From positions 11,973 to 75,972 of the forward strand of contig JAUXWS010000019.1 in the NCBI GenBank assembly GCA_030685015.1: a stretch of DNA of 64,000 nucleotides. The letters are read 5' to 3'. Both the position numbers and the translations under genes were made by a program. This document shows positions 1 through 64,000 of this stretch, piece after piece. The notes beneath the pieces were generated by a model, which was not told the DNA's origin, searched no databases, and saw only the letters and a list, made by a program, of their open reading frames with translations. Each line of letters starts with the position of its first letter. Position 1 is the stretch's first letter. Origin of the DNA: a bacterium. Its GTDB lineage: Bacteria; CAIWAD01.

Positions 1-1704
1 GGCCAGCCCCTTCACGCTGCCGGTCATGAGCTGGCCCGTGGCGAAGCGGTCGCCGGGGTGGAGGATGTTGCGGCGGCGCATCTCCCAGCGGTCGATCCCC
101 AGCCGCGCCGCCAGCTCGTCCAGCACGCCCTCGATGGCGAAGGCCGCCTGGTTGGCGCCAAAGCCCCGCATGGCGCCGCAGGGCGGGTTGTTGGTGTAGA
201 CGGCCCGGGCCTCCACGTCCACGGCGGGCACGCGGTAGGGGCCGCAGCTGTGGCCGGCGGCCCGCTCCAGCACCTTGCCCCCCACCGAGGCGTAGGCGCC
301 CGTGTCGCCCACGATGCGGACGCGCGCCGCCCGCAAGCGCCCGTCGCGGTCGGCGCCCACCTCGTAGCGAAGACGTAGCGGGTGACGCTTGGGATGGAGG
401 CGCAGCGACTCTTCGCGGCTCAGCACCAGCTTGACTGGTCTCCGCAGCAGCCAGGCGGCCAGGGCGGCATGGCCCTGGACGGAGAGATCCTCCTTGCCGC
501 CGAACGCGCCGCCGTTGGGCACCAGCTCGACCATCACCTGGGCGAGGGGAAGGCCGAGCAGGGCGGCGATCTGGCGCTGGTCGTCGTGGACGCCCTGGCC
601 GGGGCTGAAGACGCGCAGGCCCTCGCCCTCCGGCTCGGCCAGGCAGCCCTCCGGCTCGAGGAAGGCGTGCTCGATGCGCTGGGTCTCGAAGTCCAGGCGC
701 ACCACGACGGCCGATCCGGCCAGCCCCCCCGCCACGTCGCCGCGGGCGAAAGCGCAGGTCTCAAGCAGGTTGCCGCCGGGATGAAGGGCCGGCGCCTCCG
801 GCGCCAGGGCCTCCTCCGGATCCGTCAGCGGGGTCAGTTCCTCCCACTCGCACTGCACCAGGCCCGCCGCCCGGCGCGCCGCCTGGCGGCTCTCCGCCAC
901 CACGACCGCCACCACGTCCCCAACGCAGCGGCTGCACTCACCCTGGGCCACCAGCAGCGGCCAGTCGGCCACGATGAGGCCGGTGTGACGGCTTCCCGGG
1001 ATGTCCCGCCAGGTGAGGACGCGCCGCACGCCGGGGGCGGCGGCCGCCGCCGCGCAGTCCAGCCGGCGCAGGAGGGCGCGGGGATGGGCGGCGAAGGCGA
1101 GGGCGGCGTGGAGCAGGCCCGGCCGTTCCAGGTCCGCCACGAAGGGACGCTCGCCCAGCGTCAGGGCCGCGCCCTGATAGCGTGGCTGGTCGCCGCCGAT
1201 GCCCTGGGCGGGATCCCCGCAGCAGGAAGCCTCCCCCTCCCGCCGCAACCCGGCCAGGCGGGAGGCCGCCCGTTCGATGCTCTTGTAGCCCGTGCAGCGG
1301 CACAGGTGGCCGGCCAGGGCGCGCCGCACCTCGGGCAAGGACGGGTCCGGATTGCGCTCGAGCAGCGCGTGGAGGCGAAGGGCGATGCCCGGCGTGCAGA
1401 AGCCGCACTGGACGGCGTGCTCCTCGGTGAAGGCCCGCGCCAGCAGCCGCCTCTCACGCACGGGCAGGCCCTCCAGGGTGCGCGCGTGGCGCCCCGCCAC
1501 TTGCTCCGGAGACTTGAGGCAGGCCAGGACGGGGCGGTCGTCGAGCAGGATCATGCAGCAGCCGCAGACACCTTGCGGCGCGCAACCGTCCTTGAGGGAG
1601 CGCAGGCCCAGGCCCTCGCGCAGCAGGTCGAGCAGCGTCTGCCCTTCCTCGGGCACCGCCTCCACCGGCCGCCCGTTCAAGGTGAAGGAAATGGGGCCAC
1701 TCAT
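1..1704 (-). CDS. Fused 2Fe-2S/molybdopterin hydroxylase, selenium-dependent xanthine dehydrogenase type (partial)
   Basis: The C-terminal part lies beyond the left edge; 568 codons are visible. The N-terminal about 150 residues form a 2Fe-2S unit: Cys41, Cys47, Cys49/50 and Cys62 make the plant-type ferredoxin cluster, and Cys100, Cys103, Cys135 and Cys137 the second cluster (QCGFCTPG, LCRCTGY). A molybdopterin-binding region follows, with GGAFGGKED and AMRGFGANQ. A 2Fe-2S domain fused directly to the Mo domain, with no FAD domain, is the XdhD/YgfN-like arrangement of selenium-dependent molybdenum hydroxylases, which act on purines or related heterocycles. The start ATG overlaps the stop of the MocA-like gene as ATGA, so it is translated as the last gene of the operon. 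Selenium dependence cannot be read from the sequence: in this family Se is a labile cofactor, not selenocysteine. The substrate is unknown. Confidence 0.85.
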   Translation of the reverse strand, partial: MSGPISFTLNGRPVEAVPEEGQTLLDLLREGLGLRSLKDGCAPQGVCGCCMILLDDRPVLACLKSPEQVAGRHARTLEGLPVRERRLLARAFTEEHAVQCGFCTPGIALRLHALLERNPDPSLPEVRRALAGHLCRCTGYKSIERAASRLAGLRREGEASCCGDPAQGIGGDQPRYQGAALTLGERPFVADLERPGLLHAALAFAAHPRALLRRLDCAAAAAAPGVRRVLTWRDIPGSRHTGLIVADWPLLVAQGECSRCVGDVVAVVVAESRQAARRAAGLVQCEWEELTPLTDPEEALAPEAPALHPGGNLLETCAFARGDVAGGLAGSAVVVRLDFETQRIEHAFLEPEGCLAEPEGEGLRVFSPGQGVHDDQRQIAALLGLPLAQVMVELVPNGGAFGGKEDLSVQGHAALAAWLLRRPVKLVLSREESLRLHPKRHPLRLRYEVGADRDGRLRAARVRIVGDTGAYASVGGKVLERAAGHSCGPYRVPAVDVEARAVYTNNPPCGAMRGFGANQAAFAIEGVLDELAARLGIDRWEMRRRNILHPGDRFATGQLMTGSVKGLA

Positions 1705-2342
1705 GCACTGCCCTCCTCGGCCGCATTGGCGCGTGTCCAGGCGACCCACTCCTCCGGCGTGTTGAGGTTGATGCGGCAGCAGGGGTCCTCCGCCGCTCCC
1801 CGCGCCAAGCTGCCGTCAAAGTCCAGCTCGCGCAGCAGCAGGTCCAGCCGCTGCCCCTCCCCCGGCGCGTCGGCCAGGCGCTGCAGCACGTAGCGCCCCA
1901 GCCAGACCGGGTGGCCGCCCCCCTCCGGCACCGCCGCCTCGCAGCCCCGCGTCGTGGCCGCCGCGGCCAGATCCCGCCACAGCTCCGGCCCGGGCGCCGG
2001 CACGTCCACCGGCAGCCAGAAGGCGCCGCCCGCCCCCTCCAGCACGGCCCACTGCGCCGCCAGGCGCAGGCTGCTGGACATGGGCGCCGCCGTGTCGGGC
2101 TGCACCAGCGTCTTGAGTCGCAGGCCCAGGGCGCCCGCCTCGCCCAGCCACTCCAGGTCGCGTGACTCGTCCAGCGCCTCGGGCAGCACGACCAGCACGC
2201 GCCAACCGCCGCTGGCGGCGAAGCGCCGCAACTGCCAGAGAATCCAGGGCGCGCCGCGGTAGGGCAACAGGTGCTTGGGCCGCCCCATCCGGCGCGAGCG
2301 GCCGCCCGCCCCCAGCAGGAGCGGAATGTCGGCCGTGCTCAC
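1701..2342 (-). CDS. mocA: MocA-like molybdenum cofactor cytidylyltransferase
   Basis: Predicted 213-residue NTP transferase that would convert Mo-molybdopterin to its cytosine dinucleotide form for xanthine-dehydrogenase-family enzymes. The N-terminus carries the nucleotide-binding signature LLLGAGGRSRRMGRPKHLL, and a WLPVDVPAP segment resembles the metal-binding Asp motif of the fold. The GTG start was chosen because it forms a GTGA overlap with the xdhC-like stop and leaves the signature near the N-terminus; the open frame continues much further upstream inside xdhC. Its 3' end overlaps the fused hydroxylase by ATGA. Position between XdhC and two hydroxylases supports a role in cofactor maturation. 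A guanylyl- rather than cytidylyltransferase specificity cannot be excluded. Confidence 0.82.
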   Translation of the reverse strand: MSTADIPLLLGAGGRSRRMGRPKHLLPYRGAPWILWQLRRFAASGGWRVLVVLPEALDESRDLEWLGEAGALGLRLKTLVQPDTAAPMSSSLRLAAQWAVLEGAGGAFWLPVDVPAPGPELWRDLAAAATTRGCEAAVPEGGGHPVWLGRYVLQRLADAPGEGQRLDLLLRELDFDGSLARGAAEDPCCRINLNTPEEWVAWTRANAAEEGSA

Positions 2343-3148
2343 GACGCCTCCCCGGCGGCCGCGTCGGTGGAGGGCCAGGTCCCGGTGCGTGCGAGCAAGG
2401 CCTCCGCCACCAGCAGGTGCTGGGCCATGGCGATGGCCACCTCCCGCGGCGCTTTGCCGGCCCGGGAGTCGCCCACGGGGCAGCAGACCCGTTCCAGCGC
2501 ATCGGCCGGCAGGCCTTCCCGCAGCAGGGTGGCGCGGAAGGAACTCCACTTGTGGCGGCTGCCGATCAAGCCCAACCAGGCGATGGGCATCGTGAGCAAG
2601 TCCCGCAGCAGGGCCAGATCCAGCTCGTGCGAGTGGGTGAGGATGAGCACAAGATCACGTCGCGGGTCGGGCTGCAGTTGGCGCACATAGGCCAGGGGAT
2701 CCTGCTCGTGGCGGTGGACGGTGGCGGGCAGGCCCTCGCGCTGGATCCACTCCGGCCGGGCATCGACCAACTCGAGGCGCAGGCGCGTACCCGCCAGGAC
2801 AAACGCCAGTTCGCGGGCCACGTGGCCGGCGCCCAGCACGTGGAGGCGCGGCCCGGCGAAGAGGGGTTCCAGCAGCAGCTCGACCATGCCGCCGCAGCAT
2901 TGGCCCTGGGCGGCCAGGGGCAAGCGCAGGGATTCCAGCGTCCCGCCCATCACGGCCTGCGCCCGCTCCAGCACGGCGGCCTCCAGGGCGCCGCCCCCCA
3001 CCGTGCCCCACTGGCGGCCATCGGCGGCGAGGATCAGCTTGGCGCCCACCGGGGCCGGGGTGGAGCCGCCACCGCCCGTCAGGGTCGCCAGCACGCAGGG
3101 AGTCCCGGCCCGGGCCAGCTCGGCCAGCGCTTCCGTCCAGTTCCACAT
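2339..3148 (-). CDS. xdhC: XdhC/CoxF-family molybdenum cofactor insertion protein
   Basis: A 269-residue XdhC-family protein. The family binds molybdenum cofactor, helps sulfurate it and delivers it to xanthine-dehydrogenase-type apoenzymes. Visible signatures are the N-terminal GTVGGGALEAAV, GQCCGGMVELL near residue 85, a Rossmann motif VLGAGHVA near residue 105, and LIGSRHKW plus a C-terminal VAIAMAQHLL segment. It starts with ATG overlapping the FAD-subunit stop by one base (TGATG) and ends in the GTGA overlap with the MocA-like gene. This tight coupling to structural subunits and a cytidylyltransferase is typical for a dedicated maturation factor. Confidence 0.88.
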   Translation of the reverse strand: MWNWTEALAELARAGTPCVLATLTGGGGSTPAPVGAKLILAADGRQWGTVGGGALEAAVLERAQAVMGGTLESLRLPLAAQGQCCGGMVELLLEPLFAGPRLHVLGAGHVARELAFVLAGTRLRLELVDARPEWIQREGLPATVHRHEQDPLAYVRQLQPDPRRDLVLILTHSHELDLALLRDLLTMPIAWLGLIGSRHKWSSFRATLLREGLPADALERVCCPVGDSRAGKAPREVAIAMAQHLLVAEALLARTGTWPSTDAAAGEAS

Positions 3149-4011
3149 CAGCCCGTCTCCCCGGCCCGCCGCAGGAAAGCGAGCAGCAGATTGCCCGCCA
3201 CCCGGCGGCGATAGGCCGCCGTGGAGCGGATGTCGTCGATGGGGCGGATCTCGTCCTGCAGGCGGGCCACCGCCTCATCCTGCCAGCCCGTCTCGCCGGC
3301 GTGGAAGGCCAGGTAGTTCTCCGTCTCGCGGCAGCGCAGGGGGATGGGCGCCACGCTGCCCAGCCCGATGCGGCAGTGGAGACGACCCTCCCGCCAGGCG
3401 CCGGCCGCCGCCAGCACCACCTTGGAGATGGCCTGGGCGCGGCGCGCGCCCACCTTGCGGAACCAGGCCACCGGCGCCCCCGGCCGCGGCAGGTGGATGG
3501 AATGGATCACCTCTCCCGGCGCCAGGGCCGTGCGCCGGTAATCAAGGAAGAAGTCCTCCACCGCCAGGCGGCGGCGTCCCCGGCGCGAGGCCAGCTCCAG
3601 CTCCGCCCCGTGGGCGATGAGGGCCGGCACGCTGTCCGCCGCCGGCGAGGCGTTGCCCAGGTTGCCGCCCAGGCTGCCCCGCTCCTGGATGGCCCGCGCC
3701 CCGATGTTCCGCGCCGCTTCCGCCAGCAGGGGGAACTCGGCGCGGATCCGCCCGTGGTCGCGGATCTCGGCGAAGGGCGTGGCGGCGCCGATGACAACGG
3801 ACTCCGGCTCCACCGCGATGCCGCACAGTCCGGGCAGGCCCCACAGATCCAGCAAGCGGCGTGGCCCCAATAGCCCGGCCTCATGCAGCACCATCACGTC
3901 GGTGCCGCCACAGAGGAGCGTCCACCCCGCCGCCTCGTCCGCCAGCAGATCCAGCGCCTGGGCCAGCGAGAACGGTCGGCGGATCTCCAGATCGACGGCC
4001 GCGCCCCTCAT
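3148..4011 (-). CDS. Xanthine-dehydrogenase-family FAD-binding subunit
   Basis: A 287-residue FAD_binding_5 / CO-dehydrogenase flavoprotein C-terminal family protein, the electron-transfer subunit of a heterotrimeric molybdenum hydroxylase. Supporting segments are LLCGGTDVMVL near residue 35 and RAIQERGSLGGNLGNASPAAD around residues 105-125, the FAD pyrophosphate-binding loops, plus GEVIHSIHLP and a C-terminal RVAGNLLLAFL helix. The open frame extends far upstream, but the ATG at 4011 overlaps the 2Fe-2S stop as ATGA and starts just before the first conserved strand, so it is the chosen start. It passes electrons from the adjacent 2Fe-2S subunit to NAD+ or another acceptor; the acceptor is not evident. 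Confidence 0.88.
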   Translation of the reverse strand: MRGAAVDLEIRRPFSLAQALDLLADEAAGWTLLCGGTDVMVLHEAGLLGPRRLLDLWGLPGLCGIAVEPESVVIGAATPFAEIRDHGRIRAEFPLLAEAARNIGARAIQERGSLGGNLGNASPAADSVPALIAHGAELELASRRGRRRLAVEDFFLDYRRTALAPGEVIHSIHLPRPGAPVAWFRKVGARRAQAISKVVLAAAGAWREGRLHCRIGLGSVAPIPLRCRETENYLAFHAGETGWQDEAVARLQDEIRPIDDIRSTAAYRRRVAGNLLLAFLRRAGETG

Positions 4012-4502
4012 GCCGGGCCTCCCCCGTCCTCCCCGCGCAGCAAAGCCGCCGCCGCCCGCACGCCGGCCACGATCTTGACGTAGCCCGTGCAGCGGCAGAG
4101 GTTGCCCGCGAGGGCCTCGCGGATCTCTTCCAGCGAAGGGTCGGCCCGCCGTTTCAGCAAGGCGCCGGCGGCCAGCACCATGCCCGGCGTGCAGATGCCG
4201 CACTGGGCGCCCGCCTGCTCCAGGAAGCCGCGTTGCAGGGCGGCCAGCTCGCGGTCGGCGGCGGCGCCCTCGATGGTGAGGAGCACGGCGCCCTCCGCCT
4301 GGGCGGCCGGCACAAGGCAGCTGTTGACAAGCCGTCCGTTCATCAGCACGGCGCAGGCCCCGCACTCCCCTTCGCCGCACCCCTCCTTGACGCCGGTGCG
4401 GCCCAGCCCGCGCAGGAGATCGAGCAGGCGCGTCCCTGGCAGGCAGTCAACCTTGCAGGGATCTCCATTGAGGGTGAAGGCGAGACGAATGGGCTCAGGC
4501 AC
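4008..4502 (-). CDS. Xanthine-dehydrogenase-family 2Fe-2S subunit
   Basis: A 164-residue small iron-sulfur subunit with two 2Fe-2S domains: EGCGEGECGACAVLMNG (plant-ferredoxin type) with a further Cys in VNSCLVP, then QCGICTPGM and LCRCTGYVKIV. Domain order and length match CoxS/XdhC-type small subunits. The likely start is a GTG that overlaps the preceding Mo-subunit gene by eight bases. It relays electrons from the Mo site to the FAD subunit encoded immediately downstream. Confidence 0.9.
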   Translation of the reverse strand: MPEPIRLAFTLNGDPCKVDCLPGTRLLDLLRGLGRTGVKEGCGEGECGACAVLMNGRLVNSCLVPAAQAEGAVLLTIEGAAADRELAALQRGFLEQAGAQCGICTPGMVLAAGALLKRRADPSLEEIREALAGNLCRCTGYVKIVAGVRAAAALLRGEDGGGPA

Positions 4503-6744
4503 GGGGCGTCTCCCCCCCGGCCTCGAGGCTGGGCAGAATCTCTTCGGGCAGGACAGGCAGGCGGGTGAAGCGGCCGCCCGTCGCCTGGTCGAGGGCGGCC
4601 AGCACGGCGGGCGCCGTGCCGTCCAGGGGCAGCTCGCCCAGGCCCTTGGCGCCCTGCGGTCCGTAGCCGCCCGGCGTCTCGCGGAAGCGGACGCGGATGG
4701 CGGGCAGATCCAGGGCGGTGGGGATGATGTAGGTGCTGAGGCGGTTGTTGGCCATGCGCCCCTCGCGCCAGACCACCTCCTCGAACAGGGCGTAGCCGAT
4801 GCCCTGGGCCACGCCGCCCTCCACCTGTCCCTCGGCCAGGGCCGGGTTGACCACGCGGCCGATGTCCTGCACCGCGGTGAAGTCCTCCACCTGGGCCTCT
4901 CCCGTCAGCGGATCCACCGCCACCTGGGCCACGTAGGCCGCCCAGGCGAAGGTCGGATAGGCGTCGCCCACATAGCGCTCCTCGTCCCAGACCACCCAGT
5001 CCGGATGGGAGTAGCTCTCCGTCCAGCGCTCCGGGCCCAGGCGGGCGCCCCGCTTCCGCAAAGCCTCCGCCACGGCGTCGGTCCCGGCCTCCGCCGCCAG
5101 GCCGTCCGCCTCCAGGGCGGCGCGCAGGGCGCGCGCGGCGCCCTGGAGCAGATGACCCACCACCATCGTCGTGCGGCTGGCCACGGTGGGACCGCTGTCG
5201 GGCACGCGGGCCGTGTCGGGCGCCTCCACCTCGATCGAGGCCTCGTCCGCGCCCAGGCTTTCGCCCACAATCTGGCGGAAGACGGTGATCGCCCCCTGTC
5301 CGATCTCCGTGGAGGCCGCCAGCACGCGCACCACGCCATCGCGGCCCAGTTCGAAGGCGGCCCGGGAGGCCAGGCGCTTTTCCCCGCTGCCCGTGAATCC
5401 CGCCCCATGCATGAAGAGCGAGAGGCCCACGCCCCGCCGCGGATCCTCCGGCCCAGCCCGGCGGTTGGCCGCCGCGCAGGCGGTCCGGCGCCGATGGTAG
5501 TCGGATTCGCCCAGGGCCAGGTCGAGCAGGCCCTCCAGCCCGATCTCCTCCCGCATCACCTGGCCCGTGGCCGTGGTGTCGCCCTTCCGCAACAGGTTGC
5601 GACGGCGCAACTCGGCGGGGTCGAGCCCCAGGCGGGCGGCGGCCAGATCCATCAGCCGTTCGATGGCGAAGCAGCTCTGGGGCGCGCCGAAACCGCGGAA
5701 TGCCCCGTGCGGCGGCGTGTTGGTGGCCCAGGCGCGGGCCAGGATGCGCACATGGTCGCAGCGGTAGGGACCGGCGGCATGCAGGGCCCCGCGCGAGAGC
5801 ACCACGGGGCTGAGGGTCGTGTAGGCGCCGGCATCCAGGTTGAAGTCGATGGCAAGGGCCAGCAGGCGGCCGGCGGAGGAGAAGGCGGCGCGGCTGCGCG
5901 TGAGGGAGGGGTGGCGCTTGGTGGTGGCCGCCATGTCCTCGGCGCGGTCGTAGACCATCTTGACGGGGCGCCCCGCCTTGCGGGCCAGCAGGGCGGCATG
6001 GGCGGCCAGGAGGGTGGGGTACTCCTCCTTGCCGCCGAATCCGCCGCCGGTGACGGCCTGGATGACGCGCACCTGCTCCGGCGGCAGCCCGAAGACGGCG
6101 CACAACCCGTGCTGCACGTAGTAGGGGCACTGCAGGGAGCCGACGACCGTCACCGACCCGCCATCCGCCCAGGCGATCATGCCCTGGGGCTCGATGTAGA
6201 GCTGCTCCTGGGCGCCGGTTTCCGCCTCGTCCTCGAGCAGCAGGTCGGCCTGTTCCCAGATCCCGGCGGGATCCCCTTTGGCGATGCGGATCTCCTTGAG
6301 GACTGGTCCGCGGACATGGATGCGTGGACCGTCCGCGGCCGCGGCCAGGGCCGCCCGCAGATCCAGCAGCGCGGGCAGGGGCTCCAGCTCGACCGTGACG
6401 GCGCGGCGGGCACGCTCCAGGCGGGCCGGATCCTCATGGGCGAGAAGGAGGAGGGGCTCCTCGGCATGGTTGACCGCGTCCTCGGCCAGGGCCGGCTGGT
6501 CCTCGTCCAGCACGGGAATGCAGTTGCGGCCGGGGATGTCGGCGGGACCGGCCACCGTGAAGCCGGACCAGTCGTAGGCGGGGTCAAGCCGAATGGACTT
6601 CAGGCGGGCACGGGGCAGGTGGCTGCGGATGGTGATGCCGTGCAGCAGGCCGTCAGGGCGCAGATCGTCCACATAGCGGGCCTCGCCGGTCAGTTTGGCA
6701 GGGGCGTCGGGCCGGGGGCTGGAGTCTCCGATGCGCAGCGGCAT
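4495..6744 (-). CDS. Xanthine-dehydrogenase-like molybdopterin-binding subunit
   Basis: A 749-residue Mo-binding catalytic subunit. The N-terminal a/b hammerhead domain (KLTGEARYVDDL) is followed by the Mo domain with AVTGGGFGGKEEYP, GAFRGFGAPQ and a C-terminal GAKGLGELPL, whose Glu corresponds to the catalytic base of the family. It would form a heterotrimer with the two downstream subunits and hydroxylate a purine or related heterocycle. I chose the ATG at 6744 because it has a GGAGG about eleven bases upstream and precedes the hammerhead domain directly; in-frame ATGs at 6807 and 6912 lack a good ribosome site. First gene of the operon. Confidence 0.88.
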   Translation of the reverse strand: MPLRIGDSSPRPDAPAKLTGEARYVDDLRPDGLLHGITIRSHLPRARLKSIRLDPAYDWSGFTVAGPADIPGRNCIPVLDEDQPALAEDAVNHAEEPLLLLAHEDPARLERARRAVTVELEPLPALLDLRAALAAAADGPRIHVRGPVLKEIRIAKGDPAGIWEQADLLLEDEAETGAQEQLYIEPQGMIAWADGGSVTVVGSLQCPYYVQHGLCAVFGLPPEQVRVIQAVTGGGFGGKEEYPTLLAAHAALLARKAGRPVKMVYDRAEDMAATTKRHPSLTRSRAAFSSAGRLLALAIDFNLDAGAYTTLSPVVLSRGALHAAGPYRCDHVRILARAWATNTPPHGAFRGFGAPQSCFAIERLMDLAAARLGLDPAELRRRNLLRKGDTTATGQVMREEIGLEGLLDLALGESDYHRRRTACAAANRRAGPEDPRRGVGLSLFMHGAGFTGSGEKRLASRAAFELGRDGVVRVLAASTEIGQGAITVFRQIVGESLGADEASIEVEAPDTARVPDSGPTVASRTTMVVGHLLQGAARALRAALEADGLAAEAGTDAVAEALRKRGARLGPERWTESYSHPDWVVWDEERYVGDAYPTFAWAAYVAQVAVDPLTGEAQVEDFTAVQDIGRVVNPALAEGQVEGGVAQGIGYALFEEVVWREGRMANNRLSTYIIPTALDLPAIRVRFRETPGGYGPQGAKGLGELPLDGTAPAVLAALDQATGGRFTRLPVLPEEILPSLEAGGETPRA

Positions 6745-7245
6745 GCTCGTCCTGTCCTCCACGGAGTCCGCCACGGCAGACGCGGCGGGAGGATCAATCA
6801 GTCGCATTCCCGTTAATTGCGCAACCATCGCTGAACGCTTGATCAGCCACTTTATGACTCCCGGGCTGTCAGTGTCCACCGGGCAAGACGTGCTTTCCGG
6901 CCTAGTGGTCAAATCTGTCCATGCGAAAGGACAAAGGCGGTGGGGGTGTGGATAAGGTGCCAGGTCGGTGCCAGGTCAGTGCCAGGTCGGTGCCAGGTCG
7001 GTGCCAGGCCGGTGCCAGGCCGGTGCCGGGTTGAAATTCCACCCATCAGTGGCATTTTCATGACAGCCTGATCAATTCCGACCACAATCATGTCAGACGC
7101 GTGATGCCGCTTGGCCGGCCAATCAAATCGCGATGCGAACTGCCTGCTTGTGAGGCGGAGTCGCCGCCCTTCGGATGTGTGGACAACGCCGGTGGCCTGG
7201 AAATGCCAGGCAAAGCCGGACCCCGCTATGGACAGGGAGCAAGCC
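6745..7245. other. Divergent intergenic region between the hydroxylase operon and the DUF59 gene
   Basis: About 500 bases with no gene I can support. It must hold promoters for both directions. It contains an 8-bp palindrome TTGCGCAA at 6817-6824 and the 11-bp tandem array at 6956-7032. Small open frames crossing it on either strand are low-complexity or lack ribosome sites. No molybdenum-cofactor or purine riboswitch fold was recognised by eye. Confidence 0.6.
6956..7032. repeat. Seven-copy 11-bp tandem repeat
   Basis: Seven head-to-tail units of 11 bases with consensus GGTGCCAGGTC. Units 1, 2 and 4 match exactly, unit 3 differs at its first base, units 5 and 6 end in GGCC, and unit 7 is degenerate (GGTGCCGGGTT). 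The repeat period is not a multiple of three and no supported gene crosses it. Repeat number could vary between strains. Confidence 0.92.
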
Positions 7246-7554
7246 ATGTTGGAACTGGAAGCTGAGATCCGCCATGCCCTGCGCCTGGTCATGGACCCGG
7301 AGGTGGGGATCAACATCGTCGATCTGGGTCTCGTTTATGGGATTGAGCAAGAGGGCGACCGGGCCCGCATCCGCCTGACCATGACCTCGGCGGGCTGCCC
7401 CATGCACAGCATGATCACCCAGCAGGCCGCCTCCGTGGTGCGGGTCAACGTGCCCACCCTCAGGGAGGTGGAGGTGGAGCTGGTCTGGGAACCGGTCTGG
7501 ACGCCGGCCATGATGGCTCCCGAAGCCCGCGCCATCCTGGGTTGGGACTCGTGA
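7246..7554 (+). CDS. DUF59 / MIP18-family (PaaD/SufT-like) protein
   Basis: A 102-residue DUF59 domain protein with MDPEVGINIVDLGLVYGI and TSAGCPMHSMI, the conserved DPE and the Cys-containing loop of this family. Relatives act in iron-sulfur cluster assembly (SufT, MIP18) or maturation of particular oxygenases (PaaD). The ATG at 7246 is preferred over 7228 because AGGGAGC sits about seven bases ahead of it and the family domain starts there. It overlaps the next gene by GTGA, so it is translationally coupled to a membrane protein of NnrS-like type, suggesting a partner role in metal-centre handling. Confidence 0.85.
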   Translation: MLELEAEIRHALRLVMDPEVGINIVDLGLVYGIEQEGDRARIRLTMTSAGCPMHSMITQQAASVVRVNVPTLREVEVELVWEPVWTPAMMAPEARAILGWDS

Positions 7555-8654
7555 CGCCCCGCCCGCTGCCGGCGCCGCCCTTCCTGCTGCTGGGCGCGCT
7601 CTCCCTGCTGGCCGGTCTCTGGGCTGGGCTGCTCCGCCTGCCCACCCCCCTCCCCGCCCTCCATGGCCTGCTCGCCGCCCTGCATGGCCCGCTCATGGCC
7701 GGCGCCTTCCTGGGCACGGTGATCTGCGCCGAGCGGGCCGCCGCCTTGGGGGGCCGCCCCCTGCTTTGGCTGCCCGCGCTCCTGCACGGTATGGGCGGAC
7801 TGGCCATGATCGCCGGTCCGGCCCTGCCGGGTCCGATGACGGCGGTGCGGACGGCTGCCCTGCTCATGACGGCGGGAGCGGCCGGCCTCGTCCTGCTCTT
7901 CGTGCCCATCCTGCGGCGCCAGCGCACTTTCTTCAACACAGTGATGGCCCTGGGCGCCCTGGCCCTGCTGGCGGCCCATATGCAGCTCTGGCTGCGCGGT
8001 TCCGCCGTGGCCGCCACGCCCTGGTGGGCGGCCTTTCTCGTGCTGACCATCGCCGGCGAGCGCTTGGAACTGAACCGCTTGATGAAGCCCTCGCCACGGG
8101 CGGAGACGGCCTTCAAAGCGATCCTGCTGCTTCAACTGGCCGCCCTGGCCGCCACAGGCTGGTCCCTGGAGCTGGGCCTCCGCCTGCAGGGCGCCGGACA
8201 CCTGCTGCTGGCCATCTGGCTTGGCGTCAACGATATCGCCCGGCGCACCATCCGCCTGCCCGGTCCGCCACGCTACGCCGCTTTTTGCCTGCTCTCGGGC
8301 TACTGCTGGCTGGCCGCGGCGGGCCTCCTCGCCCTGGTCGGCCCCTGCCAAGTGGCCGGTCCCTGGCGCGACGCCTCCCTCCACGCCCTCTTCCTGGGTT
8401 TTGTCTTCGCCATGATCTTCGGCCACGCGCCCATCATCGTGCCCGCCCTGACCGGCCTGGCCGTGAAGCTGAACCGTGGCTTCCACGTCGCGCTGCTCCT
8501 GCTTCACGCCGGTCTGACGGCTCGGATAGTGGGCGACCTGGGTGGCTGGAGCGGCCTGCGCGTCCACGGCGGCGAGACGGGGGTGGCGGCCATTCTCCTC
8601 TTCTTGGTGGTGCTGTTCGCCTCCCTGCGCAGATCCGGCACATCGGCGGCATGA
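7551..8654 (+). CDS. Polytopic membrane protein, NnrS-like
   Basis: A 367-residue, very hydrophobic protein with roughly ten to twelve predicted membrane segments. Conserved-looking His/Gly motifs in membrane segments are LHGPLMAGAFLGTVICAERA near residue 45 and MIFGHAPIIVPALTGLAVKLN near residue 290. These resemble NnrS-type haem- and copper-containing membrane proteins linked to nitric-oxide metabolism, but the match is by pattern only. GTG start overlaps the DUF59 stop by four bases. It could instead belong to an uncharacterised related membrane family. Confidence 0.5.
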   Translation: MTPRPLPAPPFLLLGALSLLAGLWAGLLRLPTPLPALHGLLAALHGPLMAGAFLGTVICAERAAALGGRPLLWLPALLHGMGGLAMIAGPALPGPMTAVRTAALLMTAGAAGLVLLFVPILRRQRTFFNTVMALGALALLAAHMQLWLRGSAVAATPWWAAFLVLTIAGERLELNRLMKPSPRAETAFKAILLLQLAALAATGWSLELGLRLQGAGHLLLAIWLGVNDIARRTIRLPGPPRYAAFCLLSGYCWLAAAGLLALVGPCQVAGPWRDASLHALFLGFVFAMIFGHAPIIVPALTGLAVKLNRGFHVALLLLHAGLTARIVGDLGGWSGLRVHGGETGVAAILLFLVVLFASLRRSGTSAA

Positions 8655-8811
8655 GTTGACGACGAGCTGCCCGGTATCCTCGCTCGGAGCAGCATGGCGG
8701 TGCCAGGCGCGCTGTGGATCAAAGAAAACGAGTCTGACAGCAACGGAATTGCCATTTTGGTGCAGGAGCCAAACACATCATGATCAGAATAACCAAATGG
8801 AGGAATCAACC

Positions 8812-9474
8812 ATGAAACGGTTCATGCTCATGGCTTTGGCCGTGATGATGGTGGCCGGCAGCATGTCCTGCACCATGACCCGCGCCCAGAAGGGCGCCAT
8901 TTTCGGTGGCGCAGGCGGGGCGGCGGTGGGCGGCATGATCGGCAAGCAGACGGGCAACACGGCCACCGGCGCCATCATCGGCGCGGCGGTGGGCGGGGCG
9001 GCGGGAGCCGTCATCGGCAACTACATGGACAAGCAGGCGGAAGAGCTGGCGGCGGAAATGGAGGGGGCTGACGTCGAGCGCGTGGGCGAAGGCATCCAGG
9101 TCACCCTCGCCTCGGGCATCCTCTTCGACGTGAACAAGTCGGATCTGCGGCCGGCCGCGCAGGAGAGCCTCCGCAGCTTCGCCGAGGTGCTGAACAGGTA
9201 CCCCGACACAAACATCCTCATCGCCGGACACACGGATTCAGACGGTTCCGAGAGCCACAACCAGCAGCTCTCCGAGCGCCGCGCCCAGGCTGTCTACCAC
9301 TACCTGGTCCGGAACGCGGTGGCCGCCACGCGCATCGGCACGGTGGGCTATGGCGAGAGCCAGCCCGTGGCCGACAACTCGACGGTGGCGGGGAAGCAGG
9401 CCAACCGCCGCGTGGAAGTGGCGATCATGGCCAATGAGGAGCTGAAGAAGAGCGCCGAGTCGCAATCCAACTAA
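8812..9474 (+). CDS. OmpA-family lipoprotein with glycine zipper
   Basis: A 220-residue envelope protein. A signal peptide ends in a likely lipobox with Cys20 (AGSMSC), so the mature protein is probably lipid-anchored. Residues about 30-70 are a glycine-zipper segment (GAIFGGAGGAAVGGMIG, GAIIGAAVGGAAGAVIG). Residues about 100-215 form an OmpA C-terminal peptidoglycan-binding domain with ILIAGHTDSDGSESHNQQLS, LSERRAQAV and KQANRRVEVAI. Similar YiaD/Pal-like proteins link outer membrane and peptidoglycan. The start has GGAGG eight bases upstream; the longer upstream frame is not needed. Confidence 0.9.
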   Translation: MKRFMLMALAVMMVAGSMSCTMTRAQKGAIFGGAGGAAVGGMIGKQTGNTATGAIIGAAVGGAAGAVIGNYMDKQAEELAAEMEGADVERVGEGIQVTLASGILFDVNKSDLRPAAQESLRSFAEVLNRYPDTNILIAGHTDSDGSESHNQQLSERRAQAVYHYLVRNAVAATRIGTVGYGESQPVADNSTVAGKQANRRVEVAIMANEELKKSAESQSN

Positions 9475-9499
9475 GTGGCCACGGCACAGACCATGACGG

Positions 9500-9530
9500 A
9501 ACGGGTCCCCACCAGGACCCGTTTCCTTTT
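9500..9530 (+). terminator. Rho-independent terminator after the OmpA-family gene
   Basis: Perfect 9-bp stem AACGGGTCC / GGACCCGTT (9500-9508 with 9515-9523), six-base loop, then TCCTTTT. It lies between the convergent stops of the lipoprotein and nadB. The T-run is only on the plus side. Confidence 0.88.
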
Positions 9531-11209
9531 CATGGCTGTCCATCCGCATCCGGCAGCCACAGACGCGCCTGCCGCTCGCCATCGCGCTCCAGCCAGGTGT
9601 CGTGCCGCCAGCGGGCGTCGTCGCGGCGGGGGTGGTCCAGGCGGGCGTGGAGGCCGCGCGACTCCTCCCGGAAGAGGGCACATTCGACGGAGAGGCGGGC
9701 GGCGGCGGCCATGTTGCGCAATTCGACCAGTCCGGGGCGCAGGCTGGTGCGGCGGTAGTAATCCTCGATCTGCCCGCCGATCAGCGCCAGCCGGCTGCGG
9801 GCGCGCTCCAGGCGTGACCGCGAGCGGACGATTCCCACGTAATCCCACATCAGGCCGCGGATCTCCTCGCGATCGTGCTCCACCACCACCCACTCCTCGG
9901 GGTCGTAGGTGCCGGACTTGTCCCAGGGCGCGATGCGCGCCGCAGGCGGCTCCGGCAGCGGATCGAGCGCCACGGCGGCGGCGGCCCGGCGGGCGTAGAC
10001 GACAGCCTCGAGCAGGCTGTTGGAGGCGAGGCGGTTGGCGCCGTGGACACCCGTGCAGGCCGCCTCGCCCACCGCGTAGAGGCCGGGCAGACTGGTGCGG
10101 CCGTCCAGGTCCGTCCACACGCCGCCGCACTGGTAGTGGGCGGCGGGCACCACGGGGATGGGCTCCCGCGTGATGTCCAGCCCCAGTTCCAGACAGTGGC
10201 GGTGGATGGTGGGGAACTGCTCGCGCAGCTCGGCGGCGGGCAGATGCGTGGCGTCAAGCAGGACGTGGTCCACCCCCTCCGCCTTCATGTGCTGATCGAT
10301 GCCGCGCGCCACGACATCCCGCGGCGCCAGCTCCCGCATGGGATGGACCCCCTCGAGGATGCGGCGGCCGCGGGCGTCCACCAGCACCGCTCCATGGCCG
10401 CGCAGGGCCTCGGAGATGAGCCAGTTGCGGGCCTCGGGCAGGGCCAGGCTGGTGGGATGGAACTGGAAGAACTCCAGGTTGGCCAACCGCGCGCCGGCCC
10501 GCCAGGCCAGCGCCGTGCCGTCCCCGGTGGCCACTTCCGGATTGGTCGTGTGGCGGTAGATCTGGCCGCTGCCGCCCGAGGCCAGCACCGTGGCGCGGGC
10601 CAGCACCCGGTGGATGGGGAAGGTCTCGCCGGGATCGGTGACGGGCATGACATAGGCGCCGTGGCAGGGTCCGCCGTCGGCGCGACCTTCGTCCTGGAAG
10701 TGGTGGCGCGTGATGAGATCCACCACCATCCAGTGCGGCAGGAGGGTGATGCGCGGATGGCGGCGCGCCGCCTCGAGCAGCGCGCGCTCGATCTCGGCGC
10801 CCGTCAGGTCGCGGGCGTGGACGATGCGGTGGTGGGCGTGGCCGCCCTCGCGGCCCAGATGCAGCCGGCCCTGATCATCCTGGGTGAAGCGCGTGCCCTG
10901 CTCCACCAGCCAGCGGATGCTGGCCGGACCCTCGCGCACGATCTGCCGCACGGCGGCCTCGTGGCAGAGGCCGTCGCCGGCGGCCAGGGTGTCCTGCTCG
11001 TGCTGGGCGAAGGAATCCTCCCCGCCCAACGCACTGGCGATGCCACCCTGGGCGCGGTTGGTGGAGGTGTCGAGCAGGTCGGATTTGGTGAGAAGCAGCA
11101 CGGCGCCATGCTCCGCCGCGCAGAGGGCGAAGCTGAGCCCGGCGATGCCGCTGCCCACGACCAGGAAATCCGTCGCCGGGGGCGGAGTGGTGGCGTCCAG
11201 TTCAGTCAT
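9530..11209 (-). CDS. nadB: L-aspartate oxidase
   Basis: A 559-residue flavoprotein of the succinate dehydrogenase/fumarate reductase family that oxidises aspartate to iminoaspartate, the first step of de novo NAD synthesis. The FAD motif VVGSGIAGLS begins near residue 17. Other family marks are STNRAQGGIAS, SGGSGQIYRHTTNPEVATGDG, LEFFQFHPT, the HYQCGGVWTDLDGRTSLPG region and GVHGANRLASNSLLEA near residue 370. The last two and the length favour NadB over SdhA/FrdA. The ATG at 11209 overlaps the end of lpxK by eight bases. nadA and nadC are not in the window. Confidence 0.92.
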   Translation of the reverse strand: MTELDATTPPPATDFLVVGSGIAGLSFALCAAEHGAVLLLTKSDLLDTSTNRAQGGIASALGGEDSFAQHEQDTLAAGDGLCHEAAVRQIVREGPASIRWLVEQGTRFTQDDQGRLHLGREGGHAHHRIVHARDLTGAEIERALLEAARRHPRITLLPHWMVVDLITRHHFQDEGRADGGPCHGAYVMPVTDPGETFPIHRVLARATVLASGGSGQIYRHTTNPEVATGDGTALAWRAGARLANLEFFQFHPTSLALPEARNWLISEALRGHGAVLVDARGRRILEGVHPMRELAPRDVVARGIDQHMKAEGVDHVLLDATHLPAAELREQFPTIHRHCLELGLDITREPIPVVPAAHYQCGGVWTDLDGRTSLPGLYAVGEAACTGVHGANRLASNSLLEAVVYARRAAAAVALDPLPEPPAARIAPWDKSGTYDPEEWVVVEHDREEIRGLMWDYVGIVRSRSRLERARSRLALIGGQIEDYYRRTSLRPGLVELRNMAAAARLSVECALFREESRGLHARLDHPRRDDARWRHDTWLERDGERQARLWLPDADGQP

Positions 11210-12257
11210 GGCGGGCAAGATAGTCGTGCCCGGCACGAATGCGCAGGTCCAGGTCGGCGGCAAGGACGGGCAGGCCATGCCCGGCGGGCAGGCGCACGGC
11301 GTCCTTCCAGGTGGTGACCAGATGGCGCAGGTGATGATCGGCCACGGCGCGCCGCAGCCCGGCGAGGTCCCCTTCCGACCAGCGGTGGTGGTCGCCCAGG
11401 CAGCGGCTCCAGGCCGGCGGCCCCAGCAGGCGCACCGTCTGGGCCAGGAAGCGTTCCGGGGCCGCGATGCCGCAGAAAATGCCATGGCGTCCCACGCCGC
11501 CCGCCGGCACCACGACGCCGCTCTCAGGATGGCTGAGGCGGCCCGGGGAGGATTCCATCACGAAGAGCGGGGGCAGGGGCCGGCCGGCGCGGCGGAAGAG
11601 TTCCGCGAACCAGGCGAGGCGCTCCTCGACCAGCGGCCGGGAGGGTCGTCCGAGCAGCAGCAGATGGGCGTCCAGAGCGGCGGCGGGGGATTCGCGCAGG
11701 CGGCCGAAGGGCAGCACGGCCTCGCGGGCGGGATCCACCGCGCAGTCCCAGAGCAACAGGTCGCGATCCCGCCGCAAGGCCAGGTGCTGGAATCCGTCGT
11801 CGAGCAGAAGGCAGCCCGCGCCCAGCTCCCGCAGGCGGCGCGCCCCGGCCCGGCGATCCTCGCAGACGGCCACCCAGGCGGTCGGCACCTGGCGGGCCAG
11901 CATGAGGGGCTCGTCTCCCGCCTCGTCCACATCCATCCCCGGCAGCGGACCTTCCCCCTGGCTGACCAGCCGCCAACCGCGGCTGCGCCGTCCGTAGCCG
12001 CGGGAGAGGATGGCGACGGGCGGCGGCAGCTCCGGCAGGTGCGCCGCCAGCTCGTGGGGGGCGCCCTGCAGAATGGACCGGGCCAGGTGGCGGATGAGCG
12101 GACTCTTGCCCGTGCCCCCCAGGCTGATGTTTCCCACCGACACCACGGGCAGGCCCGCCTCGGCGGCGGGCAACAGGCCCTGATGGTAAAGGCGCCGCCG
12201 CAGGGCCATGAGACCGCCCCAGGGCGCGGAGAGCAGGCGTGTCACCGGCTTAGGCAT
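11202..12257 (-). CDS. lpxK: Tetraacyldisaccharide 4'-kinase
   Basis: A 351-residue membrane-associated kinase that phosphorylates the 4' position of the lipid A disaccharide. The P-loop VSVGNISLGGTGKSP covers residues about 40-53. Further family segments are ILSRGYGRRSRGW, DEAGDEPLMLARQ, LDDGFQHLALRRD and GIAAPERF. Start ATG overlaps the DUF374 gene by eight bases. It lies downstream of lpxB and a DUF374 acyltransferase, forming a lipid A block. Confidence 0.92.
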   Translation of the reverse strand: MPKPVTRLLSAPWGGLMALRRRLYHQGLLPAAEAGLPVVSVGNISLGGTGKSPLIRHLARSILQGAPHELAAHLPELPPPVAILSRGYGRRSRGWRLVSQGEGPLPGMDVDEAGDEPLMLARQVPTAWVAVCEDRRAGARRLRELGAGCLLLDDGFQHLALRRDRDLLLWDCAVDPAREAVLPFGRLRESPAAALDAHLLLLGRPSRPLVEERLAWFAELFRRAGRPLPPLFVMESSPGRLSHPESGVVVPAGGVGRHGIFCGIAAPERFLAQTVRLLGPPAWSRCLGDHHRWSEGDLAGLRRAVADHHLRHLVTTWKDAVRLPAGHGLPVLAADLDLRIRAGHDYLARHD

Positions 12258-12939
12258 CGCCGCCCCACTTCTGGCCGGGTGCGTCGTACCAGGCATCGGC
12301 GCGCCGCTCCAACTCCACCAGGGCCCGTTCCAGGCTTTCGCACTGGGCGCGCAGATCCCCCTCGGGCGGGCATTCAACGGGCTCGCCATAGAGGACCACG
12401 GCCCGGCTGAAGGGCCGCCACAGCTGGAAGCGATCCCAGGATCGGAAGCGGATGGGCCGGCGGGCGCCCCAGCTCATGGGCAGGACCAGGGCGCGGCTCT
12501 CGCGGGCGATCTGCACCACGCCCGCCTTGAGGCGGTGGCGCGGTCCCTTGGGGCCGTCCGGCATGATGGCGCCCACCGTGCCGGGCACCGAGAGCACGGC
12601 CACCAGCTCGCGCAGCGCCTCGCGGCCGCCGCGGCTGCTGGAGCCGCGCACGGTGCGATAACCCAGTTTCTCGACGGTGCGGGCGATCATCTCCCCGTCG
12701 CGGGAGAGGGAGACCATGGGCACAATCCCCTCGCCGCAGTGCTCCATGATGGGGAGCAGGATGCGTCCGTGCCAGAGGGCGATGAGCACGCTGCGCCCCG
12801 CCGCGCGGGCCGTCTCGAGGCCCTCGCGCCCCACCGGCTCCACGCGCACCAGGGCATGGAGGAGCTTGAGCAGCAACCAGCCCAGCTCCACCACCAGCCA
12901 GGCCACGGCCCGGCGCTTCAGGCTGCGCCAGCTCAGCAC
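12250..12939 (-). CDS. DUF374 lysophospholipid-acyltransferase-family protein
   Basis: A 229-residue LPLAT-superfamily protein of the DUF374 type. Visible marks are ALWHGRILLPIM near residue 53, REALRELVAVL, and IMPDGPKGPRHRLKAG near residue 125, typical of this family, which replaces the usual HX4D pattern with a WH motif. One N-terminal hydrophobic segment (AWLVVELGWLLLKLLHAL) suggests membrane attachment. GTG start with GGAGGAGCCGC upstream; it overlaps lpxB by seven bases and lpxK by eight. The position between lpxB and lpxK suggests a lipid A acylation step, but the exact acyl acceptor is unknown. Confidence 0.82.
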   Translation of the reverse strand: MLSWRSLKRRAVAWLVVELGWLLLKLLHALVRVEPVGREGLETARAAGRSVLIALWHGRILLPIMEHCGEGIVPMVSLSRDGEMIARTVEKLGYRTVRGSSSRGGREALRELVAVLSVPGTVGAIMPDGPKGPRHRLKAGVVQIARESRALVLPMSWGARRPIRFRSWDRFQLWRPFSRAVVLYGEPVECPPEGDLRAQCESLERALVELERRADAWYDAPGQKWGGDA

Positions 12940-14093
12940 GCGGCTCCTCCCGCCCGCAGTTCCTCCCGGAGCAGATCCGCCACCCGCTGCGAGGCGCCGG
13001 GACCACCCAAGGTCCGTTCGACGGAGGCCGCCAGCGCGGCGCCCTCCTCGCGCAGGGCGCCACCGCGCAGGCGCTGCAGCACCCAGTCCGCCATGAGGAC
13101 GCCGCGCGCTTCCTCGTTGAGCAGCTCGGGCACCAGCTCCCGGCCGGCGGCCAGGTTGACCGGCGAGGCCCAGCGCGCCTTGACCAGCCGGCGGGCCAGC
13201 CAGGCGGCCGGCCCGTCCAGCTTGTAGTAGACGAGATGGGGCAGTCCCAGGGCGGCGGCCTCCAGACTGGCCGTGCCGCTGGCCACCAGGCCCAGGTCGG
13301 CGGCGCGCAGCACCTCGTGGAAGCGTCCCGCCACCACTTTGACGCGGCCTGGCAGTCCGGCCGCCCGCGCCAGCTCCCGCGCCTCGGCGCGATCGGGCAC
13401 CTGCAGCAGCGGCAGGAGGGGCTGGTCGGCCAGCATCGCCACCGCGTCGCGCAGCAGCGGCAGATGGTGGCGCAGCTCCCCGCCGCGGCTGCCGGGCAGG
13501 AGGGCGAGGACCAGCTCGTCGGGATCCAGGCCCAGGGCCGCCCGTGCCGCGATGCGGCCGGAGGCGCCGGCGACGAGGTCCAGCACGGGATGCCCGACGA
13601 AGACAGGCTGGCCCCCCACCCGGCGGTAGTCCTCCTCCTCGAAGGGAAAAATGAGGGCCTGGCGGTCGGTCAGGCGAGCCACCCGGGACAATCTCCCCGC
13701 TTTCCAGGCCCAGTACTTGGGACTGATGTAATAGACCTGCCGCGGCACGTGGCGGCGGGCGGCGCGGGCGAGGGGAAGGTTGAAGCCAGGGGCGTCCACC
13801 AGCAGCAGGACATGGGGCCGCCGGGCGCGCAGCTCCCGCAGGACACGGCGCCAGGTCAGCCAGATGGCGGGCAGGCGGCGGACCACGTCCAGCAGGCCCA
13901 TCACGGCCAGCCGCTCAAGGGGCGCCACGATCCGCATGCCCGCCGCCGCCAGGGCCGGCCCGCCCACGCCGAAGCATTCGAGGCGGGGCAGGCTCTCGCG
14001 CAATCGCGCCAGGGCCAGGGCGGCGATCTGGTCGCCGCTTGACTCCCCGGCCACCACCATCAGGCGGGGCGGCGTGGGGTCGATCTCCTTCAT
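12933..14093 (-). CDS. lpxB: Lipid-A-disaccharide synthase
   Basis: A 386-residue glycosyltransferase (GT19) that joins UDP-diacylglucosamine and lipid X. Signatures are MVVAGESSGDQ at the N-terminus, FGVGGPALAAAGM, LLLVDAPGFNLPLA, YYISPKYWAWK, VFVGHPVLD, LLPGSRGGELRHHLPLL and LVASGTASLEAAALG near the C-terminus. The ATG at 14093 overlaps the nusB stop by ATGA; the longer frame upstream lies inside nusB. Confidence 0.94.
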   Translation of the reverse strand: MKEIDPTPPRLMVVAGESSGDQIAALALARLRESLPRLECFGVGGPALAAAGMRIVAPLERLAVMGLLDVVRRLPAIWLTWRRVLRELRARRPHVLLLVDAPGFNLPLARAARRHVPRQVYYISPKYWAWKAGRLSRVARLTDRQALIFPFEEEDYRRVGGQPVFVGHPVLDLVAGASGRIAARAALGLDPDELVLALLPGSRGGELRHHLPLLRDAVAMLADQPLLPLLQVPDRAEARELARAAGLPGRVKVVAGRFHEVLRAADLGLVASGTASLEAAALGLPHLVYYKLDGPAAWLARRLVKARWASPVNLAAGRELVPELLNEEARGVLMADWVLQRLRGGALREEGAALAASVERTLGGPGASQRVADLLREELRAGGAAC

Positions 14094-14578
14094 GACTCGT
14101 CGGCGTACTGGAGGCGCAGCTCGGCGATGTCTCCCTTGACGGAGTCGAGGATGCCGTTGACGAACTTGCCACTGTTCTCCGTGGAGTACTTCTTGGCGAT
14201 CTCGATCGCCTCGTTGATGGAGACCTTCTCGGGGATGTCGGGGAAGTGCAGCATCTCGGCGATGCCGATGCGCAGGATGATGCGGTCCAGGCGGGCGATG
14301 CGGTCCAGGTCCCATTTGTGGGCCCGCGCCGTGATGATGGCGTCGATCACTTCCGTGTCGCGGATCGTCTTCAGCACCAGATCGTGCAGGAAGACGGCGT
14401 AGATGGAATCCCGGTCCAGCTCGTTGGCGGGCAGGGCGTCCCCCACCTCCAGGTCCAGCTCGAGCTTGCGTTGCAGGATGCGCACGCGGTCCAGCACTTC
14501 GCTCAGCGGCAGGCCACTGGACTGTTGGGCGTACAGGATGAGCACCGCCGTCTCTCGAGCCGCGCGCCGGGATATCAC
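14090..14578 (-). CDS. nusB: Transcription antitermination factor NusB
   Basis: A 162-residue all-helical protein that binds boxA RNA with NusE (S10) in rRNA antitermination. N-terminal SRRAARETAVLILYAQQSSG and C-terminal VSINEAIEIAKKYSTENSGKF plus VNGILDSV are diagnostic. GTG start with GGAGG six bases upstream. Gene order nusB-lpxB is joined by an ATGA overlap. Confidence 0.93.
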   Translation of the reverse strand: MISRRAARETAVLILYAQQSSGLPLSEVLDRVRILQRKLELDLEVGDALPANELDRDSIYAVFLHDLVLKTIRDTEVIDAIITARAHKWDLDRIARLDRIILRIGIAEMLHFPDIPEKVSINEAIEIAKKYSTENSGKFVNGILDSVKGDIAELRLQYADES

Positions 14579-14684
14579 AGAGCACCTCCGCGGATCAGCT
14601 GTCCAATGATGGGCCTGAACTTATCACATCCGCGCGGCAGGCGCTGTCATCCATGGCAAAGGGTGTTCAACAGCGGTGGCCTGC

Positions 14685-15827
14685 TCAGGCAGTCGCCGCC
14701 GATTCGCCGATCCATCGCTCCGCGATCTGCTCGCGCAGGCCCTCCACCCCGCCGCCCACCATCTCCATGCCGCGGGCGTCCCGCATGAAGCGCTCGGCGT
14801 GGTACTCGCGGGAATAGCCATAGCCGCCATGGATCTGCACCACCTCGCGACCGCAGAAGGAAGCGCCCTCCGCCCCCGCCAGGCGCGCCAGGTCGGCCAA
14901 GCGGGCAAACTCGGTGGGCTGTCCGGCGTCGGCCGCGATGGCGGCGCGCAGGGCCAGGCCGCGGGTAGCCTCCATCTTCCACTGCATGTCGGCCAGTTTG
15001 AAGCGGATGGCCTCAAAGGAGTCGATGCGGCGCCCGAACTGCTCGCGCTGGGCGGCGTACTGCTGCGCCAGGTCCGCCGCGCCCTCCATGATGCCCAGGG
15101 CCACGCTGGCCCAGCCCAGGCTGGCCGTGGCGCGCACGAGCATGAGCCCCTTGCCGCTGATGCGCGTGTCCAGGCGATGGTCCTCGTCCACCTCCACATC
15201 GGTGAAGCTGACACGGCCGATGCCGGCGCCGCGCAGGCCCAGGCTGAGCGGCTCCCGCTCCTGGGTCACGCCCGGCATGTGGGCGGGCATGCCCAGAACG
15301 ATGCGGCGCCCCGCCAGCGTGGCGCTCACCAGCAGCAGGTCGCCGATGGCGCCCGCCGTCACCATGCGTTTGGCGCCGTTCAGGCGCAGGCCGCGGGGCG
15401 TCTCCTCCGCCTTGAGCGGCTGGCGGATGTCGTCCATGCGCGTCCAGGCGGCGAGGGCCTGGCCGGCGGCCAGGCGGGGCAGCCAGGCCTGCCGCAGGCG
15501 CGGTTCGGCGTGGCGCATCCAGCCCACGCCCAGGGCGTTGTGGTTGGAGATGAGCTGGCCCATGGAGGGATCCACCCGGGACAACTCCTCCACCGCCAGG
15601 TGGAAGCTGAGGTGGTCCAGACCCATCCCGCCCTCGTCCTCGGGCAGCAGCATGCCGGCGAAGCCCAGCTCGAAAAGGCCGGCCCGCTCGCGGCCGAGGT
15701 CGGGCCAGGGTCCTCCCGCGGCGATCGTCTCCTCGCGCTCACGGATGCCCGGCAGCAGTCGTTCATTGGCATAGCGCCGCGCCATCTCGCGCACGGCCTG
15801 CTGATCGTCACTCAAGAGGAAATCCAT
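14685..15827 (-). CDS. Acyl-CoA dehydrogenase-family protein lacking the catalytic glutamate
   Basis: A 380-residue protein with the full acyl-CoA dehydrogenase length and fold: N-terminal helical domain, middle beta domain, and C-terminal helices with YAAQREQFGRRI (FAD-contacting Arg and FG) and QIHGGYGYSREYHAERFMRD. Two signature elements are altered. The TEPxxGSD segment is replaced by AAWTRMDDIRQ near residue 128. The IYEGT motif that normally holds the catalytic Glu reads EMVGGGVEG at residues 345-353, with Gly at the Glu position. The alternative helix-G Glu of long-chain/isovaleryl enzymes is also absent (LMLVRATASLG). It sits with thiolase and hydroxyacyl-CoA dehydrogenase, so a role in a CoA pathway is likely, but desaturase activity is doubtful. 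Start chosen by GAGG upstream. Confidence 0.82.
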   Translation of the reverse strand: MDFLLSDDQQAVREMARRYANERLLPGIREREETIAAGGPWPDLGRERAGLFELGFAGMLLPEDEGGMGLDHLSFHLAVEELSRVDPSMGQLISNHNALGVGWMRHAEPRLRQAWLPRLAAGQALAAWTRMDDIRQPLKAEETPRGLRLNGAKRMVTAGAIGDLLLVSATLAGRRIVLGMPAHMPGVTQEREPLSLGLRGAGIGRVSFTDVEVDEDHRLDTRISGKGLMLVRATASLGWASVALGIMEGAADLAQQYAAQREQFGRRIDSFEAIRFKLADMQWKMEATRGLALRAAIAADAGQPTEFARLADLARLAGAEGASFCGREVVQIHGGYGYSREYHAERFMRDARGMEMVGGGVEGLREQIAERWIGESAATA

Positions 15828-15936
15828 GTCAACCTCGTTGCTTCCCGATCCCACCCACGATCACCGCTGTCATCGAGTCACCACCTCGCGGCGCGTTCAT
15901 CGTCGCCCCATGCCGCTGCGGACCGGCCAGCACGGA

Positions 15937-16785
15937 TCAGTATTCGTAGAAGCCGCGCCCCGTCTTGCGCCCCAGATGGCCGGCCGCCACCATTTTGCGC
16001 AGGAGCGGGCAGGGCCGGTACTTGGGATCGCCCAGGCCCTCGTGCAGCACCTCGAGGATGGCCAGGCAGACGTCCAGGCCGATGAAGTCGGCCAGGGTGA
16101 GCGGACCCATGGGGTGGGCCATTCCCAGCTTCATGATGCCGTCGATCGCCTCCCGCGTGGCGACGCCCTCCATCAGGGCCTGGACCGCCTCGTTGATCAT
16201 GGGCATGAGAATGCGGTTGGCGACGAAGCCAGGGTAGTCCTCGCTGGCCAGGGGCGTCTTGCCCAGCTTGCCGCAGACACCCAGCACCAGGTCCAGGGTG
16301 GCCGCGCTCGTGTCGTGGCCGCGGATCACCTCCACCAGCTGCATGACGGGCACGGGATTCATGAAGTGCATGCCGATCACCTGCTGGGGGCGACCGGTGG
16401 CGGAGGCGATGGCGGTGATGGAGATGCTGCTCGTGTTGCTGGCCAGCACCGCCTCCGGCGCGCAGATCGCCGCCAGTTTGCGGAAAAGCTCCAGCTTGAC
16501 GGCCTTGTTCTCTGTGGCCGCCTCCACCACGAGGAAGGCCTCGGCGGCGGCGTTCAGGTCGGTGCCGGGCTGGATGCGGGCCAGGGCGGCATCGGCCTCG
16601 GCCTGGCTGATCTTCTCCTTCTTCACCTCGCGGCCCAGGTTGCCGCCAATGGTGGCCAGGGCCTTCTTCACCAGCTCCTCGCCCAAATCCACCAGGCGCA
16701 CTTGATAGCCGCTCTTGGCGCAGACGTGGGCGATGCCGTTGCCCATGGTGCCCGCGCCGATCACCGCGATGCAATCCTGCTTCAT
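15937..16785 (-). CDS. hbd: 3-hydroxybutyryl-CoA dehydrogenase
   Basis: A 282-residue NAD(P)-dependent 3-hydroxyacyl-CoA dehydrogenase. The Rossmann motif [16 protein letters not shown] is at the N-terminus; [28 protein letters not shown] (catalytic His) and the C-terminal [16 protein letters not shown] and [11 protein letters not shown] complete the family pattern. The single-domain length matches the butanoate-pathway enzyme rather than fused FadB. GGGAGG lies seven bases before the ATG. Only one base separates it from the thiolase stop. No crotonase gene is in the window. Confidence 0.93.
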
Positions 16786-16786
16786 C

Positions 16787-17968
16787 TCAAACCTCCCGTT
16801 CCACGATGAGGGCCACCGCCTCGCCGCCGCCGATGCAGAGGCTGGCCAGTCCGCGCCGCTTGCCCAGATCCTCCAGCTCGTGCAGCAGGGTCACCAGCAC
16901 GCGCGCCCCGCTGGCGCCGATGGGATGCCCCAAGCTGACCGCCCCGCCGCGCGGGTTGACCTTGGCCGGGTCGACCTTGAGCAGGCGCTCGTTGGCCAGG
17001 CTGACCACGCTGAAGGCCTCGTTGATCTCGAAGAGGTCGATCTCATCCAACCTGAGGCCCGCCTTGGCCAGAGCCTTGTTGATGCTGGCCGCCGGGGCGG
17101 TGGTGAACCACTCCGGCTTCTGGGCGACGCCGGCGGCGGCGACGACGCGCGCCATGGGTTTCAGGCCCAGCTCCCGGGCCTTGTCGGCGCTCATGAGAAG
17201 AAGGGCCGCGGCCCCGTCGTTGATGCTGCTGGCGTTGCCCGCCGTCACCGTGCCCGCCTTGTCGAAGGCCGGATTCAGCGAGGCCAGCTTGTCGGGCCGC
17301 CCCTTGCCCGGTTCCTCGTCGGTGTCCACCAGCACGGGGTCGCCCTTGCGCTGCGGCACCGGCACGGGCACGATCTCCCGCTGGAAGGCGCCCGCCGCGA
17401 TGGCCGCCGTGCTGCGGCGGTAGCTCTCGGCGGCGAAGGCGTCCTGGTCGGCGCGGCTGATCGCCATGTCCCTGGCGCAGATCTCCGCCGCGTTGCCCAT
17501 GTGGAAGTTGTTGTAGACGTCCCACAGGCCGTCGTGGATCATGCCGTCCACCACCCGTCCGTGGCCCAGGCGCAGGCCGTTGCGCGCCTCGGGCAGATAG
17601 TGGGGCACTTGGCTCATGTTCTCCATGCCGCCCGCCACCACCACCTCGGCGTCCCCGCAGGCGATGGCCTGGGCCGCCAACATCACCGCCTTGAGGCCGC
17701 TGCCGCAGACCTTGTTGACGGTGGTGCAGGCCACCTGCTCGGGCAGCCCGGCGAACAGGGCTGCCTGGCGGGCGGGCGCCTGTCCGGTGCCGGCGGGCAG
17801 CACGTTGCCCATGATCACCTCGTCCACCAGTTCCGGCTGGACGCCGGCGCGGCGCAACACCTCGGCCACGACGACAGCTCCCAGCCGCGGGGCCGCGACC
17901 GAGGCGAGGGCTCCGTTGAAGGAGCCGATTGGTGTGCGGGCCGCGGCCACGATGACGACTTGCTTCAC
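16787..17968 (-). CDS. Acetyl-CoA C-acetyltransferase (thiolase)
   Basis: A 393-residue biosynthetic-type thiolase. Active-site residues are visible: Cys88 in [11 protein letters not shown], His in [11 protein letters not shown] and Cys in [20 protein letters not shown] is also typical. Length matches the 390-395 residues usual for acetyl-CoA acetyltransferases. GTG at 17968 has GGGAGGG immediately upstream and starts at the first conserved strand ([12 protein letters not shown]); an ATG at 17980 has a poorly spaced site. With hbd it would make 3-hydroxybutyryl-CoA from two acetyl-CoA, or run in reverse in fatty-acid breakdown. Confidence 0.93.
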
Positions 17969-18000
17969 GATCCCTCCCATCCCTTGGTGCATGTTTTCAT

Positions 18001-18834
18001 TCAATCCGCTGAGCTGCGGCCCCGTCCCTCGTTCGGGTCGGGCCGCCGAAAGCGCTTGCCCACCACGCCGTGGTACAAATAGCAGGCGAGGCCGCTGTCC
18101 GCCGCCGTCGCCAGTTCGCGGCGCCGGGTCCGCGCCACCTCCGGCTCCAGATCGCTGCTGGTGCGGAAGGCGGGGTTGAAGGCGGCCTTGAGCGAGAGCA
18201 GGTCGCCGCCCAGCAGCAGGTCCCCGCCCCCGTCGCCGGTCCGCTCCCAGGCCAGGTCGCCCTCCCCGCCACGCCGCAGGCGCCCCTCGCCCGCCAGGAC
18301 CACCTGGTGCCCGGGTGTGTGGCCGCCCGTGTGGCGGACCTGGATCTCCCCGCCCAGTTCCCAATCCCCGTGGTGGCGCACCGCCAGCGGCCAGTCACCC
18401 AGCCACTCCAGCAGCTCGGCGGAAATGAAACGCTCGCCGCCCCGCGCCACGCGGTCCAGTCCACGCCACAGGGCCAGTTCCTGGAGGTGGAGGCGGGCGT
18501 TGGGGAAGACGGGGGCTCCCCGTTCGCGATCAAAGACACCGCCGGCGTGGTCGTCGTGCAGGTGTGTCAGAATGACGTCGGAGACGTCGTCCCGGGTCAG
18601 GCCCAGGACCTCCAGCTGACGGTCCAGCGCGAAGGACGGTGGCTGCCAATCCACACCAGCGAGGCGCTGGGCCAAGCCCGGATCGAAGCCGGCGTCCACC
18701 AGCACCACGCGCTCCGTCATGCGCAGCAGGCAGGGAGCCACGGGCAGGAGCAGGCGTCCCCCCGCCGCGCGCTGGATGAGCAGGCGGCCAAAGTCGATCT
18801 CGTGGGCCGCAAAGAGCGGAAAGGACATTGGCAT
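18001..18834 (-). CDS. Metallo-beta-lactamase-fold hydrolase
   Basis: A 277-residue MBL-superfamily protein. Zinc-ligand motifs are THLHDDHAGG near residue 90, HTGGHTPGHQVVL (third His) and LLLGGDLLS (bridging Asp); a late His is in YLYHGVVGKRF. This pattern is that of lactonase/quorum-quenching and other esterase-like MBL proteins. Start uncertain: ATGs at 18849, 18834 and 18828 are all close together with no clear ribosome site. It lies 32 bases upstream of the thiolase on the same strand, probably one transcript; a thioesterase-like role is possible but not shown. Confidence 0.8.
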   Translation of the reverse strand: MPMSFPLFAAHEIDFGRLLIQRAAGGRLLLPVAPCLLRMTERVVLVDAGFDPGLAQRLAGVDWQPPSFALDRQLEVLGLTRDDVSDVILTHLHDDHAGGVFDRERGAPVFPNARLHLQELALWRGLDRVARGGERFISAELLEWLGDWPLAVRHHGDWELGGEIQVRHTGGHTPGHQVVLAGEGRLRRGGEGDLAWERTGDGGGDLLLGGDLLSLKAAFNPAFRTSSDLEPEVARTRRRELATAADSGLACYLYHGVVGKRFRRPDPNEGRGRSSAD

Positions 18835-19072
18835 GGCGACCATCACCACGATCGGCGCCGCCCGGTGCGACGAGACCTCATCCCTGGCAGGGCCTGCGCC
18901 CGGCTCAAGCGCCCTCCCCCGGCGACTCCGCGGATGCTGGCGATGGCTGTGCGCCTCTCATGCCCTGCCCATATGAGACCGGGAACCCTCGCGTCCGCAG
19001 CAGCGGCGGACGGCTGTCGCCCTCAAGATGGCAATGAGCCGCTGGCGAGGGAACCCGTTGGACGCGGGCGCC

Positions 19073-19109
19073 AAAAAGAAAGCCGCCGCATCCGGAGACG
19101 CGGCGGCTT
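19073..19109 (-). terminator. Terminator after first RRM gene
   Basis: Stem AAGCCGCCGC / GCGGCGGCTT (19080-19089 with 19100-19109). Read on the minus strand it is followed by a T-rich stretch (TTCTTTTTGG). It lies just downstream of the RRM gene. The other bases between 18850 and 19072 hold nothing I can support. Confidence 0.85.
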
Positions 19110-19162
19110 GGTTCACTGGTCCGGCCGGCACTCCGTGGAGAACCTGGCCGGATGGTCGCGGG

Positions 19163-19447
19163 CTACCAGCGGCGGCTGCCGCCTCCGCCCCCGCCGCCGC
19201 CTTCGGTCTTGGGCTTGGCCTCATTGACCTTCAGGTTGCGGCCGTCCATGTCCTTTTCGTTCAAGCCGTTGATGGCCGCGTTGGCCTCCTGGGCGTTGGG
19301 CATGGTGACGAAGGCGAAACCCTTCGGGCGCCCCGTGTCGCGATCGTTGATGACCGCCACGTCTTCGACCGTGCCGTAGGCCTCAAAGGCGGCGCGCAGC
19401 TGCGAATCCGTCACCGAGAAGGCCATGTTGCCCACATACAACTTCAT
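19163..19447 (-). CDS. Glycine-rich RNA-binding protein (RRM), copy 1
   Basis: A 94-residue single-RRM protein. RNP2 is KLYVGNMAF at the N-terminus and RNP1 is KGFAFVTM near residue 43. The tail is a run of glycines ending in SRRW. This is the bacterial Rbp/cold-shock-like RRM type, expected to bind single-stranded RNA and act in post-transcriptional control or cold adaptation. GGAG lies six bases before the ATG. It has its own terminator and a 5' leader like that of the paralogue at 19891-20193, so the two are separately expressed duplicates. Confidence 0.93.
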   Translation of the reverse strand: MKLYVGNMAFSVTDSQLRAAFEAYGTVEDVAVINDRDTGRPKGFAFVTMPNAQEANAAINGLNEKDMDGRNLKVNEAKPKTEGGGGGGGGSRRW

Positions 19448-19640
19448 TGCGTACTCCAATCCAATAACAGTGATGGGCGGCTCGGGACCCCGATTGGTTC
19501 CCGACAGACGCCCGGAAGACACAGAACAAGTGCGCCAGGAAGGCGCCGGATCCCGCCCGCTGGCGGGATTGACGAAGGATGACGGTGCCGGGAGCAGATG
19601 GAGGCGCCAGGGGCGCTCCAGGGCGGGCCGTCGACGAGTC
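19448..19640 (-). promoter_or_regulatory. Conserved 5' leader of RRM copy 1
   Basis: This leader shares two elements with the leader of RRM copy 2: a 12-base element around the ribosome site (TTGGATTGGAGT on the minus strand, 19453-19464) and a 15-base GC-rich element at 19610-19624 within a hairpin (19600-19619). The rest of the 19448-19808 gap differs between the copies. Conservation of spaced leader elements suggests RNA-level or temperature control; no promoter could be assigned with confidence. Confidence 0.45.
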
Positions 19641-19808
19641 AACGGCGGCATTGCACAGGCATGTCAAGCAGTCGCGGGACGAGTATGGGACAATAATTCC
19701 TGTTATGCACAAGCATTCGGCTTATTTTCCAAAAATTCTCCTTTGTGTAGCTTCAGTTCATTGTAAGAGCCGTCCACCCGGTTGCGTCCGGCCGCAAGCG
19801 CCCCACGG

Positions 19809-19838
19809 AAAAGGCCGCCGCGGTTGCCCGCGACGGCC
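19809..19838 (-). terminator. Terminator after second RRM gene
   Basis: An 11-bp stem with one G-T wobble (19813-19823 with 19828-19838), TTGC loop, and AAAA at 19809-19812, which reads TTTT after the hairpin on the minus strand. It ends the transcript of the gene at 19891-20193. Confidence 0.88.
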
Positions 19839-19890
19839 CTTCATTCCTGCACCGCCCACCAATTACGTGGTGTGGCGGTCGATCTTCATG

Positions 19891-20193
19891 CTACCAACGG
19901 TTGCGGCCACCGCCGCCACCGCCGTAACCACCGCCGCCGCCACCACCCTCGGCCTTGGGGCGGGCCTCGTTGACGCGCAGATTGCGGCCGCCCATGTCCT
20001 GCTCGTTGAGGGCGTTGATGGCCGCGTTGGCTTCCTGGGCATTGGGCATGGTGACAAAGGCGAAGCCCTTGGGGCGACCCGTGTCGCGATCGTTGATGAC
20101 AGCCACTTCGTCAACGGTGCCAAAGGCCTCGAACGCCGCGCGAAGCTGCTGCTCCGTCGTCGAGAAGGCCATGTTGCCCACGTAGATCTTCAT
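19891..20193 (-). CDS. Glycine-rich RNA-binding protein (RRM), copy 2
   Basis: A 100-residue single-RRM protein: RNP2 KIYVGNMAF, RNP1 KGFAFVTM, then a Gly/Tyr tail ending in GGRNRW. The central part, from NDRDTGRPKGF to QEANAAIN, is identical to the neighbouring paralogue, while the first 30 residues and the tail differ. GGAG is six bases from the ATG. A local tandem duplication with a retained leader and terminator is the simplest origin. Confidence 0.93.
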   Translation of the reverse strand: MKIYVGNMAFSTTEQQLRAAFEAFGTVDEVAVINDRDTGRPKGFAFVTMPNAQEANAAINALNEQDMGGRNLRVNEARPKAEGGGGGGGYGGGGGGRNRW

Positions 20194-20558
20194 TTCTCAC
20201 TCCAATCCAAACACAAAACGGACGACCCGGGGACCTACGCTGGCCCCCATGCCTCATCCGCAGAACGCAAGTCAAGCCGCGTCAATGACCGCGACGGACT
20301 CCTACACGAGTGACGATCCCGGAAAATCGGGAAGCGCCGTCGGGGCGCTCCAGGGCAGGCATCAGGCCGAATCGGCAGGCGCGCGTCGCTGGGTCCTCAG
20401 GCAGTCCGGCGGCAAGTGTACAACATCAAATCCAAATCTGCAGCATGTGCGTGGATTTTTTACATGGATGTCGTCAACCGCGGTCCAGCGTGATTTCCAT
20501 TAGCCTCCGGCTTGCTTCGGGCACTGACGCGCAAGCGCCCAACCGAGCGGGCAGCCGG
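20194..20558 (-). promoter_or_regulatory. Leader/intergenic region upstream of RRM copy 2
   Basis: About 365 bases without a gene. Near the RRM start it holds TTGGATTGGAGT (minus strand, 20199-20210) and the shared 15-base element (20342-20356) inside a GC hairpin (20331-20350), both in the same order as upstream of copy 1. The distal part is AT-richer than its surroundings and probably contains the promoter, which I could not pin down. Nothing else is seen. Confidence 0.42.
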
Positions 20559-21755
20559 CTACTCAGGCATCACCCATCGCTCCACGGGCGAAAGGAGGAA
20601 GTCGTCCAACGGTATCCCGTCGTCGCCCACCAGCAGCAGGCGATCGGGATTGAAGGCGGCAGCGAAGGCCGCCATGCCCGGCAGGTGATCCCTCACGCGG
20701 GCGCCCTTCACTTCGATGGCCGTCACGCAGCCGCGGGCCTTGACGACGAAGTCCACCTCACGGTTGCGCTCCCGCCAGTAGGACAGCTCGCACATGCCGC
20801 CCGCGGCGGCATTGGCCAGATGCGCGCCCACGGCGGACTCCACCAGCCGGCCCCATGCGACGCGATCCGCCTTCCATTCCTCTACCCCGCGGCCGAAGGG
20901 GGCGGTCAGCAACGCGGTGTTGAACACTTGGAGCTTTGGGCTGGACGCCCGGCGACGGTGGGCCGCACCGGCGAACTTGGGCAGTCCGGTGAGGAGTCCG
21001 GCGCCATCCAGCAACTCTAGGTAATGGGCCAAGGTGGATGTGTTTCCCGCGTCCTGAAGGTGGCCCAACATCTTGTTGAAGGCCAGCACCTGTCCCGAGA
21101 ACTGGCAGCCCAGCTCGAGGAGGCGGCGCAGCAGGGCCGGCTTGTCCACTCGGGAAAGCAAAAGCACATCGCGGGAAATGGTGGTCTCCACCAGGGAGTC
21201 CAGCACATAGCGCGACCAGCGCTCGACGTCACCCACCAACGGCGCGGAACCTGGGTACCCGCCGAAGCAGACACACTGCTCAACGCTCCAGCCGAAGGCC
21301 TGCCGCATCTCCGCCGCCGACCAGTGGGCAAGGCGCAGCAGCTCGAAGCGGCCGGCCAGACTTTCCGTCAGCCCGCGCTGCACCAACAGTGGGGCCGAAC
21401 CCAACAGGACCACACGCAAGCCACGCCCCTCGCGCGTATCCTCGTCCCAGAGGCGCTTGACCGCCTCCGACCAGGCGGGCGCCTTCTGCACCTCGTCCAG
21501 CACCAGCACCGCATCGCCCCGGCCGCATTCCTGACGAGACGCCTCCCACTGCTGGGCGATCCATTCCGGCCCGCGCAGGGTGGGTTCGTCGGCGCTGGCG
21601 TAGCGCCAGGGCATGCCGCAGGCCTTGGCCGCCTGCAGCGCCAGAGTGGTCTTGCCCACTTGACGCGGACCCGCCACCACTTGGATGAAGCGACGGGCTT
21701 CCTGCAGACGCCGAGCGAGAACCTGAAGCCCTTGACGATCAATCATCATATCCAT
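20559..21755 (-). CDS. AAA ATPase with DUF4143 domain
   Basis: A 398-residue ATPase. Walker A is AGPRQVGKTTLA near residue 28, Walker B VLVLDEVQKAP near residue 85, and sensor-type VVLLGSAPLLVQRG near residue 115. The C-terminal DUF4143 part contains REVDFVVKARGCVTAIEVK, a nuclease-like strand pattern. Proteins of this family are widespread, often in accessory regions; function is unknown, with toxin-antitoxin or defence-related roles suggested by context elsewhere. It stands alone with its own upstream gap. Base composition is lower in GC than the core genes around it. Confidence 0.85.
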   Translation of the reverse strand: MDMMIDRQGLQVLARRLQEARRFIQVVAGPRQVGKTTLALQAAKACGMPWRYASADEPTLRGPEWIAQQWEASRQECGRGDAVLVLDEVQKAPAWSEAVKRLWDEDTREGRGLRVVLLGSAPLLVQRGLTESLAGRFELLRLAHWSAAEMRQAFGWSVEQCVCFGGYPGSAPLVGDVERWSRYVLDSLVETTISRDVLLLSRVDKPALLRRLLELGCQFSGQVLAFNKMLGHLQDAGNTSTLAHYLELLDGAGLLTGLPKFAGAAHRRRASSPKLQVFNTALLTAPFGRGVEEWKADRVAWGRLVESAVGAHLANAAAGGMCELSYWRERNREVDFVVKARGCVTAIEVKGARVRDHLPGMAAFAAAFNPDRLLLVGDDGIPLDDFLLSPVERWVMPE

Positions 21756-21863
21756 TTACTCAATTGACTGCGTAATTTTACGCAACGCCCCGCGAAAAGG
21801 CAATCGCCCTGGAAAATGGTGGCATGCCCGCGAACACCGCCAAGCGAGCAGCGGAGACACAGG

Positions 21864-22778
21864 TCAGCCGCAGGCAGTGAGGAGCTGCTGGTAGCGGTAG
21901 TCAAGCGCATCGCGGTCGGGGCGATCTCCTGCTCTTCGAGGAACTCGCAAGGATTGATCATTGAGCCCCTGGATCCCGCTGAGGGTGGGACCATCCTCTT
22001 CCTCCAACAGACTGGGCCGCACGCGGATCTTGTAGTCGGGCGTGATGCCGATCAAGGCGTGATCGTAGGCCCGGTGGTGGAGCGTGCAGAGGGAAAGCCC
22101 ATTGGGAACGATCGGTCTTCCCTGCTGATGGGCATCCGGAATGATGTGGGCGGCATCCAGCATCTCCTCGTGGCGGAAGCCGCAGCAGGTGCAGCGACGT
22201 GAGTAGGCTGCCAAGACGCGTTCGCGAAAAACTCGTTGATGCAGGCGCACTTTCGCCTGCACGGTCAAGTAGGATCGGACTGGATCCGGTCCCCTGTCCG
22301 CCATGCCGGTGGAAGCGGCCAGACCCGCCGTGCGCCCGTAAGCATAGGGTTGGAGGGCATCCCCCACCTGCACGCGGATCTCCCGTGCATGGACATCCAC
22401 GTGAACGATGAAGACGGGAAACAACGCGTTGTATAGGGCCTTGCCAACGGCATGGAAGTAGATCAGGGGGGTGTGTTGACGGGCGGCCCGGATCAGGTAA
22501 TCGTTCTGGGCATGCTCGCCCCTGCGGAAGCTGTAGATGAAGACATCGTCGACGCCCACTCGATCCTGGTAGGGGTTGTCCCAGGTGGTGGTAATGGAAA
22601 GCGGAAGTGCCTCAATCACTTTCGGCTTCCAAATGCCCGACGGCCCCATGAGCGGCACCCGCTCACCGTCAAGCTGGAAGCCTATGCGCAGGGTTTCCGC
22701 CCTCATCTCATCGCCATGAAGGCGGATCTGATCCTGCAACCATTGGAATGCCGCCAAGCGGACGCGGACATCATCCAT
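21864..22778 (-). CDS. HNH endonuclease, predicted restriction-type
   Basis: A 304-residue protein with a C-terminal HNH domain: zinc Cys pair CTCCGFRHEE, then LDAAHIIPDAHQQGRP, NGLSLCTLHHRAYD (HNH core) and a further ITPDYKIRV strand. The N-terminal about 190 residues have no domain I recognise and may recognise DNA or modifications. This resembles COG3440-type predicted restriction endonucleases. Start ATG at 22778 has AGGGG about six bases upstream and lies eight bases after the stop of a relic acyl-CoA dehydrogenase C-terminus (22787-22861). No cognate methyltransferase is nearby. GC content is visibly lower than in the flanking core genes. Confidence 0.78.
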   Translation of the reverse strand: MDDVRVRLAAFQWLQDQIRLHGDEMRAETLRIGFQLDGERVPLMGPSGIWKPKVIEALPLSITTTWDNPYQDRVGVDDVFIYSFRRGEHAQNDYLIRAARQHTPLIYFHAVGKALYNALFPVFIVHVDVHAREIRVQVGDALQPYAYGRTAGLAASTGMADRGPDPVRSYLTVQAKVRLHQRVFRERVLAAYSRRCTCCGFRHEEMLDAAHIIPDAHQQGRPIVPNGLSLCTLHHRAYDHALIGITPDYKIRVRPSLLEEEDGPTLSGIQGLNDQSLRVPRRAGDRPDRDALDYRYQQLLTACG

Positions 22779-22786
22779 CTGCGCCC

Positions 22787-22861
22787 CTATCTGCTTTCCA
22801 GCAGCCTCCGGCTGATCACCAAGCGCTGGATCTCGCTGGTGCCCTCGCCGCGGCCGCTCAC
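22787..22861 (-). pseudogene. Relic of an acyl-CoA dehydrogenase 3' end
   Basis: Read on the minus strand this encodes GRGEGTSEIQRLVISRR then LLESR and a TAG stop, the same C-terminus as the intact gene at 23904-25016 (which ends LLEVR and TGA). Only the last 18 or so family codons remain. A GTG at 22861 overlaps the DUF1016 stop, leaving a 24-codon frame that is probably not a real gene. It marks an ancestral acyl-CoA dehydrogenase end that was directly followed by the HNH gene. Confidence 0.8.
22797..22850. repeat. 54-bp direct repeat, distal copy
   Basis: Matches 23914-23967 at 53 of 54 positions in the same orientation; the only difference is A for G in the ACCAAGCGC segment. It consists of acyl-CoA dehydrogenase coding sequence and bounds the DUF1016 gene on its 3' side, seven bases beyond the stop codon. 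Confidence 0.95.
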
Positions 22862-23883
22862 TCGCTCTCCCAGCTCTCCAGCCGGGCTGCGATCTGCTCC
22901 GGACTGGGGAGTTCGCCCTGCAGCGAGGCCGGCAACTGCCGCACCACATCATAGGTCGCCACCCCCAGTGGCCGAGCGGCGCTGCGCAGAGCGTACTCGA
23001 CAACCGTGCGATTCTTGTCGCGGCAGATGATGATGCCGACGGGCGGGTTCTCCCCCTCCACCCGCTCCTGCGCGTCAAGGACTTCCAGGTAGAACTCCAT
23101 CTTCCCTTTGTGCTCCGGCTGGAAGTCGCCGATCTTCAACTCCACGGCCACCAGGCAACGCAGCCGGCGGTGGAAGAGCAGCAGATCGATGAAGTACTCC
23201 TGTCCGCCCACTTCCAGGCGGTGCTGGTTCCCGATGAAGGTGAAGGCTCCGCCCAGTTCCGCCAGAAAGCTGCGCACATGCCGCACCAGCGCCTGTTCCA
23301 ACTCGTGCTCGCTGTGCTCTACCTCCAGACCGAGGAAATCGAAAGTGTAATGGTCCTTCACGGCCAGGGCGGCCTGGTCGCGCAGCTCGGGGGACAGTGT
23401 GTCGTCGAAGCTGGTCTGATTCAAGAGGTAGCTCTCGTAGCTCTTGCCATCCACCTGGAGCCGCAGCACGTTTTTGGTCCAGCCGAAGCGGGCGGTGGCG
23501 CGCAGATAGAACTCCCGCTCCAAGGGATCCTTGCAGCGCCCCAGGATGACGAGGTTCTTGGCCCAGCTGACTTCTCTAACCAGCGGTTGGAGTTTTGGCA
23601 GCTGGGAGTATTCGCAGTAGAATTGCCGCATCAGCCAGAGATTCTGCGAGGAGAACCCATTGCGGCCGGGGAACTCGGCTTGCAGGTCGCGGGCCAGGGT
23701 CTCCACCACCGCCTTGCCCCAACCCGCTTCCAACTGCTTGAGATGGATGGCCTCGCCCAAGTCCCAGTACAAGCCAACCAGCTCGCGGTTGACCACCCGC
23801 AAGGCCTGCAACTGGCGCCGGCGGATCTGCGCCTTCAGTTCTTTTAGGAATTCCGCATAGCCAGCGGATGGCTGATGGTCCAT
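22858..23883 (-). CDS. DUF1016 (YhcG-type) PD-(D/E)XK nuclease-family protein
   Basis: A 341-residue YhcG-family protein. The N-terminal DUF1016_N part has LVGLYWDLGEAI and WGKAVVETLARDLQAEFPG. The C-terminal nuclease domain carries the PD-(D/E)XK pattern: FIDLLLFHRRLRCLVAVELK (Asp, then Glu-x-Lys) followed by GKMEFYLEVLD. Such proteins are common in restriction and phage-defence neighbourhoods, though the exact role is unsettled. Start at 23883 has GGAAGGG five or six bases ahead; an ATG at 23904 overlaps the upstream stop but lacks a site. The gene fills the space between two copies of a 54-bp repeat. Confidence 0.85.
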   Translation of the reverse strand: MDHQPSAGYAEFLKELKAQIRRRQLQALRVVNRELVGLYWDLGEAIHLKQLEAGWGKAVVETLARDLQAEFPGRNGFSSQNLWLMRQFYCEYSQLPKLQPLVREVSWAKNLVILGRCKDPLEREFYLRATARFGWTKNVLRLQVDGKSYESYLLNQTSFDDTLSPELRDQAALAVKDHYTFDFLGLEVEHSEHELEQALVRHVRSFLAELGGAFTFIGNQHRLEVGGQEYFIDLLLFHRRLRCLVAVELKIGDFQPEHKGKMEFYLEVLDAQERVEGENPPVGIIICRDKNRTVVEYALRSAARPLGVATYDVVRQLPASLQGELPSPEQIAARLESWESE

Positions 23884-23903
23884 GATGTCCCTTCCGGACA
23901 GCA

Positions 23904-25016
23904 TCACCTCACCTCCAGCAGCCTCCGGCTGATCACCAGGCGCTGGATCTCGCTGGTGCCCTCGCCGATCTCGCAGAGCTTGGCGTCGCGCCAGATGCGC
24001 TCGCTGGCGCGGGCGCGCGTGTAGCCCTCGGCCCCCATGATCTGGATGGCGCGGTCGGCGCACCAGCTGGCGGCCTCGCTGGCGAAGAGCTTGGCCATGC
24101 TGGCGGCCACGGCGTAGTCGCGGCCGGCGTCCTTGGAGCGGGCGGCGTCGTAGACCAGGTGGCGGGCCGCCTGGATCCGGGTCGCCATGTCGGCCACGAA
24201 GAAGGCGTGGCTCTGGCGCAGATTGACGCCGCGGAAGATCTCCAGGATCTCGTCCAGGGCGCCCTGGGCCAGGCCCAAGGCCATGGCTCCAATGGAGATG
24301 CGGCCGCCGTCCAAGGTCTGCAACATCTGTTGGAAACCCTTGCCGGGTTGGCCGAGGAGGGCCTCCTCCGGTAGGCGCAGCTGCTCGAAGGTGAGGGCGT
24401 GGGTGTCACTGCCGCGCAGGCCCAGCTTCTTCTCGGCGGGGCCGATGACGTAGCCAGGTGTCCCCTTCTCCACCAGGAAACAGCTGATCTCCCGCCGTTC
24501 GCGGTCGGTGAGGGCGGTGATGATGAGCACGTCGGCATAGGCGGCGTTGGTGATCCACATCTTGGCGCCATTGACCAGCCAGCCCTCCGCGTCGTGGGCG
24601 GCGAAGGTGCGGGTGCCGCCGGCGTCGCTGCCGGCGCTCGGCTCGGTTAGACCGAAGGCGCCCAGGGTACGGCCACGGCACAACTCGGGCAGCCAGCGCG
24701 CCTTCTGCTCCGGGCTGCCGAAGAAATGGATGGGATTGGTGCCAAGGCTGGTGTGGGCGGCCAGGGTCAGGCCCGTGCTGCCGCAGGCGCGGCTGATCTC
24801 CTCCACCGCCAGGGCGTAGCAGACGGTGTCCAGGCCGGCGCCGCCCACCTCCTGCGGGTAGGGGATGCCCATCAGTCCCAGCTCCGCCATGCGGGCCACC
24901 AGGTCCAGGGGGAAACTCTCCTCGGCGTCGATGGCGGCGGCGCGGGGCTTCACCTCGCGCTGGGCGAAGTCGCGCACCTGCTCGTGGAAGGCCTGCTGGG
25001 TGGTGCTGAGGTCCAT
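23904..25016 (-). CDS. Acyl-CoA dehydrogenase, missing the R-x-x-F-G segment
   Basis: A 370-residue acyl-CoA dehydrogenase, FAD-dependent alpha,beta-desaturase of acyl-CoAs. It has GLTEPSAGSDAGGTR at residues 122-136, WLVNGAKMWITNA, LGLRGSDTHALTF and a catalytic Glu352 in CEIGEGTSEIQR. The helix that normally reads R-x-x-F-G before the LADMATRI helix is shortened: residues 242-263 read GALDEILEIFRGVNLRQSH then AFF, about seven residues too short and without the FAD-contacting motif. No alternative frame in the DNA restores it. AGGAG lies before the ATG. Its last 54 coding bases or so are duplicated beyond the DUF1016 gene. Confidence 0.88.
   Translation of the reverse strand: MDLSTTQQAFHEQVRDFAQREVKPRAAAIDAEESFPLDLVARMAELGLMGIPYPQEVGGAGLDTVCYALAVEEISRACGSTGLTLAAHTSLGTNPIHFFGSPEQKARWLPELCRGRTLGAFGLTEPSAGSDAGGTRTFAAHDAEGWLVNGAKMWITNAAYADVLIITALTDRERREISCFLVEKGTPGYVIGPAEKKLGLRGSDTHALTFEQLRLPEEALLGQPGKGFQQMLQTLDGGRISIGAMALGLAQGALDEILEIFRGVNLRQSHAFFVADMATRIQAARHLVYDAARSKDAGRDYAVAASMAKLFASEAASWCADRAIQIMGAEGYTRARASERIWRDAKLCEIGEGTSEIQRLVISRRLLEVR
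23914..23967. repeat. 54-bp direct repeat, gene-proximal copy
   Basis: Lies inside the 3' end of the intact acyl-CoA dehydrogenase gene and matches 22797-22850 at 53 of 54 positions, offset 1117 bases. The pair brackets only the DUF1016 gene, like the duplicated target of an inserted cassette. Confidence 0.95.
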
Positions 25017-25084
25017 GGTGTCTCCTGTCCGTGTGGATCCAAACTAATCAGGAGCCGGGACATTGAACAGACATGGCCGGCCCC

Positions 25085-26839
25085 TCAATCGTCCTCCCGG
25101 CCCCGCTCCCTGGGCACGATGCGCCGACGTCCGGCGAGGCACGTGTCCTTGATCTGGAGCTGGATGCAACAGCTGCCGCGCCAGTTGTTCTCCATCACCG
25201 AGTAGACCATGTCCACCCCGCGATCCGGCTCGGAGAGGGAGTCGGCCAGGTGGCCCAGGCCGTAGCCGATGGCGTCATACTCGATGCCGTCCTGTTCCAC
25301 GCGCAGCATGAGGTGGCCGTTGCCCACCACGCGGGGGCTGCCCAGCACGCGCAGGTCCCGTGACAGGAAATGCGGCATCTGATTCCTGGGACCGAAGGGG
25401 GCGAAACGCTGGACGTGTTCCAGAAACCCGCGGTTGACGGCGCGCAAGGGAATCTCGGCGTCGATGCGCAGCCGCGGTTTAAGGTCCTCCTGGCCCAGTC
25501 TGGTGGAGGTCCACAGGCGCAGCCGCTCGCGCAGCTCCGGCACCTTCTCGCCGCGGATGGTGAGGCCGGCGGCGTACTTGTGCCCGCCGAATTGGATGAG
25601 CAGATCGCTGGCGTGGTGAAGGGCCTCGTAGATGTCGAAGCCGTGGATGCTGCGCGCGCTGCCCTTGCCCATGCCGTCCTCGTCGATGGTGATCATGACG
25701 GTGGGGCGGTGGTAGCGCTCGATGATGCGGCTGGCCACGATGCCGATCACGCCGCTGTGCCAGCCCTCGCGGGCCAGCACGATGATGCGGTCGCGCTCCA
25801 GGTCGCAGACGCGGGGCACCTCGGCCATGGCCTCGTCCAGGGTGTCGTGGTCGATCGTCTTGCGCTGGCAGTTCTCGCTTTCCAGCACCTGGGCGATGGT
25901 GGCGGCCGTTTCCCGGTTCCTGGTGCAGAGCAGGCGCACGGCGCGGTCGGCGCTGCCCAGGCGGCCCACCGCGTTGATGCGCGGCGCCAGCCCGAACACG
26001 ATGCTGGCCACATCCACCTCGCGCCGCATGAGGCCGGCCACCTGCAGCAGGGCCGCCACGCCCACCATCGGCTCCCGGTTGATCTTGGCCAGGCCGCGGC
26101 TGACCAACACGCGGTTCTCGCCCACCAGCGGCACAATGTCCGCCGCCGAGCCGATGGCCACCAGGTCCGTGTAGGCTTCCAGCACGCTCTCGTCGATCCC
26201 CAGCCGCTCCACCAGGGCCTGGCAGAGCTTGTAGGTCACGCCCACGGCGGCCAGTTCCTTGAAGGGGTAGGGCTCGTCGGGCAGCTTGGGGTTGAGGATG
26301 GCGGTGGCGGCGGGCAACATGGCGGCCGGCTGATGGTGGTCGCAGATCACCACCTCCAGTCCGGCATCGCGGGCGTGGGCGATCTCCTCCAGGGCCGTGA
26401 TGCCCGTGTCCACCGTGACCAGGACAGAGGCGCCCCTGGCCCGGATGCTTTCCACCCCCTCGATGGAAAGGCCGTAGCCCTCGCTGTTGCGGACCGGGAT
26501 GTGGGTGAAAACGTCACCGCCCACATCCTTGAGAAAGAGATAAAGCAGCGCGACCGAGGTCACCCCGTCCACATCGTAGTCGCCGTAAACGGCGATGCGG
26601 CGCCGGCGCATGAGGGCGTCCGTCAAGCAATCCAGCGCTTTCTCCATGTCCCTGAACCGGTTTGGATCAATCAGCTGGTCCCGGCCGGGGTTGAAGAAGG
26701 CTTCCGCCGCATCGGGCGATCCCACGCCGTTGCCGACCAGCACGGCGGCAATGGCGGGGGGCAGGCTCAGCGTCTTGGCGACATGGGCAACCCTTTGGTC
26801 CTGCTGCAGATCTCCCGGGTGTTCCCACAGAAGATCCAT
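25085..26839 (-). CDS. recJ: Single-stranded-DNA-specific exonuclease RecJ
   Basis: A 584-residue DHH-family 5'-3' exonuclease for recombination and mismatch repair. Catalytic motifs are AVYGDYDVDGVTS near residue 85, VTVDTGITALEE near residue 140, VICDHHQP near residue 165 and IQFGGHKYAAGL near residue 415 (DHHA1). C-terminal OB-like region includes FGPRNQMPHFL. Length matches RecJ. GGAGC is five bases before the ATG. The rnpB gene lies 79 bases upstream of it on the same strand. Confidence 0.95.
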   Translation of the reverse strand: MDLLWEHPGDLQQDQRVAHVAKTLSLPPAIAAVLVGNGVGSPDAAEAFFNPGRDQLIDPNRFRDMEKALDCLTDALMRRRRIAVYGDYDVDGVTSVALLYLFLKDVGGDVFTHIPVRNSEGYGLSIEGVESIRARGASVLVTVDTGITALEEIAHARDAGLEVVICDHHQPAAMLPAATAILNPKLPDEPYPFKELAAVGVTYKLCQALVERLGIDESVLEAYTDLVAIGSAADIVPLVGENRVLVSRGLAKINREPMVGVAALLQVAGLMRREVDVASIVFGLAPRINAVGRLGSADRAVRLLCTRNRETAATIAQVLESENCQRKTIDHDTLDEAMAEVPRVCDLERDRIIVLAREGWHSGVIGIVASRIIERYHRPTVMITIDEDGMGKGSARSIHGFDIYEALHHASDLLIQFGGHKYAAGLTIRGEKVPELRERLRLWTSTRLGQEDLKPRLRIDAEIPLRAVNRGFLEHVQRFAPFGPRNQMPHFLSRDLRVLGSPRVVGNGHLMLRVEQDGIEYDAIGYGLGHLADSLSEPDRGVDMVYSVMENNWRGSCCIQLQIKDTCLAGRRRIVPRERGREDD

Positions 26840-26917
26840 GTCAGCTCCATCACATATTTCATCGTCTCGTACTCGATTTGTGGCGCCACTGGCGCATGAC
26901 CCCCGGCCGCGCCCGGT

Positions 26918-27395
26918 GGCGCGGCGCGGGGCCGGAGCAGGTCTTAAGCCGGATTCTGTCCCCGCACCAAGTGCGGGGGATGGTCATTGATCTGCGCGGC
27001 CTACCCGGTTCCTGTGGCCCGGGACCGGAATCCCGGACAACGGGCGGGCCACCCCTGGAACCTGCTTGGCCTTGCTTCGGATGGGGTTTGCCCTGCCGCG
27101 ACGGTCGCCCGCCGCGCGGTGCGCTCTTACATTAAGCCCGGTTGATCCCAGGCCGCACCATTTCACCCTTACCCCGCACCTAATTTTTTCTGAAGGCCCA
27201 GGGACTGATTGCCAAAACTGCACGCAATCAGAAAAAATTAGGCGCGGGGCGGTATGTTTTCTGTGGCACTTTCCGTCACCTCGCGGTGCCCCCGTAGGGC
27301 ATCCTGCCCTGTGAAGTCCGGACTTTCCTCCGCCCGTCCTCCCTTGCGGGACCCGGACGGCGACCATCGGGCCTGCTCCGGCCCTGCGCCGCGCC
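26918..27395 (-). ncRNA. rnpB: RNase P RNA, bacterial type A
   Basis: Catalytic RNA of RNase P, which matures tRNA 5' ends. Read on the minus strand it has the 5' core GGAGGAAAGTCCGGACTTC with CAGGGCAGGATGCC (27298-27333), the GGTAAGGGTGAAATGGTGCGG region, GTAAGAGCGCACC (near 27120) and the 3' element ACAGAATCCGGCTTA (26944-26958). The ends pair as an unusually long P1 helix, 24 bp with one wobble (26918-26941 with 27372-27395). I set the limits at the ends of P1, so they are approximate by a few bases. One internal helix is extended by an AT-rich palindrome (27172-27249). Confidence 0.95.
27172..27249 (-). repeat. AT-rich inverted repeat extending an RNase P helix (P12 position)
   Basis: A 22-bp inverted repeat pairs 27172-27193 with 27228-27249, all Watson-Crick except one wobble pair. 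The outer nine pairs are GC-rich and belong to the native helix; the inner thirteen are TAATTTTTTCTGA / TCAGAAAAAATTA, very different from the GC-rich gene. The 34-base loop contains a second, competing inverted repeat CTGATTG / CAATCAG (27205-27211 and 27225-27231). Confidence 0.88.
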
Positions 27396-27418
27396 GTGCC
27401 AGTGCGCGGCGATCGATG

Positions 27419-28141
27419 TCAAAGCTTGGCGTCCAGGGTGTCGCTGATCAAGATGCGACCGCAGATCTCGCAGAGAACCAGGTCGTCCATCTGGCGCACC
27501 TTGTTGATCTTCTGCGGGGGAAGGGCCTGGAAGCAGCCTCCGCAACTGGAACTGCGGTAGACCGAGACCACCCCGCGCCCGTCCTTGGCCTTGCGGATGC
27601 GGTCGTAATGACTGAGCAGCGGCTTGGGGATCCTGGTGCACAGCTCCGCGCGGTGGGCATCCAATTCCCCGATGCGGGTGGCGGAGGCCGTGGTGTGCTC
27701 GGCAAACTGGCCGCGCATCCTCCCCAGCGACTCGGTCAGGCGGATGGCGCGCTCCGCGCTCTCGCCCAGCTTGGACTCCAGCTCTTCCTGCTGCTCCATG
27801 GCCGTCTGCATGGCCTGCTCGTTCTCCATCAGGGCGTCCTGATGGAACTCGATCTCGCGCGTGACAGCTTCGTACTCCTGGTTGGTCTGCGTGGAGAAGA
27901 GCCTCTTCTGCAGCTCCGCCACCTTCAGTTTCAACTCGTCATGGCGCCTCTCCCTTTTGCGCAGATCCAGTTCCAGCTCCTTGAGCCGGACCTGGGACTG
28001 CTCGCGCATGACGGACAAGTCGCGCTCCTCCTGCTGAAGACGCTCCAGTTCCTGTGGCAGCGTCCCCTTGGAGATCTCCACGTCGCGGAACTGGTTGTCG
28101 ATCTTTTGAAGCTCAATCAGGAGCATCAGTTCCATCTTCAA
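27419..28141 (-). CDS. Coiled-coil zinc-ribbon protein (C4-type, zf-RING_7 family)
   Basis: A 240-residue protein. Residues about 10-175 form a long coiled coil rich in Glu, Gln, Leu and Arg; residues about 195-230 form a C4 zinc ribbon with CGGC and CEIC pairs and the segment FQALPPQKINKV. Many bacteria carry this family; a nucleic-acid or translation-related role has been proposed but not settled. The start is TTG at 28141, seven bases after GGGAGG, or ATG at 28135. A terminator-like hairpin lies only 18 bases upstream. Confidence 0.85.
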   Translation of the reverse strand: MKMELMLLIELQKIDNQFRDVEISKGTLPQELERLQQEERDLSVMREQSQVRLKELELDLRKRERRHDELKLKVAELQKRLFSTQTNQEYEAVTREIEFHQDALMENEQAMQTAMEQQEELESKLGESAERAIRLTESLGRMRGQFAEHTTASATRIGELDAHRAELCTRIPKPLLSHYDRIRKAKDGRGVVSVYRSSSCGGCFQALPPQKINKVRQMDDLVLCEICGRILISDTLDAKL

Positions 28142-28158
28142 GATCAGGCCTCCCGGTC

Positions 28159-28189
28159 AAAACAAAAGATGCACCTCGAAAGGTGCATC
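28159..28189 (-). terminator. Hairpin terminator between the phosphatase and zinc-ribbon genes
   Basis: Perfect 9-bp stem GATGCACCT / AGGTGCATC (28168-28176 with 28181-28189), four-base loop, then TTTTGTTTT on the minus strand. It would end the transcript of the upstream phosphatase gene. Because only 18 bases remain before the next start codon, it might also act as an attenuator for the zinc-ribbon gene. Confidence 0.85.
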
Positions 28190-28379
28190 CGGACATCTCA
28201 GAGTTCTGCGTCGCAGCTTTTAGGTGGAATGGGTCGCGTGAGGCGCTGTCGCACGTCACCCCCTTGCATTTACGACCCGTCAATCTAGGGATGACACCCC
28301 GGTCATGCAACTCGCGGGCCAGGATGAGGGAAAGGGGCGCGCCATGCCGTGGTCATTTGCCGGCGCTGCACCGGTTTGG

Positions 28380-29276
28380 TCAAAGACGTCCCGTCAATCG
28401 GCCCAGGAGCTCCGCCACCAGCGCGGGGTTGCCCGCCGCCAGATGGCCATCGACCAGGGGGTCGCCGCCCAGGCCGGCATAGCAGCCGCCCGCCTCCGTG
28501 ATCAGGCATAGCCCGGCGGCCGTGTCCCAGGGGGCGAGTTGCAGCTCCACAAAACCGTCAAAGACCCCCGCCGCCGTGTAAGCCAGGTCAAGGGCGGCGC
28601 TGCCGCCCCGGCGAATGCCGGCGCTGGGCGGCATCAGGGCGTCGAATACTCCGAGGTAAAGGCGGGCCAGATCCTTGTGGCGGATGGGGAAGCCCGTGGC
28701 CAGGAAAGCCTCCTCCAGCACGGGGGCCTGGCCCACGCGCAAGCGCGTCGCCAAGCCCAATGGCAGCGCGGGGTCGTCGGGGAGGTCGGCCACCCAGGCG
28801 CCGCCCCCTTGCCAGGCATGGTAGAGGCGTCGCTGGCAGACATCGGCGATGACGCCCAGGACCGGCTGCCGCCCGCGGACCTGGGGAAATCGTGCCGGGC
28901 TGCTCCCGGTCCTCTGGGCTGTCCCCGGCGTCTCCTCCGGCTCCACCACGCGTTCCAGCAGCCCGATGGACACGGCGAAGGCCGGGTAGCCGTGGATGAA
29001 GTTGCTGGTGCCGTCCAGCGGATCCACTGCCCAGATCCGATCGGCCTCCAGATCCAGGCCGGCCCCCTCCTCCCCCAGCAGGCCGATCTCCGGACAATCC
29101 GCCCGCAGCAGGGAGACGATCAACTCCTCCGAGCGACGATCCACCTGGGTGACGTAGTCGTGGCGACCCTTGTGGTCCACCCGGAGCGGTTCGTGGTCCG
29201 CCAAAGCCTTGCGCAGCATCGCGGCGGCGGCGCGGGCGGCCCGCAGGGCGGCGCTGAGGGGGGCGGAGTGGGGCAC
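28380..29276 (-). CDS. Inositol-monophosphatase-family protein
   Basis: A 298-residue Mg-dependent phosphatase of the IMPase/SuhB/CysQ family. Metal-binding motifs are GLLGEEGAG near residue 65, WAVDPLDGTSNFIHGYP near residue 83 and LAPWDTAAGLCLITEAGG near residue 250. A stretch around residues 112-135 (VEPEETPGTAQRTGSS and following) is an insertion relative to typical members. GTG at 29276 is preferred because GGAG lies six bases upstream; a TTG four codons earlier has no site. Substrate is not determined; inositol phosphate, histidinol phosphate or nucleotide phosphates are possible. Confidence 0.88.
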   Translation of the reverse strand: MPHSAPLSAALRAARAAAAMLRKALADHEPLRVDHKGRHDYVTQVDRRSEELIVSLLRADCPEIGLLGEEGAGLDLEADRIWAVDPLDGTSNFIHGYPAFAVSIGLLERVVEPEETPGTAQRTGSSPARFPQVRGRQPVLGVIADVCQRRLYHAWQGGGAWVADLPDDPALPLGLATRLRVGQAPVLEEAFLATGFPIRHKDLARLYLGVFDALMPPSAGIRRGGSAALDLAYTAAGVFDGFVELQLAPWDTAAGLCLITEAGGCYAGLGGDPLVDGHLAAGNPALVAELLGRLTGRL

Positions 29277-29491
29277 GGCATTCTCCAAAAAGCTGTTGCG
29301 GGGGCAGGCTCAGGCCGACGCCCGCCCCATCATCGTGAATTCGGTCCGTTGGCGGCGCCTCGCGCCGGCTGGACCAGCCCCAGGGGGCGGAGATCCGCGG
29401 GGACGGGCGCCACGCCGGCCGGCCGGCCGGATGACAGCGCCAGAGCGCTACCTTTGGCCGTTCACGATTCAGGGAAAGGACCGGATCCGCC
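29277..29491. promoter_or_regulatory. Divergent promoter region
   Basis: About 215 bases between the phosphatase (minus) and the PTPS-led operon (plus). It must drive both directions. No clear -35/-10 pair was found by eye. Confidence 0.4.
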
Positions 29492-29905
29492 ATGCCCATC
29501 ACCTACCTCACGCGGGTGGAGGATTTCTGCGCCTCCCACCGGCTGCACAGCCCCCACCTGGACGACGAGGAGAACCGCGCCCTCTACGGCAAGTGCAACA
29601 ATCCCAACGGACATGGGCACAACTACCGGCTGGTCGTCACCATCCGCGGCGAGGTGGACCCCCGCACCGGCATGCTCATCGAGCTGAACCAGCTGGCCGC
29701 CCTGATCCGTGAAGAGGTGACCGAGCGCGTGGACCACCTCAACCTCAACATCGACGTGGACTTCCTCGCCGGCGTCATTCCCACCGCGGAGAACCTCTGC
29801 CGCGCCTTCTGGGAACGCCTGGAGTCGCGCCTGCCGGTGGGCGAGCTGTGGGAGCTGCGCCTGGAGGAGACGGGGCGCAACATCGTCTCCCTGCGGCGGG
29901 AATAG
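29492..29905 (+). CDS. 6-pyruvoyl-tetrahydropterin synthase / QueD-family protein
   Basis: A 137-residue T-fold enzyme. Zinc ligands are His16, His41 and His43; the catalytic Cys35 lies in LYGKCNNPNGHGHNY, the arrangement seen in true PTPS enzymes. Asp81-His82 (ERVDHLNLN) and Glu in RLEETGRN complete the active site. The enzyme converts dihydroneopterin triphosphate to 6-pyruvoyl-tetrahydropterin, or in QueD to carboxy-tetrahydropterin for queuosine. No other queuosine genes are near, and the next gene is an SDR reductase, which favours pterin synthesis. Confidence 0.88.
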   Translation: MPITYLTRVEDFCASHRLHSPHLDDEENRALYGKCNNPNGHGHNYRLVVTIRGEVDPRTGMLIELNQLAALIREEVTERVDHLNLNIDVDFLAGVIPTAENLCRAFWERLESRLPVGELWELRLEETGRNIVSLRRE

Positions 29906-29919
29906 GAGAAGGAGAAGTC

Positions 29920-30624
29920 ATGCGTCGAGTCCTCATCACTGGTGGCAGCAGCGGCATTGGCCTGGCCTGCGCCCGGCGCTTCCTGGCCGGCGGCGGACGC
30001 GTGCTGCTCTGTGGAAGGGGCCGGGAGCGCCTGGAGGCCGCCCATCGCGAACTGGCCGCCGCCCATCCCGGCCAGGTGGCGGCCCGCGTCTGCGACGTCA
30101 GCCGCGCCGCCGAGATCGAGTCCCTGGGCCGCTGGCTGGGAACCGACGAAGGCCCGGTGGACGTGCTGGTCAACAACGCCGGCCTCTTCACGGCGGCCAC
30201 CGTGCTCAAGACGACGGAGGAGCAGGCCGCCCGGCTGTGGGAAACGCAGGTGCTGGGGCCCTGGCGCCTGCTCAAGGTCTGCGCCGATCCGGCCCTGCGG
30301 GGCGAGCGGCCCCTGCGTGTGATCAACATCATCAGCGTGACCGCCCTGAAGGCCTACCAGGCCTGCGGTTTCTACGGAGCCACCAAGGCCGCCCTCGCCT
30401 CGCTGATGGATACCGCCCGCGCCGAACTCAGACACAAGGGCGTCGGCATCAGCAACGTTTATCCCGGCGCCACCGAGACCCCCATCTGGGGCGGGCGGGA
30501 GATGGACTACCGCCTCATGATGGATGCGGACGCGGTGGCGGCCGCTGTGCTGGCCTGCGCCGACGCCTCCGACCGCGCCCTGGTTGAAGAGCTGATTCTG
30601 CGCCCGGCGGGCGGAGACTTGTAG
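29920..30624 (+). CDS. Short-chain dehydrogenase/reductase
   Basis: A 234-residue SDR. Cofactor motif TGGSSGIG is at residues 7-14, NNAG at 85-88, and the catalytic Ser139, Tyr152 and Lys156 lie in NIISVTALKAYQACGFYGATK. RRVLITGG followed by CGRGRERL suggests NADPH. The start ATG has AGGAGAAGGAG upstream; the frame extends back into the PTPS gene but is not needed. Adjacent to PTPS with 14 bases between, so a sepiapterin- or pteridine-reductase-like role is plausible; the sequence alone does not prove the substrate. Confidence 0.85.
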   Translation: MRRVLITGGSSGIGLACARRFLAGGGRVLLCGRGRERLEAAHRELAAAHPGQVAARVCDVSRAAEIESLGRWLGTDEGPVDVLVNNAGLFTAATVLKTTEEQAARLWETQVLGPWRLLKVCADPALRGERPLRVINIISVTALKAYQACGFYGATKAALASLMDTARAELRHKGVGISNVYPGATETPIWGGREMDYRLMMDADAVAAAVLACADASDRALVEELILRPAGGDL

Positions 30625-30654
30625 ACGACAGGCCGCCCAAGAAAGGACATGCCC

Positions 30655-31335
30655 ATGGCACGCCCCGCTTTCCAATTCCAGGCCGTCCCCCTGACCATTG
30701 CGGACAACCCCGCGCAGGTCATCTATCTGCGCCAGGTGCTCTCCTACCTGCTGCTCGGCTTGCTGACCACCTTCGGCGGCGCCATCGTCGGGTTGCAGCC
30801 GCCTGTCCTCGCCATCGTCGCCCGCCATCCCTTCATCGGGCTGGCCGCCATGATCGGACTCGTCATCTGGGCCTCGCGCGCCGCCCACGGCCCCCGCGCC
30901 GCGCTGGCCTTCTATGTCTTCACCTTCGGCATGGGCCTCATCATGGCGCCCGTGGCGGCCGTCACCTTGATGAAGGTGAACGGGCTGCAGACCCTCGCCC
31001 AGGCCGGCCTGCTCACCGTCGTCAACACGCTGGTCCTGGCCGCCTACGCCTGGATCAGCAAGCGCTCCTTCAGCTTCCTGGGCGGCTTCCTCATGGTGGG
31101 CCTCGTCACCATGATCGCGGCGATTCTGCTCAACGCCTACTGGCTGCACTCTCCCTTGCTGGGGCTGGTCATTCCCGGCATCCTCGTGCTGCTCTTCAAC
31201 GGCTTCATCCTCTACGACCTGAGCCGCATCCTGCACAGCGCGGAGCGCATCCCGCCCACGGCGGCGGCCCTCGCCCTCTTCCTGGACATCTTCAATCTCT
31301 TCCTGGCCTACCTCCGCATCCTGGACCGCAACTGA
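30655..31335 (+). CDS. Bax-inhibitor-1 (YccA/YbhL) family membrane protein
   Basis: A 226-residue protein with about seven membrane segments and the family C-terminus NGFILYDLSRILHS followed by ALFLDIFNLFLAYLRIL. BI-1 family members are membrane proteins implicated in Ca2+ leak or quality control with FtsH. The second ATG (30655) is chosen because AGGA is seven bases upstream; the ATG at 30649 is too close to it. Confidence 0.85.
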   Translation: MARPAFQFQAVPLTIADNPAQVIYLRQVLSYLLLGLLTTFGGAIVGLQPPVLAIVARHPFIGLAAMIGLVIWASRAAHGPRAALAFYVFTFGMGLIMAPVAAVTLMKVNGLQTLAQAGLLTVVNTLVLAAYAWISKRSFSFLGGFLMVGLVTMIAAILLNAYWLHSPLLGLVIPGILVLLFNGFILYDLSRILHSAERIPPTAAALALFLDIFNLFLAYLRILDRN

Positions 31336-31402
31336 TGATGACCAGCGGCCAGTCGAGCTTGGCTCCTTCCCGACCGCCGGCGGGCGGCCGGGGGCGGACG
31401 GC

Positions 31403-32665
31403 ATGAGCCGCCTGGCCCGCTACGTCCTGCGCGAGCACCTGGCGCCTTTCTTCTACAGCCTGGTGCTCATCATCTTCCTCTTCGTGCTCAACTTCGCCTT
31501 CCAGATGCTGGGCAAGATCCTGGGCAAGGGTTTGCCCACCCGGCTCATCCTGGAGTTCTTCGTCTACAACATCGCCTGGATCCTGGCCATGGCCGTGCCC
31601 ATGGCCGCTCTCATCGCCACCCTGATGGCATTCGGACGCCTGGCCGGCGACCAGGAGATCACCGCCATGAAAGCGGGCGGCATCAGCCTGTGGCGCCTCA
31701 CGAGGCCCCTCCTGGCGGTGGGCCTCGTCCTGGCCGGCTTGCTCATGGCCTACAACAACTGGGTGCTGCCCGAGTTCAACTACAAGTCCAACCTCCTGCG
31801 CCGCACCATCTTCCGCAAGGCGCCGACCCTGCAGATGGAGGACGGGCTCTTCGTCTTCGATGTCCCCAACCTGGTCGTCCACAGCCGACGCATCGACCAT
31901 GCCACGCGGCGGATGCACGAGGTGACCATCTTCGACGAGAGCGAGCGTGGCGTCCACACCACCATCCTGGCCGACAGCGCCGACCTGCGCCTGGACGAGG
32001 AGGCGGGCGAGTTCCTGCTGGAGCTGCACCGGGGGGAGATCCACCGCCGCGACTGGCGGGACCCCGTCCGCTACAGCCGCCTGGCCTACCGTGACAGCGA
32101 GCTGCGCATCGATGCGCGCAACATGCTCCTGCAACGGCAGGAGACAAAGTACCGCAACGACCGCGAGCAGACCACGGCCCAGATGCTGGAGCGCGTCAAG
32201 CGCTGGCGGGAGCTGGACCCGGAGCGCAACGCGCGGAAGATCCGCACCTACCTGGTGGAGATCCACAAGAAGTTCGCCCTGCCCGCCGCCATCCTCACTT
32301 TCGTGCTGGTGGGCGTCCCTCTGGGCGTGCGCTCCGGGCGCGGCGGCATCGGCGTCTCCGGCTCGCTCTCCGTCGTCTTCTTCCTGGCTTACTGGATCTT
32401 CCTGATCGGCGGCGAGGACCTGGCGGACCGCGGATTCCTCTCTCCCGCGGTGGCCATGTGGGCGCCCAACCTCCTCATGCTCCTCCTGGGCGTGTGGCTG
32501 ATGCGCGGCGCCGTGCGCGAGGGGACGCCGGTGCAGTTGCCGGCCTGGCTGGCGCGCCGCCTGCGCCGGAAGACCGAGGCCGACGAGCAGGATCAGCGCG
32601 AGGAGCAGCGCATGGCCGCGCTGGCCCGCGAGATCCAGGAAGAGCAGGGCGGACCGCGGCCATGA
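31403..32665 (+). CDS. lptF: LptF/LptG-family LPS export permease (first copy)
   Basis: A 420-residue YjgP/YjgQ-family permease of the LPS transporter that moves LPS from the inner membrane to the LptC/A bridge. N-terminal segments RYVLREHLAPFFYSLVLII, the motif GDQEITAMKAGGISLWRL after two helices, a large periplasmic beta domain (residues about 130-280), and four C-terminal membrane segments starting AILTFVLVGVPLGVRSGRGG. It ends with a charged, Glu-rich tail. ATGA overlap with the next permease. Assigned LptF by order only. Confidence 0.88.
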   Translation: MSRLARYVLREHLAPFFYSLVLIIFLFVLNFAFQMLGKILGKGLPTRLILEFFVYNIAWILAMAVPMAALIATLMAFGRLAGDQEITAMKAGGISLWRLTRPLLAVGLVLAGLLMAYNNWVLPEFNYKSNLLRRTIFRKAPTLQMEDGLFVFDVPNLVVHSRRIDHATRRMHEVTIFDESERGVHTTILADSADLRLDEEAGEFLLELHRGEIHRRDWRDPVRYSRLAYRDSELRIDARNMLLQRQETKYRNDREQTTAQMLERVKRWRELDPERNARKIRTYLVEIHKKFALPAAILTFVLVGVPLGVRSGRGGIGVSGSLSVVFFLAYWIFLIGGEDLADRGFLSPAVAMWAPNLLMLLLGVWLMRGAVREGTPVQLPAWLARRLRRKTEADEQDQREEQRMAALAREIQEEQGGPRP

Positions 32666-33735
32666 GCATCCTCACCCGCTACCTGCTGCGCCGCTTCCTC
32701 GGCATCGCCCTCTTCACGGCGCTGGCCAGCCTGCTGGTCTTCATCACCGTCGACCTGATGGAGCACCTGGACAAATTCATCGACACCCAGACGCCGGGCT
32801 CGGTCATCCTGCGCTACTACATCCTCTATACGCCGCAGATCCTCACCCTCATCTTTCCGGTCATCCTCCTCCTCACCACCGTCTTCACGCTGGGCGGCCT
32901 CGTCAAGCGGATGGAGGTGACGGCGATGAAGGCGGGCGGCGTCAGCCCCGGCCGCTTGATGCGCCTGATGGCCCTCTGGGCGCTGGTCGCCTCCGGCCTC
33001 TCCTTCCTGGTGGGGGAGACGCTGGTGACGGACACGGCCCGCGAGCGCATGGAGATCTATCGCACGACGGTCAAGCGCATGCCCGCCACCTTGACGGAGA
33101 ACAGCGGCCGCATCTACTTCCAGAACGACGAGCGCAGTTTTCTCACCCTTGAGAACTACAGCATCGACACGGGGTGGGGTCGGCGCGCCACCTATCTGCA
33201 CATCGAGAACGACCGTGTCATGTGGCGCCTGGACGCCGACACCCTGCGGCACACGGACCAGGGCTGGTTGTTGTTGTCCGGCGAGGAGCGCCGCCTCTGG
33301 CCCAGCCACGCCAGCCGCCGCTTCACGCTGCGCATGCTGGACGAGTTGAAGCTGGACCCGGGCGACATCGAGACCTTGCAGGCCGTGCCCGAGGAGATGA
33401 ACCTGCGCGAGCTGGAGGCCTTCATCGATCGGCAGAAGCAGGCGGGGGCCTACACCCGGCGCTGGGAGGTGAACGCCCACGGCAAGATGGCCTCGCCGGT
33501 GGCCAACCTTGTCATCGTGCTTTTCGGCGTGCCCCTGGCCCTGCGGCGCCACCGGGCCGGCCTGATGCTGGGCTTCGGCCTCAGCCTGCTCGCGGCCTTC
33601 GCCTATTACGGCCTGCAGGTGGTCTGCCAGAACCTGGGCTACAAGGCGCTGCTCAGCCCCCCCCTGGCGGCCTGGCTGCCCAACGCGGCCTTCGCCGCGG
33701 CCGCCGTGCTGCTCTACTGGCGGGTGGATCGATGA
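32662..33735 (+). CDS. lptG: LptF/LptG-family LPS export permease (second copy)
   Basis: A 357-residue paralogue of the upstream permease, the expected partner in an LptB2FG complex. Motifs include TRYLLRRFLGIALFTALAS, VKRMEVTAMKAGGVSPGRL, and C-terminal NLVIVLFGVPLALRRHRAG with membrane helices. ATGA overlap with lptF ensures balanced synthesis. LptG is assigned by position; the two could be swapped. lptB and lptC are not in the window. Confidence 0.88.
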   Translation: MSILTRYLLRRFLGIALFTALASLLVFITVDLMEHLDKFIDTQTPGSVILRYYILYTPQILTLIFPVILLLTTVFTLGGLVKRMEVTAMKAGGVSPGRLMRLMALWALVASGLSFLVGETLVTDTARERMEIYRTTVKRMPATLTENSGRIYFQNDERSFLTLENYSIDTGWGRRATYLHIENDRVMWRLDADTLRHTDQGWLLLSGEERRLWPSHASRRFTLRMLDELKLDPGDIETLQAVPEEMNLRELEAFIDRQKQAGAYTRRWEVNAHGKMASPVANLVIVLFGVPLALRRHRAGLMLGFGLSLLAAFAYYGLQVVCQNLGYKALLSPPLAAWLPNAAFAAAAVLLYWRVDR

Positions 33736-33751
33736 AGGCGGAGTGGTTGCC

Positions 33752-35629
33752 ATGCGTCGCGTGATGATCGTCAGCCGCGATCCGGCCGTCCTCAAGCAGG
33801 CGGGGAGCTTGATGCTGGCCGGGTGCCGCGTGGAGTGCCTCCTCAGCGGCGCCGAGCTGCTGGAGCGCCTCCAACGCGAGAGCGCCACTCTGCTCCTGCT
33901 TCATCCCGACCCCGAGGACATGAGCGCGGCGGAGCTGGTCCAGCGCATCGAGCGGCTGGAGCGTCGTCCGCCCTGGGCCGTGGTCGGACCGGACGGCGAC
34001 GTGCGCGGCGCGCTGGCCTGGATCCGGCGCGGGGCCCTGGACTACCTGCCCATCGCTGGCGCTTGGGAGCATGGCCTGGTGGAAGAGATGGAGCAGCTGC
34101 TGGCCCGGGCCGACAGCCAGGGCCAGTTGGACCAGGCCCGCCGCGAGCGGGAGGCGCGGACGCGCCACCGCGACCTGCTGCTGGACATCGCCCCCGGCCT
34201 GCTGGTGGCCGCCTCGCCCGAGGGTCTCGTCCTGGCCTGCAACGAGGCGGCCCGGCGCTGTGGACTGCAGGCGGGCGGACGGCTGCCCGAAGCGGGCGGC
34301 GCCGGCGACTGGACCCCGCCCGCCGCCATTTTCGGGAGCATGGAGTGCATCCGCCGCGAGCAGGAGCTGGGCGGCTTGCTCTATGACGTCCATTGGTGCT
34401 CGCGCAACGGACGGGCGGTCTGCCTGGCCATGGAGAAAGGTCCACGCCTCATCGAGGAGCGCCGTCGTCGCCGCATGGAGAACCGCCGCCTGCTGGCCCA
34501 GAAAATGGACTCGCTCAACGAGCTGGCCAGTCACCTGGCCCACGACATCAGCAACCAGCTGCTGGTGATCATGGGCTACTCCGACATGCTGCGCGACCAC
34601 CTGGCCGACGACGCGGGCGCCGCGCAATGGACCCAGTCGATCCGCAAGGCGGCCGAGGGGGTCAGCCAGCACACACGGCGCCTCATCAGCTTCACCCGCG
34701 GGCGGGGCGGCCAGTTCGGACCGCTCGACCTGCACGCCCTGCTCCGCCAAGTGGCGGAGCGCATGCGGCCGGAACACCCGCTCATCCAGATGCGCCTGCG
34801 GCTGGACGCCGCCGAGTGCCGCATCTGGGGCGATGCCGGCCGGCTGGAGGACGCCCTGCACAACATCTGCCGCAACGCCTGCGAAGCCATGCCGCGGGGC
34901 GGCCTGCTCGTGCTGCAGTCGCGCAACCTGCGGCCGGAGGGCGGCCCCCCCGAGTCGGATCGGTTGCCCGACACGCACATCCAGGTCAGCGTCCGCGACA
35001 CGGGCATCGGCATGAGCGAGGAGACGCTGGAGCGGATCTTCGATCCCTTCTTCACCACGCGCAAGCGGGAGGGCGGGGCCGGCCTGGGCCTGAGCAGCGC
35101 CTGGAGCATCGTCCGCGGCCACAAGGGCAACCTCGACGCCGACAGCACGCTGGGCAACGGCACGCAGATCCGCATCCTCCTGCCTCTGCACCGGGAGAAC
35201 ACGGCGCCGGCGGCGGACAGCGAGAACCCGGGCGGACATGTGCTGGTGGTGGACGACGACGAGGTGGTGCGCGGCGTGGTGCAGAGCATCCTGCGCGCCC
35301 TGGGTTGGCAGGTCAGCTCCTTCTCCAGCGCCGTGGAGACCCTGGCCTGGTTCGATGCCCAGCGGCCGCACCTCGACCTGGCCCTGCTCGACCTGCGCAT
35401 GCCCCACATGAACGGCTGGGAGCTGCTGGGCGAGCTGCGTCGCCGCGATCCACGCCTGCGCGCCCTCATCATGACGGCCTGGGCCGACGACCTGCTCTCG
35501 CAGCAGGTGGATCCCAAAGTCGTGCTGGGGGTGTTGAAGAAGCCCTTCGAGCTGGAGGAGCTGCACACCCATGTCATGAGTGCGCTGGCCATCATCCAGG
35601 CCGAGCGCCAGGGCCACGGCGCGGGTTGA
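33752..35629 (+). CDS. Hybrid histidine kinase with pseudo-receiver and receiver domains
   Basis: A 625-residue cytoplasmic kinase without membrane segments. Residues about 1-120 resemble a receiver domain (RRVMIVSRDPAV) but the phosphorylation strand reads LLLLHPDPEDM, so the acceptor Asp is apparently lost. A PAS-like region follows (DIAPGLLVAASPEG). The H-box is HLAHDISNQLLVIMGYS with His254. The ATPase domain has NICRNACEAM, DTGIGMSEETLERIFDPFF and GGAGLGLS. The C-terminal receiver keeps Asp547 (LLDLRMPHMNG) and Lys597 (LKKPFE). GGAG lies eight bases before the ATG. Target regulator unknown; the gene closes the LptF/LptG operon. Confidence 0.9.
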   Translation: MRRVMIVSRDPAVLKQAGSLMLAGCRVECLLSGAELLERLQRESATLLLLHPDPEDMSAAELVQRIERLERRPPWAVVGPDGDVRGALAWIRRGALDYLPIAGAWEHGLVEEMEQLLARADSQGQLDQARREREARTRHRDLLLDIAPGLLVAASPEGLVLACNEAARRCGLQAGGRLPEAGGAGDWTPPAAIFGSMECIRREQELGGLLYDVHWCSRNGRAVCLAMEKGPRLIEERRRRRMENRRLLAQKMDSLNELASHLAHDISNQLLVIMGYSDMLRDHLADDAGAAQWTQSIRKAAEGVSQHTRRLISFTRGRGGQFGPLDLHALLRQVAERMRPEHPLIQMRLRLDAAECRIWGDAGRLEDALHNICRNACEAMPRGGLLVLQSRNLRPEGGPPESDRLPDTHIQVSVRDTGIGMSEETLERIFDPFFTTRKREGGAGLGLSSAWSIVRGHKGNLDADSTLGNGTQIRILLPLHRENTAPAADSENPGGHVLVVDDDEVVRGVVQSILRALGWQVSSFSSAVETLAWFDAQRPHLDLALLDLRMPHMNGWELLGELRRRDPRLRALIMTAWADDLLSQQVDPKVVLGVLKKPFELEELHTHVMSALAIIQAERQGHGAG

Positions 35630-35649
35630 GCAACCCCGCGGCGGGTTGA

Positions 35650-37404
35650 TCAATCGGTTCCCGCCAGCCGCCTGAGCAACTCCGCGAACTCCTGCCGATG
35701 CTCGTCCTTGCCCTGGATCTCGCGCATGCGCTTCAGATCGCGGGCCCGCTCCAGATGACGCAGCAAGTCCCGCGCCTCCTCGGCATCGCCCGGTCGGGGC
35801 GCCTCGACCAGGGCGGCCAGGGCCAGCTCGCGGATGTGGGTGTTGGTGCAGGAGTGGGCCCAGCTCTCCACGCTTTCATCCTCGCCGCCATGAGCCTCCA
35901 TTGCCTGCCGCATCGCCTCGCGCAGGAGGGGGTGGCCCAGCTCGTCCAGGTCCAGGCTCTCGGCGATCTCGTCGCGCGCCTCGGCGTTGCGCAGGAAGAT
36001 CTCGAAGAGGGAGAGCTCGCGCCGCTCCTCCCGGCCCAGGGCGCGACGGTCCAGCCGGGGCAGGACATCGTCCCGCGCGGTGGCGGGCGCGGCATGATCG
36101 GCACGGCGCAGTTGTTCGCGGGAGAGCTTGTCCACCTCGTGGACCGGGATGCCGCTGGCCGCCGCGATGCGCTGCACCAGCTGCGTGCGGTGCAGCAGGT
36201 CCTCGACCAGGCCCGCGGCGCCGGCCAGGTTCTGCACGAAGTCGCGGAACTCGGCCGGGGTGGCCTGGTCCTGACGTTGGCGGAACTCGGCGATGCGGTA
36301 GCGGAAATAGTCCGCCGACTCGTCGAGCAGGCGCCGCATCTCGTCCGCCCCGCTGTTCCGCACCACGTCGTCGGGGTCCTGTCCTTCCGGCAGCCGGCAG
36401 ACGCGCAAGTCCAGGCCGGCCCCGATCAGGCTGGCGGCGCCGCGCGCCATGGCCTTCTGCCCCGCCGCGTCGCCGTCATAGAGGAAGATGACACGGTCGG
36501 CGAAGCGCTTGAGCAGGAGCGCCTGCTCCGGCGTGAGGGCCGTGCCCAGGGTGGCCGCCACGTGGCGGATGCCGGCGCCCCACAACCCGATGAGATCCAT
36601 GTAGCCCTCGACGAGCAGGACCGTGCGCTCGCGGCGGATCTCGTTCTTGTTCTCGAAGAGCCCGTAGAGGCTGCGCCCCTTGTGATAGAGCGGCGTCTCC
36701 GGGCTGTTGATGTACTTGGGCTGGTCCTTCGCCTCGCCGATGACGCGCCCGCCGAAGCCGATCACCGTCCCCACCACGCTGCGGATGGGAAAAATGAGGC
36801 GCCCGCGGTAGCGGTCGTAGACGCGGCCGCTCTCGCTGCGCAGGCAAACGCCGGCCTGCACCAGCAGGTCCTCGCCCAAGCCCAGGCCGCGTGCGTAGTC
36901 GACCAGCCCCTGCCAGTCGTCGGCGGACCAGCCCAGCTGGAAGCGCTCCTGGATCTCGCCGCCCAGGGCGCGACGGGCCAGATAGTCGGCCAGGGGGCCG
37001 GGTTGGCGGACCTGGGCCTGCAGCGCTTTCCGGAAGAAGTCCAGCGCCGCCTGGTTGACTGTTTGCAGACGCTCCTCCAGCGTGCGGGTCTCCGGCTCGC
37101 GGCTGTCCTCGTCGGGCACGGCGATGCCGGCCCGGTCGGCCAGCCGCCGCACCGCCTGCGGGAAGGACAGCCCCTCCGCCTCCATCACGAAGCCGATGAC
37201 GTTGCCGCCCTTGCCGCAACCGAAACACTTGTAGAGGCGCAGGGAAGGATTGACCGTGAAGGAGGGCGTCTTCTCCTGGTGGAAGGGACACAGGCCCTTG
37301 TAGTGGGCGCCGGCCCGCTTGAGGGTCAGGTACTCGGTGACGAGATCGACGATGTCGACGGCGTCCAGCACCTGCTGGATGATCTGCTCGGGTATACGTC
37401 CCAT
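35650..37404 (-). CDS. dnaG: DNA primase
   Basis: A 584-residue primase. The N-terminal zinc ribbon has CPFH (Cys39, His42) and CFGC (Cys60, Cys63). The RNA polymerase domain contains GRLIFPIRSVVGTVIGFGGR and the TOPRIM residues LLVEGYMDLIG and FLYDGDAAGQKA. The C-terminal helicase-binding part is less conserved. Start at 37404 gives the usual N-terminus MGRIPEQIIQ; an ATG at 37419 overlaps mutS2. It ends 20 bases from the convergent kinase stop. Confidence 0.95.
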   Translation of the reverse strand: MGRIPEQIIQQVLDAVDIVDLVTEYLTLKRAGAHYKGLCPFHQEKTPSFTVNPSLRLYKCFGCGKGGNVIGFVMEAEGLSFPQAVRRLADRAGIAVPDEDSREPETRTLEERLQTVNQAALDFFRKALQAQVRQPGPLADYLARRALGGEIQERFQLGWSADDWQGLVDYARGLGLGEDLLVQAGVCLRSESGRVYDRYRGRLIFPIRSVVGTVIGFGGRVIGEAKDQPKYINSPETPLYHKGRSLYGLFENKNEIRRERTVLLVEGYMDLIGLWGAGIRHVAATLGTALTPEQALLLKRFADRVIFLYDGDAAGQKAMARGAASLIGAGLDLRVCRLPEGQDPDDVVRNSGADEMRRLLDESADYFRYRIAEFRQRQDQATPAEFRDFVQNLAGAAGLVEDLLHRTQLVQRIAAASGIPVHEVDKLSREQLRRADHAAPATARDDVLPRLDRRALGREERRELSLFEIFLRNAEARDEIAESLDLDELGHPLLREAMRQAMEAHGGEDESVESWAHSCTNTHIRELALAALVEAPRPGDAEEARDLLRHLERARDLKRMREIQGKDEHRQEFAELLRRLAGTD

Positions 37405-37411
37405 CGCGGTG

Positions 37412-39877
37412 TCACACATCCAGCTTGATGATCGTCACCCCGTCGCCGCCCTCCTCGGGCTGCCCGTCGCGGAAGCTGAGCACGAGGGGCGTCCGCCGCA
37501 GGTGGTCCTGCACCACCTGGCGCAGGACGCCCGTCCCCTTGCCGTGCAGGATGGTGGCGAAGCCCAGTCCGCTCACGAGGCAGTCGTCCAGGTAGGCGTC
37601 CAGGTCGGCGAGGGCCTCGTCGGCGCTGCGGCCACGCAGGTCGAGGCGCAGGCCGGGATCGCTCGTCGTCACGCTGACGCCGCCCCGCCCCCCGGCGTCG
37701 CGGCCGCCCGCTTTCCCGCCGCGCTCCTCGGCCAGCACCTCCAGCACGCGGTCGCGATCAACCGTCAGCTTGAGGATGCCGGCCTCCACCTGCAGGCGCG
37801 CCCCCTCCTTCTCGACCCGCACGACGCGGGCGGGTGTCTCCAGATCCTTGAGACGGACACGATCCCCCGGTTTGAGGGGGCCGCTGACCCGTGCCGGCGG
37901 CGCGGGCGGGGCCAGTTGCCGCTCCTGCCGCTCAAGCTGCTGGAGGTGGTCGGCGATCACCATCCGTCCCGCCTGGACCGTCACCCGCTCGGCGCCGCCC
38001 TGGCGGATCTCGCGCACAGTGTTCTCCACCAGGCGACCCGCGCCCTTGACGATGCGGGCCGCCTCGGCCACCGCCTCGTGCTTCAGCTGGCGGGCCTCCT
38101 TCTGGGCCGCCTTGAGCTTCTCCTCGTAGCGGGCGACCAGGCTCTCCAGCTTGATGCGCGCCGCCTCGGCGGACTGGCGGTCCCGCTCCGCCGCCGCGGC
38201 CCGCGCCTGCAGGTCGCCGATCAGCCGCGCCAGGTTCTTCTGCTCGCTGCCCAGGTAGTGGCGGGCGCGGTCGAGCAGCACGCGCGGCATCTCCATCCGC
38301 TGCAGGATCTCCAGGGCGTAGCTGGAGCCGGGCACGCCCTGCACCAGGCGGAAAGTGGGGGAGATGCTGCGCTCGTCGAAGCTCATGGAGGCGTTCTGCA
38401 GGCCCGGCTGGTCATGGGCGAAGGCCTTGAGCTGGCCCAGGTGGGTGCTGACCACGGTCAGGCCGGGGCTGAGCAGCATGCGCTCCAGGAAGGCCATGGC
38501 CACGGCGCTGCCCTCCTCGGGGTCGGTGCCGCTGCCCAGTTCGTCCACCAGGAAGAGTCCGCGGCGCGGGGCCTGCTCGAGGATGATGCGCATGCGGGCC
38601 AGGTGGCTGGCATATGTGGAGAGGTCGTTCTCGATGGATTGCTGGTCCCCGATGTCGGTCAGCACCGTGTCGAAGAGGGGAATGCGCGTGCCCTCGCCAC
38701 AGGGCAGGGGGAGGCCCAGCCGCGGCATCAGGGCGAAGAGACCCACCGTCTTCATCGCCACGGACTTGCCGCCGGCGTTGGGGCCGGAGATGAGCAGGAT
38801 GCGGTTGCCGCCGCCGCCCAGCCGCAGGTCAAGGGGCACCACCTCGAGATGGCGGGCCAGCAGGGGGTGGCGCCCCTGGACAATGACCAGATCCATGCCG
38901 TCGGCCAGGGCGGGGACGCAGGCCCCCAGATCGCGGCCCCAGCGGGCGCGGGCCTTGAGATGGTCCAGTTCGCGCAGCACGCGGCGCGTCTCCGCCAGCT
39001 CCGGCAGGCGTTCCCGCAAGCGGTCGGACAACTCGCGCAGGATACGCGCCTCCTCGCGGCGGATCTCCACCTCGGCCCGGCTGAGGCGGGTGCGGATCTC
39101 CAGACAGGAGGCGGGCTCCACGAAGAGGGTACGCCCGCTCTGGCTCTGGTCCACCACCAGCCCCTGGACGCGACCCAGGGCCCCGGCATTGACCGGCAGC
39201 ACGGGCCGGCCCTCCCGCCAACCCAGGCCCGTGTCGCCCAGCAGGCCGCGCCCGCGCCATTCCGTCTCCACCTTCTCCAGTTCGCGGCGCAGACGGCCCT
39301 CCTCCGCGACGTACAGGCGGCGGAGGCGGCCCAGTTCCGGCGAGGCCGAGTCGAGCAGACCGCCATCCTCGCCGATGGCGCGACGAATGGCCGTCGTCTC
39401 CCCTTCGAACGAGGCCAGTCCCGCCATCAGCTTGCCCAGGCGCGGCGCCTGGGCATCGTGCGAGCCTTGGGCCAGTCCGCCGCCCACCTCCAGCAGGGCC
39501 GCCACATCCCGCAGGGCAGGACCCTCCAGCCAGTCGGGGCTTTCCAGGAGGGCATCGAGCGGGGCCTCGCCCGTTTCCAGGACGCCCAGCGCCGGCGCGA
39601 CTCCGCGCTCGAGGGCATTCATCATTTCGCCCAGGCGGGCCAGATCCAAGCGCAGCTCCGCCTCGTCCTTGATCGGTCCGGCCGCGCGCAGGCGTGCCGC
39701 GGCCGCCCGGCTGACGGCCCGTTCGGCCACCCAGTCCAGCAGGCGATCCAGGTCCAGCACCTGGCGGGTGGCTTCTGTCAGCAGGTCGCAGGGCGGTCGG
39801 CGCCGGTCCTCGCCGCCTCGACCGTGCCGCCCCTCCCGTCGGTGGGATGGTCGGGAGGGCCCGCCGGACGGGGCCAT
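37412..39877 (-). CDS. mutS2: Endonuclease MutS2
   Basis: An 821-residue MutS-family ATPase without the mismatch-recognition domain. Walker A SGPNAGGKSVAMK is near residue 365, Walker B VDELGSGTDPEEGSA near 440, and a STHLGQLKAFA switch follows. A long coiled coil covers residues about 520-620, and the C-terminal Smr nuclease domain has LRLDLRGRSADEAL and ILHGKGTGVLRQ. MutS2 suppresses homologous recombination and acts in ribosome rescue in some bacteria. Start at 39877 chosen as the first ATG after the upstream gene; the ribosome site is weak. Confidence 0.93.
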   Translation of the reverse strand: MAPSGGPSRPSHRREGRHGRGGEDRRRPPCDLLTEATRQVLDLDRLLDWVAERAVSRAAAARLRAAGPIKDEAELRLDLARLGEMMNALERGVAPALGVLETGEAPLDALLESPDWLEGPALRDVAALLEVGGGLAQGSHDAQAPRLGKLMAGLASFEGETTAIRRAIGEDGGLLDSASPELGRLRRLYVAEEGRLRRELEKVETEWRGRGLLGDTGLGWREGRPVLPVNAGALGRVQGLVVDQSQSGRTLFVEPASCLEIRTRLSRAEVEIRREEARILRELSDRLRERLPELAETRRVLRELDHLKARARWGRDLGACVPALADGMDLVIVQGRHPLLARHLEVVPLDLRLGGGGNRILLISGPNAGGKSVAMKTVGLFALMPRLGLPLPCGEGTRIPLFDTVLTDIGDQQSIENDLSTYASHLARMRIILEQAPRRGLFLVDELGSGTDPEEGSAVAMAFLERMLLSPGLTVVSTHLGQLKAFAHDQPGLQNASMSFDERSISPTFRLVQGVPGSSYALEILQRMEMPRVLLDRARHYLGSEQKNLARLIGDLQARAAAAERDRQSAEAARIKLESLVARYEEKLKAAQKEARQLKHEAVAEAARIVKGAGRLVENTVREIRQGGAERVTVQAGRMVIADHLQQLERQERQLAPPAPPARVSGPLKPGDRVRLKDLETPARVVRVEKEGARLQVEAGILKLTVDRDRVLEVLAEERGGKAGGRDAGGRGGVSVTTSDPGLRLDLRGRSADEALADLDAYLDDCLVSGLGFATILHGKGTGVLRQVVQDHLRRTPLVLSFRDGQPEEGGDGVTIIKLDV

Positions 39878-39894
39878 GGCCGAAGGGTCGCGGC

Positions 39895-40341
39895 TCACAA
39901 CCCGAACTGCCGGAAGTGATGGCGCAGGTGGCGATCCTGCAGGGCGGCCCATTGCAGGCGGGTCAAGGATCCAAAGACCGGATGGCCATGGCGGGCGGTG
40001 GGATCGGCCAGAACCTCGCGATGAAAGCGTCTGAGCAGGCCGCGGAGGCCATCCAGCGCGGCGGGGAAGGGCTCGCCGCGCGCAGCCAGGAAGTCCACGG
40101 TGGAGGGCAGGCCCGGCGGGATGGGCCAGGGAAGCAGTGCCACTGGCCGCAACAAGATCTGAAGGAAATGAGGCGCAAGGGGTTTGGCCTGGCGCAGGCC
40201 CATGGCGATCTCCAGGGAATTGGCCAGGTGCTCCACCATGCCCAGGGCGGTCAGCCGTCCCCAGCGCGGACGCCGCCCGTCTTCCAAACCGGCCAATCGG
40301 GCAAAGGCCCACTCCACTCGGGAGGAATCAATCAGGCTCAT
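39895..40341 (-). CDS. DUF1569 (DinB-like) protein
   Basis: A 148-residue helical protein with ALGMVEHLANSLEIAMG and the C-terminal HPVFGSLTRLQWAALQDRHL and HHFRQFG, the DUF1569 pattern of the DinB/YfiT metal-binding superfamily. The His residues could bind a divalent metal. Function unknown. It lies 17 bases before mutS2. Confidence 0.78.
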   Translation of the reverse strand: MSLIDSSRVEWAFARLAGLEDGRRPRWGRLTALGMVEHLANSLEIAMGLRQAKPLAPHFLQILLRPVALLPWPIPPGLPSTVDFLAARGEPFPAALDGLRGLLRRFHREVLADPTARHGHPVFGSLTRLQWAALQDRHLRHHFRQFGL

Positions 40342-40596
40342 GGCAGGAGCATAACATTGCCCGACGAAGGCATCCCGTCTCACCGCCCGGCGCACAACAT
40401 CCCTTTGTGACAATAATGGCGGGAAATGAGCCGGAATTCAAACCAAGGCATGAGTTCATAATCGCCGCACCGTCAAATCGTAATCATCCACCCTTATCCT
40501 GAAGCTCAGTTCAAAGGTGAGAGGGCCGCTCGCGGCATGATGCTGACGACGTCGTGGCCGGAGCTACCCGGCAGCCTGGAGGGCAGGGAGGTGGAT

Positions 40597-40815
40597 ATGG
40601 GGAAAAAGGATGATCTCCCTCCCGACCCGGGACGGATCGATCTCCGCCAGGAGTTCGAGGTCATGATGGCCAGGCTGGAGCAGCAGCGGGAAGACTTGGC
40701 GTGGCTAATCGAATTGAAAAACAAAGAGAAAGCTCCGCCACCGACGGTGCGGAGCATCACGTCGCCGGCTGACGACGAGGCCGGGCCTGACCTGACTCAA
40801 GACCGGGCGACATGA
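40597..40815 (+). CDS. Small hypothetical protein
   Basis: A 72-residue, charged, probably cytoplasmic protein (MGKKDDLPPDPGRIDLRQ...) with a predicted helix around LRQEFEVMMARLEQQREDL. GGGAGG lies five bases before the ATG. I do not recognise a family. It precedes the first protease module and may or may not belong to it. Confidence 0.5.
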   Translation: MGKKDDLPPDPGRIDLRQEFEVMMARLEQQREDLAWLIELKNKEKAPPPTVRSITSPADDEAGPDLTQDRAT

Positions 40816-40908
40816 AGTCTTGCCATCGGCAGGCAAATCCTGTGTCTCGTGTGACACAAGGTCTCAGCGCATCGTCCAAATATGTACTCGGCAAAGCAGA
40901 GAATTCCC

Positions 40909-40937
40909 TTGGATGAATTCATGAAGCTGTTTATCAT
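40909..40937 (+). promoter_or_regulatory. Promoter of protease module 1
   Basis: TTGGAT (40909-40914), 17-base spacer, TATCAT (40932-40937). The segment around the -10 (GTTTATCATCCCACA) nearly matches that of module 2 (GTTTAACATCCCACA). It lies about 130 bases upstream of the A1 start, leaving a long 5' leader. Confidence 0.6.
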
Positions 40938-41067
40938 CCCACAGGATCGGCCTGACTCCGATCCAGCGACACCTGACATGACCATCAGCAACCATAGATC
41001 TGCATCCAGGCGCAGGGGCTTGACAGCTTTGCAGGCCAATGCCGGGGTGCCCACTGCAGGAGGATTC

Positions 41068-41511
41068 ATGAGGAAAGCACTCTGGTTGGCGCTCGTGCCG
41101 GCCCTGCTCTTCGCATCCAGCGATCCGACCGAGCCGGCCGACACGCCGGGGGCGGTCGCCCCCGCCCACAGCGGGATCGCCGTGGTCGCGCCCCTGGCGC
41201 CCAGCGCCGTGGATCTGGCCCACAAGGAGGCCATGATGGCTCTGGCCCTGGAACGACAGGCCTTCGTCGAGGCCTTCAACTGGAACCGGGGCGGTGATCG
41301 GGTCGAGACGGCCCGCCTCCATGCCCGCGCCATGGACGGCTTCCACCGCCGGGAGCTGGAGCTGAAGCGCGACTGGTACGCGGCCAGCGGCCAGCTTGAT
41401 CGCCTCGCCGCGATCGAGGCCGCCCTGGTGGCCCTGGAGGAAGCCGGGCGCCCGCAGCCCGAATTGGATCTGCCGCGCCCGGCGGCCCAACCACAGGAGG
41501 TGACCCCATGA
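41068..41511 (+). CDS. Module 1 small exported protein A1
   Basis: A 147-residue protein with a signal peptide (MRKALWLALVPALLFASS), a Pro/Ala-rich linker of about 35 residues, and a helical core with ALALERQAFVEAFNW, GGDRVETAR and FHRRELELKRDWYAASGQ. The core is conserved in the A proteins of modules 2 and 3. Exported to the periplasm or beyond. GGAGG lies before the ATG, and the last codons (QEVT) hold the ribosome site of B1. I do not recognise the family; it could be a chaperone, inhibitor or accessory subunit of the co-encoded peptidase. Confidence 0.82.
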   Translation: MRKALWLALVPALLFASSDPTEPADTPGAVAPAHSGIAVVAPLAPSAVDLAHKEAMMALALERQAFVEAFNWNRGGDRVETARLHARAMDGFHRRELELKRDWYAASGQLDRLAAIEAALVALEEAGRPQPELDLPRPAAQPQEVTP

Positions 41512-42008
41512 CCCGCATCGTCCTGGGTGGCCTGCTGGCCGCCCTGACCCTTGGCCTCGGCGCGATGGCCGAGGAGCGCCGCGTGGATGACGGCATCTAC
41601 ACGCTCGGCGAGGCGGCGGAGCCCACCCTGGTGCCCGCCGCCCAACTGGTGGAATCCCCCGCCAGCGGATCGCCCCCGGTCGAGTCGGGTCCGCTGGCCG
41701 AGCTGCGCGAGCGGCACCGCGCCGCGATGGAGGCCCTTATCTCCAGCCCGGACGCCGTGCGCGACCACGGGCAGGTCCTTGCCATGGAGCGGGAGCTTGT
41801 GGCGCTGAAGGAGGCCCAGCAGCGCGAGGAGCTGCTGTGGCTCAAGTCCGACGCCCTGGCCCGTGGGGACCAGGCCCTGGCCGCACGCCTGGACGAGGCG
41901 CTGGAGGAGCTGACACCGCGGATCCTGCCGCCCGCCGGGCCGGCCGTCCCGCGGGATCCGGCCACGGGCCGCACCCTGGACGGCCGTGACGAGGGAGGTG
42001 TGAGATGA
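41508..42008 (+). CDS. Module 1 small exported protein B1
   Basis: A 166-residue protein with a signal peptide (TRIVLGGLLAALTLGLGAMA), then EERRVDDGIYTLGE, a low-complexity linker, and a helical part with LAELRERHRAAMEAL and EAQQREELLWLKSDALARGD. The tail PRDPATGRTLDGRDEGGVR is shared with B2 and B3. Starts by ATGA overlap with A1 and ends by ATGA overlap with P1; the EGG codons supply the GGGAGG ribosome site of P1. Family unknown. Confidence 0.82.
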   Translation: MTRIVLGGLLAALTLGLGAMAEERRVDDGIYTLGEAAEPTLVPAAQLVESPASGSPPVESGPLAELRERHRAAMEALISSPDAVRDHGQVLAMERELVALKEAQQREELLWLKSDALARGDQALAARLDEALEELTPRILPPAGPAVPRDPATGRTLDGRDEGGVR

Positions 42009-45000
42009 ACAAGCTGTTGATGACATCCCTGCTGGCGCTGGGTCTGATGGCCACCAGCGCCCTGGCCCTGCGCGACCTCTCCCTCAAGCAGCAGGGGGAG
42101 CTGCCCCGCGACCAGTACGTGGACCTGGTGGATCCCGACCACGTCCACCTGGACAAGCTGGTGGTGAAGTTCGTCGAGGACACGCGCGTGCGTCTGCGCG
42201 ACGGCCGCCTTGTCTCCCTGGAAGGATGGCGCACGGACGCCCTGGAGGCCTTCCTCAAGGCTCGGCCGCACCTCTCCGTCGAGCGCCTCTTCTCCAGCGT
42301 GGGCGAGGAGGAGCTGGAGGCCTACATCGCCCGGGGTGAACAACTGAGCGGCTACGATGTGGCCGATCTCAACAACTGGTACCTCTTCCGCGTGGACGAC
42401 CGACGTGTGGACGCCAAGGGCCTGCTGCTGGATCTGCTCCAGCTGGACCTGGTGCAGACCGGCTACTACGAGCCGAAGGGCGAGCCTGCTGTGTGCGGGA
42501 CGGACCCCGCCCCCACCACCCCCAACTACGTGGGCAGCCAGGGCTACCGCGGCGCGGCGCCCACGGGCGTGGACATCCAGTACGCCTGGGACTACAACCC
42601 CACCTACGGCAATGGGATCAGCAGCTACTGGTTCCAGGACATGGAGGTGGGGTGGTGCGAGGACCATGAGGATTTCGCCAGCACCTTCACCATCCGCAAC
42701 CCGCCGGACTCCGATGTCCCCGACTATTACAACCACGGCACGGCCGTGATGGGGATCGTGGGGGCCTGCGACGACGGCAAGGGCGTCACCGGCCTGGTGC
42801 CCGACGTGCGCCTCACGGCCCGCACCGTCCTCAACCACAGCTCCTATGCGGACGCCCTCATCGCCATCGGCAATGATTTGGTGACGGGTGAGACCTACCT
42901 GATCGAGCTGCATGCCCAGGGTCCGGACCAAGGCACCACCTGCGTCTGCAACTGCGCCCAGTTCCGCTACATCGCCATCGAGTACTGGCAGGGCAACTTC
43001 GACGCCATCCTGGCCAACAGCGCCAACGGCCGATACTGCGTGGAGGCGGCGGGCAACGGCAGCATGGACCTGGACTGGGCCGGCTACAGCGGCGCCTTCA
43101 ACCGCTCCTTCCGCGACAGCCAGGCCATCATCGTGGGGGCTGGCACCTCGGGCAGCGTCCACAACCCGGAGTGCTGGACCAACCACGGCACCCGCATCGA
43201 CGCCTACGGCTGGGGCAGCAACGTGGTCACCACCGGCTACGGCACCCTCTTCAACCAGGCCGACTGCCAGCAGGACTATGCCAGCGGCTTCGCCGGCACT
43301 TCCAGCGCCAGCCCCATCGTGGCAGGGCCGGCCGTCAGCCTGGCCCTGATCCACAACGCGCAGTTCGGCAGCTACCCCGCGCCCCTGACCCTGCGCAGCC
43401 GCCTGCAAACCAACGGCACGCCCCAGGGACCGGTGGACACCTGGAAGGAACTCAGCGTCCAGCCCAACATGAAGGGCATCCTCGCCCCCGACCTGCTGCC
43501 CTACACGCCGGTCGACTGGAGCGCCAGCGTCGTGCCCTCCAATGTGACGGGCACAAATACCGTGTCCGCCAACCTGCCCCCGGCTCCGGCCGCCACCTAC
43601 ATCGACCTCTGCTTCCTCAACCAGAGCCGCTACGGCAGCGTGGCCTCCGCCCTCTCCCGGCTCTATCGGGATGACGTGTTCATCGGGTCCGCCACCGCCA
43701 CCAACCTGGGACCCTTCACAAGCGCGGCGGCCAACGATTTTTCCCAGACCATCCGTGGCGGCCTCCATTACCTGAAACTGGTCTGCGATCCCCTAAGCGC
43801 CGTCGACGAGAGCGTGGAGACCAACAACACGGAGGTCCTCGCCTACTGCTGGGATCCCGCCATCCTGGCCATCAACAGCCCCCAGACCTTCACCCGCGGA
43901 CCGAAGAAGAATCCCGAGGGATACTCCTCGTTTGCCCTGGACGGCTACCGCATGAGCACCACGGGGTGGTGGCGGGTCTTCGGCGTGATGCCGGCCTCTT
44001 CCGCCGGCGATTACGACCTGCGCCTTTACAACACGGCGCCCACCTCCACCACGGGCTGGACCAGTCACGTCAGCTCGTCGTTACACTCGTCAGCCACGGA
44101 CTTCGTGGGCAGCAACGGCAACCTGGTCTCCGACGGCATCCATGCCGGGGTGGTCAATCACAACGACACCAGCGATTCCTACACGGTGGAGTCCGACATC
44201 TCCAGCTACCTGGGATCCGTCCCGGCAAGCCAGGCTCTGGTGGGCAACTACAGCCTGGATGCCGGCGAGATCCTCGACGCCTTCGAGATGAACTGCACGG
44301 CCGGCTCCCCGGTGTGGCTGAACTTCCAGGTCACGGACGGCGCGGCCGACCTGGCCGTCCTCGTCTATGGACCCGGCACGACCTATTTCAGCCGGGACAG
44401 CGCCCTGTGGGCCTTGAATGCGGGTGGGGCCGGCGCCAGCGAGATGGGCATCTTCACGCCCGCGGAGAGCGGCTTCCACGGCATCGTCGTATGCAAGAAC
44501 CTGCGCAGCGACCTGGCCAACCAAGTCTCTTACGACTTCTACTGGGGCCCCCCCGCCGGCGACCTCGTCACCGTGGCGCGGGCCAGCTGGACGGCGCCCG
44601 TGGTGGCGCGCAACAGTGGCGGCACAGTGGGCGCGCTGCCCGCCGTGCTCAATGAGGGTCCAAGCTTGGGCGACGCCGGCGTGGCCAACATCGGCCTGGG
44701 CAGCGTGCCAGCCGGGGCCAACCTGGCCATCACCCTGGACGGGGTCACCGTCTACACCAGCGGAAACTTCGCCTCCCTGGCCCCCGGCTACGAGGGTGAG
44801 GTCGCCAACCGGTCCATCGGCGCGGTCAAGGGGGGCCGCCACGAGCTGGGCGCCATCCAGGACGTGAACAGCGAGGTGGCCGAGCAGCTGCCCGACGGCG
44901 AGGCCAACAACCGGCACTATCGGCAGTACGCCTGGGCGCCCCACCCGCTGACCTTCGGAGTCCAGGAGTCCCGGACGGCGGCGCCCAACTACGTCAACCC

Positions 45001-46096
45001 CCAGAACCCGGACTACTGGAGCCAGCCCGGACCCAACCAGGACGGCTACCTCCTGTCCACCGCCTTCTGGACGGCCGTGGCGGCCATGCCCACCCATGCC
45101 GAGGGCTATCTGCCCACCTACATCTACGCCAACGCGGACACGAACCCCATTTCGGCCTACCTGTATCCCGTCGCGACCAACTATCCGCCCTACGGTGGCA
45201 TCAGCCTGGTGGCCGCCAACGGCAACGTGCTGGGCAATGTCGTCCAGCGGAACGTGGGTGTGAGCAACGGCTGGGCCTATCCCACCCATTCCACGCAGCC
45301 CTACACTGTCCAGATGGCCCATTGGATGGACGACCTGGAGGCGGGACATGTCTACCCGGGCACCTTGGCCGCGGGCGCGGGTGGCGGGCAGCTGCTGCAC
45401 ATGCGGGACATGCACCTCTTCGCCGGTGAGAGCGTTTCCCTCAGGCTGTTCAACAACTCCACCGTGGACCTGGGCCTGGCCATCTTCCAGGCCGGCCTGG
45501 GCTACGCGACCTTGGACAACGCGGCGGCCGTCTTCAACGGCGCCGGCGTGGGTGTCGACGAGAGCGGCGCTTTCACGGCCACGGTGACGGGCTGGCATGG
45601 CGTGGCGGTCTACCGCAGCGGATACCAGGACCTGGGGCCGGCGGCGCCCTACAGCTTGGTCATGGGAACCCGGCGTCCGGTGGCCATCACCGACCTGGAG
45701 CTGATCCCCGTGGAGCTGGACGCCTCGGACGGCTATTACCTCTTCACCCTGCAATTCGGCGACGTGACCCAGGATGTCAACGGAGATCCATTGGTCGTGG
45801 ACTACTACCGCTTCTGGTGGAGCTTCGACCCCTACGCGGAATTCCCCAACGGCTGGGTGAATTGGGACAACTGGCCGGTGAGCGAGCTGGTGAACTTCCT
45901 CTCCACCACGGGCGGAGCGACCGGCATCTACTTCCTGGTCACGGCGGTGGACAACAACGGCGTGCTGCTGGCCACCTCGCACCCGGACCTGGTGGGCGCC
46001 GCCGATGCGGAAGCCGTGCGCCGGGCACCCCTGGCCGGCGGCATTCCGGGTCAGTCGCTTGGCGCGGGTGAAGCCGTGGACAGGCCCCTCCCTTGA
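42005..46096 (+). CDS. Module 1 secreted S8 (subtilisin-like) peptidase P1
   Basis: A 1363-residue exported serine peptidase. Signal peptide MNKLLMTSLLALGLMATSALA; a pro-region to about residue 185; the catalytic domain with Asp212 (FQDMEVGWCEDHEDF), His244 (NHGTAVMGIVGA), oxyanion Asn351 (EAAGNGSMD) and Ser433 (GTSSASPIVAG). A CVCNC motif at residues 313-317 and many other Cys suggest disulfides or metal. After residue 500 two similar blocks of about 370 residues each combine a CARDB-like unit (DESVETNN) and a PPC-like unit (GYHGIVV / GWHGVAVY type), then a final FnIII-like domain. No known C-terminal sorting signal was found. Substrate unknown. Confidence 0.9.
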   Translation: MNKLLMTSLLALGLMATSALALRDLSLKQQGELPRDQYVDLVDPDHVHLDKLVVKFVEDTRVRLRDGRLVSLEGWRTDALEAFLKARPHLSVERLFSSVGEEELEAYIARGEQLSGYDVADLNNWYLFRVDDRRVDAKGLLLDLLQLDLVQTGYYEPKGEPAVCGTDPAPTTPNYVGSQGYRGAAPTGVDIQYAWDYNPTYGNGISSYWFQDMEVGWCEDHEDFASTFTIRNPPDSDVPDYYNHGTAVMGIVGACDDGKGVTGLVPDVRLTARTVLNHSSYADALIAIGNDLVTGETYLIELHAQGPDQGTTCVCNCAQFRYIAIEYWQGNFDAILANSANGRYCVEAAGNGSMDLDWAGYSGAFNRSFRDSQAIIVGAGTSGSVHNPECWTNHGTRIDAYGWGSNVVTTGYGTLFNQADCQQDYASGFAGTSSASPIVAGPAVSLALIHNAQFGSYPAPLTLRSRLQTNGTPQGPVDTWKELSVQPNMKGILAPDLLPYTPVDWSASVVPSNVTGTNTVSANLPPAPAATYIDLCFLNQSRYGSVASALSRLYRDDVFIGSATATNLGPFTSAAANDFSQTIRGGLHYLKLVCDPLSAVDESVETNNTEVLAYCWDPAILAINSPQTFTRGPKKNPEGYSSFALDGYRMSTTGWWRVFGVMPASSAGDYDLRLYNTAPTSTTGWTSHVSSSLHSSATDFVGSNGNLVSDGIHAGVVNHNDTSDSYTVESDISSYLGSVPASQALVGNYSLDAGEILDAFEMNCTAGSPVWLNFQVTDGAADLAVLVYGPGTTYFSRDSALWALNAGGAGASEMGIFTPAESGFHGIVVCKNLRSDLANQVSYDFYWGPPAGDLVTVARASWTAPVVARNSGGTVGALPAVLNEGPSLGDAGVANIGLGSVPAGANLAITLDGVTVYTSGNFASLAPGYEGEVANRSIGAVKGGRHELGAIQDVNSEVAEQLPDGEANNRHYRQYAWAPHPLTFGVQESRTAAPNYVNPQNPDYWSQPGPNQDGYLLSTAFWTAVAAMPTHAEGYLPTYIYANADTNPISAYLYPVATNYPPYGGISLVAANGNVLGNVVQRNVGVSNGWAYPTHSTQPYTVQMAHWMDDLEAGHVYPGTLAAGAGGGQLLHMRDMHLFAGESVSLRLFNNSTVDLGLAIFQAGLGYATLDNAAAVFNGAGVGVDESGAFTATVTGWHGVAVYRSGYQDLGPAAPYSLVMGTRRPVAITDLELIPVELDASDGYYLFTLQFGDVTQDVNGDPLVVDYYRFWWSFDPYAEFPNGWVNWDNWPVSELVNFLSTTGGATGIYFLVTAVDNNGVLLATSHPDLVGAADAEAVRRAPLAGGIPGQSLGAGEAVDRPLP

Positions 46097-46115
46097 CCTT
46101 GATGCTTTCATCCAT

Positions 46116-46147
46116 GGCCCCCGATCCAGCCCGGATCGGGGGCCTTT
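46116..46147 (+). terminator. Terminator of module 1
   Basis: A 12-bp perfect stem GGCCCCCGATCC / GGATCGGGGGCC (46116-46127 with 46133-46144), five-base loop, then TTTCCC. The T-run is short but the stem is strong. Confidence 0.85.
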
Positions 46148-46197
46148 CCCATGGGCCGGCCTTCTGGCCTCTTCGTCATGGGTCGGCATTTCCTTCC

Positions 46198-46229
46198 AGG
46201 ATACCCGACCCTGTGTCGGACACCTGTCC
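46198..46229. repeat. REP-like palindrome 1 (degenerate)
   Basis: Right arm GTCGGACACCTGTCC matches the other copies exactly; the left arm is altered (AGGATACCCGACC). It lies after the module 1 terminator, like the copies after modules 2 and 3. Confidence 0.7.
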
Positions 46230-46265
46230 GGGCATTCATCCAATTTTCCAGCATTTTGATTTCTC

Positions 46266-46294
46266 TTGCAGCTCTTGCTGAACTCGTTTAACAT
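46266..46294 (+). promoter_or_regulatory. Promoter of protease module 2
   Basis: TTGCAG (46266-46271), 17-base spacer, TAACAT (46289-46294), with a flank (CATCCCACA) shared with module 1 after the -10 hexamer. About 125 bases upstream of the A2 start. Confidence 0.6.
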
Positions 46295-46419
46295 CCCACA
46301 CGCATCATAGCCCTTGTCAAAAGGGCGCACACAGCATTGAGAAAACAACACACCGACGATTCCGCCGCGCGACGCAAGGCATTGGTCCGCACGGATGGTC
46401 GCCCCAGCAAGGAGGATCC

Positions 46420-46866
46420 ATGAGACACGCATTCTGGTTGGCGCTCCTGCCCGGCCTGTTGTTCGCCTCCGGCGATCAGGCAAGGCAGGCCGACGCCCCG
46501 GGAGTGGCCGCGCCAGCCACTCCCGCCGCCACCGTGACGGCGCCGCCCCCGCCCCCCATCCCGGCGGACCTGGCCTGCAAGGAGGCGCTGGACGCCCTGG
46601 CCCTGGAGCGGCAGACTTTTGTCGAGTCCTTCGACTGGGGCCAAGCGGGTGATCCCGACGAGCTGGCCCGCCGCTACTCCCGCACCATGGACGACTTCGT
46701 CCGGCGGGAGCTGGAGATCAAGCGCGACTGGTACGAGGCCACCGGCCAGACCGACCTGCTGGCGGGGGTTGAAGCCAGCCTGGACCGCCTCACCCAACCG
46801 CAGCGACTCCTGCCTGAGATCGAGCAGGAGCGCGGCACGCCCATCGCCCCGGAGGTGACACCATGA
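46420..46866 (+). CDS. Module 2 small exported protein A2
   Basis: A 148-residue orthologue-like copy of A1: signal peptide MRHAFWLALLPGLLFASG, Pro/Ala linker, then ALALERQTFVESFDW, QAGDPDELARRYSRTMD and FVRRELEIKRDWYEATGQ. AAGGAGG lies six bases before the ATG. The terminal PEVTP codons include the GGAGGTGA ribosome site for B2. No recognised family. Confidence 0.82.
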   Translation: MRHAFWLALLPGLLFASGDQARQADAPGVAAPATPAATVTAPPPPPIPADLACKEALDALALERQTFVESFDWGQAGDPDELARRYSRTMDDFVRRELEIKRDWYEATGQTDLLAGVEASLDRLTQPQRLLPEIEQERGTPIAPEVTP

Positions 46867-47372
46867 GACGTTTCATTCTGGGCGGGCTGCTGGTCGCGTT
46901 GGCCACCGCCGTCCTGGCCCCCGCCGCCGGCGCCGAGGAGCGCCGCGTGGATGACGGGTTCTACACCATCGAAGAGCCGGCGGAACCCGCCGCGGCGGAT
47001 CCCGCCCAGCTGGCGCCGGCCGCGGGCGACATCCCCGCTCCCCTTGTACCCGCGCCGCTGGCCGAGGTGCGCCAGCGCCATCGCATCGAACTCGAGACGC
47101 TGACCGCCGGCCTGGCCGCCGCCCGCGACCAGGCGGAGCGTGAATCCCTGGAGCGGCAGGCCATGGACCTCAAGCTCGCCCAGCAGCGCGAGGAGCTGCA
47201 GTGGCTAATGGCCGACGCCCTGGCCCGCGGCGACTCCGCCTACGCGGCGCAGTTGGGCGAGGCGCTGGACGCCCTGGTCCCCCGCCCCGCCCCGGTCCCC
47301 GTCACCTTGGTGCCCCGCGATCCCGCCACGGGCCGCGCCCTGGACAGCCGTGACGAGGGAGGTGTGAGATGA
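46863..47372 (+). CDS. Module 2 small exported protein B2
   Basis: A 169-residue copy of B1. Signal peptide (RRFILGGLLVALATAVLAPAAGA), EERRVDDGFYTIEEPAEP, linker, then VRQRHRIELETLTAGLAAARD, SLERQAMDLKLAQQREELQW and ADALARGDSAYAAQLGEAL, predicted coiled-coil or helical hairpin. The tail PRDPATGRALDSRDEGGVR is conserved. ATGA overlaps at both ends. The last 15 or so codons and the following P2 start are nearly identical in DNA to module 1. Confidence 0.82.
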   Translation: MRRFILGGLLVALATAVLAPAAGAEERRVDDGFYTIEEPAEPAAADPAQLAPAAGDIPAPLVPAPLAEVRQRHRIELETLTAGLAAARDQAERESLERQAMDLKLAQQREELQWLMADALARGDSAYAAQLGEALDALVPRPAPVPVTLVPRDPATGRALDSRDEGGVR

Positions 47373-50300
47373 ACAAGCTGTTGATGACATCCCTCCTGGC
47401 GCTGGGCCTCATGGCCACCAGCGCCCTGGCCCTGCGCGACCTCTCCCTCACGCAGCAGGGCGAGCTGCCCCGCGACCAGTTCGTCGACCTGATCAACCCC
47501 GACCACTACCGTCTGGATCTGCTGGTCGTCCAGTTCGTGGAGGACACGCGCATCCGATTGCGCGACGAGCAGCTGGTCTCCCTCGAAGGCCGCAATCTCT
47601 CCGCGGTGGACGCCTTCCTCAAGGCGCATCCGGAGATCACCGTGGAGCGCCTCTTCCAGAGCATGGGAGAAGAGGAGCTGGACGCCTACGTGGCCCTGGG
47701 CGAGCAGCGCAGCGGCATCGACGTGGCCGACCTCAACAACTTCTACCTCTTCCGCGTGGACGGCCGCAACAGCGACGCCAAGGGCCTGCTGCTTGACCTG
47801 CTCAAAGTGGAACTGGTGCAGACCTGCTACTACGAGCCCATCGGCCAGCCGGCCGTCTGCGGCAGCGATCCGGCGCCCGTCACGCCCAACTGGACGGCCA
47901 GCCAGGACTACCGCGAGGAGGCCCCCGCCGGCGTGGACATCCAGTACGCCTGGGCCTTCGATCCCACCTACGGCAACGGGGTCAGCAGCTACTGGTTCCA
48001 GGACTTGGAGTGGGGCTGGTGCGAGGACCACGAGGACTTTGCCTCCACCTTCCTCATCCGCAACCCGCCCGACTCCGGGACTGCCGATTTCTACAACCAC
48101 GGCACGGCGGTGATGGGGATCGTGGGCGCCTGCGACGACGGCAAGGGCATGACCGGCCTGGTGCCGGACGTGCGTCTCACTGCCCGCGTGGTGAGCAACC
48201 ATGCCAGTTACGCCGACGCCCTCATCGCCATCGGCGGAGACCTGTTGCTGGGCGAGACCTACCTCATCGAGATCCACGCCCCGGGTCCCAGCCAGGGCAC
48301 CACCTGCTATTGCAACTGCGACCAGTTCCAATACATCGCCATCGAGTACTGGACGGCCAACTACAACGCCATCCTGGCCAACAGCACCAACGGACGCTAC
48401 TGCATCGAGGCCGCCGGCAACGGCAGCATGGACCTGGACTGGGCCGGCTACGGCGGCGCCTTCAACCTGGGTGTGCGCGACAGCCAGGCCATCATCGTGG
48501 GCGCCGGCACCTCGGGCAGCGTGCACAACCCGGAGTGCTGGACCAACCACGGCACGCGCATCAGCGCCTACGGCTGGGGTAGCGGCGTCTACACGACCGG
48601 CTACGGCTACCTCTTCAACCAGACGGACTGCCAGCAGGACTACACCCATGACTTCGGCGGCACCTCCAGCGCCAGCCCCATCGTGGCCGGACCCGCCATC
48701 AGTCTGGCCCTCATCCACAACAACATGTACGGCAACTATCTAGCCCCCAGCACGCTGCGCACACGTCTCGCCATCAACGGCACGCCCCAGGGACCGACCG
48801 ATCCCTGGAAGGAGATCAACGTGATGCCCAACATGAAGGGCATCCTGGCGCCGGACCTGCGACCCTACCTTTATGGGGACTGGGTGGCCAACATCGTCCC
48901 CTCCGACGTGACGGGAACCCACACCCTGCCCGCCAACCTGCTTCCGGCGCCGGCGACCACCTATTTCGACTGGGCCTGGCACAACGCCGGATTGTACGGG
49001 GCGGCCTCGCCGGCCCGCGCCTACCTCTACCAGGATGACGCCTACATCATCTACGCCTACAACAGCACGCTCAACCCCAACACCACGAGCAGCTACAGCG
49101 ATTATGGCGTGGTGATGCGGGGCGGACTGCACTACATCAAGAACCAACTGGATGCGGACAACTTGGTCGACGAAAGTGTGGAGACCAACAACAAGCAGAT
49201 CATCGCCTACCGCTGGGATCCGGTCGCACTGGCGTCCAATGCGCCCCAGTCCTTCAGCCGCGGCCCCAAGAAGAATCCGGAGGGCTACAGCTTCTACGCC
49301 TCGGACGGCTATGGCAACGGCGGCGGCTTCCCGGGCTGGTGGGATGTCACGGGCGTGATGCCGGCCACGGGCACGGACTACGACATCTACCTGTTCAACG
49401 TGGACCCCACGCCCACTAACGGCTGGACCACCACCGTGGCGGCCAGCGGCTCCGTCTCCGGCACGGACTTCGTGGGATGCAACAACAACACCACGACGGA
49501 CGGCGATTTCACGGCGGTCATCAACTACAACGACTCCGCCGAGGGCTACACGGTGGAGCGGGAGGGCTCCGTCTACCTGGGCAGCCCCCCCGCCACGCAG
49601 AGCTTGGTGGGCAACTACAGCCTGGCCGCCGGCGAGATCCTGGACGTGTGGGAGATCAACTGCACGGCGGGCACGCCGGTCTGGTTCAACTTCGTGGCCA
49701 CGGGCGGCACGGCAGACCTCGCCGTCTTCATCTTCGGGCCGTCCGCCACCTACTTCTCCCGCGGCGGCGCCACCTGGACGCTCAACACGGGCGGCGCCGG
49801 CGCCAGCGAGATGGGCATCTTCACACCCACCGCGTCCGGCTACCATGGCATCGTGGTGTGCAAGAACCTGGTCTACGACCTGGACGAGCACGTCAACTAC
49901 AGCTTCTATTGGGGACCGCCCGCCGGCGACTTGGTCACCGTGGCCCGCGCCGGCTGGACGGCGCCCGTGGTGGCGCGCAACAGCGGCGGCAGCGTGGGCG
50001 TGCTGCCCGCCGTGCTGAACGAGGGCCCCAGCCTGGGTGACGCCGGCGTGGCCAACATCGGGATGGGCACCACCCCCGCCGGTCCCAACCTGGCCTTCCA
50101 CCTGGACGGACCTTTCGTCTACAGCAGCGGGGACTTCGGCGCCCTGGCGCCGGGCTACGAGGGCGAGATCAGCGGCCGCAGCATCGGCACGGTCAAGGGC
50201 GGACGCCACGAGCTGGGCGCCATCCAGGACTACTTGGGCGAAGTGGCCGAACAGCTTCCCTATGGCGAGACCAACAACACCCATTACGAGCAGTACGCCT

Positions 50301-51430
50301 GGTCGCCCTTCGTGCCGACCAACCTGACGCCATTCTCGCGTGCGGCAGCCCCCAACTGGCGAAACTTCAACAACCCCGGCAACTGGGACCTGCCCGGCTT
50401 CAACCAGGACGGTTATCGCATCACGACCAGCTACTGGACAGGCTTTGCCGCCATGCCCACCATCGCCACGGAGCAACTCAACGTCTGGTCCTACAACGAC
50501 GCCCTCACGGGGTCGACCACGGCCTTCCTCACGACCGTCGAGTCCAACTTTCCCGGTCCGGGGAGCATCAGCTTCACCATGTTCAACGGCAACGTGCTGG
50601 GGAACGGCCTGCAGAGGAACGTGGGTGTTTGCAACAACTGGGCCTACCCCAACGTGACTCCCACCACGCCCTACACCGTGCAAGTGAGCCCGCGGCTGCA
50701 GGATCTGCAGGCGGGTTACATCGTGAACGGCACCCTGGCCACGGGCGCGGGGGGCGGACAGCTGCTGCACACCTATGACATCTACCTGACCGCCGGGCAG
50801 AGCTACCAGCTCAACCTCTTCAACCGGTCCACCATCAACCTGGGGGCGGCCATCTTCCAGGCCGGGACATCCTTCAAGGGCCTGGACGACGCGGTGGCCG
50901 TCTTCAACGCGAACGGCGCCGGCCAACATGAGTCCGGGACCTACATGGCGACGACCACAGGCTGGCACGGCGTGGCGGTCTACCGCAGCGGCTACCAGGA
51001 CCTGGGACCCGCCGCCGACTACGGCATCGTGGCGGGCAACTGGCGCCCGGCCCAGCCGCTCATCATCACCTTCACGCCGGTGGATTTCAGCCCGGGCAAC
51101 GCCACGGTCTACGCCGAGATCACGCCGGTGACGACGGACATCAACGGCAACCCGCTCGTCATCGACCACTACAACCTGTACTACGACGACGATCCCTACA
51201 TGGGCTCGCCGGGAGTCCTGCCCACCACGGCCACCAGCTGGTACCTCTACTACGGCAACGTCGGGATGCTGGAGCGAGGCTTCCTGCGCGTCACGGCGGT
51301 GGATAACAACGGTGTGCTGGTGGCGGACAGCCATCCGCATCTGCCCTTGCCGGACCCCATGGCCATCCAGCAGTATCCCATCGACCTCCTCACGCCCCAA
51401 CCGGCGGGAGGCAGTGCGCCCTCTGAATAG
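47369..51430 (+). CDS. Module 2 secreted S8 peptidase P2
   Basis: A 1353-residue paralogue of P1 with an identical signal peptide. Catalytic residues align at the same numbers: Asp212, His244 and Ser433 (FQDLEWGWCEDHEDF, NHGTAVMGIVGA, GTSSASPIVAG). The CxCxC motif is CYCNC from residue 313. The two CARDB/PPC-like blocks and the FnIII-like end (VIDHYNLYYDDDPYM) are present. The C-terminal 80 residues differ from P1 and resemble P3. Start by ATGA overlap with B2. Confidence 0.9.
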   Translation: MNKLLMTSLLALGLMATSALALRDLSLTQQGELPRDQFVDLINPDHYRLDLLVVQFVEDTRIRLRDEQLVSLEGRNLSAVDAFLKAHPEITVERLFQSMGEEELDAYVALGEQRSGIDVADLNNFYLFRVDGRNSDAKGLLLDLLKVELVQTCYYEPIGQPAVCGSDPAPVTPNWTASQDYREEAPAGVDIQYAWAFDPTYGNGVSSYWFQDLEWGWCEDHEDFASTFLIRNPPDSGTADFYNHGTAVMGIVGACDDGKGMTGLVPDVRLTARVVSNHASYADALIAIGGDLLLGETYLIEIHAPGPSQGTTCYCNCDQFQYIAIEYWTANYNAILANSTNGRYCIEAAGNGSMDLDWAGYGGAFNLGVRDSQAIIVGAGTSGSVHNPECWTNHGTRISAYGWGSGVYTTGYGYLFNQTDCQQDYTHDFGGTSSASPIVAGPAISLALIHNNMYGNYLAPSTLRTRLAINGTPQGPTDPWKEINVMPNMKGILAPDLRPYLYGDWVANIVPSDVTGTHTLPANLLPAPATTYFDWAWHNAGLYGAASPARAYLYQDDAYIIYAYNSTLNPNTTSSYSDYGVVMRGGLHYIKNQLDADNLVDESVETNNKQIIAYRWDPVALASNAPQSFSRGPKKNPEGYSFYASDGYGNGGGFPGWWDVTGVMPATGTDYDIYLFNVDPTPTNGWTTTVAASGSVSGTDFVGCNNNTTTDGDFTAVINYNDSAEGYTVEREGSVYLGSPPATQSLVGNYSLAAGEILDVWEINCTAGTPVWFNFVATGGTADLAVFIFGPSATYFSRGGATWTLNTGGAGASEMGIFTPTASGYHGIVVCKNLVYDLDEHVNYSFYWGPPAGDLVTVARAGWTAPVVARNSGGSVGVLPAVLNEGPSLGDAGVANIGMGTTPAGPNLAFHLDGPFVYSSGDFGALAPGYEGEISGRSIGTVKGGRHELGAIQDYLGEVAEQLPYGETNNTHYEQYAWSPFVPTNLTPFSRAAAPNWRNFNNPGNWDLPGFNQDGYRITTSYWTGFAAMPTIATEQLNVWSYNDALTGSTTAFLTTVESNFPGPGSISFTMFNGNVLGNGLQRNVGVCNNWAYPNVTPTTPYTVQVSPRLQDLQAGYIVNGTLATGAGGGQLLHTYDIYLTAGQSYQLNLFNRSTINLGAAIFQAGTSFKGLDDAVAVFNANGAGQHESGTYMATTTGWHGVAVYRSGYQDLGPAADYGIVAGNWRPAQPLIITFTPVDFSPGNATVYAEITPVTTDINGNPLVIDHYNLYYDDDPYMGSPGVLPTTATSWYLYYGNVGMLERGFLRVTAVDNNGVLVADSHPHLPLPDPMAIQQYPIDLLTPQPAGGSAPSE

Positions 51431-51451
51431 AGTCCTCAACCAACAAACAGC

Positions 51452-51487
51452 GGCCGGCCCGGAAATCAATCTGGGCCGGCCTTTTTT
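51452..51487 (+). terminator. Terminator of module 2
   Basis: Stem GGCCGGCCC / GGGCCGGCC (51452-51460 with 51473-51481), 12-base loop, followed by TTTTTT. Confidence 0.92.
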
Positions 51488-51805
51488 CGGCAAAATCTGC
51501 CGAGGTGTCCGACCAAGGGTCGGACACCTGTCCAGCCAACCTGACACCGTCTCATGTAATGCATCACGCCCGTTGTAAAATCAACAGAAAAACAGGTTCA
51601 GTTAATGCGATTGTTAGTTTAACTGTTTGATTTTCCCCCCTCAGCATGTAGCTTGCCGCCCATTCTCGACTGAACTGGTCCTCTTATGAGGAGCATTATC
51701 GGGAAGGATGCCGGTCCCCCAGCCGGCTGCAACACAGCACAACCGGAACATCATCATCAGCCGTCGCTCCGGAAGGGGCGTCCGGCCCATCCTGAAGGAG
51801 GAGTC
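51488..51805. other. Intergenic region upstream of module 3
   Basis: Contains REP-like palindrome 2, an AT-rich stretch with an inverted repeat CAGTTAA / TTAACTG (51599-51605, 51619-51625), a weak promoter candidate TTGATT (51627-51632) with TAGCTT (51649-51654) at 16-base spacing, and a leader to A3. No supported gene. Confidence 0.45.
51503..51533. repeat. REP-like palindrome 2
   Basis: AGGTGTCCGACC-AAG-GGTCGGACACCTGTCC type palindrome: arms GGTGTCCGACC and GGTCGGACACC are perfect complements. Sits 16 bases after the module 2 terminator. Confidence 0.9.
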
Positions 51806-52267
51806 ATGAAGCACGCAACTTGGATGGCCTGTGCCGTTCTGCTGGGCTTGTCCAGCGCCGGCCTCGCCGCCGAAGCGGACAGCCCGGGCCGCACGGAGGA
51901 CGCCAACTTGACCGCCAGCGGCGTTCACGCCATCCCACAGCCGGTCGTCGTTGCCGACAACCCGCACCAGCAGGCCATCCTGGCATTGCACCAGGAGCGG
52001 CAGGCCTACGTCGAGGCCTTCGACTGGAACCGCGCGGGGGACCGCCAGGCCCTGAAGGGCGAGTATGCCGCAACCATGGACAGCTTTGAGCTGCGCGAGC
52101 TGGAGCTGAAGATCGACTGGTATGAGGCGACCGGGCAGACCCAGCTGTTGGAGCGCACTCGCGCCACCCTGGAGCGTCGCACCAATCCCGCCAGGCAGCT
52201 ACCTGACATCGCGGGCGACCGCCTGCCCTCCACCGAGGTGAATCAGCAGCCGGAGGTGACCCGATGA
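51806..52267 (+). CDS. Module 3 small exported protein A3
   Basis: A 153-residue member of the A group. Signal peptide MKHATWMACAVLLGLSSAGLAA, linker, then LALHQERQAYVEAFDWNRAGD, AATMDSF and RELELKIDWYEATGQTQLL, the conserved core. AAGGAGGAGTC precedes the ATG; an in-frame ATG 120 bases upstream lacks this and would remove the signal peptide from the N-terminus. The end PEVTR carries the ribosome site of B3. Confidence 0.82.
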   Translation: MKHATWMACAVLLGLSSAGLAAEADSPGRTEDANLTASGVHAIPQPVVVADNPHQQAILALHQERQAYVEAFDWNRAGDRQALKGEYAATMDSFELRELELKIDWYEATGQTQLLERTRATLERRTNPARQLPDIAGDRLPSTEVNQQPEVTR

Positions 52268-52773
52268 ACAAGTCCCTCATCCTTGCCTGCCTGCTGGCCG
52301 GACTGGCCTCCGCCAGCTTGGCCGTTGACGGCGAGATCCAGGATCGGCGCGACGACAACGCCACCTATCGTCCGGCGGAGCCGGATCAGGTGGAGGCCGG
52401 ACCGGCCGCCGTGGCCGGCCCCCTGACCCCCGAGCGCGCCCAGACTCCCAGCGGTCCGCTGGTCGAGATGCGCCAGCGCCATGCCGCCGAGCTTGAAGCG
52501 CTGGTGCAAGCCTTTGACCAGGCCCGTGACGAAAGCGAGCGGCAGAGCCTGGAGCGCCAGGCGGCCTCGCTCAAGCTGGCCCATTCCCGGGAAGAGCTGG
52601 GTCTGTTCCGCGAAGCGGCCCTGGCCCGCGGCGATGAAGCACGGGTCCTGGACCTGGAGCAAGCCCTGAGCGATCTGGAGCCCCGTCCTGCGACGCCGGC
52701 CAACGTGTTCGTGCCGCGCGATGCAACCACCGGCCGTGCCCTGAATGGCTCCGAGGAAGGAGGTGCCCGATGA
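52264..52773 (+). CDS. Module 3 small exported protein B3
   Basis: A 169-residue member of the B group. Signal peptide NKSLILACLLAGLASASLA, then the more divergent DGEIQDRRDDNATYRPAEP, linker, and helices MRQRHAAELEALVQAFDQARD, SLERQAASLKLAHSREELG and EAALARGDEARVLDLEQAL. Tail PRDATTGRALNGSEEGGAR. ATGA overlaps with A3 and P3. The changed N-terminal motif (RDDNATY for RVDDGxY) is the main difference from B1 and B2. Confidence 0.8.
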   Translation: MNKSLILACLLAGLASASLAVDGEIQDRRDDNATYRPAEPDQVEAGPAAVAGPLTPERAQTPSGPLVEMRQRHAAELEALVQAFDQARDESERQSLERQAASLKLAHSREELGLFREAALARGDEARVLDLEQALSDLEPRPATPANVFVPRDATTGRALNGSEEGGAR

Positions 52774-55700
52774 GAAAGCTGATCCTTTGCAGTGTGCTGG
52801 CCGCCTTGGGCACGGGCCTGCTGGCCTCCGACGCTCACGCCCTGCGCAACCTGGCCCTCAAGCAGCAAGGCGAGCTGCCCCGCGACCTGTATGTCGACTT
52901 GATCGATCCGGACCACGTCTACCTGGACAAGCTGGTGGTGAAGTTCGTCGAGGACACGCGCATCCGCTTGCGCGACGAGCGCCTGGTCTCGCTGGAAGGC
53001 TGGGGCTTGTCGGGCCTCGACTCCTTCCTCAAGGCCAACCCCTCCATCACGGTCGAGCGTCTCTTCGAGAGCATGGGCGAGGAGGAGCTGGACAGCTACG
53101 TGGCGGAGGGCGAGCGCTTGAGTGGCTGGGACGTGGCCGACCTCAACAACTGGTACCTCTTCCGCATCGAGGGCCGCAACGCGGACGCCCAGGCCCTGCT
53201 CCTTGACCTGCTCAAGCTGGACTTGGTGCAGACAGGCTACTACGAGCCCATTGCGTCCCCCGCCGTCTGCGGCAGCGATCCGGCCCCCGTCACGCCCAAC
53301 TGGGCGGCCAACCAGGACTACCGCGAGGCGGCGCCCACCGGCATCGACATCGATTACGCCTGGGCGCATGACCCCACTTACGGCAATGGTGTCTCCAGCT
53401 ACTGGTTCCAGGATCTGGAGTGGGGCTGGTGCGAGGACCATGAGGACTTCGCCAGCACCTTCACCATCCGCAACACGCCCGATTCCACCGACCCCGATTT
53501 CTTCAACCACGGCACGGCGGTGGTTTCCATCGTGGGCGCCTGCGACGACGGCAAGGGCGTCACCGGCCTCGTGCCGGATTGCCGCATGACCGCCCGCGTG
53601 GTGAGCAACCACGCCAGCACGGCGGCCGCCCTCATCGCCATTGGCAGCGACCTGATCACGGGCGAAACCTACTTGATCGAGATGCATGCCCAGGGTCCCG
53701 ACCAGGGCACCACCTGTGTCTGCAACTGCACCCAGTTCCGCTACATCGCCATGGAGTACTGGCAGGCCAACTTCGACGCCATCCTGGCCAACAGCACCAA
53801 CGGCCGCTTCTGCGTCGAGGCCGCCGGCAACGGCAGCATGGACCTGGACTGGGCCGGCTATGCCGGCGCCTTCAACCTCAACGTGCGCGACAGCCAAGCC
53901 ATCATCGTGGGCGCCGGCACCTCGGGCGCCGTGCACAATCCCACTTGCTGGACCAACCACGGCACGCGCATCAGCGCCATGGGCTGGGGTGAGAACGTCT
54001 ATGCCGCGGGTTATGGCGGCCTCTTCAACCAGACCGGCTGCCAGCAGGATTACACGTCCACGTTCAGCGGCACCTCCAGCGCCAGCCCCATCGTCACGGG
54101 CGCGGCCATCTCCCTGGCCTTGATCCACAACGCCCAGGAGGGCAGCTATCCTTCCCCCCTCACCCTGCGCAGCCGCCTGCAGACCAACGGCACGCCGCAA
54201 GGCCCCACGGACACGTGGAAGGAGATCAACGTCCTGCCCAACATGAAGGGCATCCTCGCCCCCGACCTGGAGCCCTACGCGCCGGGTGGCTGGGCGGCCC
54301 CCATCGTCCCCTCCAATGTGACGGGTACCACCGTGCTGCCCGCCAGCCTGCCGCCGGCCCCGGCCGACACCTACTTCGATTTCGCCTGGGTGAACTGGAG
54401 CCGCTACGGCAGCGTGCCCAACTCCTGGTCCTACATCTACCGGGACGACGTGCTCTTCTTCACGGCCCTCGCCGCCAACCACGCCCCCTTCACCTACCGC
54501 CATGCCACCGACTGGGCTGGCGCGGTGCGGGGTGGCCTGCACTACATGCGCCAGACCTGCGACCCCAACGGCATCGTGGATGAGAGCGTGGAGACCAACA
54601 ACGGCTACGTGGTGGGTTACCGCTGGGCGCCCACGGCCATCGCCAACAACGTCCCGCAGACATTCACCCGGGGTCCCAACCGCAGTCCACAGGGGTACAG
54701 CACCTTTGCGCTGGACGGATACTCCAACGGTGGCAACTTCACTGGCTGGTGGGATGTCTTCGCCGTGATGCCCGCCAACGCCTCCGACTACGACATCTAC
54801 ATGTACAACACCAATCCCACGCCCACGACGGGCTGGAACTCCACCGTGGCCGTTTCGGCCGGCGTCAGCACAGTGGATTTCGTGGGCTGCAACAACAACA
54901 GCACGAGCGACGGTGATTACGTGGGTATCATCAACTACTCCAACAGCGACGAAAGCTACACGATTGAGGGCGAGGGCTCGACCTACATCAGTGTGCCGCC
55001 CGCCGTTCCCACCCTCGCCTCCAGCGGCGCCATCGCCGCCGGCGAGATCATCGACGTGCTCGAGATGCAGATCACGGCCCTTGACCCGGTCCACTTCGTC
55101 CTGGACATCACCTCGGGCAACGCCGACCTGGCCCTCTTCATCTTCGGCCCCACCTCCACCTACTTCGCCCGCTCCGGGGCCCAGTGGACGCTGAACGGCG
55201 CCGGCAACGGCGGCGACGAGGCGGGCACCTTCACGCCCACCGCCACCGGCTTCCACGGCATCGTCATCTGCAAGAACCTGCGCACCCAGGTGGGCGAGAG
55301 CGCCGGCTACAGCCTCTACTGGGGTCCCCCCGCCGGCGACCTGACGCACACCACCCTGGCCGGCTGGACGGCCCCCGTCGTGGCCCGCAATGCCGGCTCC
55401 GTGGGCGTGCTGCCCGCCGTGCTGAATGAGGGCACGACCTACGCCGACGCCGGCCTCATCAACATCGGCGCCGGCACCATGGCGAGCGGATCGAACCTGG
55501 CCTTCTACCTGGACGGTCCTTTCGTCTACAGCAGCGGCAACTTCTCCGCGCTGGCGCCGGGCTGGACGGGCTCCATCAGCAACCGCGACATCGGCACGGT
55601 CAAGGGCGGCCGCCACGAGCTGGGTTCGGTGATCGACTATCTGAGTGAAGTGGCGGAAGAACTGCCCAACGGCGAGACCAACAACGCCCACTTCGCGCAG

Positions 55701-56819
55701 TACGCCTGGGCACCCTATGCCCTGGCCCAGCTGACGCCCCTGTCGCGGACGCCGGCGCCGAACTGGATCAACAGCAACAACCCGAACGCCTGGTCCAATC
55801 CCGGCTTCAATCAGGACGGCTACCAGCTGAGCACGACCTATTGGACCGGCGTGGCCGCCATGCCCACCATCGGTTCGGAGCAGCTCAATGTCTGGGCCTA
55901 TGATGACGCCGACAATGGGTCGAGCTCGGCCTTCATCGCCACGGTGGAGTCCAACTTCCCGGCCCCGGGCGAGATCAGCTTCATCATGGCCAACGGCAAT
56001 GTGCTGGGCAACTATGTGACGCGGAATGTGGGCGTCACCAACAACTGGGGCTATCCTGGCGTCATCCCCAGCACCAACTACACAGTGCAGATGAGCCAGC
56101 GGATCGCCGACCTCCTGGTGGGCACGGCCACTGCCGGCACCCTGAACGCCGGTGCTGGAGGCGGGCAGATCCTCCACACCTATGACATCAACCTCGTTGC
56201 GGGCGAGACCTATCCCATCAACCTGCGCAACTTCAGCACGGTGAACCTGGGCGTGGCCCTCTTCGAGGCCGGCCAGAGCTTCACCAGCCTGGACAACGCG
56301 ACGGCCGTGTTCAACAGCGGGGGCTCCGGACAGAACGAGGCCGGGACCTTCACCGCCTCCGTCAGTGGTTGGCACGGCGTGGCGGTCTACCGCAGCGCCT
56401 CCACCGACCTGGGGCCGGCCGCTTCCTACAACCTGTCCATCGGTTCGCGCAAGCCGGCGACGCCGCTCATCGTCTCCATCGTGCCGGTTGACTTCACGGG
56501 CGGCAACGCCATCGTGCACGTGGAGATCACACCGGTCAACCAGGACATCAACGGCAACCCCATCGTGGTGGACTACTACAACCTCTACTACGACGACAAC
56601 GGCTACATGACCTCTCCCGGCGTGGAGGCCACGACTGGCACCAGCCTGGACCTCTACTACCACAACGTGGGCATGACGCAGCAGGGTTATCTGCGCGTGA
56701 CGGCCGTGGACGTGGATGGTGTGGTGGTGGCGGATACCAATCCCGACCAGCCCCTGCCCGATGCGCGGACGACGCCGCGGGCTCCGGCGGGCTTCCTGCA
56801 GGTGGCGCAAGGCAGGTAG
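52770..56819 (+). CDS. Module 3 secreted S8 peptidase P3
   Basis: A 1349-residue paralogue of P1 and P2 with a different signal peptide (MRKLILCSVLAALGTGLLA). Catalytic residues are Asp215, His247 and Ser436; the CxCxC motif is CVCNC from residue 316. Asn in EAAGNGSMDLDWAG is retained. Two CARDB/PPC-like blocks and an FnIII-like C-terminus (VVDYYNLYYDDNGYM) follow. All three peptidases keep every catalytic residue, so none is a decayed copy. Start by ATGA overlap with B3, GGAGG upstream. Confidence 0.9.
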   Translation: MRKLILCSVLAALGTGLLASDAHALRNLALKQQGELPRDLYVDLIDPDHVYLDKLVVKFVEDTRIRLRDERLVSLEGWGLSGLDSFLKANPSITVERLFESMGEEELDSYVAEGERLSGWDVADLNNWYLFRIEGRNADAQALLLDLLKLDLVQTGYYEPIASPAVCGSDPAPVTPNWAANQDYREAAPTGIDIDYAWAHDPTYGNGVSSYWFQDLEWGWCEDHEDFASTFTIRNTPDSTDPDFFNHGTAVVSIVGACDDGKGVTGLVPDCRMTARVVSNHASTAAALIAIGSDLITGETYLIEMHAQGPDQGTTCVCNCTQFRYIAMEYWQANFDAILANSTNGRFCVEAAGNGSMDLDWAGYAGAFNLNVRDSQAIIVGAGTSGAVHNPTCWTNHGTRISAMGWGENVYAAGYGGLFNQTGCQQDYTSTFSGTSSASPIVTGAAISLALIHNAQEGSYPSPLTLRSRLQTNGTPQGPTDTWKEINVLPNMKGILAPDLEPYAPGGWAAPIVPSNVTGTTVLPASLPPAPADTYFDFAWVNWSRYGSVPNSWSYIYRDDVLFFTALAANHAPFTYRHATDWAGAVRGGLHYMRQTCDPNGIVDESVETNNGYVVGYRWAPTAIANNVPQTFTRGPNRSPQGYSTFALDGYSNGGNFTGWWDVFAVMPANASDYDIYMYNTNPTPTTGWNSTVAVSAGVSTVDFVGCNNNSTSDGDYVGIINYSNSDESYTIEGEGSTYISVPPAVPTLASSGAIAAGEIIDVLEMQITALDPVHFVLDITSGNADLALFIFGPTSTYFARSGAQWTLNGAGNGGDEAGTFTPTATGFHGIVICKNLRTQVGESAGYSLYWGPPAGDLTHTTLAGWTAPVVARNAGSVGVLPAVLNEGTTYADAGLINIGAGTMASGSNLAFYLDGPFVYSSGNFSALAPGWTGSISNRDIGTVKGGRHELGSVIDYLSEVAEELPNGETNNAHFAQYAWAPYALAQLTPLSRTPAPNWINSNNPNAWSNPGFNQDGYQLSTTYWTGVAAMPTIGSEQLNVWAYDDADNGSSSAFIATVESNFPAPGEISFIMANGNVLGNYVTRNVGVTNNWGYPGVIPSTNYTVQMSQRIADLLVGTATAGTLNAGAGGGQILHTYDINLVAGETYPINLRNFSTVNLGVALFEAGQSFTSLDNATAVFNSGGSGQNEAGTFTASVSGWHGVAVYRSASTDLGPAASYNLSIGSRKPATPLIVSIVPVDFTGGNAIVHVEITPVNQDINGNPIVVDYYNLYYDDNGYMTSPGVEATTGTSLDLYYHNVGMTQQGYLRVTAVDVDGVVVADTNPDQPLPDARTTPRAPAGFLQVAQGR

Positions 56820-56840
56820 CCCAGACTTCAGTCCAACCCC

Positions 56841-56878
56841 TGCCGGCCCGTGTCGCATGACGCGGGCCGGCACTTTTT
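56841..56878 (+). terminator. Terminator of module 3
   Basis: Stem TGCCGGCCCG / CGGGCCGGCA (56841-56850 with 56863-56872), 12-base loop, then CTTTTT. Confidence 0.92.
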
Positions 56879-56882
56879 ACCA

Positions 56883-56912
56883 AGGTGTCCGACCATGGGT
56901 CGGACACCTGTC
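56883..56912. repeat. REP-like palindrome 3
   Basis: Arms GGTGTCCGACC and GGTCGGACACC around ATG. Follows the module 3 terminator and lies upstream of the RAYT-type transposase gene, whose other side is bounded by palindrome 4. Confidence 0.92.
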
Positions 56913-57034
56913 AGTAATTCTCAACGCCGGCCCAATTCATCATTCATATTCCTCCTGTGAGCGGAACCGCTGCCCGTTGAACGGCATTGTCCCCCCTGTG
57001 CCGGCGTGTGCCGGCCTTTTACACAGGAGCCACA

Positions 57035-57667
57035 ATGTCACACCCTCCTCGACAGGATCATCCCGGCACCATGCATCATGCCATCGTGCGCGCCCGCAAT
57101 CGGGAGCCGGTCTTCCACAACGATGGTGATCGCTGGGACTACCTGAACCTCCTGCACCGACACTCGCGGGCGACACAAACGGAGATCCACGCGTGGGTGC
57201 TCATGAGCAATCACGTGCATCTTCTTGTCACTGTTCGACGCGAGGGTGGCCTGGCGGGTCTTTTGCGATTGGCAAACGGAACCTACAGCCGTGACTACAA
57301 TCGCCGCCATGGCCGCATGGGCAGCAACTGGCAGCCCCACGCCACCATCAAGCCGGTCGTCTTCCTCGATTACTGTGTCAGCTGCCATCTCTACATCGAG
57401 ACCAATCCCGTGCGGGCTGGCTTGGTCCAGCGGCCAGAGGACTATCGGTGGTCCTCCTGTCGGCAACACATGCTTGGAACCTGTGATGGCATCACCAATG
57501 ACTGCCCATGGTATGCCGCGCTGGGCCGATCCGCCAAGCGTCGGTTGAATGTCTATCAACACCTCATGCACCGCTACATGGACAAGCTGAGCCGGCAAAA
57601 GGAGCTGGGCGGTGCTGACAAAGACCGAGGCTGGATCACTGTGGAAGCCGACCTGCGGATTCCTTAG
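57035..57667 (+). CDS. REP-associated tyrosine transposase (RAYT), IS200-like Y1 family
   Basis: A 210-residue single-strand transposase. The N-terminal PGTMHHAIVRARNREPVF and the HUH motif LMSNHVHLLVTV are present, and the catalytic Tyr lies in FLDYCVSCHLYIETNPVRAG. A final PEDYRWSS segment fits the RAYT clade. It is flanked by REP-like palindromes 3 and 4, its likely substrates. ACAGGAGCC precedes the ATG. A GC hairpin with TTTT (57000-57020) sits just upstream and may limit read-through or translation. Confidence 0.92.
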   Translation: MSHPPRQDHPGTMHHAIVRARNREPVFHNDGDRWDYLNLLHRHSRATQTEIHAWVLMSNHVHLLVTVRREGGLAGLLRLANGTYSRDYNRRHGRMGSNWQPHATIKPVVFLDYCVSCHLYIETNPVRAGLVQRPEDYRWSSCRQHMLGTCDGITNDCPWYAALGRSAKRRLNVYQHLMHRYMDKLSRQKELGGADKDRGWITVEADLRIP

Positions 57668-57704
57668 GCCCGCGGCATGGCTGCAGGGATGGGCAACAAT
57701 GTCC

Positions 57705-57735
57705 AGGGTGTCCGACCCATGGTCGGACACCTGCC
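57705..57735. repeat. REP-like palindrome 4
   Basis: AGGGTGTCCGACC-CAT-GGTCGGACACCTGCCC, with perfectly complementary arms of 11 bases. Lies 38 bases after the RAYT stop. Confidence 0.92.
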
Positions 57736-57827
57736 CAGGGAATCATCCATCTGCCCCGTCAAATGTGGACATTATCGTCCTCTTTGTACCTTGCCTGTGG
57801 CGACATCTCCAGCAAGCAAGGCCACAG

Positions 57828-58247
57828 ATGATTTCCCAGACAGCCGAGTACGCCCTGCGCGCCATGGTCTTCCTGGCTGAGAATGCGGAGGAGGCCCTGC
57901 CCGTGCCAATCATCGCCGAGCATACCAGGGTTCCCGCCGGCTACTTGTCGAAGGTCCTGCAGGGATTGGTGCGCAGCGGGCTGGTGGAGTCCCGGCGCGG
58001 GTTGCGGGGCGGATTCCGGCTGGCACGGGGACCGGCGGATTTGAATCTGCTCGAGATCGTCAACAGCGTCTCACCCATTGAGCGAATCACGACCTGCCCC
58101 CTCGGCCTGCCCTATCATGAGGGCCGCCTCTGCTCTCTGCATCAGCGCCTGGACGAGGCCATCGGCCACTTCGAGCGGAGCTTCCGCGAGACCACTCTGG
58201 CCGACCTCATGGCCGAACAAGCGGGCAAGACCTTCAACCGGGATTGA
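57828..58247 (+). CDS. Rrf2-family transcriptional regulator
   Basis: A 139-residue winged-helix regulator: MISQTAEYALRAMVFLAE, then the recognition region TRVPAGYLSKVLQGLVRSGLV and SRRGLRGGFRLARGP. Cys90 and Cys102 with His105 (CPLGLPYHEGRLCSLHQ) could bind an iron-sulfur cluster, but only two Cys are present instead of the three of IscR/NsrR. Start at 57828 matches the family N-terminus; the frame extends upstream through REP palindrome 4. Target genes unknown. Confidence 0.88.
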   Translation: MISQTAEYALRAMVFLAENAEEALPVPIIAEHTRVPAGYLSKVLQGLVRSGLVESRRGLRGGFRLARGPADLNLLEIVNSVSPIERITTCPLGLPYHEGRLCSLHQRLDEAIGHFERSFRETTLADLMAEQAGKTFNRD

Positions 58248-58354
58248 GCGCGCGGCACGTGGCCGACTGGCCCATCGACCGCCCGCGACAGGCGGCAATC
58301 CACACCCAAGCTCTCCACGCCGAACCACCGTCCGGTTCTGCCGCCGGCAAAGGT

Positions 58355-59116
58355 TCAGCCGGTGGGTTCAGTGGGTCGATTCCTTCGGCGGCGACGCCAT
58401 CTGGAATGGCGGGGAAGGTCGTCCTTGCGCTCCTCCGCGGGTTCTTCGCGGCATAGGTCCAGCAGTTCCGCGGGCGACAGGCCCAGGGCCTGGCAGACGC
58501 GATAGGCGGCGAAGGCGTCGTTGGCGGCGTAGACCAGTTGCGCCTCCGACAGGCGCGTGGCGCCCCAGTTGGATGTCGTCATCCGCTTCGACTTGACCAG
58601 GCGCTGACCGAACATGACCGCCACGGCGCTGCGCGCTCCCAGGTGTCGGGTCAGACCCCGGCGGCGGAAGACCGTGTTGAGGTCCACCAATCCCGCCGGG
58701 GTCGTCCCGAAGAGGCGCTGGATCTGGCTGAGATCCCCCTCCAGCCCGAAACCCGCCTTGACAACGGCGGAGGAGGCCAGCAAGCGGGCCACGCATTGCC
58801 GGGCGGCCCCGTCCTGCAGCTGGAAGATCCAGGCGCGCTCCGCCGTGGCAAACTGCACGACATGCGGTCCGGCCGCCAACTCACCGGCCACGAAGACAGG
58901 TCGTGATTCCGTGTCGAAGCCCAGCAACGGACAGGCCTGGAGCGTCTCGAAGGCCGCCGCGGCCGCCTCGCCCGAGGACACCAGCTCGATGGACTCCGGC
59001 CCCAGGCGCGGGAAGAGTCCCATGGCGGCGATCGCCTCCCGGCCGGGCAGACATGCCTGCTCTGGTGGGGACGGCGTGGGATTGGAGCTTGCCGGAGGGC
59101 TGTTCGGCTCAGGCAT
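58355..59116 (-). CDS. RNase D-like 3'-5' exonuclease domain protein
   Basis: A 253-residue DEDDy exonuclease-fold protein. Asp68 and Glu70 (LLGFDTESRP), Asp128 (KAGFGLEGDLSQ) and Tyr196/Asp200 (LVYAANDAFAAY) form the metal site. It lacks the HRDC domains of full RNase D. A Pro/Ser-rich N-terminus and a strongly basic C-terminus (RWRRRRRNR) may aid RNA binding. Starts by overlapping the phosphatase stop by eight bases. Confidence 0.85.
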   Translation of the reverse strand: MPEPNSPPASSNPTPSPPEQACLPGREAIAAMGLFPRLGPESIELVSSGEAAAAAFETLQACPLLGFDTESRPVFVAGELAAGPHVVQFATAERAWIFQLQDGAARQCVARLLASSAVVKAGFGLEGDLSQIQRLFGTTPAGLVDLNTVFRRRGLTRHLGARSAVAVMFGQRLVKSKRMTTSNWGATRLSEAQLVYAANDAFAAYRVCQALGLSPAELLDLCREEPAEERKDDLPRHSRWRRRRRNRPTEPTG

Positions 59117-59636
59117 CCGGCCTGGTCTCCCGCGCTTCCGGGTAGAACTCCTCCAGCATCCGATGCACGCACCGCTCCAGTTCGGCGATCCCCTCGAGGT
59201 ACTCGTCGCGGGCTGCCTCGACGAAATCGTAAATGCCGCCGTCGTCGCGAAAACGATCCTCGGGGTGGTACTCCGTGACGACATGCACGCCGTGCGGCAC
59301 CAGATCCGTGTCGCCGCCCAGCTCCCAGAGGGCGGCCTCGCGGTGGGCCGGCTCCATCCCGACCACCAGGTCCGCCTCCCGCAGCAGGAAGTGGCTGAGC
59401 GGTCTGCTGCGGTGGCCGCGCAAGTCCACGCCGCGCCGGGCCAGCGCCTCGACCGTCAAGGCGGCGGCCGGCTCCCCCGTGATGCGCAGGCTGCCGCAAC
59501 TGGCCGTTGCCACCTGTCCCAGGGCGTGGCGGTCCAGCCAGAGGCGGGCGATCGCCTCCGCCGCCGGGCTGCGACAGATGTTGCCCGAGCAGACGAAGAG
59601 GATGCGCCGCGGCGCGGGGATGTTCTCTACAAACAC
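59109..59636 (-). CDS. Low-molecular-weight protein-tyrosine-phosphatase-family protein
   Basis: A 175-residue phosphatase. The P-loop FVCSGNICRSPAAE has Cys16 and Arg22 (CX5R). A late acidic segment RDDGGIYDFVEAARDEY occupies the place of the catalytic Asp loop. It may act on phosphotyrosine, or on arginine phosphate as some relatives do. GTG start with GGAGG nine bases upstream; four bases separate it from the upstream stop. Confidence 0.88.
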   Translation of the reverse strand: MFVENIPAPRRILFVCSGNICRSPAAEAIARLWLDRHALGQVATASCGSLRITGEPAAALTVEALARRGVDLRGHRSRPLSHFLLREADLVVGMEPAHREAALWELGGDTDLVPHGVHVVTEYHPEDRFRDDGGIYDFVEAARDEYLEGIAELERCVHRMLEEFYPEARETRPDA

Positions 59637-59640
59637 GGCC

Positions 59641-60390
59641 CTACTCCTCCCGCCTCATGCGATCCAGGACGCCATCGGCGGGAATCCACTCGACCAGCAC
59701 GCGCCAAGGAATGAGGATGTCGAAGGCGCCCTCGGAGTAGGAAGCAGCCTCGTACTCGTTGACCACGTAGCGCAAACCGTCGGCGACCGGAGCGGCATCC
59801 TGCAGGCGAAGCGTGCCGAACCCGGGCCAGTCGCCCGCCAGGACAGCCGAAGCCCCCTGTAGACGCAGCCGCCCCACCAACTGGCGGTTCAGTTCCGCCT
59901 CCAGGGCGCCGTTCCAGGTGAGCAATCCACCCAGGGAGACAGGCTGCAGCTCGCCCTCGGCCCAGGCCAGGATGCGAAAGCGCGTCTGTTCGCTGCCGTG
60001 GGCGGCGCCGCTCCAATATTCTGACACGTGCTCCCGCAGACTGACCAACTCGGGCGTTGCCCATTCGACCGTGAGACGCGCCCACTGGAAACTGGCCGGT
60101 CCGGACAGAGCCTCGTCCGCGTCCAGATCCTCCCCCGCCATCTCGTCGTCCCGGGCCAGATCCTCCGCCTCCTGGATGGCTTCGCCGGCGCGGCGCCGCG
60201 CTTCCTCCACCACCAGACGGTTCAGCGGGGCACTCCAGGGGGCCTCGCACTCCAGGCGGTGGAAGACGAAGCCGAACTCCAGTTCCCTGTCCTGGACCAC
60301 CACCGAGTCCAAGGCCAGCCGACAGGGCAGGACGGTGAGCTGGGCGGCGGCCGTCGTGGCCAGCGCCAGAACCAGGGTAACGCGCTTCAT
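59641..60390 (-). CDS. Exported DUF3298-like protein
   Basis: A 249-residue protein with a signal peptide (MKRVTLVLALATTAAA). The C-terminal half follows the DUF3298/RsiV-like pattern: SLREHVSEYWSGAAHGSEQTR, RFRILAWAEGELQPVSL, and NEYEAASYSEGAFDILIPW. Function unknown; related domains bind ligands in the envelope. ATGA overlap with the upstream membrane protein. Confidence 0.72.
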   Translation of the reverse strand: MKRVTLVLALATTAAAQLTVLPCRLALDSVVVQDRELEFGFVFHRLECEAPWSAPLNRLVVEEARRRAGEAIQEAEDLARDDEMAGEDLDADEALSGPASFQWARLTVEWATPELVSLREHVSEYWSGAAHGSEQTRFRILAWAEGELQPVSLGGLLTWNGALEAELNRQLVGRLRLQGASAVLAGDWPGFGTLRLQDAAPVADGLRYVVNEYEAASYSEGAFDILIPWRVLVEWIPADGVLDRMRREE

Positions 60391-60809
60391 GCCTCCCTCC
60401 CTTCATGACGCGCGCCCAGCAGCATGCCCGCCCAGGCCGCCGCGCCGATCATGGGCAGATCGATCAGGGCGAACCAGGCGGGGTGGGCACTCGACACCAC
60501 CTTCATGGCTACGATACTCAGCATCAGCAGGCCAACCACGAGACCCACCGGGCGGCCCTTGGGTCCGGCCAAACGCACACCCACCCAAGCGCCGACCAGG
60601 GTGCCCAGCACATGGGCGAGCAGGACAGTGACGAGCGCGCCCACGGGAAGCTCGCCCAGGCGCCCGGCCACGTCCACCGGATCACCCGGATCCAGTCCCG
60701 CCGGCAGAGGAAACAGCCGGTACCCCATCACTTCGAGGCCCTTTGTAACGACCAAGGCCGCCGCCATGCCGCCCAGCAGGGCGAGCATCAAGCGCAGATT
60801 CTTGCTCAT
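60387..60809 (-). CDS. Small integral membrane protein of unknown function
   Basis: A 140-residue protein with four predicted membrane helices (near residues 7-25, 57-82, 87-105 and 112-135) and a short loop with MGYRLFPLPAGLDPGDP. No family recognised. Downstream of mutS by 18 bases and coupled to the DUF3298 gene by ATGA. Confidence 0.7.
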   Translation of the reverse strand: MSKNLRLMLALLGGMAAALVVTKGLEVMGYRLFPLPAGLDPGDPVDVAGRLGELPVGALVTVLLAHVLGTLVGAWVGVRLAGPKGRPVGLVVGLLMLSIVAMKVVSSAHPAWFALIDLPMIGAAAWAGMLLGARHEGREA

Positions 60810-60827
60810 CCCGTCCCCTCCGTCATC

Positions 60828-63443
60828 TCAATCCAGCAGGCCCCGCAATTCGATCAGCAGGCGCATGGCCTCCAGGGGCGTCATGTTCTCCAGGTCGGCG
60901 GCACGCAGCCGCTCGCGCAGGTCCTGGTCCGGCGCGGCGAAAAGCGCCAACTGCGCGGTGCGGGCCGTCTCCGCCGCCGACGGCCGCTGTTGCAGCACGG
61001 GCGTGCGGTCGGCCGCGTATTCCTGGCTCTCAAGCTGGGCCAGCACCTCGCGGGCACGCTGCAGCACCTCGCGCGGCAGGCCGGCCATGCGCGCCACGTC
61101 GATGCCGTAGCTGTGGCTGCAGCCGCCCGGCAGGATGCGCCGCGTGAAGAGGATGCGCTCCCCGAACTGGCGCACCTCGATGTTGGCGTTGCGCAGGCGG
61201 GGCAGGCTCTGCTCCAAATCCACCAGCTCGTGGTAATGGGTGGCGAAGAGGGTGAGGGCGCGGCGCCCCGGCGCGTCGTGGAGGAACTCGGTGATGGCCC
61301 AGGCCAGGCTCAACCCGTCGAAGGTGCTGGTGCCGCGTCCGATCTCGTCCAGCAGGACGAGGCTGCGGTCCGTGGCGTGGTTGAGGATGAAGGCCGTCTC
61401 CTGCATCTCGACGAGGAAGGTGGACTCGCCCTTGGCCAGGTTGTCGCTGGCGCCGACCCGGGTGAAGATCTGGTCGCGCAGGGGAATGGTCGCCTGCGCG
61501 GCTGGCACATAGGAGCCCATGTGCGCCAGCAGCGTGATGAGGCCGACCATGCGCAGATAGGTGCTCTTGCCCGCCATGTTCGGCCCGGTGAGCAGCAGGA
61601 CCTGCTCGCGCCCGCTGGAGAGCGTGACATCGTTGGGCACGAAGCGCTCGCCGGCGGGCAGCACCAGCTCCACCACCGGATGGCGTGCCTGGCGCAGGTG
61701 CAGTTCGCCCTCCTCGACCATCACCGGACGGCACCAGGAGCGGCGGCGGGCCAGCTCGGCCAGGCTGGCCAGCAGATCCAGCTCCGCCAGGTGGCGGGCA
61801 TCCCGCTGCAGAGCGCCGTAGTGCGGCCGCAACCATTCCGTCAGCTGGCGGAAGAGGCGCTCCTCCAGCTCCAGCACACGCTCCTCGGCGTGGAGGACCT
61901 TGTCCTCGTAGCTCTTCAGCTCCTCCGTGATGTAGCGCTCGGCCCCCACCAGGGTCTGGCGGCGCTGGTAGCGCTCGGGCACGCGGTCCAGGTTGGAACG
62001 GGAGATCTCGATGTGATAGCCGAAGATCTTGTTGTGGCGGATCTTGAGATTGGCGATGCCGCTCGCCTCGCGTTCCTGCTGCTCGTAGGATTTCAGCCAG
62101 TCCCGCCCGTGGGCAAGGATCTCGCGCAGTTCGTCCAGGTCGGTGTCCACGCCGTCGCGGATGATGCCGCCCTGCGAGAGCGAGAGGGGCGGGCTGTCCA
62201 CCAGGGTCTGGGTGATGCGGCTGAGCACGTCCGGCAGGGGATCCAGCCCATCCGCCAGCTGCCCCAGGCGCCCTTCCGTCTGGCCCGCCAGCAAGTCCCG
62301 CACGGCGGGCACCACGGCCAGCCCGGCGGCAAGGGCGCGCAGGTCGCGGCCGTTGGCCTTGCCCGCCGCCAGGCGCCCGATGAGTCGCTCCAGGTCGCCC
62401 ACCGGCTTCAGCAGCGCGGCCAGGCGCTCGCCGCGCCGCTCCTCGATCAGCCCCGCCACCGCCTCCTGGCGCGGGCGGATCTCCTCCAGCCTGCCCGGCA
62501 CCGCCCACAGCCAGGAGCGCAGCAGGCGGCGGCCCATGGGCGTCACCGCCTGGTCCAGCACGGAGAGGAGGGTGGGGCCCTGTTCGTCGCCGGAGAGGGT
62601 TCGGGTCAGTTCCAGGTTGCGTCGCGTGGCGGGATCCAGCAGCAGGCAACCGCCCAGGTCGTGGCGGGCGGGGGGACTGAAGTGCTCCAGGGGCGAGCGC
62701 AGATTCTCCCGGGCATAGGCCAGCAGCGCGCCGGCGCAGGCCGCCGCCTGGGGCAGCTCCTCCAGGCCGAAGCCCTTCAGGCTCTGCGTGCCATAGTGCT
62801 CCCGGAGGTCGCGGGCGGCCACCGTGGGGTCGAAGAACCAGTCCTCCAGCCGTGTCAGCACGGCGGAGCCAACCAGGTCCGCCACCTCGCGGCCGCGCCC
62901 CTCGCCGGCGCGGGCCAGGGAGCGGGAGACGAGCAGCTCGGCTGGCTCAAGGGACGCGAGGAGCAGGCGCAGATCCCGCGGGCTGAAGGAGCCGGCGCGG
63001 AACTCACCGGTCGTCACATCGGCCCAGGCCAGGGCCCAGCCGGGGCCATCCTCCGCCAGCGCAGCCAGGTAGTTGTTTCGCTGGGCGCTGACCACCGCCT
63101 CGCTGAAGTTGGTGCCGGCGGTGACCACTTCCACTACATCCCGCCGCACCAGCCCCTTGGCTTTCCTGGGGTCCTCCACCTGCTCGCAGACCGCCACGCG
63201 GTGCCCGGCGCGCACCATGCGGGCCAGGTTCGGCTCCAGCGCGTGGTAGGGGAAGCCGGCCAGGGGCACGTTCTCGCCACCCTGCTGGCCGCGGCTGGTC
63301 AGGGCCAGGCCCAGCACTTCATGGGCGATGCGGGCGTCCTCGAAGAACATCTCGTAGAAGTCCCCGAGGCGGTAGAGGAGAAGCGCGTCCGGGACCTCCC
63401 GCTTCAGCGCCCAGTACTGCTCGAGCATCGGCGTGGTCCGCAT
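60828..63443 (-). CDS. mutS: DNA mismatch repair protein MutS
   Basis: An 871-residue mismatch-recognition ATPase. The N-terminal LLYRLGDFYEMFFEDA carries the Phe-x-Glu mismatch motif context. Walker A LLTGPNMAGKSTYLRM is near residue 620, Walker B LVLLDEIGRGTSTFDG near 695, and FATHYHELVDLE follows. Start ATG at 63443 gives the normal N-terminus (MLEQYWALKREVPDALLLY). Codon use in the first 30 or so codons differs from the rest. mutL is not in the window. Confidence 0.95.
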   Translation of the reverse strand: MRTTPMLEQYWALKREVPDALLLYRLGDFYEMFFEDARIAHEVLGLALTSRGQQGGENVPLAGFPYHALEPNLARMVRAGHRVAVCEQVEDPRKAKGLVRRDVVEVVTAGTNFSEAVVSAQRNNYLAALAEDGPGWALAWADVTTGEFRAGSFSPRDLRLLLASLEPAELLVSRSLARAGEGRGREVADLVGSAVLTRLEDWFFDPTVAARDLREHYGTQSLKGFGLEELPQAAACAGALLAYARENLRSPLEHFSPPARHDLGGCLLLDPATRRNLELTRTLSGDEQGPTLLSVLDQAVTPMGRRLLRSWLWAVPGRLEEIRPRQEAVAGLIEERRGERLAALLKPVGDLERLIGRLAAGKANGRDLRALAAGLAVVPAVRDLLAGQTEGRLGQLADGLDPLPDVLSRITQTLVDSPPLSLSQGGIIRDGVDTDLDELREILAHGRDWLKSYEQQEREASGIANLKIRHNKIFGYHIEISRSNLDRVPERYQRRQTLVGAERYITEELKSYEDKVLHAEERVLELEERLFRQLTEWLRPHYGALQRDARHLAELDLLASLAELARRRSWCRPVMVEEGELHLRQARHPVVELVLPAGERFVPNDVTLSSGREQVLLLTGPNMAGKSTYLRMVGLITLLAHMGSYVPAAQATIPLRDQIFTRVGASDNLAKGESTFLVEMQETAFILNHATDRSLVLLDEIGRGTSTFDGLSLAWAITEFLHDAPGRRALTLFATHYHELVDLEQSLPRLRNANIEVRQFGERILFTRRILPGGCSHSYGIDVARMAGLPREVLQRAREVLAQLESQEYAADRTPVLQQRPSAAETARTAQLALFAAPDQDLRERLRAADLENMTPLEAMRLLIELRGLLD

Positions 63444-63479
63444 CGGAAGGGCGGCGATGCTAGCATCGCGAGAACGCCG

Positions 63480-64000
63480 ATGAGGCTCCTCGCCATCGAC
63501 ACGGCGACCCCCCGACCGTCCCTCGCCGTCGTCCCGGGCGCCTCGGAACCGTTGACGGCCGAGCTCCCGCGGCAGGGGGCAGAGGTTCTGGCGTCCGCCG
63601 TCGCCGACCTCCTCTCCCGGGCGGGCCTCGCCCCGAGGGACCTCGACCGGATCGCCGTCGTCTCCGGCCCCGGCTCCTTCACCGGCCTGCGCTCCTCCCT
63701 CGCTTTCGCGCGTGGCCTCGCCCGCGCCGCGGAGGCCGTCCTCGTCCCGGTGCCGACGTTCGAGGCCGCGAGCGAGGCGATCCCGGCTCCTCCCGATGCC
63801 GATTTCCTCCTCGACGCCCTCAGGGGCGAGGTCCACCGGCGGCGCCGCCGGAACGGGTCGCTGGAGCCCTCCGAGACGCGCCTCGGACGAGAGGCGGCCC
63901 TGGCCGAGGCGGACGGCGACGGCGTCCCGGCCATCGACCTCGGAGCCCGGGCGGAGCCCCTCGCCCTCGTCGCGGCGGCGCTCGCTTCCCGCGCGCCCGG
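63480..64000 (+). CDS. tsaB: tRNA threonylcarbamoyladenosine biosynthesis protein TsaB (partial)
   Basis: 173 codons are visible; the 3' end lies beyond the window. The N-terminal MRLLAIDTATPRPSLAVV and VVSGPGSFTGLRSSLAFARG are diagnostic for TsaB (YeaZ), the partner of TsaD in t6A tRNA modification. ATG at 63480 has no clear ribosome site. Only 36 bases separate it from the divergent mutS start. Leucine codons are overwhelmingly CTC here, unlike the rest of the window. Confidence 0.85.
   Translation, partial: MRLLAIDTATPRPSLAVVPGASEPLTAELPRQGAEVLASAVADLLSRAGLAPRDLDRIAVVSGPGSFTGLRSSLAFARGLARAAEAVLVPVPTFEAASEAIPAPPDADFLLDALRGEVHRRRRRNGSLEPSETRLGREAALAEADGDGVPAIDLGARAEPLALVAAALASRAP

Follow-up and report, generated by a model that had tools for sequence, protein, structure and literature searches.

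Why should a large secreted peptidase be encoded, three times in a row, behind the same two small exported proteins? This question is raised by a locus in the window, the 64,000-nucleotide stretch of DNA analysed here, in which three consecutive modules (41068-46096, 46420-51430, and 51806-56819, all on the forward strand) each consist of two small genes, A and B, followed by a gene, P, for an S8-family peptidase. The initial annotation took A and B to be dedicated partners of the peptidase. From comparison with related genomes, the association appears to shift from the S8 domain to another part of P, an array of repeated units that we call R-blocks (a working name coined in this analysis).

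Layout and relatedness of the gene trios

In module 1, A1 (41068-41511, 147 aa), a small exported helical protein that aligns with A2 and A3 and is preceded by the Shine-Dalgarno sequence GGAGGA, shares an ATGA overlap with B1 (41508-42008, 166 aa), likewise small, exported, and helical. B1 overlaps in the same way with P1 (42005-46096, 1363 aa), an exported S8 peptidase with two R-blocks and an Fn3-like tail. Module 2 comprises A2 (46420-46866, 148 aa), B2 (46863-47372, 169 aa), and the exported S8 peptidase P2 (47369-51430, 1353 aa), and module 3 comprises A3 (51806-52267, 153 aa), B3 (52264-52773, 169 aa), and the exported S8 peptidase P3 (52770-56819, 1349 aa). Sizes therefore range over 147-153 aa for A, 166-169 aa for B, and 1349-1363 aa for P, with gene starts set by motif and not by a trained predictor. 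The common gene order and the 4-nt ATGA overlaps described initially hold at 6/6 internal junctions (A/B and B/P in each of the three modules), and at all six a strong Shine-Dalgarno sequence (GGAGGTG, GGGAGGTG, AAGGAGG) lies within the 3' end of the upstream gene. Because this ribosome-binding site of the next gene overlaps the codons for the C-terminal peptides that are kept across copies (PEVTP in A, EGGVR in B), the conservation of these peptides is at least partly explained by what they encode at the RNA level, and a functional role for them was set aside. Export had been predicted for A, B, and P, and all nine proteins do have a signal-peptide-like N-terminus without a lipobox Cys; the signal peptide is identical between P1 and P2.

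A terminator had been assigned to the end of each module. For modules 2 and 3 this stands, as intrinsic-terminator-like hairpins on the forward strand follow P2 (51452-51481, a 12-bp stem and then TTTTTT) and P3 (56841-56872, a 14-bp stem and then CTTTTT), but the G+C-rich hairpin 3' of P1 has no T run. The three copies had also been counted as independent. With amino acid identities of 61-67% for P, 39-54% for A, and 42-55% for B, the modules are, judged by these alignments, old paralogues and not independent occurrences, and independence has to be supplied by other genomes.

Three perfect 25-nt palindromes (GGTGTCCGACC-NNN-GGTCGGACACC) are found at 51504-51528, 56884-56908, and 57707-57731, with none expected in shuffles. 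Between them lie module 3 and, at 57035-57667, a gene for a Y1_Tnp transposase (Pfam E 3.5e-11). Palindromes and gene together look like a REP/RAYT-type system, possibly one linked to the duplication of the modules.

The large protein and the small-protein family

P is built of a propeptide-like N-terminus, the S8 domain, two tandem R-blocks, and the Fn3-like tail. The S8 domain scores 40.5 bits in P1 and 41.0 bits in P2 against a Pfam cut-off of 21.8, and the P3 match of 47.8 bits in the genome-level search is above the cut-off as well. The motifs FQD, NHGT, AAGN, and GTSSASP are present in P1-P3, and the catalytic D-H-N-S set is thus kept in all three peptidases, as was first reported. An R-block is a unit of ~360 residues made of a CARDB domain (above the Pfam cut-off in P1, P2, and P3), a middle beta region, and a PPC-like domain. 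In P1, R-block 1 covers residues 497-851 (43493-44557) and R-block 2 residues 854-1222 (44564-45670); the corresponding blocks, also on the forward strand, lie at 48857-49924 and 49931-51040 in P2, where they span residues 497-852 and 855-1224, and at 54267-55334 and 55341-56447 in P3. The two blocks within P are about 27% identical, and the predicted R-block structure is a poor model (mean pLDDT 49). Subtilases with CARDB/PPC C-terminal domains are known, and P resembles them as an S8 peptidase with CARDB and PPC-like parts; P differs in its tandem R-blocks and co-translated A/B pair, a combination not described in the literature that we found.

The statement that A and B resemble no known family agrees with our profile searches, in which neither A and B nor 18 family members matched any Pfam or NCBIfam family above the cut-off; even at E <= 0.1 the 18 members gave no Pfam match, the OmpH family included. 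A and B look distantly homologous to each other, as members of one family of exported three-helix proteins found in several bacterial lineages. The profile comparison of A with B gives an hhalign E of 2.3e-4 at a probability of only 45%, the B profile retrieves the A of the same genus (G001) at E 7e-4, and three helices are common to all members, the first short and the second long, with its end near 'REEL..A...GD'. For B2, AlphaFold2 predicts a three-helix core at residues 64-138 (helices at 64-86, 90-122, and 125-138, pLDDT about 95) preceded by a disordered linker. As is usual for bundles of this size, a fold search of the PDB with the B model was uninformative, with a best Foldseek E of 1.2, a mixture of helical proteins in the VIA-align rows, and nothing beyond generic helical bundles.

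The family also has less typical members. In the phylum of G029, a subfamily of short A/B-like proteins ('LQLSPMYxEI...', L160-L167), also exported and helical, is solitary, with no gene for a large secreted protein directly downstream. Two A/B-like units share a single open frame at a contig end (L109/L090; G002:C246, 71-739, minus strand), perhaps through fusion or a frame error. In a variant operon, found at L180 (G157:C48) and L203 (G275:C164), the gene for a second small exported protein ('LDRxxxSSxAxVRxxV') separates the A/B-like gene from that of a zincin with R-blocks.

What the small genes accompany in other genomes

The initial annotation had looked to recurrence of the trio elsewhere for support, and the full A-B-P order is present in four more genomes, belonging to the same genus (G001), the same family (G003), the same class (G004), and another phylum (G238). 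The G238 trio was found by a domain-wide R-block search in which A and B were not used as queries. Most of these and the following relatives come from fragmented metagenome assemblies, with taxonomic ranks as assigned by the search tool. The P relatives of G004 (L041) and G238 (L208, gene from 3634) have TGIFERG at the catalytic Asp position and keep His, Asn, and Ser; they may be subtilases that two lineages preserve in an inactive or altered form. Despite the changed Asp position, both loci retain A, B, and the R-blocks.

Family members also precede large proteins of other kinds. In G001:C238, small genes A' and B' are followed by an M43 protein with two R-blocks, with ATGA overlaps at both junctions. 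In the window's own genome (G000:C39), one small gene (B') lies directly upstream of an M43 metallopeptidase with one R-block, an arrangement repeated in G003:C75. In the phylum of G029, the partner is either a HEXXH zincin or a protein without a peptidase domain (about 860 aa, R-blocks and a sorting domain), and a FlgD_ig/Por_Secre_tail domain ends most of the R-block partners. There, outside G029 itself, 39/59 family matches have an R-block ORF at most 2.1 kb downstream and in the same orientation. Among the 27 strongest matches (E <= 1.4e-18), 25 precede an R-block ORF and the other 2 are at contig ends. In most pairs, the small gene and the R-block gene are 9-18 nt apart or overlap by 4 nt. 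In G277, a family member precedes a sortilin-like propeller protein whose R-block region is beyond the stretch read.

In the converse comparison, the window's genome has 16 S8 loci, yet A/B-family matches are confined to the three modules of the window and the M43 locus G000:C39, and the 13 S8 loci outside the window have no A/B match. Likewise, no A/B gene is near the S8 homologues that lack R-blocks (G032:C33, G002:C159, and G003:C28). CARDB alone was rejected as the link, since, of about 20 loci retrieved with CARDB and inspected, none that lacked the full R-block was preceded by an A/B-like gene. As it is R-blocks and not S8 domains that the family follows, a partner or inhibitor specific to the peptidase was rejected as the leading explanation. 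Across these loci, the feature common to the large partners is shown by domain comparison to be the R-block array, and not one catalytic domain. The idea of A and B as dedicated partners hence survives in part: recurrent gene order and co-divergence with the neighbour speak for it, but dedication to a peptidase is not supported, since the family also precedes proteins without a peptidase domain. The observation that had been named as evidence against it, P homologues without A and B and A and B without P, was in part made, as S8 genes without A/B and A/B genes without S8 both occur.

Across lineages, R-block genes are found directly preceded by a small exported gene, but there are exceptions, among them solitary members of the family and R-block genes for which no small gene could be recognised upstream (L147, L152, and G003:C36, for example). 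At L143, L145, L148, and L154, R-block genes were scored as partnerless, yet a diverged small gene overlaps or adjoins them. Among 386 genomes, 9 have both the family and full R-blocks, 1 has only the family, 1 only full R-blocks, and 375 neither (Fisher p 2e-16), where the family was counted from at least one match at E < 1e-8, R-blocks had to be full-length, the E-value limits were chosen after the results had been seen, and several of the genomes had contributed to the profiles (G238, G275, G277, and G408 had not). The two exceptions, G002 (small genes, no full block) and G418 (the reverse), are both fragmented assemblies. In 21 pairs, distances between small proteins correlate with distances between their R-blocks (Spearman 0.64), a value reached in 0/2000 shuffles, those within genomes included. 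Measured in this way, co-divergence shows that small and large genes are inherited as units, which does not imply that their products are in contact.

In the window's lineage, the number of R-blocks equals the number of small genes in 9/10 modules (2:2 in seven, 1:1 in two), modules that are related by descent and represent few independent events. The tenth, at G003:C36, has a single R-block; the 200 nt of contig that precede it show no small gene. In this lineage, the second, r2-type block and the A-type small gene occur only together. More speculatively, this suggests one helper per block, with B serving block 1 and A serving block 2. Such a rule would not be general, because there is one small gene for two blocks in the phylum of G029, and one for three in G408:C11.

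Possible roles of the small proteins

We consider the best explanation, at a probability of about 0.5, to be that these proteins are co-translated periplasmic escorts or chaperones for R-block arrays. The small protein, encoded first, would be synthesized just ahead of its client and pass the inner membrane before it. Its helical core would bind the CARDB/PPC-like repeats of the client and keep them soluble, or aid their folding or assembly in the periplasm, as a dedicated escort or steric chaperone; upon display or secretion of the enzyme, the client would be released, or the helper would stay bound. That the arrays need help in folding is inferred from gene order, translational coupling, the export of both partners, and the absence of a tie to catalysis, together with the precedents of Lif and PrcB. 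The lipase-specific foldase Lif and other steric chaperones are dedicated, co-encoded periplasmic helpers of one secreted enzyme (PMC3352829, PMC7046727). Lif differs in being membrane-bound and multi-domain and in serving one lipase family, whereas the A/B family accompanies a repeat module common to several enzymes; A, B, and 18 family members have no match to the lipase chaperone family of Pfam. Skp (OmpH) is also a small exported helical-hairpin protein and a periplasmic chaperone, and Skp chains are among the structural neighbours of the B model, at Z scores of 7.5 and 7.1 that are in the range of unrelated helical proteins. Unlike A and B, however, Skp is not paired with a single client gene, and it has no sequence match to them.

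The main rival to an escort role, which we regard as rather unlikely, is that P forms a secreted or cell-surface complex in which A and B remain as permanent structural subunits, like PrcB and PrcA in the dentilisin of Treponema denticola. The prcB-prcA-prtP unit likewise places two genes for exported accessory proteins first and that of a secreted S8-family peptidase last. Accumulation of the peptidase depends on the small PrcB: in a non-polar prcB deletion, prtP is still transcribed and PrtP is undetected (PMC8167434). Co-divergence and pairing would fit a stable complex equally well, and the predicted disordered linker before the helical core could act as a tether. However, the dentilisin accessories are lipoproteins, and PrcA is a 70-kDa protein that is cleaved, whereas A and B lack lipidation, with no lipobox Cys in any of A1-A3 and B1-B3, and are about 16 kDa, helical, and mutually homologous. 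No surface anchor is seen in them, they match no described family, homology to PrcB or PrcA was not found among the Pfam/NCBIfam matches, and their family also accompanies other large proteins. On the side of the peptidase, P3 matches the NCBIfam PrtP model weakly (E 0.001, far below the cut-off).

Other roles appear less probable still. As sorting adaptors, A and B would replace or aid a C-terminal secretion signal in outer-membrane export. The window's genome has 93 T9SS-type C-terminal sorting domains and a Pfam scan finds none on P1-P3, which end in the Fn3-like tail; the window's lineage has two small partners and no such end, as opposed to one small partner and mostly a FlgD_ig/Por_Secre_tail end in the phylum of G029. 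Since a small protein occurs with or without a sorting domain, it is not a simple substitute for one, and we find this role improbable. A neutral operon arrangement, in which general helical proteins of the envelope hitch-hike with R-block genes, would accommodate the solitary family members, but it seems very improbable given that the pairing recurs in several lineages with differing catalytic domains in the partner, and that co-divergence is pair-specific within single genomes. Helper inhibitors of secreted proteases are known, and co-translation with the peptidase in the window would suit inhibitors, or propeptides acting in trans, that silence the enzyme inside the cell. We give this the lowest standing of all, because the family also precedes M43 peptidases, other zincins, and proteins without a peptidase domain, because the P homologues of G004 and G238 retain A and B although the catalytic Asp is replaced, and because P carries a propeptide-like N-terminus of its own.

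If the escort reading is taken further, the family may tentatively be seen as a new class of module-specific periplasmic chaperones, in which three-helix proteins of several lineages would each be tuned to their own CARDB/PPC-like array whatever the catalytic domain, with one helper per block in the window's lineage; we think this broader proposal possible, with the odds somewhat against it. We found no description of the small/R-block pairing in the literature. Even should A and B turn out to be stable subunits, the conserved pairing of small and large genes would provide hints of function for many genes now called 'hypothetical'. If the proposal is true, an unnamed protein family would gain a testable job, and the chaperone class would follow a repeat module and not an enzyme, with possible use as a co-expression helper for laboratory production. 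It would also account for the production of very large secreted beta-repeat enzymes by some uncultured bacteria.
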